From a virus: a stretch of DNA of 34,721 bases. The first letter of the stretch is position 1, and every line of letters starts with the position of its first letter. The stretch is from IMG/VR virus record IMGVR_UViG_3300033146_004228, positions 1 through 34,721 of that record; one strand, given 5' to 3'. Of the stretch, positions 1-34,721 are shown piece after piece. The position numbers were made by a program, and so were the translations under genes. A model generated the notes under the pieces. The model saw only the letters and a list, made by a program, of their open reading frames with translations, was not told the DNA's origin and ran no database searches.

Positions 1-2
1 CA

Positions 3-782
3 CACCCTAATGGGGTGGATGTGGAGTGGACCGTCGAAACCCAGGCGGAGACCCTACGGGGGCCTCTGGGCTGCTACGTCGGATGGGCGTGGACCAAGGG
101 CATCGTCCCGAGCCGCAGTGTGGAGGGCGTCGATCTCAGTGGAGTGAAGTGGGCGGGTGAGTTTTTCTCCCGCGCGAACCTCTCCGGCGCGGACCTCAGA
201 GGCGCGGACCTCTCCTGCGCGCGCCTCTCCGGCGCGAACCTCAGAGGCGCGAACATCACTCGCGCGGACCTCTCCGGCGCGAACCTCATCGGCGCGGACC
301 TCAGAGGCGCGAACCTCAGAGGCGCGGACCTCTCCGGCGCGAACCTCTCCGGCGCGGACCTCAGAGGCGCAGATATCTACGGTGCGGATCTCCGAGAAGC
401 GAACCTCATCGGCGCGGACCTCAGAGGCGCGGACCTCAGAGGCGCGGACCTCATCGGCGCGGAACTCATCGGCGCGGACCTCATCGATGCGAACCTCTCC
501 GACGCGGACTTCATCGGCGCGAACCTCATCGGCGCGAACCTCATCGGCGCGAACCTCTCCGATGCGGACCTCTACGGCGCGGACCTCAGAGGCGCGGACC
601 TCAGAGGCGCGAACCTCAGAGGTTCGGACCTCAGAGGCGCGGACCTCCGAGGCGCGGACCTCAGAGGCGCGAACCTCTCCTGCGCGGACCTCCGAGGCGC
701 GGACCTGGACGACTTTACACAGGGCGTCGTCAAGGCCGACATGATCAAGCGCGGCGTCGTTTGGGAGGATAGCAAGGCATGA
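3..782 (+). CDS. Pentapeptide-repeat protein, 5' end possibly cut by the window
   Basis: From about residue 50 to 235 the protein is an almost unbroken array of A(D/N)LxG pentapeptides, the pattern that folds into a right-handed quadrilateral beta-helix (Rfr fold). The N-terminal 45 residues are not repetitive and contain several Trp. The first candidate start is GTG at 15, but the frame stays open to the window edge (H-P-N-G precede it), so the true start may lie outside. Some pentapeptide proteins (Qnr, MfpA) mimic DNA and protect or inhibit gyrase; that role here is only a possibility. The stop overlaps the next start (ATGA at 779). At DNA level the array is a homogenised 15/30-nt tandem repeat. 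Family assignment is secure; function is unknown. Confidence 0.9.
160..705 (+). repeat. 15/30-nt tandem coding repeats inside the pentapeptide gene
   Basis: Units such as GGCGCGGACCTCAGA and GGCGCGAACCTCATC recur in phase for about 540 nt, many of them identical. The periodicity leaves long stop-free shadow frames on both strands, which are not genes. Confidence 0.85.
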
Positions 783-883
783 GCGAAAGGCTCACCCCTT
801 CCTTTGAGAGCAGCTTTCTCAAATTCATCAGAGAGAAGATGGACGCCCTCACCGAAGAGGACAAAGATCTCTCATCCCCCTGA
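779..883 (+). CDS. Small ORF, N-terminal part of a probable frameshifted protein
   Basis: This 34-residue ORF starts at an ATGA overlap with the pentapeptide gene stop. It encodes an amphipathic segment (FLKFIREKMDALTEEDKDL) ending in Pro. The stop follows directly after a CCC proline codon (CCC TGA at 878-883). A +1 slip from CCC to CCT leads without a gap into the frame that encodes the WYL-like protein downstream, giving a natural junction. On its own the ORF is very short and unrecognised. It may therefore be the first half of a protein spanning 779-1133, made by +1 frameshifting, or split by a one-base sequencing error in the CCCCC run. Confidence 0.5.
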   Translation: MSERLTPSFESSFLKFIREKMDALTEEDKDLSSP

Positions 884-884
884 G
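878..884 (+). other. Candidate +1 frameshift site CCC-TGA
   Basis: The zero-frame codons are TCC CCC TGA. A proline codon in the P site and a slow TGA stop in the A site is a known arrangement for +1 slippage; CCC can re-pair as CCT one base downstream, followed by GAG. The shifted frame is open to 1133. Confidence 0.4.
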
Positions 885-902
885 ACCTCGCCCAACGTGG
901 TG

Positions 903-1133
903 ATGGTCTTTTATCGCAATTGGAGGGGGAGTCTTGCCCGCCGAAGGATTATCCCGCTGCGCCTCTGGCATGGTAAATCGCCCTTTCATGAGGGCGCGCA
1001 GTGGTTTTGCAACGTCTATGACCTGGAGAAAGGGGCAAAGAGAGATTATGCCTGCGCTGATATCGTGAGTTGGGGGAGGTCGAAGCGAGACCTTGAGTTG
1101 CACACCGCGCGGGTGGGGGCAAAGCATGGATGA
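903..1133 (+). CDS. Small WYL-like phage protein
   Basis: The segment YRNWRGxxxxRRIIPLRLWHG...QWFCNVYDLEKGAKRDYACADIVSW resembles a common phage mini-protein type and the beta-rich core of WYL domains: a Tyr near the start, R-x-I-x-P, a 'QW-hydrophobic' strand, and R-D/F-A-x-x-D-I at the end. WYL domains bind ligands or nucleic acid and often act in regulators. If translated independently, the start is ATG 903 or GTG 897/900, but no good ribosome-binding site precedes it. This supports its being the C-terminal half of a frameshifted protein begun at 779. The last codons overlap the next start. Function is unproven. Confidence 0.6.
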   Translation: MVFYRNWRGSLARRRIIPLRLWHGKSPFHEGAQWFCNVYDLEKGAKRDYACADIVSWGRSKRDLELHTARVGAKHG

Positions 1134-1383
1134 GGACTCCAAAAAAGACCACATGAGCAGCTTCAAAAACAAGACAGTGGCCCTAGTCCACCTAAACACT
1201 CTCGCGGACGGGATCGAACCCTTCGGCTCAATCGCAATCGAGCCACAGCCCGTGATCCTCTCCGCCTCAGTAGACCCCTCCCTCTCGATCTATAAGGATT
1301 TCTGGGAGGAGGAGCAGAGCACCAACGCAACTCGGCAAGCTCTCAATGAGCGGGCGGGGAGGACGCCACCTTGGGTTTCGTGA
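1126..1383 (+). CDS. Hypothetical small acidic protein
   Basis: The ATG at 1126 overlaps the stop of the preceding gene by eight bases and has a G-rich stretch upstream (GGGTGGGGGC). The 85-residue product starts M-D-E-D-S-K-K-D and has a beta-prone middle (KTVALVHLNTL) and an acidic patch (FWEEEQS). I recognise no family. The stop lies in a GTGA overlap with the next small ORF, so translation is probably coupled. Conserved operon packing is the main support for its being real. Confidence 0.5.
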   Translation: MDEDSKKDHMSSFKNKTVALVHLNTLADGIEPFGSIAIEPQPVILSASVDPSLSIYKDFWEEEQSTNATRQALNERAGRTPPWVS

Positions 1384-1472
1384 AGAGGAGCGCGCGCACC
1401 TTCAGGATTGACGCTACAGGCGGTACGGTGACTGTTCACATCCCGCAGGGGCCACCCCACCACGCTGGTTAA
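1380..1472 (+). CDS. Small ORF, N-terminal part of a second probable frameshifted protein
   Basis: A GTG start overlaps the preceding stop (GTGA). The 30-codon ORF encodes a short beta-rich stretch (RTFRIDATGGTVTVHIPQG) that breaks off soon after a CCA CCC run. A +1 slip on CCCC at 1455-1458 joins it to the open frame running to 1728 and gives a single product of about 115 residues. Without the shift, the downstream frame has no conventional start before 1522 although it is open from 1432. A one-base error in the C run would look the same. Confidence 0.45.
   Translation: MKRSARTFRIDATGGTVTVHIPQGPPHHAG
1455..1459 (+). other. Candidate +1 frameshift site CCC-C
   Basis: Zero-frame codons are CCA CCC CAC. 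A proline tRNA on CCC can move one base forward and pair again with CCC perfectly; the next codon is then ACC, in the frame open to 1728. Confidence 0.35.
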
Positions 1473-1521
1473 GTTACTCGAAAAAAGTAAAACTCAGAAA
1501 AAGGACGGCAACGGGGATTCG

Positions 1522-1728
1522 ATGCGCCTACTTTTCAAAGCCTCAAGCAAAAACGAGGGGTGGATGAAGTCAACCAAGGCGCTTGAGATTGAGGAGCTGG
1601 GTTGCTTGGTTCAAGTGACCACGCAGCAAGGGGAGCATGTATCCGAGGCCCTGACGTTTATTCACGGTGTCCACATCGAAGACGACGAAAACAAAGGGCG
1701 GCGCTTGGTGCTAGACCAGCCCGTCTAA
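1522..1728 (+). CDS. Hypothetical small protein (C-terminal half of 1380-1728)
   Basis: From ATG 1522 this encodes 68 residues (MRLLFKASSKNEGW...), acidic toward the end (HIEDDENKG). The frame is open upstream to 1432 and the extra residues (TTLVKLLEKSKTQKKDGNGDS) look like normal protein, which argues that ATG 1522 is not the original start. The mixed beta pattern (CLVQVTTQQGEHVSEALTFIHGVHIE) suggests a small barrel or sheet domain, but I recognise no family. It is the last gene before a 229-nt gap that contains a promoter candidate. Confidence 0.5.
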   Translation: MRLLFKASSKNEGWMKSTKALEIEELGCLVQVTTQQGEHVSEALTFIHGVHIEDDENKGRRLVLDQPV

Positions 1729-1786
1729 CAGTGAGGGCCTGGGGCCCCAAGCACTAGCCCACATCAAAGAAAGCCCCTCCCCCCGC

Positions 1787-1815
1787 TTGACCCGCGATCC
1801 AGGCTTTGATCTAAT
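1787..1815 (+). promoter_or_regulatory. Sigma70-type promoter candidate
   Basis: TTGACC (1787-1792) and TCTAAT (1810-1815) match the -35 and -10 consensus at five of six positions each, with the ideal 17-bp spacer. It lies in the longest gap of this part and points into the overlapping gene run 1958-6343, so it is a plausible promoter for that operon. Confidence 0.5.
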
Positions 1816-1850
1816 CAGCCCCAAGCGCACCTCGCCCTAGATTTGCGCTT

Positions 1851-1880
1851 CACAGGCAAAGGCTTAAAGCCGCAAAGGAG
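1851..1880 (+). promoter_or_regulatory. CACAGGCAA leader element, copy A
   Basis: CACAGGCAAAG (1851-1861) is followed by a small hairpin (GGCTT/AAGCC) and AAAGGAGAAC. It is the first of four leaders sharing CACAGGCAA plus GGAGAA (others at 6578, 7060 and 7971). It sits about 35 nt downstream of the promoter candidate, so it would be in the mRNA leader. Confidence 0.5.
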
Positions 1881-1904
1881 AACTTATACGCCATTAATCT
1901 TGGG

Positions 1905-1961
1905 ATGCTGATAGGTGTGCTCTTGGATTTCGGGGAGTATTCCGAGCACCCCCTCTCGTGA
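1905..1961 (+). CDS. Possible 18-residue leader peptide
   Basis: An ATG lies 24 nt after AAAGGAG and opens 18 codons (MLIGVLLDFGEYSEHPLS). Its stop overlaps the GTG start of the next gene (GTGA at 1958). The spacing from the ribosome-binding site is too long for a normal start, but the frame itself is open back through the AAAGGAG. It may be a short translational-coupling leader or chance; support is weak. Confidence 0.25.
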   Translation: MLIGVLLDFGEYSEHPLS

Positions 1962-2476
1962 ACCTGATCACCGCACTATCAGAAGCTCGCCGCCTCCGCT
2001 CAAAAGCCATGCGACTACACATGAGCAACGCCGAACTCAGGCGGCAGGGGGCGTCTACATCCGAGATCCAAGAAGACGAGGGCCACGCTTTTGCGTTCTT
2101 CGACAGAGCAAAGGCTCTTGAGACTCGCGTTGACCGCACGATTGACGAGTTGGGCAAGCAGGATGGAGCCATTGAAACCCGCCTTGGATCTTGCCCCATT
2201 CTGCGCTTTAGGCGCGGCCATGCGCTGATCTACGTCTCAGGGCTCGGGGGGGTGATGATCTCCCTCAAGACGGGAGCGCCGCTGAAGGGGCAGGAGATCA
2301 ACGCGGGATCGGGCCTCGCTGCATCCAAGGAGCACCTAGAGCTAAGGCGCGAGGTGTTCAAGAGCAAGGAGCCCATGATCCCAGGGGATGTAGCGCGCGC
2401 GCTGGCAAAGCGCCTTGGCGCGCTCGAGTTGACAGGGAGGCCCTCCTCCTATGCGCCCGAGGCGCTTGAGAGATGA
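1958..2476 (+). CDS. Hypothetical protein, first gene of the long plus-strand operon
   Basis: GTG start at 1958, 172 residues. The N-terminal 75 residues are helical and charged (MNLITALSEARRLRSKAMRL...AKALETRVDRTIDELGKQ), probably a coiled coil. The central part is beta-rich with a Gly-rich turn (ALIYVSGLGGVMISLKTGAPL). The C-terminus is again helical and basic. No family recognised. Its stop overlaps the next start by four bases (ATGA at 2473), and the run of such overlaps continues to 5661, so it is probably co-transcribed with the methyltransferase and nucleotide-metabolism genes. Confidence 0.6.
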   Translation: MNLITALSEARRLRSKAMRLHMSNAELRRQGASTSEIQEDEGHAFAFFDRAKALETRVDRTIDELGKQDGAIETRLGSCPILRFRRGHALIYVSGLGGVMISLKTGAPLKGQEINAGSGLAASKEHLELRREVFKSKEPMIPGDVARALAKRLGALELTGRPSSYAPEALER

Positions 2477-3117
2477 GCCGAGGCTTCTTTGAGCGCAGCG
2501 CGCAGAAGCGGAAGGCCGCCCGCGCAGCTCGCCAAAAGGAGATCGATGAGTTTTTTGAGAGGATGAAGCCTCGCTCAAGGGACGAAGCATCCCGCAAGAG
2601 CCCCTCATCCGAGAGCCCCCCCCCTGTCAAAAAGTGGGGGAGACCGCGCAAGGTCCGCGAAGTCTTCGAGCGCGGAACAGTTGGAGCGGCGCTGGCCGAG
2701 GCGGTGAAGCTGGGCAAGCAGCGGGCGCTCACAATCAAAGCGATAAGCCGCCGTGACGGAGAGGCCCCCGCCCTGACCTACAAGATCCGAGAGCTATCTG
2801 CGAAAGTCGCCAAGATCCGCGCGGAAGTAGCCCGCTCAGTGAAGGGGTCGGGGGTGTGGATTGAGACGCCTCTAGGTGCCCTTCTGCTTATCGACGTGCG
2901 CCCTGACTGGTTCACAGTTAGAGGCGAGGACTTGGACCCGTTTTCGATCTCCGCCTCTACAGGAAAGATCAGAGGAGCGCCCAAGCTGGGAGAGCCCCTC
3001 CTAACCCCATACAGGGGAGCGAGCGGTTCTCCACTCATTGACGCGAAAGAAGCCGAGATTACCCACAGACAGGCGCTCAGGCGTCCGTTAAAGAAGAAGA
3101 AAAAGAGGGGGAGATGA
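2473..3117 (+). CDS. Basic hypothetical protein with an AT-hook-like motif
   Basis: The 214-residue protein is strongly basic. A charged helix (residues 5-45) precedes a Pro/Ser linker and KKWGRPRKVRE (GRPRK at 56-60), which matches the core of an AT-hook minor-groove-binding motif. The middle is helical (GAALAEAVKLGKQRALTIKAI), then beta strands (GVWIETPLGALLLIDVRPDWFTV) resemble the central part of the previous gene's product. It ends in a lysine run (KKKKKRGR at 207-214). DNA or RNA binding is a reasonable inference; no family is recognised. ATGA and ATGATGA overlaps join it to both neighbours. Confidence 0.6.
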   Translation: MSRGFFERSAQKRKAARAARQKEIDEFFERMKPRSRDEASRKSPSSESPPPVKKWGRPRKVREVFERGTVGAALAEAVKLGKQRALTIKAISRRDGEAPALTYKIRELSAKVAKIRAEVARSVKGSGVWIETPLGALLLIDVRPDWFTVRGEDLDPFSISASTGKIRGAPKLGEPLLTPYRGASGSPLIDAKEAEITHRQALRRPLKKKKKRGR

Positions 3118-3494
3118 TGAGCCGGACTTTTGCGGAGGGAGCCGTTGCGCGCGTAGCGCGCGAGGTTCGCGCAGCCCTAAAGACGCGCACGGAGGCGTTC
3201 AACGCCCTGGGCTTTGAACTTCAAGGTGGTGTTTGGGTGAGCCGTTCAGGCGCACCTGTCGCGGGGCTAGAGCTTGAAGCCATCACAGCGAGGGCACTAG
3301 GCCGCGGCGCCCCCTCAAAGAAACCGCGCGCATACCACCCGACCCCAAGCGAACTTAAAACCAAGCGGCGTGGATGCTCTACAACCCGACTCGCCGCGAT
3401 GGTGCGCAGAGCTCGCCTAAATGCAGAGATGGAGCGGGAACGCAAAGCCGCCGCCAAAGAGAACCGCAAGACGGCCAAAGAGAGTGAGCTTTGA
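3114..3494 (+). CDS. Basic hypothetical protein
   Basis: Starts at ATG 3114 or the adjacent ATG 3117 (ATGATGA overlap with the previous stop); 126 residues. The first half alternates helix and beta strands (AFNALGFELQGGVWVSRSGAPVAGLEL), again like the two previous products. The second half is very basic with a charged terminal helix (MVRRARLNAEMERERKAAAKENRKTAKESEL). The repeated Gly-V-W-V/I plus 'GAP' pattern in three consecutive genes may mean shared ancestry. No known family recognised. Confidence 0.55.
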   Translation: MMSRTFAEGAVARVAREVRAALKTRTEAFNALGFELQGGVWVSRSGAPVAGLELEAITARALGRGAPSKKPRAYHPTPSELKTKRRGCSTTRLAAMVRRARLNAEMERERKAAAKENRKTAKESEL

Positions 3495-3757
3495 TCTCAC
3501 CTCAGCACGTCATATTCTGTCCGGCGATCAACGGGATGCGCCGCGTTTCGCTCTGCGCCCGTAAGTGGATCAATGCAAACCCCCGGCAGGTGCTCTCAGA
3601 GCGTAGAGAGGGCAAGGAGTGCGCGGGCTGCCCCAAAGGCGAGGGCCTTGCTCTAGCTCTCCACCTTCTACCTTCACGAGAGGGAGAGACACCCGCTCGA
3701 TTCACCGCAGACCTCACAACCAAGGCAAGCGAGGCGAAAACGAACAATGAAGACTAA
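3491..3757 (+). CDS. Small Cys-containing, possibly zinc-binding protein
   Basis: A TTG start overlaps the previous stop (TTGA at 3491-3494), so translation is probably coupled; 88 residues. Cysteines occur at FCP (residue 10), SLCARKW (22) and KECAGCPKG (44 and 47), a spacing that could hold one zinc ion in a small ribbon, as in many phage mini-proteins. The C-terminal 30 residues are polar and probably disordered. It overlaps the methyltransferase start by 11 nt. No specific family recognised. Confidence 0.5.
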   Translation: MISPQHVIFCPAINGMRRVSLCARKWINANPRQVLSERREGKECAGCPKGEGLALALHLLPSREGETPARFTADLTTKASEAKTNNED

Positions 3758-4439
3758 ACCGAATCAAGCTGAGGCGAAGCCCATCAAAGCAGAAGTGGAT
3801 ATCGAGCGAGAGGACCAAGAGGCTTTTGAGGACAACGCGCCCACAAAGAAGGTCAAGACGCGCCGCGCCAAGCGAGATCCGCGCGACTTCTACCCAACGC
3901 CTGCATGGTGCATTGACGGGCTCTACAAGATCGCGGGGGGGCTGCCACAGGCTACGCTTGACCCTTGCGCGGGCGCGGGGGCGCTTGTCGCGGGCACATG
4001 GCGTCGGCGTGGGATGGTACACGCGCGCGGTATAGAGCTGGACCAAGCCCTCGTGAATGAGGCTATCAAGGCCGGACAGACGCGCGTTAAGCAGGGAGAC
4101 GGGCTCGCGCGATCATGGCGCGGCGAGCATATCGTGATGAACCCCCCTTACAAGGATGCGTTGACCTGGATTGAGAAGGGCGTAAATGAAGCGGTGTCTG
4201 TCTGCGCCCTACTCCCCCTTGGGATCTTGGCGTCGGCGAAGCGCCTTGAGTTTTGGAGAGCCCACCCGCCCCGAGGGATCTTTATTCTCTCCAGCCGCCC
4301 GAGCTTCACCACAAACGGGCGCACCGATGCCACGGATTACGCTTGGATCTTCTGGGATCTCTCATACGAGGGTCAGGCTTGCGCGCGAGACAATGAGATC
4401 GCTATGGGGTGGATTGAGAAGCCGAAGGGGACGAAGTGA
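3747..4439 (+). CDS. Phage DNA N6-adenine/N4-cytosine-type methyltransferase
   Basis: This 230-residue protein has a charged, probably disordered N-terminus (1-45), then FYPTP (48-52), the S-adenosylmethionine-binding motif I DPCAGAGAL (72-80), an acidic end-of-strand residue in GIELD (95-99), and the catalytic motif IV NPPY (132-135) typical of amino-methyltransferases. It is the size of orphan phage adenine methyltransferases, and no restriction endonuclease is adjacent. It probably methylates phage DNA to evade host restriction or to mark it. The stop overlaps the next gene's GTG start (GTGA at 4436). The target base and site cannot be read from the sequence. Confidence 0.85.
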   Translation: MKTKPNQAEAKPIKAEVDIEREDQEAFEDNAPTKKVKTRRAKRDPRDFYPTPAWCIDGLYKIAGGLPQATLDPCAGAGALVAGTWRRRGMVHARGIELDQALVNEAIKAGQTRVKQGDGLARSWRGEHIVMNPPYKDALTWIEKGVNEAVSVCALLPLGILASAKRLEFWRAHPPRGIFILSSRPSFTTNGRTDATDYAWIFWDLSYEGQACARDNEIAMGWIEKPKGTK

Positions 4440-4873
4440 TCCATAAAGCCTTTGTCGATGGAGAACTTGAGATAGCGCTTATCGAAAACCTCGCTGAACA
4501 GGCGTGGGAGGCCAGAGAGAACGCCCTTTTGACTGACCCAAAAAAGGGGACCAAGGTAGGCGCGGCGCTGCTTTCTCTCCGTGGTTCGGTTTTCACGGGC
4601 TGCAACGCGCAGCACCGCTTTAGGGTCGGGGAGATCCACGCAGAGCGCGCGGCGATCTCCGCCATGATCTCCGCCGAGGGCCCCGAGAGATTCAAAGGGT
4701 TCAATCTGATCGCCATCGTCGCAGAGCGTGAGAGCTTCACCCCATGCGGGCTCTGTTTAGACTGGATCTATGAGATGAGCGGCGGTGACGTGAAGATCGG
4801 GGTGCAAGCAGAGCGGGGCGGCCCCATTAAAACCTATTCATTCGACGAGATTATGAAGATTTACCCCAGATGA
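4436..4873 (+). CDS. Cytidine-deaminase-like protein
   Basis: GTG start in a four-base overlap; 145 residues, a usual length for the family. The two zinc-site motifs are present: HAE (68-70) in GEIHAERAAI and PCGLC (103-107), so H68, C104 and C107 would bind zinc and E70 would be the proton shuttle. GCNAQHRF (55-62) corresponds to the substrate-side loop of cytidine deaminases. It would convert (deoxy)cytidine or a nucleotide form to the uridine form, feeding the dUMP pool used by the ThyX-like neighbour. Whether it acts on nucleosides, nucleotides or a modified cytosine is open. Confidence 0.8.
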   Translation: MIHKAFVDGELEIALIENLAEQAWEARENALLTDPKKGTKVGAALLSLRGSVFTGCNAQHRFRVGEIHAERAAISAMISAEGPERFKGFNLIAIVAERESFTPCGLCLDWIYEMSGGDVKIGVQAERGGPIKTYSFDEIMKIYPR

Positions 4874-5661
4874 GCAAGCCAAGACGAGGACGACCGTTTA
4901 CCCCTGTTGACCGCTCAAAGTTCGAAGAATGGGGCTGCACCGACATCATAAGAAACGTAAAAGTTTACGACCTCCACGAGAGCTTAAGGCGCGCGGGCTT
5001 CCCTAAGCGCGTGGGGGCGCCTGATCTGGGCGGAATGATGAGCCCTGCGGATCTAACTCGAAAATGGAGCGAGGGTGAACTCCCCCCCAGGGCTTTGAGC
5101 GACGTGAAGCGCGGGATCAGGCTGGGGCGCCTCCGAGGCGGGCACGATAACTTTTTGAAGGGGATCAGGGTGAGCTTTGACCTGTTCTTTAGTCATGCGT
5201 TTACGCCTCAAATTCAGCGATATACGTTTATCGACATCATCAGTTCCCAGTCGAAGATGCACAAAGCCGCGGCAATGCCTCTCGATTCCGACGTGATGAA
5301 GTTCACCCCAAAAAAGACCTTAGAAGCCTGCCGGGAGGCTCAAGAGGAGTACAACCGCGCCCCAAGCTGGGAGAATCGAATGGCGATGATTTATTCGATC
5401 CCCCTTGGGTTCAAGATGTGGGTCGGGCTCTCCCTTAACTATCTCCAGCTAAAGACCGTGCTCGAACAGCGCCGGACAGATGTGCTTAAGGCCGAATGGG
5501 GGCCATTCTGCGCAATGATTGAGGACCTCCCCCTCTTTCTCGATCTCGTCTACGGTCCCATTGAAAAGGAAAACGATGATCCACGTCTATATATCAGGCG
5601 CACTCACAGGGGCCCCCGCCCACGTCCGCCCGCTCTGCGAGCAGATCGCGAGGGCTTGTGA
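4870..5661 (+). CDS. ThyX-like (flavin-dependent thymidylate synthase related) phage protein
   Basis: ATGA overlap start; 263 residues. QIQRYTFIDIISSQSKMH (114-131) resembles the ThyX signature in layout: an Arg followed some residues later by N/S-E/Q-x-S-x-R/M-Y/H. SLNYLQLKTVLEQRR...EW..F (188-213) resembles the C-terminal ThyX segment with a conserved Asn and Arg pair. A comparable family occurs in other phages. The canonical RHRxxSxNExSxRY is not intact, so the reaction may differ: dUMP methylation, another pyrimidine C5 modification, or no catalysis. The first 90 residues are extra and start basic (SKPRRGRPF). The last 29 codons overlap the next gene. Family assignment is tentative. Confidence 0.55.
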   Translation: MSKPRRGRPFTPVDRSKFEEWGCTDIIRNVKVYDLHESLRRAGFPKRVGAPDLGGMMSPADLTRKWSEGELPPRALSDVKRGIRLGRLRGGHDNFLKGIRVSFDLFFSHAFTPQIQRYTFIDIISSQSKMHKAAAMPLDSDVMKFTPKKTLEACREAQEEYNRAPSWENRMAMIYSIPLGFKMWVGLSLNYLQLKTVLEQRRTDVLKAEWGPFCAMIEDLPLFLDLVYGPIEKENDDPRLYIRRTHRGPRPRPPALRADREGL

Positions 5662-6343
5662 ATATGAGGGGTGGTCAGCTTATGCCCCCCACTTGAAGAC
5701 CGACCCGAACAAACACAGAGAGATCACGCCCTTTGAAGTCTATCAGACCGACAGAGCAGAGGTGCTCCGTGCTGATGTGGTGATCGCGTACATCGACGCC
5801 CCCTCTTTTGGTGTAGGGCAAGAAATCGAGATCGCGAGGGCCGAGGGGATTCCAGTCATAGCGTGGGCGCCCGAGTCTCCGCGGGTGTCTCGGATCGTCG
5901 AGGGCTCGCCCAACGTCTCCATAATGAGATACTGCGACTTGGGAAAAGTCCTCCACGCAGCGCGTGAGGCTGTAATCGCCGCAGCGAGGACGCGCAGGCA
6001 ACCCCGCCCCCAAGCCCAGGGCGTTGAAGTCCTCCCGCAACTCCGCGGCTTCTTTGCTCTCCCCGAGGATGCGTGGATCTTTAAAGAGCTGGAGGCGCGG
6101 ACAGAGAAGGGGAAGCGGACCTATGGTGAGGCCCTCGGCACGTTCAACGGGCGGTCAGCTCAGAGAGACGCTGAAGAGGAGGCCCTTGATCTGCTTCAGT
6201 ACGCTATGCAGGCGCTCACAGAGAACGACGCAGACGATGAGCACCCCGAGAGAACCCCCGCCGGGTGGGAGCGCAACGACCTCACCCGGCTGAGGACGAT
6301 CCACAGGATGATAGGTGATGTGCTCTCCGCCGCTGAGGAGTAG
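5576..6343 (+). CDS. Fusion: nucleoside 2-deoxyribosyltransferase-like + MazG-like domain
   Basis: The ATG at 5576 follows AAAAGGAAAAC, and the encoded MIHVYISGALTG is a typical family N-terminus, so it is preferred over the in-frame ATG at 5519. Residues 1-130 look like the deoxyribosyltransferase/Rossmann-like family: YISGALTG (5-12), D59 in YQTDRAEVLRADVVIAYID, and SFGVGQEIEIA (77-87) with a candidate catalytic Glu. Residues about 166-215 (EARTEKGKRTYGEALGTFNGRSAQRDAEEEALDLLQYAMQ) match a phage MazG-like helical pattern with clustered acidic residues for metal. Such domains exchange bases on deoxyribose and hydrolyse non-canonical dNTPs. It overlaps the ThyX-like gene by 86 nt. Confidence 0.65.
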   Translation: MIHVYISGALTGAPAHVRPLCEQIARACEYEGWSAYAPHLKTDPNKHREITPFEVYQTDRAEVLRADVVIAYIDAPSFGVGQEIEIARAEGIPVIAWAPESPRVSRIVEGSPNVSIMRYCDLGKVLHAAREAVIAAARTRRQPRPQAQGVEVLPQLRGFFALPEDAWIFKELEARTEKGKRTYGEALGTFNGRSAQRDAEEEALDLLQYAMQALTENDADDEHPERTPAGWERNDLTRLRTIHRMIGDVLSAAEE

Positions 6344-6613
6344 GCGCCGAGAGTAGGCTATCAGCGCCGGGCAGGCAGGGTTGTAACGCGAATTACGGGC
6401 CTTAAGTTGCGCACCTTCCGCGATAAAAAGCAGCACGCAACGCGCTGTAATAACTAGACAATCACAATTAGTTTGTATTTTTATTTGCGAAAACCTGGCG
6501 AGTGACCTAGCTTGTATCTGCCACCGGGGAGCAACACCCCAAAGCGACGCGGTTTAGGAGCCGCTTCGCTGGCAAAACACAGGCAAGCCCCCCGCGAGGG
6601 GGCGGAGAAGACC
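6344..6613 (+). promoter_or_regulatory. Hairpin-rich, partly AT-rich intergenic leader
   Basis: This is the longest gap in the left arm. An unusually AT-rich patch (6445-6494) contains the inverted repeat AACTA/TAGTT (6452-6473) and may hold a promoter, although no clean -35/-10 pair is visible. It is followed by three consecutive hairpins: GGGG/CCCC near 6525-6540; AGCGA-c-GCGG/CCGC-t-TCGCT (6543-6570); and GCCCCC/GGGGGC just before the ribosome-binding site. CACAGGCAAG (6578-6587) sits between the last two. No tRNA or protein-coding gene was found here. Confidence 0.45.
6578..6608 (+). promoter_or_regulatory. CACAGGCAA leader element, copy B
   Basis: CACAGGCAAG (6578-6587) is followed by a GC hairpin sharing CCCGCGAGGGGG with copy C, then GGAGAAG and the ATG at 6614. 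A further hairpin (6543-6570) ends seven bases upstream of the element, as in copy C. Confidence 0.5.
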
Positions 6614-6979
6614 ATGAGCATCATCAACGCCAAAGAGATCAACGCGAAAATTCAAAGCGCCGCCAACATCGAAGAACTCGCTGAACTCCTCAACAACGCG
6701 CAAGACCTCATAGACGCCCACAACGCCCGAGAGGGGGCGTGGGAGGACGCCCAACCCCTGCGCCTTGACGACGTGACCGACCTCACCGAACTCCCCACCT
6801 GGGGGGATGAGCCGCGTGACACGACGGGCGTATTCAGCTACGCCCCCGCGGACGATGGTGCAATGACCAGCCCGATTAAAATCCTCGGCCATGACTATAA
6901 ATGGGAGGTACTCGACGACGACGAAACCTTAGAAGAGATGGACGCGCGCGAGATGAGGGGGGATCTGCGCTACATCTAG
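6614..6979 (+). CDS. Acidic hypothetical protein
   Basis: ATG 6614 has GGAG six bases upstream; an in-frame ATG at 6512 lacks a ribosome-binding site and would run through the structured leader, so it is rejected. The 121-residue product is strongly acidic (many Asp/Glu, calculated only by eye). A helical N-terminus (MSIINAKEINAKIQSAANIEELAELLNNAQDL) is followed by a negatively charged, probably flexible half (DDVTDLTELPTWGDEP, LDDDETLEEMDAREM). Small acidic phage proteins are often inhibitors or DNA mimics, but nothing here proves that. It ends just before an intrinsic terminator (6998-7031), so it may be a single-gene transcript. Confidence 0.65.
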   Translation: MSIINAKEINAKIQSAANIEELAELLNNAQDLIDAHNAREGAWEDAQPLRLDDVTDLTELPTWGDEPRDTTGVFSYAPADDGAMTSPIKILGHDYKWEVLDDDETLEEMDAREMRGDLRYI

Positions 6980-6997
6980 CGCCCCCTCTACCCCCCT

Positions 6998-7031
6998 AGC
7001 CCGCCCTGGCATCATGCCGCGGCGGGCTTTT
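6998..7031 (+). terminator. Intrinsic terminator
   Basis: AGCCCGCC (6998-7005) pairs perfectly with GGCGGGCT (7021-7028), with an inner GGCAT/ATGCC stem, followed by TTTT. It lies 18 nt after the stop of the acidic gene. Confidence 0.8.
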
Positions 7032-7036
7032 CAGGT

Positions 7037-7096
7037 GCAGGCGCCGCGCCTGCTCAACCCACAGGCAAGAGAGCTCACCCGCGAGGGGGGCAAAAA
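7037..7096 (+). promoter_or_regulatory. CACAGGCAA leader element, copy C, with hairpin
   Basis: A perfect 7-bp hairpin GCAGGCG/CGCCTGC (7037-7053, loop CCG) is followed after six bases by CACAGGCAAG (7060-7069), then CCCGCGAGGGGG as in copy B, then AAGGAGAAG. The gene starts at GTG 7111. Because a terminator ends at 7031, a promoter must lie close by if this leader is transcribed independently, but I cannot see a consensus one. Confidence 0.5.
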
Positions 7097-7110
7097 GGAG
7101 AAGCCTTAAC

Positions 7111-7566
7111 GTGGAAAAGCAGAGAACCCAGGCAAGCCCCCGCATGGTGCGCATCGAGCGCAACGCGGGGAGCGCCAAACATGGCCGGTGGTGGGCGACG
7201 GCTCGCCACACCACCGGACAAGATTTCTTCTTGTGGGTTCTTGAGACTCACAAGGAGAACATCCAACGGGGCCCCCGCGGAGAGTGCGGCGCCCCGGTCC
7301 TCGTCGTCTCCCGAGAAGAGGCGGCGACGATCCTAGGGCGGGCGCGGACCCTCCCCTTCTGGACTGACGAAACCGATGAGAGCGCCGCGCGCGCCCTAAG
7401 CGAATGGGCCCCGCAGATCTGCCCGCTCGTCTTCACAAGCGAGGAGACGGGAGAGCGCCTGCCCACTGACAAGCCCCCCCTGTGGCGCGCCCACGTCTCC
7501 CCCTTTGGGAGAAGGGCGCAGAGGGAGCGGCGGGCCCGCGCCCTCCGCCGCGGGGCTGCGCGATGA
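7111..7566 (+). CDS. Hypothetical protein with basic tail
   Basis: GTG start ten bases after AAGGAG; 151 residues. The core has mixed beta/alpha character (GRWWATARHTTGQDFFLWVLETHKEN, GAPVLVVSREEAATIL, PFWTDETDESAARALSEW) and ends in a very Arg-rich helix (FGRRAQRERRARALRRGAAR), which suggests nucleic-acid contact. The opening GRWWATARH plus FFLWVLETHKEN is distinctive, but I recognise no family. The stop overlaps the start of the next gene (ATGA at 7563), so the two are probably translated together. Confidence 0.6.
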   Translation: MEKQRTQASPRMVRIERNAGSAKHGRWWATARHTTGQDFFLWVLETHKENIQRGPRGECGAPVLVVSREEAATILGRARTLPFWTDETDESAARALSEWAPQICPLVFTSEETGERLPTDKPPLWRAHVSPFGRRAQRERRARALRRGAAR

Positions 7567-7916
7567 GCCCCAGCCCCAACGCTCTCGATCTGAGGGAGGG
7601 CGAGGCCCTCTTGGTCGGGTATCTCAAGGGCTTTCAAGCGGGCCTCGCCCACGCCGACAACAAGCGGCGCGGGAAGCACGCCCGCCAAGGCCCGCCCCCT
7701 TACGGGTTCAAGAGAGGCGCGGGCGGGCGTCTCTCAGCGGAGAGGTCCGAGCGGGAGGTGATCCGCTATCTCCGCGAAGGGCGAGCGCGGGGGCTCACCT
7801 GGGCGCACCTCTGCGCCGTCCTGAACAGGGAGGGGTCAACCACGCGGAGCGGAAGGCTCTGGGCGACATCAGCGGCATGGCGGGCCCTTGAGTCCGCCAA
7901 AAAGAGCGGGATCTAA
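7563..7916 (+). CDS. Recombinase-domain-like DNA-binding protein without catalytic domain
   Basis: The 117-residue product contains GPPPYGFKRGAGGRLSAERSEREVIRYLREGRARGLTWAHLCAVLNREGSTTRSGRLWATSAAWRALESAK in one block, which follows the 'Recombinase' (PF07508-type) domain of large serine recombinases: G-x-PYGY/F at the start, a central helix-turn-helix with L-N-x-E-G, and T-R-x-G-x-L/W before the last helix. The catalytic serine resolvase domain is absent and the frame starts cleanly at an ATGA overlap, so this is not just a truncated integrase. Phages carry such stand-alone domains, presumably as DNA-binding regulators; that role is inference. Confidence 0.65.
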   Translation: MSPSPNALDLREGEALLVGYLKGFQAGLAHADNKRRGKHARQGPPPYGFKRGAGGRLSAERSEREVIRYLREGRARGLTWAHLCAVLNREGSTTRSGRLWATSAAWRALESAKKSGI

Positions 7917-7961
7917 AGAATGTTTACGGGGCGTTGTCCGATCGGGAGGCCGCGCGCCGTC

Positions 7962-7996
7962 TATAACTCACACAGGCAAAGAGCACGGAGAAGGAT
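7962..7996 (+). promoter_or_regulatory. TATAAC box and CACAGGCAA leader element, copy D
   Basis: TATAAC (7962-7967) lies four bases before CACAGGCAAAG (7971-7981), which is followed by GGAGAAGG and the ATG at 8001. TATAAC could be a -10 box placing the transcript start inside or next to the shared element; no good -35 sits 16-18 bp upstream. Confidence 0.4.
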
Positions 7997-8000
7997 CAGT

Positions 8001-8231
8001 ATGAACAAGGCGAACAAAACCGCAAAAGAGAATCACTGCCCCATCTGCGGGGCTCCCGGAGAGGGGGCCTGTTGGGGGTGTATGCCCCTCGACACGGAGG
8101 GGATCGCGGCGGGAGGAACGAAAAAGATCGTTAACGCTGAAAACGCATACGATGGGTTCGTGTGTGGGGAATGTGGGCAGTACCGCGACGGCGCATGGTG
8201 CTGTGGGACAATCAACCAAAGGGTCAAGTAG
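8001..8231 (+). CDS. Cys-rich zinc-ribbon protein
   Basis: ATG 8001 has GGAGAAGG nine bases upstream. The 76-residue product has HCPICG (13-16), ACWGC (24-27), FVCGECG (55-58) and WCCG (67-68), i.e. eight cysteines in pairs, enough for two zinc-binding knuckles. The middle (PLDTEGIAAGGTKKIVNAENAYDG) carries no Cys and may form the sheet between them. Small zinc ribbons in phage early regions often bind RNA polymerase or nucleic acid, but no specific family is recognised. Its stop is ten bases before the terminator stem that ends the plus-strand genes. Confidence 0.7.
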   Translation: MNKANKTAKENHCPICGAPGEGACWGCMPLDTEGIAAGGTKKIVNAENAYDGFVCGECGQYRDGAWCCGTINQRVK

Positions 8232-8240
8232 CCCCGGAAA

Positions 8241-8275
8241 GCACCTAAGCAATTAATCATGCTTGGGGGCTTTTT
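8241..8275 (+). terminator. Intrinsic terminator between converging transcripts
   Basis: GCACCTAAGC (8241-8250) pairs with GCTTGGGGGC (8261-8270), one mismatch and one G-T wobble, loop AATTAATCAT, followed by TTTTT. On the minus strand the same stem is followed only by TTT, so it may also work weakly for the late operon. Confidence 0.75.
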
Positions 8276-8337
8276 AGTTTTCATATCGACCAGCGGCGCA
8301 AGCTGTACGCCATCACCTCCCCAGCCTCTAGCAGCTC

Positions 8338-8967
8338 TCAGAGCACCTCAAACCAAGCCAGCCCGCCGCAAGCCGCCTCGACGTTGCCCCAGAAGGACCG
8401 AAGCCAGCGCGCATCAGCAAGCGCATCGTGGGCGTTTTCGGGTTTCTCGGGCGCGGAGATCTCCCGCCCGCTCGCGGCCTCAAAGAAGGGCAAGAACGCC
8501 TTGAGGTCCTTCACATACTTTTGCAGAGGCTCAGGAAGGTTCACCATAGGCCCATAGAGCCCGCAGAATACAACGTAATCATAGGCCCCATACCAGGACC
8601 ACATATGAGGGGGGCGATTGTCTGGGGTGAGGAAGGCGAGGGCTTTCTCTGCGATCTCCTGGGGGCGCATCCACGCGGGATCTGAGCGGTCGGGCAGATG
8701 GGGGAGCACGTTCTCTCTCACGAAGGCGTTAGCCTTGGAGAGATCCGCATCTTTGTTGATCGCGTAAAACTCGCGCCCCGCCTCATCGACGATCCCAAGG
8801 GAGATCAGCTCTATCTCAGACTCGCCGCCCTCTGCATACTCCATAAATTCGGTGTCATAAAAGAAGTGCCGGTGCTCAGGTGCCGCTGAGGCCCCTTTCT
8901 CCGCGATGTCTAACCGAGCTTGGTCAGAACGCGCGCGAATGGCACGCACTATATCTAGATAATCCAT
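8338..8967 (-). CDS. DEDDh 3'-5' exoribonuclease-like protein (Rv2179c-like)
   Basis: The 209-residue protein carries the DEDDh exonuclease residues: D38 and E40 in FYDTEF, D130 in YGAYDYVVF, and H180 plus D185 in NAHDALADARW. The segment EIELISLGIVDEAGREFYAINKDAD is characteristic of the Rv2179c-like/RNase T-related family, which degrades RNA 3' ends using two metal ions. AGGAG precedes the ATG by five bases. It is the last gene of the minus-strand run, 20 nt behind a metallopeptidase gene, an unusual place for a nucleotide-processing enzyme. Expressed late, it could recycle host or phage RNA, but that is inference. Confidence 0.8.
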   Translation of the reverse strand: MDYLDIVRAIRARSDQARLDIAEKGASAAPEHRHFFYDTEFMEYAEGGESEIELISLGIVDEAGREFYAINKDADLSKANAFVRENVLPHLPDRSDPAWMRPQEIAEKALAFLTPDNRPPHMWSWYGAYDYVVFCGLYGPMVNLPEPLQKYVKDLKAFLPFFEAASGREISAPEKPENAHDALADARWLRSFWGNVEAACGGLAWFEVL

Positions 8968-8987
8968 GATAGCTCCTTTGTCCTTTG

Positions 8988-9530
8988 CTAATCAGCCGAG
9001 GCGATGATGTGAATCACCCGCGCCTCGAGCTCAGATCGAAGACGCTCAAGGGTGCCGCCGCAGAAGTAGGGGGCCCGCCATTCGGTCCACTGTCGGGCGT
9101 TGGCGTTAATTGACCGCTGAATTAGAGGAGAAGAGAGGGGGGCCCCCCATATCTGCGCCCTCATGGCGAGACCATGAGCATCGGCCTCCAACTCCTCAGC
9201 CTGCCGAAAGGACGGAGAAAGGAAGTAGCGCGCGCGCCACATCCACGCCCCCAGAAGATGAGCCCTTACCGCGTGCGTGACCTCGTGAGTGACGGTGCAG
9301 AGGCGCTCCTCGGCGGAGGCCCGCGCCTTCTTCCGAGAGAAGACGATCCCAAAGCCCAGCGACATAGAGAAGCGCGTAATCCACGCTGGCATGAAGTGAG
9401 ACCAGCGATAGAGTTTTAGGCCGAGAACCTCACGCACGCCTGAGACGATGGCCTCACGTTGCGCGAAGGTGAGGCCAGGTGCCAGCGCGCCGCGGAGCTG
9501 GACTTCTAACGCGAGCTTACTCAACGCCAT
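8988..9530 (-). CDS. HEXXH zinc metallopeptidase-like protein
   Basis: The start is taken at ATG 9530 (MALSKLALEVQLRG), in a ten-base overlap with the previous stop; longer versions would use upstream frame shared with that gene. Of 180 residues, HEVTH (82-86) is a zincin active site and ELEADAHGLA (114-122) supplies a likely third ligand, an arrangement seen in gluzincins of M48-like type. No clear signal peptide or TM helix is seen, although WMWRARYFL and IWGAPL are hydrophobic. Its place between spanin-like genes and the exonuclease suggests late expression. It might process a virion or host protein; the target is unknown. Confidence 0.6.
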   Translation of the reverse strand: MALSKLALEVQLRGALAPGLTFAQREAIVSGVREVLGLKLYRWSHFMPAWITRFSMSLGFGIVFSRKKARASAEERLCTVTHEVTHAVRAHLLGAWMWRARYFLSPSFRQAEELEADAHGLAMRAQIWGAPLSSPLIQRSINANARQWTEWRAPYFCGGTLERLRSELEARVIHIIASAD

Positions 9531-9850
9531 GCCCCCGCCTTTGATCCGAAGAAGATCCCCACGATGAACACCGACCCCACAGTCGCGCCGCCAATAGCCC
9601 ACCACCATTTTCGAGAAGGGGGGGCACCGACAGGGGGGCACGTCTTGGAGAGGGCCACGGCAAGATCGGCCCGAGAGACACGCAGGTCGGCTTTGCAGGT
9701 CGGGAGGTCAACGCGGGCGCACTTCACGGCGCGCTTGGTGTGCTTGAGGGGCCAGAGCACGCCTTCACAGGGGGCGGGGGAGCCCTCGGAGATCGCGGAG
9801 GTCTTCACGCAAGGGGCAGAGAGGGCGAGGACCATCAAGAGCGCGATCAA
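9521..9850 (-). CDS. u-spanin-like membrane protein (signal sequence plus C-terminal TM)
   Basis: A TTG start overlaps the previous stop (TTGA); an alternative is ATG 9835. The 109 residues begin with a hydrophobic signal-like segment ending at Cys14 (LALSAPC), then a Cys-containing region, then a single C-terminal TM helix (about 84-104, WWWAIGGATVGSVFIVGIFFG) with a basic tail. An outer-membrane lipoprotein head with a C-terminal inner-membrane anchor is the layout of unimolecular spanins, which fuse the two membranes in the last lysis step. The lipobox is imperfect (Pro at -1), so lipid attachment is doubtful. Gene order after endolysin and holin supports a lysis role. Confidence 0.5.
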   Translation of the reverse strand: MIALLMVLALSAPCVKTSAISEGSPAPCEGVLWPLKHTKRAVKCARVDLPTCKADLRVSRADLAVALSKTCPPVGAPPSRKWWWAIGGATVGSVFIVGIFFGSKAGAWR

Positions 9851-10104
9851 ATCGGATCCCCCTCTTCTCCGAAGACATCATCGACAAGCGCCGCGGCGTC
9901 TTCGGCGCTCGCGCGGTTGATCTCGGTCTTAGCCTGCTCAACGTGGGCGAGGGCCTGAGCGTGCTCAAGATGCGCTTGGGCGGCGTCGACGCGTACAGCT
10001 TGAGCCGTAGCCCGAATCTGCGCGAGCCGTCGCATCTTGACCCACTTTGAGCCCACAAAGGCAGCCGAGGCGAGGGCTGCAAGGGTGAGAATGTAGATCC
10101 ACAT
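9847..10104 (-). CDS. i-spanin-like protein (N-terminal TM and coiled coil)
   Basis: ATG 10104 follows AAGGAG at nine bases; a longer reading from 10158 would run into the upstream gene and lacks a ribosome-binding site. The 85-residue product has one N-terminal TM helix (WIYILTLAALASAAFVG), then a basic turn and an Ala/Gln/Glu-rich helix (residues about 25-70) likely to form a coiled coil, then an acidic end. This is the classic i-spanin (Rz) architecture. The next gene may be its partner or a self-sufficient u-spanin. Similar small membrane coiled-coil proteins can have other roles. Confidence 0.5.
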   Translation of the reverse strand: MWIYILTLAALASAAFVGSKWVKMRRLAQIRATAQAVRVDAAQAHLEHAQALAHVEQAKTEINRASAEDAAALVDDVFGEEGDPI

Positions 10105-10117
10105 AAAGGGGGGCTCC

Positions 10118-10432
10118 TTAGAGGGCAACGGCGACCTTGAGATTATTAATCGCCTCATCGTGCCGCGCTGTTTTGGTGGAGATCTCTTTGATCTCCGAGC
10201 GCAACTCGATCACGTTCTCGCGAGTGTTCTCCGCCTCGGTCTCAATTCGAGCAATAGAGACAAGAGCTTCTTGGATCTTGTCTACGGTGGCCTCTATCCG
10301 CTTGAGTTGAGCTTTCGCCTCCTCTCGCTCCTCTCTCTTGCGAGCTGCGATCTTGGTTAGATGCCAGATCAAGAGGGGGGTGAGGACTGAGCCGATCACG
10401 GTGAGGATTAATGTTGAGGTCTCGAAACTCAC
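10118..10432 (-). CDS. Membrane-anchored coiled-coil protein of the lysis region
   Basis: The 104 residues comprise an N-terminal TM helix (about 6-27, TSTLILTVIGSVLTPLLIWHL), a basic juxtamembrane stretch (KIAARKREEREEAK), and a long heptad-rich helix (LKRIEATVDKIQEALVSIARIETEAENTRENVIELRSEIKEI). This resembles XhlA/i-spanin-type lysis helpers, though TM plus coiled coil is a generic layout. Its start overlaps the stop of the holin candidate (ATGA at 10429), so the two are co-translated. Having two TM/coiled-coil genes in a row is unusual. Confidence 0.5.
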   Translation of the reverse strand: MSFETSTLILTVIGSVLTPLLIWHLTKIAARKREEREEAKAQLKRIEATVDKIQEALVSIARIETEAENTRENVIELRSEIKEISTKTARHDEAINNLKVAVAL

Positions 10433-10665
10433 GGCGAAGGCTCCTTTTTAGCAGGGGCGAGGTCAGCCGCCGCCTTGCGGGTGTCGGTGTGCTTACGGCC
10501 CCAGTAGATCGCGGCGCAAGCAGAAAACAGAGTGAGCGCGGAGGTCGCGGCGGAGGGGCGGAGGAACACAGCCGCCTGAGCCCCCACGAAGGCGATCGCT
10601 GTAAGGGTCCACATTCCGTCAGCTTCACCCTTGCTGTTCTTGAGGAAGGGGAAGGGGACCAGCAT
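10429..10665 (-). CDS. Holin candidate, two TM helices
   Basis: ATG 10665 shares one base with the endolysin stop (TGATG) and gives 78 residues; longer frames would overlap the endolysin extensively. Two hydrophobic helices (about 18-35, MWTLTAIAFVGAQAAVFL, and 39-55, AATSALTLFSACAAIYWG) are separated by a short RPS turn and followed by a charged tail (KKEPSP). This fits a class II-like or 2-TM holin that would release the endolysin through the inner membrane at a set time. The location directly behind the endolysin is the main support. Confidence 0.6.
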   Translation of the reverse strand: MLVPFPFLKNSKGEADGMWTLTAIAFVGAQAAVFLRPSAATSALTLFSACAAIYWGRKHTDTRKAAADLAPAKKEPSP

Positions 10666-11330
10666 CAGAGAACCCCCGCGTTGCGCAAGTGCTTGTCGAT
10701 CACGTTGCGATGGTCGGCGGGAACATCTAACCAGGCTTGAGCCCACGCGGACGCGTCGCCGCCGAGCTTTGCAGCGCCGCTCTTGAAGCGGTTTGAGTAA
10801 GAGGATCCGTGCTGCCACAGGTGGACATAGCGCGCGGCGCTGACCTCATCTGCGCCCGCTGTCCTCGCATCATTCCAGAGGGAGACGTAGACGGCCAAAG
10901 GGCGCCCGATCTCCTCCTCGATTGACGCGTCCCAGGGGAAGGCCGAGTTGGAGACACCGGGGAGGGCGCGCCACGCGTCGCGGTTGAACTGGAAGATCCC
11001 CCACGCGGTAACAATCCCGCCTGAAGGGCGCAGACCGTCAACAGCAGTCCCGTAGTAGTGAGGGGGGCCATCCTGCCCGCGCACCTTGATCCGTGCGTCA
11101 AAGGTTCCTGTAGGGCGGCCAAGCTGCGCCCCAGACTCTTTCTTCGCCATCTCCTCGAGCGCAGATCGGAGAGCCCCTGTTACCCCGTTCGCATCAAGAT
11201 GATGAGCGAGGATCTTTAACCCGGCCTCGCGCGTGGACGTTGGGCGCGCCTCGAAGGGGAGGCCGGGGGGACGGCGATCTTTGAATGTTGAGCCGTAGCG
11301 CGCGCCGGGCTTAGTCTCGTATTCGGTCAT
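10665..11330 (-). CDS. Endolysin, transglycosylase/lysozyme-like
   Basis: The 221-residue protein contains EEMAKKESG (59-67), with Glu65 a candidate catalytic acid, and AWGIFQFNRDAW (109-120), the Gly-x-x-Gln signature of SLT-type transglycosylase or goose-lysozyme folds. The remaining C-terminal half is helical (IEEEIGRPLAVYVSLWNDA...YVHLWQHG), as in this fold. No signal peptide is seen, so export would need the neighbouring holin. The position between the distal baseplate genes and the holin supports lysis rather than virion-associated hydrolysis, though a structural role cannot be excluded. Confidence 0.7.
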   Translation of the reverse strand: MTEYETKPGARYGSTFKDRRPPGLPFEARPTSTREAGLKILAHHLDANGVTGALRSALEEMAKKESGAQLGRPTGTFDARIKVRGQDGPPHYYGTAVDGLRPSGGIVTAWGIFQFNRDAWRALPGVSNSAFPWDASIEEEIGRPLAVYVSLWNDARTAGADEVSAARYVHLWQHGSSYSNRFKSGAAKLGGDASAWAQAWLDVPADHRNVIDKHLRNAGVL

Positions 11331-11334
11331 CTGA

Positions 11335-12177
11335 TCAGCTCCATTCGACGGGGGGGATAAAAACCCCCGGCAATCCTACGCGGCCAAGCTCTGAAACGCT
11401 CGCCAGAGAACCTAAGCCTAGCGCGCTCGTAGAGCATCCCTCAAGAGAGCGGAGCACGACGCGGACCCCCGCCGCGCAGAGTTGATCAAGCACTCGCTGA
11501 AGTAGCCCCCGTATCTCCTCGCCAGTGAGATAGATTCCCCGATGGTCAGACCCCTCTATGGTGGGGTCCGAAACGAGTTCTCCGCCGATGGGCTGGTTTA
11601 TAGGGCGAGGGTCGGATGCGGGCGGCGGAAGAAGATAGGTTGGCGGAGCTGAGAACAGTTCGCCGTCGATGAGCACCTCATAGACCGCACCCTCATCGCG
11701 AACCCAAAAGGGGAGGACTTTAGCCGAAACGGTCTCTGTCACGGACCAAGAAGGGGCGCTCCATTGAGCCGAAGCGACGGGGGCCAGATCTAGAACAATG
11801 TTCCCGAAACCGCTTAAGCCCGTTGAGAGAAAGAGACCATAATCCCCCACCCGAATAAGCCGCCCAACATGCGCGCAAGTCCACGAAGAGGAGAGCGAGG
11901 TTATCGAGGCACCGCCCGCGACGATTTGAACATCGCGAGTCAGGAGGGGCTCGGCCCATTGGTCGAAGAGGGCCTCTACAGCCGCCCAGAGTGTACCGGG
12001 CCTATCTCGGGGGCCTAGAGCTGCCGCGTGGGCAAGTCTTCGCCAATACTCACGCCCGATCACCTGGATTCGGGGCAAACTGTAAAGCGCCGCTATCCGG
12101 TCAAAGGCGAAGCCCTCAGATTTTAGGATCAGCGTGTCTCTAAACGCCTCTTCAGTCTGGCAAAAGGGAGCGCGCAT
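11335..12177 (-). CDS. Hypothetical distal baseplate/tail protein
   Basis: Starts at ATG 12177, overlapping the previous gene by 26 nt; 280 residues. The N-terminal 75 residues are helical (EEAFRDTLILKSEGFAFDRIAALYSLPRIQVIGREYWRRLAHAA), the rest beta-rich with a Pro-rich linker (YLLPPPASDPRPINQP). It is the last gene before the endolysin and thus in the usual place of fibre or receptor-binding proteins or baseplate caps. No family recognised. Confidence 0.5.
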   Translation of the reverse strand: MRAPFCQTEEAFRDTLILKSEGFAFDRIAALYSLPRIQVIGREYWRRLAHAAALGPRDRPGTLWAAVEALFDQWAEPLLTRDVQIVAGGASITSLSSSWTCAHVGRLIRVGDYGLFLSTGLSGFGNIVLDLAPVASAQWSAPSWSVTETVSAKVLPFWVRDEGAVYEVLIDGELFSAPPTYLLPPPASDPRPINQPIGGELVSDPTIEGSDHRGIYLTGEEIRGLLQRVLDQLCAAGVRVVLRSLEGCSTSALGLGSLASVSELGRVGLPGVFIPPVEWS

Positions 12178-13015
12178 TCAAGATTACCTCGGTGCGTGGG
12201 TTGAGGGGAGCGCCGTTAGATGCGGAGATCAGCTCTAGGCCAGTGAGAACGCTACCCGCGATCCCCGTGTATGCGTAGAGCCGCCCGCCTATCCAAACCT
12301 CAGCGCCCGTCTCAGGGAAGCCTAAGACGCTCTCAACCGATGCGGAGGCGTCCGTAATAAGAAGCGGCGCTGAGAGGCGCGTAAATGGCGACCCTGTGAG
12401 TTGCTGCGCAACCTGCCCCATCGTGCGGATCAATGTGTAAAGCGGCGCTGTGGGGTGCTCAGGGAGCACGTCAGACTGAATCTGAGCGGAAGGAGGGCCG
12501 ACCTTCCAGAATCGAGGGAAGCGCCCGCGCATCGCGTAGATCTCGGGCGCTTGCCCCCTTGTCACGATCTCAATTGCGTTCTCAAGGCGAACCACTGAGC
12601 CGAAGGCCGCCCCGTAATAGATCACGAGGGCATAAACCCCTAGAGGGAGCGGAGGGAGCGCGAAACTCAAGATCTTTAGCTGAGGCTCCGTGAAGCACTC
12701 ATCGCCAGACCCGACCCGCGCGCCGTAGCAAAAGCCGCCCTCGGGATAGAGCGTCGAGCCATCGTCGAGGCGCACCTTGTAGGGGCCGCGGAGGGGCCAA
12801 GCGCCTACAAGGTTAACGATCTCGCCGCCCTCGTCTGAATAGCGGGGGTCGTCGTTAAGGGGGAGGGGGATCGCGGGATCCGTTGTGGGGTCGCCAAAGC
12901 CGGGGGATTGTGGGTCTGTAGCAGGAGCCCACGATGTAGGCGTTGGGTCGCCAAAGCCCCAGTCATAGGCCCCTGAGAAGCGCGAGGAGGAGCCGAAGCC
13001 GCGATCAAGCGCCAT
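12152..13015 (-). CDS. Hypothetical tail/baseplate protein with FGDPT repeats
   Basis: ATG 13015 has GGAG eight bases upstream and is preferred to the GTG at 13033, which lies inside the previous gene; 287 residues. The N-terminus contains two GFGDPT copies (YDWGFGDPTPTS and SPGFGDPTTD) in a low-complexity Pro/Asp/Thr stretch. The following part is beta-rich, with an Ig-like feel (PLPLGVYALVIYYGAAFGSVVRLENAIEIV). A helical segment (YTLIRTMGQVAQQLTG) precedes the final sheet. It is probably a virion adhesion or baseplate component by position; no family recognised. Confidence 0.5.
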   Translation of the reverse strand: MALDRGFGSSSRFSGAYDWGFGDPTPTSWAPATDPQSPGFGDPTTDPAIPLPLNDDPRYSDEGGEIVNLVGAWPLRGPYKVRLDDGSTLYPEGGFCYGARVGSGDECFTEPQLKILSFALPPLPLGVYALVIYYGAAFGSVVRLENAIEIVTRGQAPEIYAMRGRFPRFWKVGPPSAQIQSDVLPEHPTAPLYTLIRTMGQVAQQLTGSPFTRLSAPLLITDASASVESVLGFPETGAEVWIGGRLYAYTGIAGSVLTGLELISASNGAPLNPRTEVILNARSLLPD

Positions 13016-13017
13016 CC

Positions 13018-13995
13018 TTAATACTCCTGCCACTCTGGGACACGGACGGTGATAATCACCTTGTAAGTGCCTGAGCCGCCCGCCGAGCTCGCGTCACTCA
13101 GGCGCATATACATCCTCCCGTTGACCTCATCGCCGAACTCATAGCCCATCATCGCCGCAGGACGCGCAGAGACGAGAGGGTCTGTGTTTAGCTCAAAAGC
13201 CGTCGCGATCGGGCTGTAATTGGAGGGCCTGGTTTCAGGGTGTCGCTCTGTTCGCGCGCTGTCGATGTACCAATCAAGGGTTAGCTGCTTTTCATCTGTC
13301 CCAGCGGTCAGCACAAACTGAACAGAGGTCAATAAGAAGACGGGCTCATCCACTGTGAAGATGAAGTCTTTGGAGCTCACCCCATCATGGTTAATCGCGC
13401 CCGTGGTGTGTGAGTAGGTTTTGATCTTCCAAACGAGTTTTGGTGTGAATGTCTCGCGCGGCGGAACAGGGGAGACTATGGCCTTGCTTAGTGCAGGGTT
13501 AGCCGGATGAGAGGCGACATCAACCCATGCGTAATCAATAAAGAGCGACCACTCCCCCGCGGTCATGGTGTCGAGATTCGTTCCCGAGAGCGAGAGTGTG
13601 ACGGTGGGGTCAACCCCAGCACCAAAGAGACCGACACCATCACCAAGGATTTTCTGTTGACCTTCGGCGAGGTAGGCCCCCCGCTTCGAAGCAGACTTCC
13701 CGACAAGCCCAGAAGACAGAATAGAAAGATCTCGCAGGAAGCCATCGCGTGACAGCTCATCACCTACATCGAGAACCGCCCCCACACCGGCCCCCGTCGT
13801 GACCTCAACCCAAGCGTCTCGAATCAATATCTGCCTGTCGCTGGGAAGCTCTAAGATTTTGATCGTGGCCTCGGTCGCCGCAACCGCGAAATCTGCGTAG
13901 GTTAGGTCAAACCGCGAGACCCCAGACGACCGGGGGAACGGCGAGGGGTTAATCCCATCAACAGAGAGCGCAACAGCCGGATTATTCATCACCAT
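13018..13995 (-). CDS. Hypothetical virion protein, beta-rich
   Basis: ATG 13995 is preceded by GGGAG at eight bases; 325 residues. The sequence alternates polar and hydrophobic residues throughout (ATIKILELPSDRQILIRDAWVEVTTGAG, EWSLFIDYAWVDV, VFLLTSVQFVLTAGTDEKQLTLDWYID), typical of beta-sandwich fibre or baseplate modules. No catalytic motif is seen. It lies two bases from the previous stop in the run of five distal tail genes, so a structural role is the best guess. Confidence 0.5.
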   Translation of the reverse strand: MVMNNPAVALSVDGINPSPFPRSSGVSRFDLTYADFAVAATEATIKILELPSDRQILIRDAWVEVTTGAGVGAVLDVGDELSRDGFLRDLSILSSGLVGKSASKRGAYLAEGQQKILGDGVGLFGAGVDPTVTLSLSGTNLDTMTAGEWSLFIDYAWVDVASHPANPALSKAIVSPVPPRETFTPKLVWKIKTYSHTTGAINHDGVSSKDFIFTVDEPVFLLTSVQFVLTAGTDEKQLTLDWYIDSARTERHPETRPSNYSPIATAFELNTDPLVSARPAAMMGYEFGDEVNGRMYMRLSDASSAGGSGTYKVIITVRVPEWQEY

Positions 13996-13997
13996 GA

Positions 13998-15152
13998 TTA
14001 AAGCTCCCGAACTGTGAAGATCTGCGCGGTGAGACCGCCGCCGTATTCATCGCCCTGATCTGAGCGTGGAGCTGACAGACAGAGGAGCGCGAGAAACTCA
14101 CCCGCTACGACGCTTGGAGGCGTACCTGGGGTTGTGGATAGGACAAGGGGCGCGTGGTCAGCACCCGCGGATCCGGAGAGCGTTGAGAGCCCCGCAAGCG
14201 TGCTCCATGTGAGCGCCTCAACGGCTGCGGCGCTGGCCGCCTTGACGAGCGCAAAGCTGTAATTCGTCGAGGGGCTCTGCGAGCCCCCATCGGCCAATGC
14301 GAGGGAGACCCCCGCGATCTTCATATCCTTCTCGGCTTTCCAGATCGCGAGAGGTCCGCCCGACGCGATGAGATCGGGCGCTGGATAGTTGCGAGGGAGA
14401 ACCCCGAGTGTCTGGCCCAAGGACGCCACACGGGAGGCTTGAACGCTCGCTTGCAGCGTGACCCGCTCATGGTTCAAAACCTTGGGCGAACTGGCTGTCA
14501 CGGGCGCACCATCAAGGAGCACTACGCCAGGGCTCGACGTGGACGCTACAACGACATCTGACCCGCTGTGGACGTGTAGCGCCGTTCCTGGGGGGGATTC
14601 AGCGAACCCCCCACCTATGAGAATTTCGAGGTCTGCGCCCGCGCTCGGAGATGAAACGTCGGTGTGATCGTCGAGCGCGTGAGCTGGTACACCTGCCGCT
14701 GCGTTGCCCTCGATAGCCTCGGGCCACGCGTGAACATTCTCGGTCCAGTTGCGCTCACCGCTCGCGAACTTCTGAAGCCCCTCCACCGTGGAGAGCACGC
14801 GCGCCACTACAAAGGCGGAGTCGGGGGCCTTGAGAGGATCTTGCTCAGAGGTCGCGCCGCTGCTTGTGTTCGTCGCGATGAGGAAGATCAGCGCGTTGCG
14901 CCATGTCGCCACGTCAACGGTGGGGTTCTGAGCGATACTGCTTGAGAGCGTCGCCGGTGTTCCCGCGTCGGTGTCTAGGATGGTCCAAGACCAATCCCAG
15001 GATAGGTTTGAGGGGTCTGCGCTGTCGAATGCGCCGCCGTATAGGTTTTTAGTCTGCGGAAGCGTTACCGCAGACAGATCTATCTCAACGTCAACATTCG
15101 GGTTTGCGATAGGTGAAGAATCGGCGGACGCGTAGGCGGTAACGGTTGCCAT
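13998..15152 (-). CDS. Hypothetical tail fibre/baseplate protein
   Basis: Shares one base with the preceding stop (TAATG); 384 residues. The N-terminal 120 residues resemble an Ig/PKD-type sandwich (VEIDLSAVTLPQ...LSWDWSWTILDTDAG). A central part is Ser/Gly/Ala-rich (HTDVSSPSAGADLEILIGGGF...HVHSGSDVVVASTSSPGVVLLDG), the phrasing often seen in phage tail-fibre shafts. The C-terminal part is again beta-rich with a hydrophobic end (EFLALLCLSAP). Position and composition suggest a receptor-binding or fibre protein; no family is recognised with certainty. Confidence 0.55.
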   Translation of the reverse strand: MATVTAYASADSSPIANPNVDVEIDLSAVTLPQTKNLYGGAFDSADPSNLSWDWSWTILDTDAGTPATLSSSIAQNPTVDVATWRNALIFLIATNTSSGATSEQDPLKAPDSAFVVARVLSTVEGLQKFASGERNWTENVHAWPEAIEGNAAAGVPAHALDDHTDVSSPSAGADLEILIGGGFAESPPGTALHVHSGSDVVVASTSSPGVVLLDGAPVTASSPKVLNHERVTLQASVQASRVASLGQTLGVLPRNYPAPDLIASGGPLAIWKAEKDMKIAGVSLALADGGSQSPSTNYSFALVKAASAAAVEALTWSTLAGLSTLSGSAGADHAPLVLSTTPGTPPSVVAGEFLALLCLSAPRSDQGDEYGGGLTAQIFTVREL

Positions 15153-16684
15153 TAGGCTATGACCTCCCCAGGCGCATATTTAGAACAATGAAGAGAGACA
15201 CTGAACGCGTAAACATTGTTTGGGATCGTGGTGGGGTCGATTATCACGTCTAACCCCGTCGATTTGCTGACACCTGACAAATAGAAGCCTAGCGCGTGCT
15301 CTGACAGCAGCACGCCGTACAGCACGTTATTCGCGTTGCTTAACTTGGAGACCTTAGACTCTGAAGCAACCCATGAATTAGGGTTTCCAAAGGCAAAAGG
15401 CAAGAGCCGCGACTTGAGTTTTATAGACGAGTAGGACGCGCTTTCGGGAGCATTCAACGTCGTAATATCAACACTTGAGATATAATAGTCCCCGATATTG
15501 TCACCTGAGACTAAGCCGGGGTTTGTAAAGACAAGGTAGAAGTCCTGCAGGTTGTCTTGAATCCGGTCAATCCCAACATTATTGAGCAGATACCAGCCCT
15601 CCGCGACGCCTGAATACAACCCGGCAGGAACCCACTCAACGACACCTGAAAAGAGAACCCTATCAGCCCTCATATTGTTCTTGGCGAGGTTTGTTGTATC
15701 TCCAAGCGTTGAAACTGTGCTTGCGTGGGCGGCCTCAAGATCCTCAATGCGGATCCGTGCGCCTCCAAGGCTCAGATGGGGAATCCCCGTCCACGGGAGA
15801 GACGGCACGCCAACATCACCCGAGCCCCCAGCGAGAACGCGCTGGAGGCCGCGACGGATGAAGTGAAGCATGGTCAAAAGGGAGCCGCCGCGGTCTTCGC
15901 CGGGTGCGTATCCGCTCGAGAGGCCCGCGTCTGAATCTGCGCTTGCTCCGTCTGAGGCTATGCGGTCGGTGAGCCATGCCATTGAAAGAAGATTCGCGTC
16001 TACGTCGTAAACGCTGCCACCTTCACCTGTCCATGCGTGGAGATCTTCTGAGTCCCATGCCGAAACGGTGTCAAAGTTGGGCGTGTAGAGCCCACCCGAG
16101 AAGGTCCAAGATGATGCACGCGCGATGGGGGCCCAAGCTGCCCCTGAGCCTGCGGCGGGCTCGGTTTCTGAGACTGTGAACTCAAGGCGCTGGTTGACCC
16201 GTGTTTGTAGCGGGGTCGGCACCTCTGTTTGCGTCGAAACATCCCAGACCCGGCGCGTGTCAGTGTCCGCGTCAACCTCAACGGGGCGGGCCCAAATCAG
16301 CGTCTTCAGCGTGGCACCCGAGGCGATGTAATCCGCGCGCGCCGCAGTGAGGTCCACTGGGAAGTTGATATGACCAGAAGCGGCGGGGTCAAAGGAGAAC
16401 ACCATCGACTTCCAGGCATGAGCCACGTTTAGAGCTGGCGAAGACGATTGAGCCCTGGTCAGGTCGCGCTCCCTGGTCAGGAGGGAGAAAGGGCCAGGTG
16501 AGCCCATGATCGTTGTACCGTCGTCTGAAATCGCCCAAACAACCGCGCTGAGGGCGCCTGCGCCGCCCGCGACAAGATCCCCGAAAGCCTCTCTCGAATA
16601 CTGATAGACCAGCTCTTGAAGCGCGCGCGCGTCGGGGGCGTCGAGGCGCTCTTGATCTGTGAGTTTAACCCGTGTTTCCGGCAT
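15152..16684 (-). CDS. Large distal tail protein, candidate fibre/wedge subunit
   Basis: Its ATG follows the baseplate J stop directly; 510 residues. The first 45 residues (KLTDQERLDAPDARALQELVYQYSREAFGDLVAGG) form helices that could bind the baseplate, as N-terminal attachment domains of fibres do. The remainder is beta-rich, with a helical linker near 290-340 (LLTMLHFIRRGLQRVLAGG, RIEDLEAAHASTVSTLGDTTNLAKNNM) and a C-terminal sandwich. Being the next gene after J it is in the place of P2 gpI/gpH-type genes, but I see no clear homology. Confidence 0.55.
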   Translation of the reverse strand: MPETRVKLTDQERLDAPDARALQELVYQYSREAFGDLVAGGAGALSAVVWAISDDGTTIMGSPGPFSLLTRERDLTRAQSSSPALNVAHAWKSMVFSFDPAASGHINFPVDLTAARADYIASGATLKTLIWARPVEVDADTDTRRVWDVSTQTEVPTPLQTRVNQRLEFTVSETEPAAGSGAAWAPIARASSWTFSGGLYTPNFDTVSAWDSEDLHAWTGEGGSVYDVDANLLSMAWLTDRIASDGASADSDAGLSSGYAPGEDRGGSLLTMLHFIRRGLQRVLAGGSGDVGVPSLPWTGIPHLSLGGARIRIEDLEAAHASTVSTLGDTTNLAKNNMRADRVLFSGVVEWVPAGLYSGVAEGWYLLNNVGIDRIQDNLQDFYLVFTNPGLVSGDNIGDYYISSVDITTLNAPESASYSSIKLKSRLLPFAFGNPNSWVASESKVSKLSNANNVLYGVLLSEHALGFYLSGVSKSTGLDVIIDPTTIPNNVYAFSVSLHCSKYAPGEVIA

Positions 16685-18091
16685 TTAGAGCACCTCGGGG
16701 AGCGTGATGATTGAAATACGCGTGTTGGTGGTTCTGATCACATGGCGAGGAGAGGGGGGGATGTAGTCGGGCAGAGGCTCAAGGCCCCCTACTCCACCCA
16801 CATAAAGCCGAAGTGTGAGCACGTCGGCATTGTCCATCAGCCGATCAATCAAGCGCGCCCTGTAGAGCGCATCACCGGGGCCGAGCGTCGCGAGGTACTC
16901 AACCGCGGAGTTTGTGGTCTGCGCTGCCACGTCCTCAAAATCAGCGCCCGCGATGGGCACCACGTTGATCGCGATCTCCACATAATAAACCGATGGCTGT
17001 ACCACGCGGACGCGTACTCCCGCAGATCGCAAACCTGGATTGTTGAGGGGGTCTGAGGGGTCGCCCTCGATCTTGGCTTGAAGCTCTGCGGGGAGGCCAA
17101 CCCAGACCTGATACTTGCGGACGGCCCAGGTGTCTCCAGCCTCTAAAACGCCGTCGTTTACATAGATAAGCCCACGCTCAGGGATCGCCCTGAACTGGTC
17201 AGAGTTAAGCGCGGTAGTGACGCCTCCGCGCGTGTATTCGACCGTCGCGGGCACATCGACTGCGGGGGCCTCGTGATAGATCAGCGGGGGGCCTCCGTCT
17301 GGCACGGTGCCGGAGATATCCGCCCCAGCGCGGCGATAGCCTATGAGGCCGCCGCCGTCATCTAAGAGCAACTCTGAATAGCCAGGGGCGTTGGGATCTT
17401 CGAAGATTCGCGCAAACTTGGCGCGCGTGTTATCGCTCGAGATGAAGCTCAGAGCCTCATACTCAAGCGCGTGCGGCGTGGTTTTAGTGAGGGCTGCGAG
17501 GTAGTTCAGGGCGCGGGCCTTTAGCTGCTCATCGCTCTCACCGTCGAGCCCGTTTGATATCGGGATCGTGCTCACAGCCGAGGAGAGGTCAGATGGCGCT
17601 GAGACGATGCGATCAATAGAGCCTGCTGCGCAGTTGCCCACGATGCCCGCCGCGACGCACTCAACGGCGACGTTTTGAATCAGGAGATCAGCCGCGCCAA
17701 ACGTCTGATCTGCGAGTTGGCGGTAGACGAGCGCGCCATCATCAGACCGACCATAGGTCGAGCCTGCAGGAATGGTCAGCGGCGCGCCCGAGGTGTCTCT
17801 GCGCAAGTTTAGGGCCCCACCGCTTCCAGCCGTGGCTTCTAAGCGGGAGAGCCCGGCGGGGGGCAGATCGGCGACTCGATCATCTAAATCGGAGCCTGTG
17901 ACGCTGATAAACGAGAACGAATCGCGGATTACGCGGAGGCGCTGTTCCTCGTTTGCATACTCCTCAGCCGCAGCACCTAAGATCGTCGCAAGGACGGAGC
18001 CCTCTTGCACGTCGTCAAGAGTTGACCGCGCAACCACCCGCGCGATTAGTTCGCGGAGGATTTCGGGTGATGTTCTGTTCTCAAAAGGCAT
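16685..18091 (-). CDS. Baseplate J-like wedge protein
   Basis: The N-terminus NRTSPEILRELIARVVARSTLDDVQEGSVLATILGAAAEEYA matches the opening of baseplate J/gp47-type proteins, which form the wedge ring of contractile tails. The usual follow-up is also present: a short 'DLDDRVADLPPAG' turn, a Gly/Ala beta stretch with TIPAGSTYGR, and SNGLDGESDEQLKARALNYLAAL. The 468-residue length is in the family range. It is preceded by a 54-nt gap that carries a TGCTAAACT motif and lies directly downstream of the LysM/gp25 fusion, the usual gp25-J order. Confidence 0.85.
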   Translation of the reverse strand: MPFENRTSPEILRELIARVVARSTLDDVQEGSVLATILGAAAEEYANEEQRLRVIRDSFSFISVTGSDLDDRVADLPPAGLSRLEATAGSGGALNLRRDTSGAPLTIPAGSTYGRSDDGALVYRQLADQTFGAADLLIQNVAVECVAAGIVGNCAAGSIDRIVSAPSDLSSAVSTIPISNGLDGESDEQLKARALNYLAALTKTTPHALEYEALSFISSDNTRAKFARIFEDPNAPGYSELLLDDGGGLIGYRRAGADISGTVPDGGPPLIYHEAPAVDVPATVEYTRGGVTTALNSDQFRAIPERGLIYVNDGVLEAGDTWAVRKYQVWVGLPAELQAKIEGDPSDPLNNPGLRSAGVRVRVVQPSVYYVEIAINVVPIAGADFEDVAAQTTNSAVEYLATLGPGDALYRARLIDRLMDNADVLTLRLYVGGVGGLEPLPDYIPPSPRHVIRTTNTRISIITLPEVL

Positions 18092-18116
18092 AAGAGGCCC
18101 CGCTGTTTTGGCCCGC

Positions 18117-18125
18117 AGTTTAGCA
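18117..18125 (-). promoter_or_regulatory. Extended -10-like motif upstream of baseplate J
   Basis: The minus strand reads TGCTAAACT, 34 nt before the ATG, in one of the few real gaps of the late operon. The same kind of box (TGCTATTCT, TGCTAAAAT) occurs in gaps at 26772 and 30478. No -35 is visible. Confidence 0.3.
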
Positions 18126-18145
18126 CGGGGTCTGTGCGGTTGCCG

Positions 18146-19726
18146 CTAGAGGGGGAGCGCGAGGGTGTAAGGAGGGCCTTCTGAGGGGATGATATCCACC
18201 TCTGCAGCAAAGCGGTCGCCGAGGTCTAGGATCTCCACGCGCGACAGGGAGAGGACGCGCTGATCCCGCTGGAGTTGCTCTGAGATATGCGAGGCGACGA
18301 GGCCGCGCATTGAGCCTGACAGGGGCTCTCCTATGAAGTCGGGCAAGCCGTAGCGCGGGAAGCTGGGGATCTCTTTGAGCACCGTGAAAACGCGGTTCCT
18401 GAGAGCCTGCTCAAAGTTTGGAGCCCCGCGAATGCTCAAGAGGTCGCCTGAAGTCCAATCAAGCTCACCTTCCGCAGAGAGGAAGAGGTCGCGCCCAAGC
18501 GGCTCGGCCTGCTCTGTCATCACCTGGGGGATTGTCTGAGCAGGCACCTTCACCTTGAGCCCCGCCCGCGCGATCTGACCTTGGCCCGTCCGATATGGCG
18601 AGGTCCACCCGTTGATCGTTGCAATCTCTGCCCAGCGATCGCGGTCTCCAAGCACTCGATCAGCGACATCGCGAAGATCCTCACCTGGCCTCAGCGTGAG
18701 AACGCTTACAGAGGGGAGCAACGGGAGCCCTGGCCTAACCTCTCCGCCTCGTGATGTAGCACCTTCAAGGTCAACTCCCCCGCCGCCGCTAAAACCGAGG
18801 GAGGTTGCGGCGTCGCGCGCTGCGTTCTCGACTGCGAATCCTATTGAGCGCGTCATGCGATCCCATTCAGCTCTCAGCGCACCCCCTTGGGTCGGATCGA
18901 GCAGAGAGATCGCGCCGCGGATCTCCTCCCAGTCGTCGCGCAGAATCCCTGCCGTGTTGGCGAAGTCGGCCATAAGATCGCGCGGAAAAGCCGTAAGAGA
19001 GCGTGCGGCGGAGGCGATGGACCCAAGGGCCTGCGCGGAGCGTTGAACGGCAAGAATCGGAGCCCTAAGGGCCTCCATGTCGCCTCTGAGGTTGGTTGTC
19101 GCGTTGGATGCAACGGCCAAGTAAGCGTTGGCCTCATCGATCTTCGCCGCGGCGGCTTCGAAGAGATCCGAGATGGGGCTCAAGATATTGAGGGGCTTAA
19201 CTGAATCCGCGCGCCCATAGCCGCGGAGGACTAGAGACCAATCAACCATCGTCCTAGAGCGAGCCGCCTCACGCGCCCACATGAAGGAGCCGAGGACCAC
19301 CTTGTAATGCGCATCCTCGCCGATGGCCCTGAAGATAAGCTCTGAAGGCGCCACGCCTTCAAGCTCCTTCGTGGTCTTCTGAAAGTAATCCAGAAATCGA
19401 TCAAACTCTCGAAGGATTGACGGTCCATCTTTAAAGATCACCTGTCCGGTTCGGTTGTAGCCCGCGCGCGGTGCCTGCCCAGAGACCCCCTTTAACTGAA
19501 TCGAGGCCGACTTGTTCTCCGAGGACTCAATGATCGGATCTTCGCCAAGGGTGAACTGAAGATCCACGGCGCCCGCGCGCTCGATTGAGACGCTCTGCGG
19601 GGTGTGCGGCGTCGAGATCGACGCGACGATAGTTCCGTTGATTCTCCACTCAAGCACATAAGGGATCGGAACCCTGAAGAGGGCCGCGAGCTTTCCGGTT
19701 GTCGGGATCGTTACGCCTGGAATCAT
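18146..19726 (-). CDS. LysM tail protein fused to a gp25/gpW-like baseplate wedge domain
   Basis: In 526 residues I see three parts. An N-terminal beta/alpha region (1-180) resembles tail-initiation or hub-associated proteins, and a long helical stretch (185-310) follows. A LysM-type domain lies near 341-396 (SVLTLRPGEDLRDVADRVLGDRDRWAEIATINGW...LKVKVP). A C-terminal gp25-like domain occupies about 410-526 (ELDWTSGDLLSIRGAPNFEQALRNRVFTVLKEIPSFPRYGLPDFIG), where family members have 'N-x-x-Q-A-L-x-x-R' and 'P-x-Y-G'. In most phages LysM protein and gp25 are separate genes; here they are one chain. It would join the hub and wedge of the baseplate. Confidence 0.7.
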   Translation of the reverse strand: MIPGVTIPTTGKLAALFRVPIPYVLEWRINGTIVASISTPHTPQSVSIERAGAVDLQFTLGEDPIIESSENKSASIQLKGVSGQAPRAGYNRTGQVIFKDGPSILREFDRFLDYFQKTTKELEGVAPSELIFRAIGEDAHYKVVLGSFMWAREAARSRTMVDWSLVLRGYGRADSVKPLNILSPISDLFEAAAAKIDEANAYLAVASNATTNLRGDMEALRAPILAVQRSAQALGSIASAARSLTAFPRDLMADFANTAGILRDDWEEIRGAISLLDPTQGGALRAEWDRMTRSIGFAVENAARDAATSLGFSGGGGVDLEGATSRGGEVRPGLPLLPSVSVLTLRPGEDLRDVADRVLGDRDRWAEIATINGWTSPYRTGQGQIARAGLKVKVPAQTIPQVMTEQAEPLGRDLFLSAEGELDWTSGDLLSIRGAPNFEQALRNRVFTVLKEIPSFPRYGLPDFIGEPLSGSMRGLVASHISEQLQRDQRVLSLSRVEILDLGDRFAAEVDIIPSEGPPYTLALPL

Positions 19727-19728
19727 CT

Positions 19729-20463
19729 TTAAACCCCCTTCGATAGAGAGCTGATCTTAACCGCCGCAGACTCAAGGATCTTCGTGGGGGGCGCGAGGGG
19801 GTTCAAGAGGAGTGCTGTTGCGGAGGTTAGGGGGTCAGGCACGAGGGGGGGCGATTGAGTAAGGCCCCACGTCTCAACAGCCGCGAGCGCCGCTGTGAGG
19901 CTGTTAACCCGCGCCGAAAGAGTCTCCAGGTAAGCCAGGGTCGGCCCGGACAAAAGGAGCCCTTCTGCGGCTTCTCCAGCGATTGAGATCCTGAGAGATC
20001 CGCCCGCCGCGAGCTGCGCGCGGATATCAAGCCCCTCGCCTGCGTCAAGGACGGGCCCCGCGAAGGGTGAGAGGGTGAAGGCCGCCCCTCCGTTCTTAAA
20101 CCCGTAGTCGTTGACCCCGAGGGCCTCATAGTCAGAATCAGGCGTGAACGCGACGAGGGGAATTACTTGCGCCGCGTCGAAGGGGCTGTGCAGCGCGCCG
20201 AAGATCCAAGGCCGCGCCGCGTTGCCGTCGGGCACAAAGAGGGCGACCTCCGCGCCCTGTCCAAGCGAAGGCTGGGGCACCACAGGATCAAGCTCAGGCG
20301 AGGGGGGGATGTAGGCAAAATGCCCGATGCCGCCCCCTAGCCCCATGATCCGCGTGGAGGTCCAAACGTAGCCGTGAACGTCCACAACATCAGCGACAGG
20401 GACTCCGCCCTCTACATAGACGCGCTGAACGCGCCCCCACCTGAAGGAGCCTCGTCTGCTCAT
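19729..20463 (-). CDS. Baseplate spike protein (gpV/gp5-like, OB-fold)
   Basis: Four-base overlap with the hub gene. The first 100 residues follow the OB-fold pattern of gpV/VgrG-type spikes: GRVQRVYVEGGVPVADVVDVHG, then QPSLGQGAEVALFVPDGNAARPWIFGALHSP, where 'P-x-x-G-x-x-V' and 'G-x-x-x-R-P-x-I-x-G' strands are typical. The C-terminal half has a hydrophobic helix region (LAYLETLSARVNSLTAALAAVE) and no evident repeat needle or iron-binding HxH tip. It probably forms the trimeric membrane-piercing tip. 244 residues is a normal size. Confidence 0.75.
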   Translation of the reverse strand: MSRRGSFRWGRVQRVYVEGGVPVADVVDVHGYVWTSTRIMGLGGGIGHFAYIPPSPELDPVVPQPSLGQGAEVALFVPDGNAARPWIFGALHSPFDAAQVIPLVAFTPDSDYEALGVNDYGFKNGGAAFTLSPFAGPVLDAGEGLDIRAQLAAGGSLRISIAGEAAEGLLLSGPTLAYLETLSARVNSLTAALAAVETWGLTQSPPLVPDPLTSATALLLNPLAPPTKILESAAVKISSLSKGV

Positions 20464-21836
20464 GGGAAAAGATGCCCCTTCTCATATTGGATCGTTGTGC
20501 GCTTGCTCTTAATCCCGCCGTCCGGTGAGACCGTGACCGAGTGCGATACCGAGGTTGCATAGCAGCGCCAAAACTGGGGAGCCGCGCCTATGTCGGGCAT
20601 GTACCACACGCCCGCGCGGAGGTCGGGGGAGTAACGCATGGTGATTGAGCCCTTCGCGTAACGCTGCCCGTCTCCCTTGATCGCTTTGGCAAGGTCTATC
20701 AGCCCGTCTATCTTCGTCGAGAGCGCCGTCTTCGCGGCCCCCTCAAGGTCGGGCGGGTAGAAGGGCCAGTCTAAATCAAAGAGGCGCAACCCGTGATTGG
20801 CGAGGTCTAGGTAGTCGAAATCAGGGACACCGAAGAGGCCAAAGGCCGCCATCTGAGAACCTGGGCGAACCGCGCTTTGAGCAAAGAAGCCGTTAGCGCG
20901 GGCGGAGTCCGACCACGAAGCGGTGAAGTCGATCACACCGTCAATCGCGAGCGCGCTCAATACGCTCGGAGGGCCGGCGACTCCCGCGGCTGCCGCCCCT
21001 GGAGTAGCCAAGGGCTCAACCAAGAGGGGCTTGATTCTGTAGTTGAGGACAGGGTGAACACCCCCTAGCGCGAGAGAGATCGGGGTTTCTGGGATCGCCG
21101 CGCGCTCAAGGGAGGGGAATAGCTCCACAACGGAGGGATCGGCGGAGAACGCCCCCGAAAGCATCGACCAAACAGACCCGCGGGGGGTGATAGCCGAGCC
21201 GACTGCGTTGATCGCGACGCCGGGCACCTCGATCAGCACGTCTGCGCGCGTTGAGGGGGCGTCGAGAAGAGACCAAGCAACGTGGATCTGATCGCCTATA
21301 AACCCGCCCCCCAAAGAGGGAGGGAGGACGGCGCGCGCGAGTTGCTTCCAGAGCAGCGCGAGGAGCCCCCCAGGCTTCTTAAACTTGAAGACCGAGAGCC
21401 ACGCGTTGAGGTTCTTAGACCAGAGATCGAAGTTATAGATCGCCCCGTCAAAGGGAAGAATCGCCCCCGCCGCCGCGAGCACGATCTGAGAGTTGTTCAC
21501 CAAAGATACGAAAGATTCAGCACGGACTGAAACAGGGATAGAGACAACGGCCTCGGGTGAGCCTCCGCCCCCCGTCGTTCGCCCTGTCGAGACATCAGAG
21601 ACGCGCCCCCACCATAAGGCGCGCTTGGCCTCATCGCGGATCACAATCCACCATCCGGGCTCGCGAGGGAGCACATTAAAGAGCTGGGCGAAGGGAATCC
21701 TGAACGTGAAAGAAGCCCCGCCGCCTTGCTGACTTACATCAAAAGAGAAGCGGAGGGCCTGAACCCAAGGGGTGAGATCACGCGGCGCAGGCGCCTCGTG
21801 ATCGTGGGCCTCGACGGTGATTTTTTGATCGATCAT
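20460..21836 (-). CDS. Baseplate hub protein (gpD/gp27-like)
   Basis: AAGGA lies five bases before the ATG at 21836; 458 residues. The start (ITVEAHDHEAPAPRDLTPWVQALRFSFDVSQQGGGASFTFRIPF...EPGWWIVIRDEAKRALWWGRVSDVS) has the two-barrel hub layout with a conserved 'W-G-R/x-V' strand. The size and the place between tape measure and spike fit the hub of contractile tails. The C-terminus (DGGIKSKRTTIQYEKG) ends with a beta strand. It would connect the tail tube to the spike. No enzymatic domain seen. Confidence 0.7.
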   Translation of the reverse strand: MIDQKITVEAHDHEAPAPRDLTPWVQALRFSFDVSQQGGGASFTFRIPFAQLFNVLPREPGWWIVIRDEAKRALWWGRVSDVSTGRTTGGGGSPEAVVSIPVSVRAESFVSLVNNSQIVLAAAGAILPFDGAIYNFDLWSKNLNAWLSVFKFKKPGGLLALLWKQLARAVLPPSLGGGFIGDQIHVAWSLLDAPSTRADVLIEVPGVAINAVGSAITPRGSVWSMLSGAFSADPSVVELFPSLERAAIPETPISLALGGVHPVLNYRIKPLLVEPLATPGAAAAGVAGPPSVLSALAIDGVIDFTASWSDSARANGFFAQSAVRPGSQMAAFGLFGVPDFDYLDLANHGLRLFDLDWPFYPPDLEGAAKTALSTKIDGLIDLAKAIKGDGQRYAKGSITMRYSPDLRAGVWYMPDIGAAPQFWRCYATSVSHSVTVSPDGGIKSKRTTIQYEKGHLFP

Positions 21837-21844
21837 CTTGATCC

Positions 21845-23626
21845 TTAGAAGAGGTCGCGGGCTTTCTGCACCATTTCATTAAAGCCTACGCTGAGATCTT
21901 CAAACATCTTGATCGACGTGTTCACCGCGTCGAGGAGCTCGCGCGCGATCCCGTCCTCGCCAGTGAGCTTCAAGAGAGACAACTCAATCTTACCCTGAGA
22001 CTTGATCAACTCCGCGGCCCATTCGGGGTTTTTCATCACCTCGGCCATCTTTGAGGCTTCCCGCTGTGCTTGAGCCCGAGAGACAGGAAGCCCCGCCGCG
22101 AGAGCCTTACCGTCAACCCTATAAGAAGGACTCCCCTTCTTGCCTGCGCCTAGAATCCCGCTGGCGAGGTCTGGGCTGAGTCCAGCCCCCAAGAGGGCGA
22201 GCCCCGAATCTGAGCCGAAGGCGCCCGTGATTGCGTCTCTCATCGCGTAGGGATCCCCGCTCGACTTCGCGAGGCGCGCCGCAATCTCCATAGGAGAGCC
22301 CCCGCCCTCTAGAGCTTGAGCCATAATCGCGGCTTCGCCCAGTCCGCTAAACGCCGAGGTGAACTGACCGTAAGCACGCTGACCGAGCCCGGTCATGCCG
22401 CGCGCGGCTCTCATCCCGCCGAGACCGCGAGCCCCTCCGCTCCCGCCGCGGGCGACGTTATAGGCGAACTTATTTAGGCCGCCCATGTCGGTCATGAGGC
22501 CAGCCTCAGCGCGACCTGAGCCGATCTGAGCAAGCCCTGAGATGTAAGCAGCCTCGCGGCTCCCGCGCATACCGAGAGCACGGGCGGCCCCTCTGGCTTG
22601 GGCGAACCCAGTGACGCCCCCGCGCGCGCCCCATGTAGCCCCGCCGCCTAGCCCCGCGAGGCTCATCCAATTTCCGAAGACGCCCGCCCCGACTCCATCA
22701 ACTTCCGCAGAGAACGCCTCGCGTGCGAACGCTCCAACGGGAGCCCCGACTCCTCCGAAAGAAGAGACCGCCTGCCTAAGAATCCCCGAGGACGCTTGAG
22801 GGGAGAGCCCAAAGAATCTGCCGATTGACACCGGAGCTTTTCCGCCGCGCGCGTCAAAGCTCATGGTCTGCATTGAGTAAGCGTCGCGCTCGAGCCCCTG
22901 ATATTGACCAATCAGCCCCATTCTCTGATTAAGAGAGACGCCCCCTAGCCCCGCCATAGCGGAGAGACCCGCGCCGATGCCCACAGGGAGCGCCGCCGCG
23001 GCGTTGCCCAGCGCGCCGAGGATCTTCGAAGACGCCCCTAAAGACTGGAAGGGGCGCGTCTGCCCCAGCCGATTGAGCCCGCCTGAGAGCATCTGCCCCG
23101 CGCCCATAGAGCCCCGCTGCAAGAGAGGAGAGACTCCATAGAGCCCCGCGCCATAGGCGGAGGCGAGGGCCCCAGGTGCGCCTCTGAGGCCGCCCCATTG
23201 GAGAACGCCCCCCGGCTGCCAGGGCTGGCCTGTCGGCTGCTGAGGTTGAGGAGCGGGCGCGGGCACTGGCTGCGCAGCACCCCCTCTCGGATGCACCGGA
23301 GGTAAAGCGGGGCGAGGGGCGTTATCGCCTGCGCTCGGCGCGGGCGGAGGGAGAGGCGGGGGCGCGCCTGCTCCACGTCCACCCCCCCCCATTCCTCCAC
23401 CTGGAGCCGCACTTGGAGCCGGTGGGGGAGGAGCAGGGGCCGCGCCGCTGGGGTTGAGCCCAGGTGGCATAGGGGCCCCTGGCGCTGCGCCTTGCCCACC
23501 TACAGATACCGAGCGGGCGAGGGCGTTGAGGGTTTTGTATTTCGCGATTAAGCGATCAACGTCAGCCTCGGCGGCGGAGGAGTTGGAATTAACAACTATT
23601 TCTGTTTGGTGGCGTTGATTGCCCAC
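21845..23626 (-). CDS. Tail tape measure protein
   Basis: A GTG start follows a strong AGGAGG at seven bases. The N-terminal 40 residues (QTEIVVNSNSSAAEADVDRLIAKYKTLNALARS) are typical for tape measures. Residues 45-140 are an extreme Pro/Gly/Ala linker (PPPPAPSAAPGGGMGGGGRG). The rest is a Gly/Ala-rich, helical and membrane-prone region (ILGALGNAAAALPVGIGAGLSAMAGLGG). At 593 residues it is short for a tape measure, so the tail should be short, roughly 80-100 nm if the usual residue-to-length rule holds. It follows the chaperone pair, the conserved order. Confidence 0.75.
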   Translation of the reverse strand: MGNQRHQTEIVVNSNSSAAEADVDRLIAKYKTLNALARSVSVGGQGAAPGAPMPPGLNPSGAAPAPPPPAPSAAPGGGMGGGGRGAGAPPPLPPPAPSAGDNAPRPALPPVHPRGGAAQPVPAPAPQPQQPTGQPWQPGGVLQWGGLRGAPGALASAYGAGLYGVSPLLQRGSMGAGQMLSGGLNRLGQTRPFQSLGASSKILGALGNAAAALPVGIGAGLSAMAGLGGVSLNQRMGLIGQYQGLERDAYSMQTMSFDARGGKAPVSIGRFFGLSPQASSGILRQAVSSFGGVGAPVGAFAREAFSAEVDGVGAGVFGNWMSLAGLGGGATWGARGGVTGFAQARGAARALGMRGSREAAYISGLAQIGSGRAEAGLMTDMGGLNKFAYNVARGGSGGARGLGGMRAARGMTGLGQRAYGQFTSAFSGLGEAAIMAQALEGGGSPMEIAARLAKSSGDPYAMRDAITGAFGSDSGLALLGAGLSPDLASGILGAGKKGSPSYRVDGKALAAGLPVSRAQAQREASKMAEVMKNPEWAAELIKSQGKIELSLLKLTGEDGIARELLDAVNTSIKMFEDLSVGFNEMVQKARDLF

Positions 23627-23644
23627 GCGGGGGCCTCCTAGGGA

Positions 23645-23896
23645 TTAGTTGGAGAGAGCCCCTGTTGAGGCGGCGCGCTCGGCTGCCTGCTCCTCTGCCC
23701 AGATTTGCCGCTCCCATTCATCGGCGACGGAATCCCCGGTGAGGATGCAGCCGCCGTCAGCGCGGGCGGGCTCGACAACCTTAGAGAAATCGGCATCAGA
23801 GAGGTTCAAAAGGGCCTCTTCTAGTGCATCGGCGTCGATATTCGGATCACCTAGGGAGAGGCTCTGACCGAACCTCCACGCGGCGCTCTTTCGCCG
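23645..23896 (-). CDS. Tail assembly chaperone, frameshift extension (gpT-like)
   Basis: This open frame extends the preceding chaperone frame and encodes an acidic, helical domain (FGQSLSLGDPNIDADALEEALLNLSDADFSKVVEPARA...ADEWERQIWAEEQAAERAA). It is one base ahead (or two behind) the upstream frame, overlaps it by about 180 nt, and has no convincing start codon of its own. A -2 slip on GCGCG at 23895-23899 would fuse the two into about 229 residues. The arrangement before a tape measure gene is the hallmark of gpG/gpGT-type chaperones that bind the tape measure during tail assembly. Confidence 0.6.
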   Translation of the reverse strand, partial: RRKSAAWRFGQSLSLGDPNIDADALEEALLNLSDADFSKVVEPARADGGCILTGDSVADEWERQIWAEEQAAERAASTGALSN

Positions 23897-24332
23897 CGCC
23901 CTCACCCTCTCCACGGTCTCCGAGAAAGTAGCGATCAGCGTGAACTGACACCTCCTCGAAGACGCTAAACAAGAGGTGGTCGTCCTCCTCCATCGCATCC
24001 TTGAGCCATGAGGGCACATCAGAGACAAGGATCGCGATAGACGCGAGCGCCCGAATCCTCAACTGATCCTCGGGCGTAAACGCCTCGAAAGGGAGGCCGA
24101 AGCACAACCGCGCCTTTGCAACGGCCATCGCGTTACGCGCCTCACGGTCGGGAGCCTTCCCGATCACGGTCGCTTGAAGGGCCTGCCCGGTGGGGCTCTG
24201 ATACTTGACGTGGATCGATATCTCGCGAGAGACGAGCGGAGAGGGCTCAGGCTTCGCGCTCTGCTCTATCTGCGCGGCGGCTTCTCTGCGGATCTGGTCA
24301 AGGTCTACGTGGTGCGGCTGCGCCTCAAGCAT
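23847..24332 (-). CDS. Tail assembly chaperone (gpG-like, zero frame)
   Basis: 161 residues from ATG 24332 to TGA 23847. A coiled N-terminus (VDLDQIRREAAAQIEQSAK) is followed by a small compact domain (ISIHVKYQSPTGQALQATVIGKAPDREARNAMAVAKARL...LRIRALASIAILVSDVP). The length and position between tail tube and tape measure fit the first product of a frameshifting chaperone gene. The second product would exchange the last 15 residues (KERRVEVRSEPLPR) for the extension in the next frame. Confidence 0.65.
   Translation of the reverse strand: MLEAQPHHVDLDQIRREAAAQIEQSAKPEPSPLVSREISIHVKYQSPTGQALQATVIGKAPDREARNAMAVAKARLCFGLPFEAFTPEDQLRIRALASIAILVSDVPSWLKDAMEEDDHLLFSVFEEVSVHADRYFLGDRGEGEGAAKERRVEVRSEPLPR
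23889..23900 (-). other. Candidate -2 frameshift site GGC GCG GCG AAA
   Basis: On the minus strand the zero-frame codons are GGC GCG GCG AAA. The tRNA on the first GCG (23897-23895) re-pairs perfectly with GCG two bases back (23899-23897), placing the ribosome in the frame that continues as the extension. A +1 shift nearer the stop (AGG TGA) is an alternative. Confidence 0.4.
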
Positions 24333-24334
24333 CT

Positions 24335-24763
24335 TTAAGCCTCATCCTCGACGAGCGAGCGGATCGCCTGGAAAGACACGTTTTCAGAGAAGACGCCTGC
24401 TTGATCAATGCTCCAAGACCGCTGTTCGATTTTGCAGCCCTGAAGCGTCTCAAGCGCGACCTTTCCCGCCTCGTCATAGATAACCATCGTGATCGGGGGA
24501 AAGCTCAAGATGGACACGTTGTCCTTTCCCTGCGCCATGAGGCCGAGCCCCTTGGCCGAGCCCTTGGAGATTCGAACGAACTGTGCCGAGAACTGCGCCG
24601 TGCGCCCCCCCGCGACGATCTCTCTTGTGAATATCTCTCCGAGAACATCAACACGGGTGAGTTGCTGACTTTCAGATCCAGAGACCCCGGTTGCATATCC
24701 GATATAGGCGCCGTCCGCGTAGAGCTTGGCGCGCTTTCCATGTATCGCTCTGGGAAGTGACAT
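24335..24763 (-). CDS. Tail tube protein
   Basis: AAAGGAG lies eight bases before the ATG; 142 residues, a normal tube size. The pattern of alternating strands (HGKRAKLYADGAYIGYATGVSGSES, TRVDVLGEIFTREIVAGGRTAQFSAQFVRISKG, PITMVIYDEAGKVALETLQGCKIEQRSWSID, FSENVSFQAIRSL) is that of tail tube proteins, and the gene follows the sheath. It would form the inner tube through which DNA passes. Confidence 0.75.
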   Translation of the reverse strand: MSLPRAIHGKRAKLYADGAYIGYATGVSGSESQQLTRVDVLGEIFTREIVAGGRTAQFSAQFVRISKGSAKGLGLMAQGKDNVSILSFPPITMVIYDEAGKVALETLQGCKIEQRSWSIDQAGVFSENVSFQAIRSLVEDEA

Positions 24764-24776
24764 TTAAGAGTCTCCT

Positions 24777-26744
24777 TTAACCTGGAATCCGCACAACGGT
24801 TGCGTTTAGGCGGATGAAGTTGATCGGCTCGACAGGCGCGACTTCATAGCCCACGTCGAAGATGTCACCGAGATCCTCCGCCGCGACGTTCTGGAAGTCC
24901 TTGATCACCCCCTCGTTGACCTGAACCCTTAGACGGTCCTTCGCTAACTGCTCCAGGTTCGCCGCTGTCGAGATAACCCCAGGCTGGCCGATCTTGAAGT
25001 TGAGATAGTCGCGGAGGTCTCTCACGGATGTTTGAGCAGATTCAAAGGAGCTGGTCTCGCTCAAAACCGGGTTATCGTCGGTGAGGTAGGTGTTGACCGA
25101 GCGGGCGAAGTACCAGCCGAGCCGATCAAAGGAGAGAATGCAGATCCCCTTTTGGATCGCCTCGTCTGAGTCGAGGTTAGGCGCCCAAAGCTGCGAGGCG
25201 TCCGTGATGCGCGGGCGCTTGCGGGTGAGGGGCATTCCAACAGAGGAGCCCGCCTGCATCCCCGCCGCCATGAGGGCGAGGTAAACAGGATCAAGCGTCG
25301 GCTTGGTCCCGTTGGGGTGGTCAACCTCAATGGAATCCGCAGTGATGGTCACAAAAGACGAGTTGAGCGGAGCTGCGTAGGTGTCAAAAACCTGCTGAAG
25401 CGTCCGCCCAGGCTCCGCACCAGCCCAGGCGTTGCGCTCATAACCCTGCAAGGCTGCGTTGTTACAGTGGGAGGGGAGCAGCGCGACAAGCGCGGCATCA
25501 GAGGAGAGCAGGACGACGATCTGAACATCCTGATCCAAGATCGAATCAAGGGCCGTCTGCCAGTCCGCAGGGCTAGGGCTCGACTCCGCCGCCCCTAGGA
25601 AAACTAAGAGCACGTCGCTTGAGAGGTCAGGGGCTTTGAAGTCGCCGCCCTGCTCAACGGTCACGAGCGATGATCCCAAGAACGCCTCGACGATAAAGAA
25701 GCCGTCCGCGCGCACCGTCGCGCCGCCGATCATGTCAGCGCCGGAGAACGGTTCAACCTCTCCCGCGACGATCTTAGACGTGCGGGGGTTGTTTGAGGTC
25801 GCCGTGGTGCCAGGGATCGCTCTCAGTTCTGTGAGCACCTCATCAACGGGGCGCGCCGCAGTCTCATAGGTGATTGAACCAGAGATCCCGGCACGACCGA
25901 TCCATGCTGCGTCAGTGGTGTCTACGGTCACGGAGCTTATAGAGCTGAACTCTGCGGCGGTCAGCGAGGGGCCAGAGACTCCCGCCGCAAAGGTGAGGAT
26001 CTCGGAGAGGGCCGCGCCTGCGAGGTCTGCCCCGGTGATCGCAACGGTCACATCTGCGGAATGGGCCGAGCCCGTTCCTGGGGAGAGGGAAACGGAAAGC
26101 CGCTCGTTTGAGGGCCCGTTCTCCCAGTCCGACGCGACGACGAGAGGAGAGCCCGCAACCTTGGGCCCCACGTCGCACACCCAAGAGAAACGCGCGATTG
26201 AAGATCCCCATTCGAGATCGAAGACGCCGAACCCCCCGACCTCGGGATGCTTCACCGTCGCGATAGGGCCAGGGCTCACCTTCACAGTCTCCGAGAGTCC
26301 GTCGCGCGAGGCGATAAACGTATATTCACCGCCGGACTTGGAGGCATTAACCCGTGTGCGGTTGGCGCGCAGTCCGTAGGTCGTGGACTCAAAAGCGAGG
26401 GAGACCGCCGCGGCAGCATCGAGCAGATTCGCGGAGGCTTTTGAGACTTCCGTGGGAGAGACCACGTAGAGCACCGAAGCGCCCCCAGGTGTGCTTGGAT
26501 CGTCGGAAGGGTCAAAGGCGAGCTTGCCCAAAAGCCGAAGCTCATCGTCTGCGGCGTCATAGGCGCTGAGGGCGCGGGCGTTGTTAAAGATCAGGGGGGA
26601 TGCTTGAGGAAACGACCTCAAATCTGCGATGAGCGCAACGCGACCTAGGGAAGCGTTAGCGCCGCCAAGCGCGGAGGCGTCGATCTTCGCGTAGATCCCT
26701 GGCGTATACTTGCGCGCGCCGTTGACGATGACAGAGGAGGGCAT
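24777..26744 (-). CDS. Tail sheath protein
   Basis: The start is ATG 26744 (MPSSVIVNGARKYTPGIYAKIDASALGG) with GGGTGAG just upstream; a longer frame from TTG 26789 lacks a ribosome-binding site. 655 residues. The 'P-G-I/V-Y' N-terminus, the large central beta insertions, and the C-terminal part (LAALMAAGMQAGSSVGMPLTRKRP... SFDRLGWYFARSVNTYLTDDNP... LRVQVNEGVIKDFQNVAAEDLGDIFDVGYEVAPVEPINFIRLNATV) match contractile sheath proteins, including the final strand that meshes with neighbours. The extra length suggests added surface domains (residues about 130-320). Confidence 0.85.
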   Translation of the reverse strand: MPSSVIVNGARKYTPGIYAKIDASALGGANASLGRVALIADLRSFPQASPLIFNNARALSAYDAADDELRLLGKLAFDPSDDPSTPGGASVLYVVSPTEVSKASANLLDAAAAVSLAFESTTYGLRANRTRVNASKSGGEYTFIASRDGLSETVKVSPGPIATVKHPEVGGFGVFDLEWGSSIARFSWVCDVGPKVAGSPLVVASDWENGPSNERLSVSLSPGTGSAHSADVTVAITGADLAGAALSEILTFAAGVSGPSLTAAEFSSISSVTVDTTDAAWIGRAGISGSITYETAARPVDEVLTELRAIPGTTATSNNPRTSKIVAGEVEPFSGADMIGGATVRADGFFIVEAFLGSSLVTVEQGGDFKAPDLSSDVLLVFLGAAESSPSPADWQTALDSILDQDVQIVVLLSSDAALVALLPSHCNNAALQGYERNAWAGAEPGRTLQQVFDTYAAPLNSSFVTITADSIEVDHPNGTKPTLDPVYLALMAAGMQAGSSVGMPLTRKRPRITDASQLWAPNLDSDEAIQKGICILSFDRLGWYFARSVNTYLTDDNPVLSETSSFESAQTSVRDLRDYLNFKIGQPGVISTAANLEQLAKDRLRVQVNEGVIKDFQNVAAEDLGDIFDVGYEVAPVEPINFIRLNATVVRIPG

Positions 26745-26771
26745 AGGCTCACCCTTTGAAGAGTTTTCAGA

Positions 26772-26780
26772 AGAATAGCA
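26772..26780 (-). promoter_or_regulatory. Extended -10-like motif upstream of the sheath gene
   Basis: The minus strand reads TGCTATTCT, 27 nt before the sheath ATG, in a 52-nt gap. It matches TGnTATnnT and resembles boxes at 18117 and 30478. No -35 seen. Confidence 0.3.
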
Positions 26781-26796
26781 CAGGGCCAAGGGCCGC

Positions 26797-27474
26797 TTAG
26801 GGCGCGGGAACTACGCTGCCGGGGGTGCCTGCACCGGTCGCGGGGGTGCGGTCGGGGTCGGGCTCAATAACCGCCATCTGCGTATAGAAGGGCTTGGAGT
26901 CGAGGGGCTCGCCGGGGAGCCTGTCTGGGACGCTCACATCTAGAGACGCCGAGTAACTGAGCCGTTTAATGTAAAACCCCATCTCCTCGGCCAACAGTTG
27001 CTCGTCTGGGCTTAACTCACTTGATCCGCTGTACTCAATCGCCCGATATCCGATCTCCATAAAAGATGTCTGCGCGCGGATGAGCACGGCGCGCACGAGC
27101 GCGTGAAGGGCCCGCGTTAGATCGGACCTCAGCGACGATATGAGAATCTCAACGTCCTCTGTGATCGTGTACCCCCTCGCCTCGCGCCCGTCGTCTAGCT
27201 TTCCCAGCGAATCGCCTAGATAGCCTTCTATAGGACGCTCTGACAGCGGCTTCACGAGGATCAGGCGCGCCCCTTCAGGAACCCCTGTACCGAGCCAATC
27301 CCGATAAGAGATCGCTTCCCTGTCCTTCGTTCGCTGGTTCAGTTCCTCGCGCCACCGGGCGAGGAGAGCGGGGGAGACCCCCGGAAAGATCTCATCGAAG
27401 GCCGCTTGATTGCTGAGGTAAGCGGGGAGCCCCGCTTGAATCGCGTGAAGGACGTGAAAATCTAAGAACGCCAT
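26797..27474 (-). CDS. Neck/tail-completion-like protein
   Basis: 225 residues in the position of neck or tail-terminator genes, just before the sheath. It starts with helices (FHVLHAIQAGLPAYLSNQAAFDEIFPGVSPALLARWREELNQR), then beta strands (GARLILVKPLSERPIEGYLGDSLG, REARGYTITEDVEILISSLRSDLTRALHALVRAVLIRAQ) in an alternation typical of tail-terminator folds. The end is Pro-rich (DRTPATGAGTPGSVVPAP). I assign by position and secondary-structure pattern only. Confidence 0.4.
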   Translation of the reverse strand: MAFLDFHVLHAIQAGLPAYLSNQAAFDEIFPGVSPALLARWREELNQRTKDREAISYRDWLGTGVPEGARLILVKPLSERPIEGYLGDSLGKLDDGREARGYTITEDVEILISSLRSDLTRALHALVRAVLIRAQTSFMEIGYRAIEYSGSSELSPDEQLLAEEMGFYIKRLSYSASLDVSVPDRLPGEPLDSKPFYTQMAVIEPDPDRTPATGAGTPGSVVPAP

Positions 27475-28202
27475 CAGAGAGCCTCTTTAAGTAATTCGGG
27501 TAGGCGCGTATTCACGATGTCGGCGAGATGTCGGGCCTTGACGCCCTTTGAGATCCACGCCTTCTCTGAGGATGCGTTAAGGCTTGCCCGCCTCCAGGTG
27601 GTGTATCCCGAGGTCTGAGAGCCGCCCGCTTTGCTGTACGTCGAGGAGCGGCGGACCAAGCCAGAGAGAGGATCGCTCGCGTGGTGGGGCTTCGCGAGGG
27701 GTGCGAGGCCCGCGGGGAGGCGAGAGCCCCACGCGGTACGCCCCGCCCTGTGGTCTGAGCGCGTCGCGCTTAGTTCTCGAGCCCTCTTGAGAGCCGACCT
27801 TCCACCCGCCGCGAGGATCGCTTTTGAGCTGACCCCGAAAGGAACATTCAAATAAGGCCCGTTTTTTCCCCACCGGATATTTCGCGTTGAGGCCCGTAGG
27901 AGATATTTACGGACATCATAAGGGCCCTCGGTGCCGATCCCACCCGGCCCCATTCCAAACTCAACGATCCGCGCGAGTTGGGAGACACCCGCACCCACGC
28001 CCGGACCAGGGAGGGAGACGACGGCGCGCGTGTCTGTGACCTCGCGAATCGCTAAAGACTTTAGATAGGAGGGGAGACTTGAGCGGAGTCTTTGACGGGC
28101 CTCGGCTGACCATTCGGCCAGGACGATCTCAGCGACGCGTCGCATTCTGGCTTTGCGATCATCGGGGGAGAGCCCAAAGGCTGCGGCTGAAAGCTCAGGC
28201 AT
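27474..28202 (-). CDS. Neck protein, HK97 gp10-like
   Basis: ATG 28202 shares a base with the previous stop (TGATG); 242 residues. Typical elements: a helical N-terminus (LSPDDRKARMRRVAEIVLAEWSAEARQRLRSSLPSYLKSL), an RAVVSLPG strand, IVEFGMGPGG, then a long, basic insert (SATRSDHRAGRTAWGSRLPAGL...). 'ARIVEFG' followed by a Pro/Gly stretch is a common feature of phage minor tail/neck proteins of the gp10 type. It probably connects the portal side to the tail. Confidence 0.45.
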   Translation of the reverse strand: MPELSAAAFGLSPDDRKARMRRVAEIVLAEWSAEARQRLRSSLPSYLKSLAIREVTDTRAVVSLPGPGVGAGVSQLARIVEFGMGPGGIGTEGPYDVRKYLLRASTRNIRWGKNGPYLNVPFGVSSKAILAAGGRSALKRARELSATRSDHRAGRTAWGSRLPAGLAPLAKPHHASDPLSGLVRRSSTYSKAGGSQTSGYTTWRRASLNASSEKAWISKGVKARHLADIVNTRLPELLKEAL

Positions 28203-29002
28203 CAAAAGCCCCCCGAATCCAGAAACTCAAGAACACACGTCGCGTTGATCGGGAGACTCGCGAAGATCGGTGAGAGGGCCTTTGTCTTGATCATCGTGTC
28301 TCTGAACGGGTGAGGGATATCCTTCACGATGTAGCGCGGGGTCGCGTAATAGCTCACTGACCACGAAGCACCCACCTCGGGCGCGTTGATCCACTGGATT
28401 TTCCCCTCTGCGGTGATCGTGTAGTCCACGCCCTCCACCTTCTCCCCGCCCACTTCCGCGACGCCCGCAGCATTGGTCACATAGAGATCTAAGACCCCCA
28501 CGTTAAGCGGGGCGGGGATAACGTCTAGCTCGCGGACCTTGATCGGATACCTGGTCTGAGAGACGGGGATCGCATCGTCGTAAAGGTGCGTCTCCCTGAA
28601 CCGCTGAACGCTCTGAAGAGGCGTTATCCGGTCCCCCAGGTTGAGCCGATGCTCTGGAAGCGTGGTCACGGAGATCATGCCAGAAGCCATCTCCCCATAC
28701 TGGGCGAAGCGATCAGGGTGTTGAGCTGCGCTTGTGATGTTCGCCTTGATCTCCTGCGCGGAGTGATAGCGGTAGCCGCGCCCCTGGCATGTAGGGCAAT
28801 CAGAGCGGGGCTGAGAAACGTCCTGAGTTGAGCCCGTGAAGCCCCCCCCGTAATCGGCCACATCGCGGCGACAAGGGCACTCAGCGGCCTGCTCCCATCG
28901 GAGGGCAAGCCCGTTTGTCCCGATAAAGATCCGAAGGTTGTTTGGTGAAAAGTCGATCCTGGGCTTGAGCTTCGCCGGGAACCTCGAAGGGAGTAACGGC
29001 AT
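28202..29002 (-). CDS. Head-tail connector-like protein with zinc knuckle
   Basis: 266 residues. A pair of Cys motifs, ECPCRRD (C42, C44) and CPTCQGRGY (C69, C72), resembles zinc ribbons of the CxxCxGxG type, found in some phage head-closure/connector proteins. The remainder is beta-rich (MISVTTLPEHRLNLGDRITPL, YTITAEGKIQWINAPEVGASWSVSYYATPRYIV), a small-barrel pattern. Position between the adaptor and the neck gene suggests the head-closure function. The zinc site would stabilise an interface ring. Confidence 0.5.
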   Translation of the reverse strand: MPLLPSRFPAKLKPRIDFSPNNLRIFIGTNGLALRWEQAAECPCRRDVADYGGGFTGSTQDVSQPRSDCPTCQGRGYRYHSAQEIKANITSAAQHPDRFAQYGEMASGMISVTTLPEHRLNLGDRITPLQSVQRFRETHLYDDAIPVSQTRYPIKVRELDVIPAPLNVGVLDLYVTNAAGVAEVGGEKVEGVDYTITAEGKIQWINAPEVGASWSVSYYATPRYIVKDIPHPFRDTMIKTKALSPIFASLPINATCVLEFLDSGGF

Positions 29003-29014
29003 AAGAGGGGCTCC

Positions 29015-29992
29015 TTAAATCGAAAACATCTTAATTCTGGAGTATTTCGCTCGAAGCGCCGGGATGAGGCTTTTAAGTTCCTTCTGGAATTGGATCACGC
29101 GCGCCCCGTAGCCGGAGTTTGTCGCGCTCGACGTGGTGTTTACGTTCTCGCTGATCCCGTCCATAGACACCGAATAAGACGCGATACCAGCCCCCACGAT
29201 CAGATCACCCGCGACATCAAGCGGCATCATCGCTGCTGTGAGTAAGACAGCCTGTGTTAAGGCCGCCCCCAGCGCGTTTACAGTCACATCGACTATCGCG
29301 GGGCCTCCAACCGGAGCGGTTGAGACGGAGAGGGTAAACGACGTAGAGCTTCGCCCTGTCTGCCGAAGCCCGAGGGCCCCGTTGGGCGTATTCATCACCG
29401 CGCGGAGGTCATAAGGTGAGGCTTGGTGCTCTGGAAGATCGACTATCACAGACGTTTCACCCTCGGGGATCTCAACCTGCCCCTTTAACAGAAGAAAGCC
29501 CGCGTCATAATCAAAGAGAAAATATCCAGGCACATAACCGGACTCTCCAAGCACACCAATAAGAGGGAATGCTACGCCCGAATACAGGAAGCGCGACGTG
29601 ATAGATTCGTCTGAGGGCATAATGTTGATTTGCCCATTAAGCCTGTCAATCTCCCTTGTCCACGAAATAGGAACATCGTTCTCATCAAAGTTTCCATATT
29701 TCAGCCGAAACCCAGTCACCCCAACAATGGGGCGGTGATCAAGGTCAAATCTCCACCATTGAGACCTGTTTTCCGTGTCTGCGTCGTGATTCTCACCTGT
29801 AACCTGGAAAGGATCGATCACGATCCCCAAGGTGCGCTCCATCGTCTCAACGGCAGCTCTAATCGCCTGTTCGAAGTGCTCATCAGGATAAGGGGTGCCG
29901 TCGTCCAAGGTGAGATCGACACCTAAAAGCGTTGTCGCCTTGAGAAGATCGACGGTGATTATTTCGAAGATTGAGACTTTTTCGAGGGGCAC
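29015..29992 (-). CDS. Head-tail adaptor-like protein
   Basis: GTG start preceded by GAGG; 325 residues. The N-terminal helices (ATTLLGVDLTLDDGTPYPDEHFEQAIRAAVETMERTLGIVID) look like adaptor proteins that sit on the portal (DUF-type gp6/gp15-like). The rest is beta-rich with repeating sandwiches. A helical C-terminus (YGARVIQFQKELKSLIPALRAKYSRIKMFSI) is present. The order capsid, small protein, adaptor, closure, neck supports this reading. No exact family named. Confidence 0.45.
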   Translation of the reverse strand: MPLEKVSIFEIITVDLLKATTLLGVDLTLDDGTPYPDEHFEQAIRAAVETMERTLGIVIDPFQVTGENHDADTENRSQWWRFDLDHRPIVGVTGFRLKYGNFDENDVPISWTREIDRLNGQINIMPSDESITSRFLYSGVAFPLIGVLGESGYVPGYFLFDYDAGFLLLKGQVEIPEGETSVIVDLPEHQASPYDLRAVMNTPNGALGLRQTGRSSTSFTLSVSTAPVGGPAIVDVTVNALGAALTQAVLLTAAMMPLDVAGDLIVGAGIASYSVSMDGISENVNTTSSATNSGYGARVIQFQKELKSLIPALRAKYSRIKMFSI

Positions 29993-30026
29993 GGTGAGAC
30001 CTCAGCGCGGCGATTCTTTAAGTCTG

Positions 30027-30035
30027 AGGATAGCG
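30027..30035 (-). promoter_or_regulatory. Weak -10-like motif upstream of the adaptor gene
   Basis: The minus strand reads CGCTATCCT in a 52-nt gap before the GTG at 29992; similar to TGCTATTCT at 26772 but lacking the T of TGn. Listed only as part of the motif set. Confidence 0.2.
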
Positions 30036-30044
30036 GGGGGCGGC

Positions 30045-30422
30045 TTAGTGCTTGAAGACTGACCAGAACATCTCAAAATCCTGAACGACGAGAGAGTTTC
30101 CGAGATCATCGATCCGCTCTACAGTAAAGGATGTCGAGGTGAGCGGGTTGACCTTCCAATATCCGCCTGTGATGGGGGTTCCTGTCTCGCCCACAGCGTT
30201 TCCAAATGAGATCAGCGGGGTGTAAAGCAGCGACCCTTGATCGGGAATCGTGACAGTGATCGTCGTGAGGGCGTTCCCGGCAACCTCAAGAACACCAGAA
30301 TCACCGCCGCCGCCGCTGCCGCCCGCCGCGATATCTGCGGCGTTTTCTGAGACTCTCTCAAGAGTCCGAAACTTCTTCATCACGGGGTCGGACTGTTGGC
30401 CGATCTGCTCTCTTGTAGACAT
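30045..30422 (-). CDS. Small capsid-associated protein with Gly hinge
   Basis: 125 residues. A short basic/helical N-terminus (STREQIGQQSDPVMKKFRTLERVSENAADIA) is joined through a Gly/Ser hinge (AAGGSGGGGDSG) to a beta-barrel-like part (LTTITVTIPDQGSLLYTPLISFGNAVGETGTPITGGYWKV...). A tethered beta domain directly after the major capsid gene is typical of decoration or head-fibre proteins, but other roles are possible. Its ATG sits at the foot of a long hairpin (30423-30484), so translation may be controlled. Confidence 0.5.
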   Translation of the reverse strand: MSTREQIGQQSDPVMKKFRTLERVSENAADIAAGGSGGGGDSGVLEVAGNALTTITVTIPDQGSLLYTPLISFGNAVGETGTPITGGYWKVNPLTSTSFTVERIDDLGNSLVVQDFEMFWSVFKH

Positions 30423-30486
30423 CTAAAATCCCCTTGCTATAGCGGGGGGAGAGCCCCCCCTTTGTCGTTACATGAGGATTTTAGCA
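30423..30486 (-). promoter_or_regulatory. Long two-part hairpin between capsid gene and next gene
   Basis: CTAAAATCC and GGATTTTAG (minus strand, 30484-30476 and 30431-30423) form a perfect 9-bp outer stem; inside it GGGGGG-CTCT-CCCCCC (30459-30444) forms a perfect 6-bp stem. The right arm of the outer stem abuts the ATG (30422) and takes in part of the G-rich stretch upstream of it. It may control translation or protect the capsid mRNA; no U-run follows, so it is not a classical terminator. TGCTAAAAT (30478-30486) overlaps its left arm. Confidence 0.5.
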
Positions 30487-30561
30487 GAGGGTCAAAGCAA
30501 GGAGAGAATCAAAGGGGGAGGAGATGATAGGACGCGGGAAGATGAAGGTGCAGCGGTCAGC

Positions 30562-31935
30562 TTAAGACGCGTTGATCCCCACGTTCTCAAGCACGTACAT
30601 CTTCTTGGGCGCCTTGACCGCCAGAGCCCCAAAGAGCATGAGCAGGAAGGGTTTGGTGGTCTGGACTTCGGCGAGGGGGCGGCGGATGAGGTCCAAGAGG
30701 CGTACAAACTCCCAAACATCGTTTTGGTTCTGCGCGAAGACGAAGCGGCCTGCGTCGGGGCGTTGCTGGTTGTAATCGGTAAACACCACCGGCGCGCCGG
30801 AGGGAGCCGCGATTCGTCCGATCATCACGGCAGTTGAGGCGGCGGCCCCGGCCTTGGTGCGATAGATCTTGACGTACTTGATCGCGGTGTTGGCGGGGTC
30901 GGCGAGGGTCAAAGTCACCTTATCACCGGCTGCGACGGTGACAGCGGCGCTCGTGACGGGGGCAGAGACGCCTCGGTCGGCGATCCACGCGGCCTTGTAG
31001 ATGTAGTCTCCAGCATCAGCGGCGACGAAGCGACTCGCGGAGTCGGGCGCGGCGACTGCGCCTGAGACTACAGGGGTCGCCAAAACATCCTCGCCGTAGG
31101 CGCTGGGGACGGGGGCCTCGTTGTCATTTAAGAAGGTCGCGGCCTTGATCGGGATCGCACCGCGGGAGCCCATGATCGAGAGCTTGTCTCGGCCATAAAC
31201 GATCCCCTCACCCGTGCTTTTCATGATCTGGCTGTGGCGCCCGTGCGCGGCGATTTGCTTGTCGAGCTCCTGGTAGAGCTTGGGCGTGGTGTAGATCACG
31301 CCTGGATCGCCGTAGTTGGGGGCGTCTACGAGCTTCCCCTCGATCTCAAGCAGCTTATCAAGGGAGACTGCGGCGCCGTCCATATTCTCGACGTTCTGAG
31401 GAGCCTCGGCCTTGATCTGAGTGATCGCACCGTCAAATTGGTTTGAGTTGAGAGCCGAGTTTCCATGCCAGAGGGCAGATTCGAGCTTCTGAATCAGGGA
31501 GACCGTACCCTCTCGGGTCTCGTGCGCGAGGGCCTGTGGGTTGGGGCCGATAAGCCCGGTCACGGTGCCCACATCGGTCACTTCGCGGCGCTCGCCGATG
31601 AACTTGATCCGAACGGACTTGCGCTCGATCTCGGACTTCTGAGTACCAGGAACACCTCCCTCAGAGAAGAAGGGATCGATCCCTGCGTTGCCGTGTGAAC
31701 TCACCACCGCATACTCGTGCACGGTCTGAGTGGCCTTGCCCTTGGGAATGTCCTTCCAGAGAACAGCGTGGCGCTCGCTGAAGGTGGTCGTGGTGAGGGT
31801 GCCCTCGATGGACTGAGGGACCAAGGCTGAGAGGCTGCCGCCACCGGAAGCGGGGGTCTGATAGCCCACGTCCGCAGACTTCTTAAGCTCCGCCTCAAGC
31901 GCGGTCAGAGCCGCATGATCTAACATCCCGAACAT
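30562..31935 (-). CDS. Major capsid protein with Ig/FN3-like insertion
   Basis: GGAGGT inside the previous gene's end precedes ATG 31935 at nine bases; 457 residues. The N-terminal arm (MFGMLDHAALTALEAELKKS), a beta-rich E-loop region and a long helix (ETREGTVSLIQKLESALWHGN) suit an HK97-fold capsid, as does the C-terminal segment (EVQTTKPFLLMLFGALAVKAPKKMYVLENVGI). Residues about 285-390 (VVSGAVAAPDSASRFVAADAGDYIYKAAWIADRGVSAPVTSAAVTVAAGDKVTLTLADP...KYVKIYRT) look like an Ig/fibronectin-type domain inserted near the C-terminus, as some capsids carry for surface display. Confidence 0.75.
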   Translation of the reverse strand: MFGMLDHAALTALEAELKKSADVGYQTPASGGGSLSALVPQSIEGTLTTTTFSERHAVLWKDIPKGKATQTVHEYAVVSSHGNAGIDPFFSEGGVPGTQKSEIERKSVRIKFIGERREVTDVGTVTGLIGPNPQALAHETREGTVSLIQKLESALWHGNSALNSNQFDGAITQIKAEAPQNVENMDGAAVSLDKLLEIEGKLVDAPNYGDPGVIYTTPKLYQELDKQIAAHGRHSQIMKSTGEGIVYGRDKLSIMGSRGAIPIKAATFLNDNEAPVPSAYGEDVLATPVVSGAVAAPDSASRFVAADAGDYIYKAAWIADRGVSAPVTSAAVTVAAGDKVTLTLADPANTAIKYVKIYRTKAGAAASTAVMIGRIAAPSGAPVVFTDYNQQRPDAGRFVFAQNQNDVWEFVRLLDLIRRPLAEVQTTKPFLLMLFGALAVKAPKKMYVLENVGINAS

Positions 31936-31938
31936 GGG

Positions 31939-32619
31939 TTATTTACCTCCAAAGAGATTTTGATTGATTACAACGGGGCTTGCGTTGGCTTCGAGCTGGT
32001 TAATCCCATTCCCGAGGTCATTGAGGCGCGCTGGGTTATCACCAGACTTGGCGAGGTCGTTAAACTCCGCCATCGCCTTCGCGAAGACCTCTCCGCGGGT
32101 GATGCTCTGTGCGGCGGGGGGGGCGAAGAGGGAGGGCGCGGAGTCACCCGGCGCGGGCTCAGGAGTCAGCCGCTCAAGGCTGCGGCGGGGCAGTGGCTCG
32201 CGGCTGCGGGCGTCGAGGGATTTTTCCATGCCCTCGGAATACTCACGAACCTCGGCGATATCCGCGCGGAGGTCCGCGATCTCACCGCGCAGATCCATGA
32301 TCGCCTCAAGGACAGCGGAGAGACCGCCGCCCATGGCCTTGTACTTCTCATCCTGCCCCTTGACCAAGAGGTCAGCCTGCGCCGCGATGGCCTCTACAGC
32401 ATCACCGCTCTTGACCAGATCTTCTAAGAGCGCGGCGTTCTCCGCCGCGTGCTCCTCATCAAAGCTCTTGCGCAGTTCGCCGAGGGCCGCAGCGAGGGCG
32501 TCAGGCTCGACGCCATCCATGGATTTGGAGAGATCGGCCTTGAGGGCGTCAAGATCTACACCCTCAACGTCGAGGCCGCGAGCCTCGAGGAGAGCTTTGA
32601 GGACTTCCAGCTTGAGCAT
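31939..32619 (-). CDS. Scaffold-like coiled-coil protein
   Basis: ATG 32619 has AAGGTGGGG upstream; a GTG at 32631 is a possible alternative. 226 residues. The first 60% is acidic and helical (LKLEVLKALLEARGLDVEGVDLDALKADLSKSMDGVEP, AIMDLRGEIADLRADIAEVREYSEGMEKSL), then a Pro-rich linker (PLPRRSLERLTPEPAPGDSAP), then a short helical tail. Acidic coiled coil plus basic or helical C-terminus directly before the major capsid gene is the normal layout of scaffolding or capsid-assembly proteins. No protease motif is visible. Confidence 0.5.
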   Translation of the reverse strand: MLKLEVLKALLEARGLDVEGVDLDALKADLSKSMDGVEPDALAAALGELRKSFDEEHAAENAALLEDLVKSGDAVEAIAAQADLLVKGQDEKYKAMGGGLSAVLEAIMDLRGEIADLRADIAEVREYSEGMEKSLDARSREPLPRRSLERLTPEPAPGDSAPSLFAPPAAQSITRGEVFAKAMAEFNDLAKSGDNPARLNDLGNGINQLEANASPVVINQNLFGGK

Positions 32620-32631
32620 ATCTAGCCCCAC

Positions 32632-32748
32632 CTTGGTTTAGGTCCGTTTCAATATGGATATTGTGACGCTTGGACAGGGCAGAATCAAAACGAGAGTGCG
32701 CCAATGTGTGACATAGTGTGCCTGGGAGGGCGGGCGCTTGAGGGGCTC
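32632..32748 (-). promoter_or_regulatory. Gap upstream of the scaffold gene with a 14-bp palindrome
   Basis: CAATATGGATATTG (32650-32663) is a perfect inverted repeat around GG and unusually AT-rich here. On the minus strand TTGATT with CACAAT 17 bases downstream forms a weak -35/-10-like pair just before the palindrome. It could be an operator or promoter for the capsid genes. Confidence 0.35.
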
Positions 32749-34721
32749 TTAGGCGCTGGGCTTCGCGTCGTTAGGGTTCTCGCCCCGCTCAAAGAGCGCG
32801 CCCGCTGGGCTCTTATAAGCAAGAGCGCCCCACGTCTCGCCCACCTTAACCCACGGGCTCTTAGATCCAAGCGCAGCGCGGAGGGCGGAGTTTGACGGGG
32901 GGACTCTGGAGCGCGCCCACACGTCATAGATCCTGGTCGGCTTAGGCTTTCTCACCGCGCGTGGGTGCCCTTGTGTGCTCCGCGATCTGGGGCTGTAGGC
33001 CAGGGTGCGAGGGTCGTACTCAATCGCAGTCAAAAGCCTTGCGTGAGCGTCCGCCGTAGGATCATCAGCGAGGAGTTGTCCTTTCATCTTGATCACCTCG
33101 AGGTTGTCTAGAGCAGCACTGGCATCAGAGATCACGCCTTCAGGGATCTTCTCATCGTCGAGCCACGCCTCTACGACGCGCTCTGCGTTGCGCTCCAACT
33201 CAGGCTTGAGCGCGACGACACCAGGGGAGCGCCTCGCTCTCGCCGCCCACACATCATCGGAGAGGGTCTGCATCAACCCCACGGCGTTAGAGAGATCGCC
33301 GCCGTCCTTTACATGCTGGGCAAGCCCCTTCAGCGCGGCCTCTGCGACGCCACCCGAGCCTAGCCCGACCTTGGCGGCCTTTGTGGAGGCGGCGGGGAGG
33401 GGATTCTGTTTGCCCATAATCGGATCAGGTAGATCGCTGGCGTTCGCGAGAGCAAACGGATCCATCGCGGGGATGTTGTCATAGATTCGGGCGCGCAGAT
33501 ACTTCTCGCCGTAACCCCTAACCCCATAGCCGCCAAAATCATCAGAGAGCGCAGACCGAAGTTCGCGAAGATGATCGCGCGAGTTTGCGGCGGGCTCGAC
33601 TGCATGATCAAAATCGCCGGAGAAGGACTCGGAATCACCCAAACCGTCAACAGAGATGGCATTTCGAAGATCGGCTTTAAGAGATCGCCGCTTCGACCTG
33701 TACTCTGAGACCGCCTGATTGATCTCTTTCAGGATGGCAACGGCGGCAGGTGTCCGCCTAAATTCATCAACCGTGGCCCCGCCTTGGTCAATGAACGCAT
33801 CAACAGCGGCCTTAAACCTGTCCTTCAGTGCTGCCGCCTTGCCCGAGTAAGCCCGCGCCTCCCGCTTGGCCCCTTCGATTACTGCATCAGCCGCAGGCGT
33901 CTTAGCGGCCCGGCCCGCCTCTTTGCGCGCGGCGGACTCCTCTGCGGCTTTTTCATTCTCTCGCTTCATCTTGGCGACGATCTCTTGCATCTTTTTTGCG
34001 CGATCGGCCCGCGCCTCACGATCCAACGAGATCAGCGATTTCGCGTCATCTTCAGAGTAAATAACCCGCTCTACATCCTGTCCCTCCAGGTTAAACGCGG
34101 CCTTTGCTGTAACGGGGGCCCATTCACCGCTTACAAGGTGAAGCAACCGAGGGCGTTTTCCTGTCTTCCCGAGGGGGTCAGTGTAAATCCCGTAGCGATA
34201 AAGTTTAGACACCACCCCGCCCTCGTTAAACTGGGAGTCCGACCCGGCCCTCCTGAGATAGAAGACCTCCCCTTTCTTCATTTTGAGAAGAGGGCCCTTC
34301 TCCCACTTGGAGGGGCGAGGGCCTCGCAGCGGCCGAACGGAGTCGGGGGCGGGGAGCTTGCCCGATGGCTCCAATGCGGCCTTGCCACCAAAAGCCCGAT
34401 CAAGATGAGCAACGCGCGCCGCGGCGCGCTTTTTCTGCACATCAGACCCATACTTAGACGCTTCCGCGTGAATGGCCTTCGCCTTCTCCTTCGCCGCCTT
34501 AATCGCCTCCTTGTGATGCCCGTGGAGGGCCTCACGAAGTTCGGCCTTCGTCATCACCTGAGTTTTGCCGCTTTCATCGTGGCGCACGGTGATCTTGTCG
34601 CCATCTACGCTCTCAACGTGGAAGTGTCCGGTCTTGCCGTCGTGCTCGATTTTGAAGGCCGAGCCTTTCACGATCTCCTTATCGCTCGCGAGGCCATGTC
34701 CGCCCGTTACGCGGTAGTGAT
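32749..34721 (-). CDS. Large unidentified protein, truncated by the window edge
   Basis: The frame stays open to the window edge, so a start at GTG 34671 (only three bases from AAGGAG) is doubtful and the gene is probably longer. The visible 640-plus residues are very basic and Lys/Glu/Ala-rich: KGSAFKIEHDGKTGHFHVESVDGDKITV is a beta domain, then a coiled-coil zone (REARADRAKKMQEIVAKMKRENEKAAEESAARKEAGRAAK). Further helices (AAALKDRFKAAVDAFIDQGGATVDEFRRTPAAVAILKEINQAVSEYRSK) follow. The position just upstream of the scaffold suggests a head-morphogenesis protein such as a portal- or protease-region fusion, but no motif proves this. Confidence 0.5.
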   Translation of the reverse strand, partial: HYRVTGGHGLASDKEIVKGSAFKIEHDGKTGHFHVESVDGDKITVRHDESGKTQVMTKAELREALHGHHKEAIKAAKEKAKAIHAEASKYGSDVQKKRAAARVAHLDRAFGGKAALEPSGKLPAPDSVRPLRGPRPSKWEKGPLLKMKKGEVFYLRRAGSDSQFNEGGVVSKLYRYGIYTDPLGKTGKRPRLLHLVSGEWAPVTAKAAFNLEGQDVERVIYSEDDAKSLISLDREARADRAKKMQEIVAKMKRENEKAAEESAARKEAGRAAKTPAADAVIEGAKREARAYSGKAAALKDRFKAAVDAFIDQGGATVDEFRRTPAAVAILKEINQAVSEYRSKRRSLKADLRNAISVDGLGDSESFSGDFDHAVEPAANSRDHLRELRSALSDDFGGYGVRGYGEKYLRARIYDNIPAMDPFALANASDLPDPIMGKQNPLPAASTKAAKVGLGSGGVAEAALKGLAQHVKDGGDLSNAVGLMQTLSDDVWAARARRSPGVVALKPELERNAERVVEAWLDDEKIPEGVISDASAALDNLEVIKMKGQLLADDPTADAHARLLTAIEYDPRTLAYSPRSRSTQGHPRAVRKPKPTRIYDVWARSRVPPSNSALRAALGSKSPWVKVGETWGALAYKSPAGALFERGENPNDAKPSA

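Follow-up and report, generated by a model that had tools for sequence, protein, structure and literature searches.

A predicted thymidylate synthase family with the ThyX fold and a diverged member in a run of four overlapping phage genes

To our knowledge, textbooks recognise two thymidylate synthases, ThyA and ThyX. The latter is the flavin-dependent enzyme (e.g. T. maritima TM0449 and H. pylori ThyX), which methylates dUMP in a reaction dependent on FAD, NADPH and CH2-THF and works without oxidising folate. A ThyX relative, PolB, is the UMP/dUMP C5-methylase of polyoxin biosynthesis. A separate fold with a GVGxE catalytic glutamate motif is common to the nucleoside 2-deoxyribosyltransferases and to the N-glycosidases MilB, which hydrolyses CMP and hmCMP, BlsM, and DNPH1, which hydrolyses hmdUMP. 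The window analysed here, a viral stretch of 34,721 nucleotides (IMG/VR record IMGVR_UViG_3300033146_004228), encodes predicted relatives of both groups. An initial annotation had described four consecutive overlapping genes, and our check of the open reading frames bore this out for all four (P1–P4), coordinates and overlaps included: they run head to tail on one strand, each overlapping the next (Table 1). The third of them belongs to a family which we conclude, with a probability of about 0.93, to be a thymidylate synthase combining the fold of ThyX with a sequence that lacks the ThyX signature.

Table 1. Positions of the four genes and of their domains and motifs in the window.
Feature	Position	Strand	Remarks
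P1	3747..4439	+	DNA amino-methyltransferase, adenine type most likely
P2	4436..4873	+	Cytidine-deaminase-like zinc enzyme; GTG start overlaps P1 TGA
P3	4870..5661	+	ThyX-fold family member, probable thymidylate synthase; ATGA overlap with P2
P3 conserved core	about residues 24-229	+	From family alignments
P3 motif HDNFLKGI, residues 92-99	5143..5166	+	Invariant in 26-member alignment; H92 in 111/113
P3 R117-Y118-T119 ... S125-S126-Q127-S128-K129-M130-H131	5218..5262	+	At the place of ThyX RHRx7S; mapping tentative, hhalign register
P3 C-terminal motif L-N-Y-L-Q-L-K-T ... Q200-R201 ... D204 ... A208 ... W210	5434..5499	+	Family TNYxQLKT...QRxxHxLxEW
P4	5576..6343	+	ATG at 5576; start overlaps non-conserved tail of P3
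P4 N-terminal domain	5576..6020	+	Nucleoside 2-deoxyribosyltransferase / NMP N-glycosidase fold; probable catalytic E83 in GVGQE
P4 C-terminal phage domain	6074..6262	+	Motif YGxxLxTxNGRxAxxDAxxEALDL; phrog_7609 (unknown function), E 1.1e-6; phage homologues aligned

An AlphaFold2 model of P3 was obtained with a pLDDT of 76.2 and a pTM of 0.71. In a Foldseek search with this model, PDB entries for ThyX led the list (the best being ThyX 3ah5, E = 9.2e-6), and VIA-align gave a Z-score of 12.0 over 177 residues to 6j61, with rows 1–47 all being ThyX or the related PolB (Z = 10–12) before a fall to 3.7 in the next row. Structure prediction therefore suggests that P3 adopts the ThyX fold, and the family is also like ThyX (PF02511, COG1351; Z = 11–12) in the size of its core. 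The sequence link is not significant. No Pfam or NCBIfam model matched the window P3; among family members, Pfam Thy1 (PF02511) weakly matched 6 of 26 (best E = 0.0066) and the NCBIfam thyX model one of 30 (E = 0.025), hhalign of the family against ThyX returned a probability of 2%, and a sequence search for solved relatives gave no significant link. The relation to ThyX thus rests on structure and genome context, and the mapping of residues onto ThyX is tentative because profiles do not tie the two together. That P3 represents a genuine protein family, and not a chance similarity, follows from relatives with 31–42% identity over long stretches of the alignment and from 28 columns that do not vary. 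Its phage members make up phrog_6721 (E = 2e-26 to P3), a database entry named 'unknown' which connects them neither with thymidylate synthesis nor with the bacterial members.

The conserved residues set the family apart from ThyX. Where ThyX has the signature RHRxxSxNExSxRY (RHRx7S), the P3 family has RYHxxxxVSSQSTMH, and across 113 aligned members the ThyX signature is absent and is replaced by RY[H/T] followed by SSQSxMH. R117 is found in 112 of the 113, and Y118, S126, S128 and H131 in all of them, as are R201 and W210. The motifs HDNFLKGI and TNYxQLKTIxxQRxxHxLxEW are additional to those of ThyX.

Members of the family are carried by large phages (of Fusobacterium and Clostridioides difficile) and by the chromosomes of Treponema, uncultured Bacilli and Fusobacteriaceae, and such annotation as we saw calls them 'hypothetical protein'. 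No description of the family was found in the open-licence literature of PubMed Central, although an earlier account may exist elsewhere. Like ThyX, the family occurs largely to the exclusion of ThyA. Among the Treponematales, ThyX or ThyA was detected in 2 of 16 genomes with the family against 209 of 228 without it (Fisher p = 4e-12), and the corresponding counts in one order of Bacilli were 1 of 89 and 160 of 190 (Fisher p = 4e-45), many of the genomes counted being MAGs of unstated completeness; both enzymes occurred together in two genomes of the former order and one of the latter. When 50 genomes were picked for carrying the family, 49 were without ThyA and 49 without an above-cut-off ThyX, a Propionigenium genome within this set having ThyA. 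No ThyA or ThyX was found in the window or in 28 related viral records (0/28). In two bacterial orders the family thus occurs, with few exceptions, in genomes that lack ThyA and ThyX, and it almost certainly stands in for both in many bacteria, making dTMP. It most likely converts dUMP to dTMP using methylene-tetrahydrofolate and reduced flavin, with folate not oxidised, as in ThyX, and would do so in place of ThyA or ThyX in many Treponema, uncultured Bacilli and Fusobacteriaceae; large phages carry it as well. ThyA (PF00303), for which the presumed reaction is the same, has an unrelated fold.

Gene context points in the same direction in the Bacilli. In 49 loci folD lies directly upstream of the P3 gene, and in 12 of these the gene at position -2 encodes a dCMP deaminase, the product of which leads only to dTMP; some loci lie within an nrdD operon, with nrdD, thioredoxin reductase and nrdG2 nearby. 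This context of dUMP and methylene-folate supply was found in Bacilli only: the Treponema and phage P3 loci inspected showed no folD linkage, and in viral loci the queries used detected neither a dCMP deaminase nor FolD in the neighbourhood of P3. The partner of the P3 family is folD, whereas that of ThyA in sister genomes is folA, the folA query finding its target beside thyA in 20 of 20 ThyA-bearing relatives. The same query left folA undetected in two P3-bearing genomes, in keeping with folate use of the ThyX type. On the 1.06-Mb single-contig chromosome of one P3-bearing genome (G070), thyA, thyX, folA and tdk were all undetected; the tdk query did detect a tdk-like gene in a second (G060).

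This last gene bears on a different account of the same genomes, in which the family is some other folate- or flavin-dependent enzyme and the bacteria carrying it are auxotrophic for thymidine. Among the Mollicutes there are known cases in which ThyA has been lost and tdk is relied upon (PMC7226160, PMC1971073), and the synthase activity of the P3 family is a prediction. Auxotrophy would not, however, lead one to expect a replacement so close to perfect in two orders distant from each other, nor operons with dCMP deaminase, and it sits poorly with the undetected tdk of G070; we regard it as very improbable. The suggestion in the initial annotation that the cluster could build dTMP is accordingly strongly supported at the level of the family, by the replacement of ThyA and ThyX and by the linkage to folD and dCMP deaminase. 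If a third family of thymidylate synthases is indeed at hand, it would close a gap in the essential DNA metabolism of many bacteria otherwise scored as thymidine auxotrophs, change predictions of antifolate sensitivity for the bacteria that bear it, and give a function name to a protein that phages of Clostridioides difficile and Fusobacterium carry.

The window P3 is itself likely to be an active thymidylate synthase. It retains R117, Y118, S126, S128, H131, P178, R201 and W210, but deviates at 3 of 30 near-invariant positions (T189L, H204D and E208A), has T at position 119, where 103 of 113 members have H, and lies on a long end branch (length 2.42). With near-invariant residues changed, altered specificity is possible, and the sequence indicates that the activity of this copy may differ from that of the family. 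The long branch and the three altered positions would suit a non-catalytic paralogue, either decaying or regulatory, within a cluster of four unrelated early phage genes, and the combination of P2, P3 and P4 was absent from every other phage searched. Yet the P3 reading frame is intact, the starts are coupled and most of the invariant residues are kept, which makes such a paralogue decidedly unlikely. No relatives of P1, P2 or P4 were confirmed in IMG/VR, and searches at the DNA level found no relatives of the window.

P2 matches Pfam PF00383 above its cut-off (E = 2.3e-11) and cytidine deaminases in the PDB (E = 5e-9), and its zinc and catalytic set is complete (H68-A-E70 and P-C104-xx-C107). 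It shares the HAE/PCxxC zinc-site motif and overall length with the cytidine deaminases of NCBIfam TIGR01354 (cyt_deam_tetra; E = 2.5e-14), but its 53.7 bits fall below the equivalog cut-off of 113.65 and the NxEN sugar-binding motif is NAQH. P2 is more like a cytidine (nucleoside) deaminase than a dCMP deaminase, and a kinase may therefore be needed to reach dUMP. Given their translation from one run of overlapping genes, P2 and P3, acting as a thymidylate synthase, probably convert cytosine deoxynucleos(t)ides to dUMP and then to dTMP for phage DNA synthesis.

The N-terminal domain of P4 matches Pfam PF05014 (Nuc_deoxyrib_tr; E = 3.3e-8, 34.1 bits against a cut-off of 28.8) and, in the PDB, Rcl/DNPH1 (E = 0.001) and NDT (E = 0.0023). 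A single-sequence model of low confidence (pLDDT 57) gave a VIA Z-score of 14.4 to MilB, with response-regulator folds scoring nearly as high, and at this pLDDT the fold matches serve only as leads. The domain resembles the NMP N-glycosidases MilB and DNPH1 at least as much as it does the deoxyribosyltransferases, and differs from all of these in being fused to a small C-terminal domain seen only in phages. Probably, P4 acts as an N-glycosidase or transferase on nucleotides or nucleosides and would trim or salvage pools. The assignment of its C-terminus to MazG was rejected: no Pfam, PHROG or NCBIfam MazG model matched it, nor did Pfam MazG match six phage relatives of the domain, whereas a neighbouring true MazG gene in locus L304 did match. 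The remaining class labels of the initial annotation stand, namely methyltransferase, cytidine-deaminase-like, ThyX-like and, for the N-terminal domain of P4, deoxyribosyltransferase-like.

The nearest folds of P4, hydrolases of CMP/hmCMP and of hmdUMP, would also fit a scheme in which the window P3 is a ThyX-fold enzyme of changed specificity that yields a modified pyrimidine nucleotide (e.g. hydroxymethyl-dUMP or a 5-methylated cytosine nucleotide), with the pool edited in favour of the modified base by P2 and the MilB/DNPH1-like P4. P3 departs (H204D, T189L, E208A and H119T) where 112 relatives are near-invariant, and a shift of specificity among ThyX relatives has a precedent in PolB, a ThyX-fold UMP methylase (PMC7226160). 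PolB is, however, an antibiotic-pathway enzyme, whereas genes of the P3 family occur within dNTP operons or in the replication regions of phages and have a context of dTMP synthesis; the window genes scanned included no transferase for sugars or bases, no kinase and no further hypermodification gene, and the P4 model is of low confidence. We consider this scheme unlikely. The broader proposal, a third thymidylate synthase family (ThyX fold and new active-site signature, in Treponema, many gut Bacilli, Fusobacteriaceae and large phages) whose diverged window copy has altered active-site residues, is coupled with a deaminase as well as an N-glycosidase-like enzyme and maybe makes a different C5-substituted pyrimidine, is doubtful as a whole. 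For a modified pyrimidine, as initially proposed, we found no support, and neither P1 nor P4 shows base modification; nor did our analyses support removal of the unmodified or host nucleotide or an anti-defence pathway.

P1 carries the motifs DPCAGAGAL (motif I) and NPPY (motif IV) and matches the DNA methyltransferases of phrog_799 (E = 8.9e-34). Its matches to Pfam Dam (E = 1.4e-4), PF05869 (22.1 bits against 28.1) and NCBIfam TIGR01712 (phage_N6A_met; E = 0.0046, 16.5 bits against 97.05) all lie below the respective cut-offs. Judged by these motifs and profiles, P1 looks like an ordinary phage DNA methyltransferase of the adenine type, which would methylate the finished DNA.

The 34.7-kb window (G000) is an uncultured virus record. 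Its minus strand carries genes for tail sheath, baseplate and major head, which make the virus a myovirus. The four overlapping genes P1–P4 of the initial annotation were borne out by plus-strand ORFs and their overlaps: P1 and P2 share four bases (GTGA), P2 and P3 another four (ATGA), and P4 starts inside the non-conserved tail of P3.

Features of the window, with the assignment or its source
Feature	Position	Strand	Assignment or source
Four overlapping genes P1–P4	3747–6343	+	ORF reading
P1	within 3747–6343	+	DNA methyltransferase
P2	within 3747–6343	+	cytidine-deaminase-like enzyme
P3	within 3747–6343	+	no Pfam or NCBIfam match
P4	ATG 5576	+	deoxyribosyltransferase-fold domain, then small phage domain
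P4 C-terminal domain, YGxxLxTxNGRxAxxDAxxEALDL	6074–6262	+	alignment with phage relatives L300–L305
Pentapeptide-repeat protein	15–782	+	255 aa, A[DN]LxG repeats; best match phrog_7713 (function unknown)
RNase H-like/exonuclease-like protein	8338–8967	-	phrog_2259, E 3.5e-37

The P3 family is best read as a ThyX-type thymidylate synthase (probability roughly 0.93). It replaces the known synthases ThyA and ThyX. Among 244 Treponematales genomes the family occurs in 16, ThyX in 190 and ThyA in 23; ThyX accompanies P3 in 2/16 and ThyA in none, while 209 of the 228 genomes lacking P3 have ThyX, ThyA or both (mutual exclusion, p 4e-12). The Bacilli order of the P3-bearing genome G060 (n = 279) has the family in 89 genomes, ThyA in 130 and ThyX in 31, with P3 and ThyA/ThyX together in one (p 4e-45). 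Fifty genomes picked for carrying P3 yielded ThyA once and an above-cut-off ThyX match once, and neither enzyme was found in 28 P3-related viral records or in the window; these absences are statistical (genome completeness was not given), except in two single-contig genomes.

P3-family matches coexist with ThyX or ThyA in three of the genomes surveyed (G195 and G306, Treponematales; G427, Bacilli). These P3 matches are weak and diverged, at E 4e-18 to 2.5e-23; one of them contains an internal stop, and they may be prophage or decaying copies. The P3-bearing Treponema MAG G072 (locus L111) also has a partial above-cut-off ThyX match (29.1 bits with neighbours in frame).

The family belongs to thymidylate operons. 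Directly upstream of it, in the same orientation, 49 Bacilli loci have folD, which encodes an enzyme with methylene-tetrahydrofolate as substrate; in 12 a dCMP deaminase gene is next upstream of folD, and in several the run reaches nrdD, with thioredoxin reductase and nrdG2 in between (identities verified on loci L071 and L095). The single-contig 1.06-Mb chromosome G070 has P3, folD and dCMP deaminase, and no matches to thyA, thyX, folA or tdk, the tdk query being blind to thymidine kinases of other families. That query is valid because it picks up a tdk-like gene in G060 (one 1.48-Mb contig), where thyA, thyX and folA were not found. As a control for the folA query, folA lies beside thyA in 20/20 ThyA-bearing relatives. 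A ThyX-type reaction allows folA to be missing because it leaves folate unoxidised (mechanism, PMC7226160; background, PMC1971073).

P3 is predicted to adopt the ThyX fold. The top PDB matches to an AlphaFold2 model built from 26 relatives (pLDDT 76, pTM 0.71) are ThyX structures (Foldseek E 9e-6), and VIA-align places 47 entries at Z 10–12, all ThyX or the related UMP methylase PolB, before Z falls to 3.7. The relation is barely visible to sequence profiles: Pfam Thy1 matched 6/26 relatives (E 0.0066 or worse), hhalign of the family against ThyX gave no significant match, and a 113-member family profile scored canonical ThyX at ≤4 bits. The ThyX signature RHRxxSxNExSxRY was not found in the 113-member alignment, which has its own (HDNFLKGI ... 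RYH ... SSQSTMH ... TNYxQLKTIxxQRxxHxLxEW), with R117, Y118, S126, S128, H131, P178, R201 and W210 kept in at least 112/113 members.

Members of the family were found on 28 IMG/VR contigs, in phages such as Fusobacterium phage Fnu1 and those of C. difficile, and on at least 138 bacterial or archaeal genome contigs, some of them long chromosomal contigs from Treponema and uncultured Bacilli. Among its carriers in culture are Cetobacterium somerae and Ilyobacter polytropus. All annotated records among the matches listed read 'hypothetical protein', and no description was found in open-licence PubMed Central literature.

For the window copy, it is probable that the product of P2 feeds P3, which would then make dTMP. 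P2 is cytidine-deaminase-like in sequence: the zinc motif is kept, but NAQH replaces the NxEN of cytidine deaminases and the score is below the cytidine deaminase equivalog cut-off. Doubt over window P3 activity arises from its long branch in the family tree, from T189L, H204D and E208A, and from T at position 119, where 103/113 members have H. A tentative alignment, in the hhalign register, puts R201 and position 204 close to the arginine and histidine that ThyX has at the flavin. P1 fits a DNA amino-methyltransferase in phage-protein profile searches and needs no part in the P2–P3 pathway.

The N-domain of P4 matches Nuc_deoxyrib_tr (Pfam), DNPH1/Rcl (E 0.001) and MilB (Z 14.4 on a low-confidence model). 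Since the DNPH1/Rcl and MilB class are N-glycosidases of CMP, hmCMP or hmdUMP, P4 may hydrolyse nucleotides rather than exchange bases. The cassette was initially proposed as the likeliest place for a base-modification or anti-defence pathway; the window genes scanned included none for hypermodification, but base modification may still take place, because P3 is altered here and P4 is similar to enzymes that hydrolyse modified nucleotides. The MazG label for the P4 C-terminus found no support in profile searches or in comparison with phage relatives. The C-terminal domain is also present at the ends of unrelated phage proteins, and as a gene of its own, in phages of Streptomyces, Gordonia, Salinibacter, Aeromonas and Plesiomonas, in one case adjoining a true MazG gene.

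Pairing of P3 with a nucleoside deoxyribosyltransferase-like gene may recur. In six related Clostridium-type phages (L007, L009, L014, L016, L017 and L018) the P3 homologue is followed, ~1 kb downstream, by a gene that by eye resembles a nucleoside deoxyribosyltransferase.
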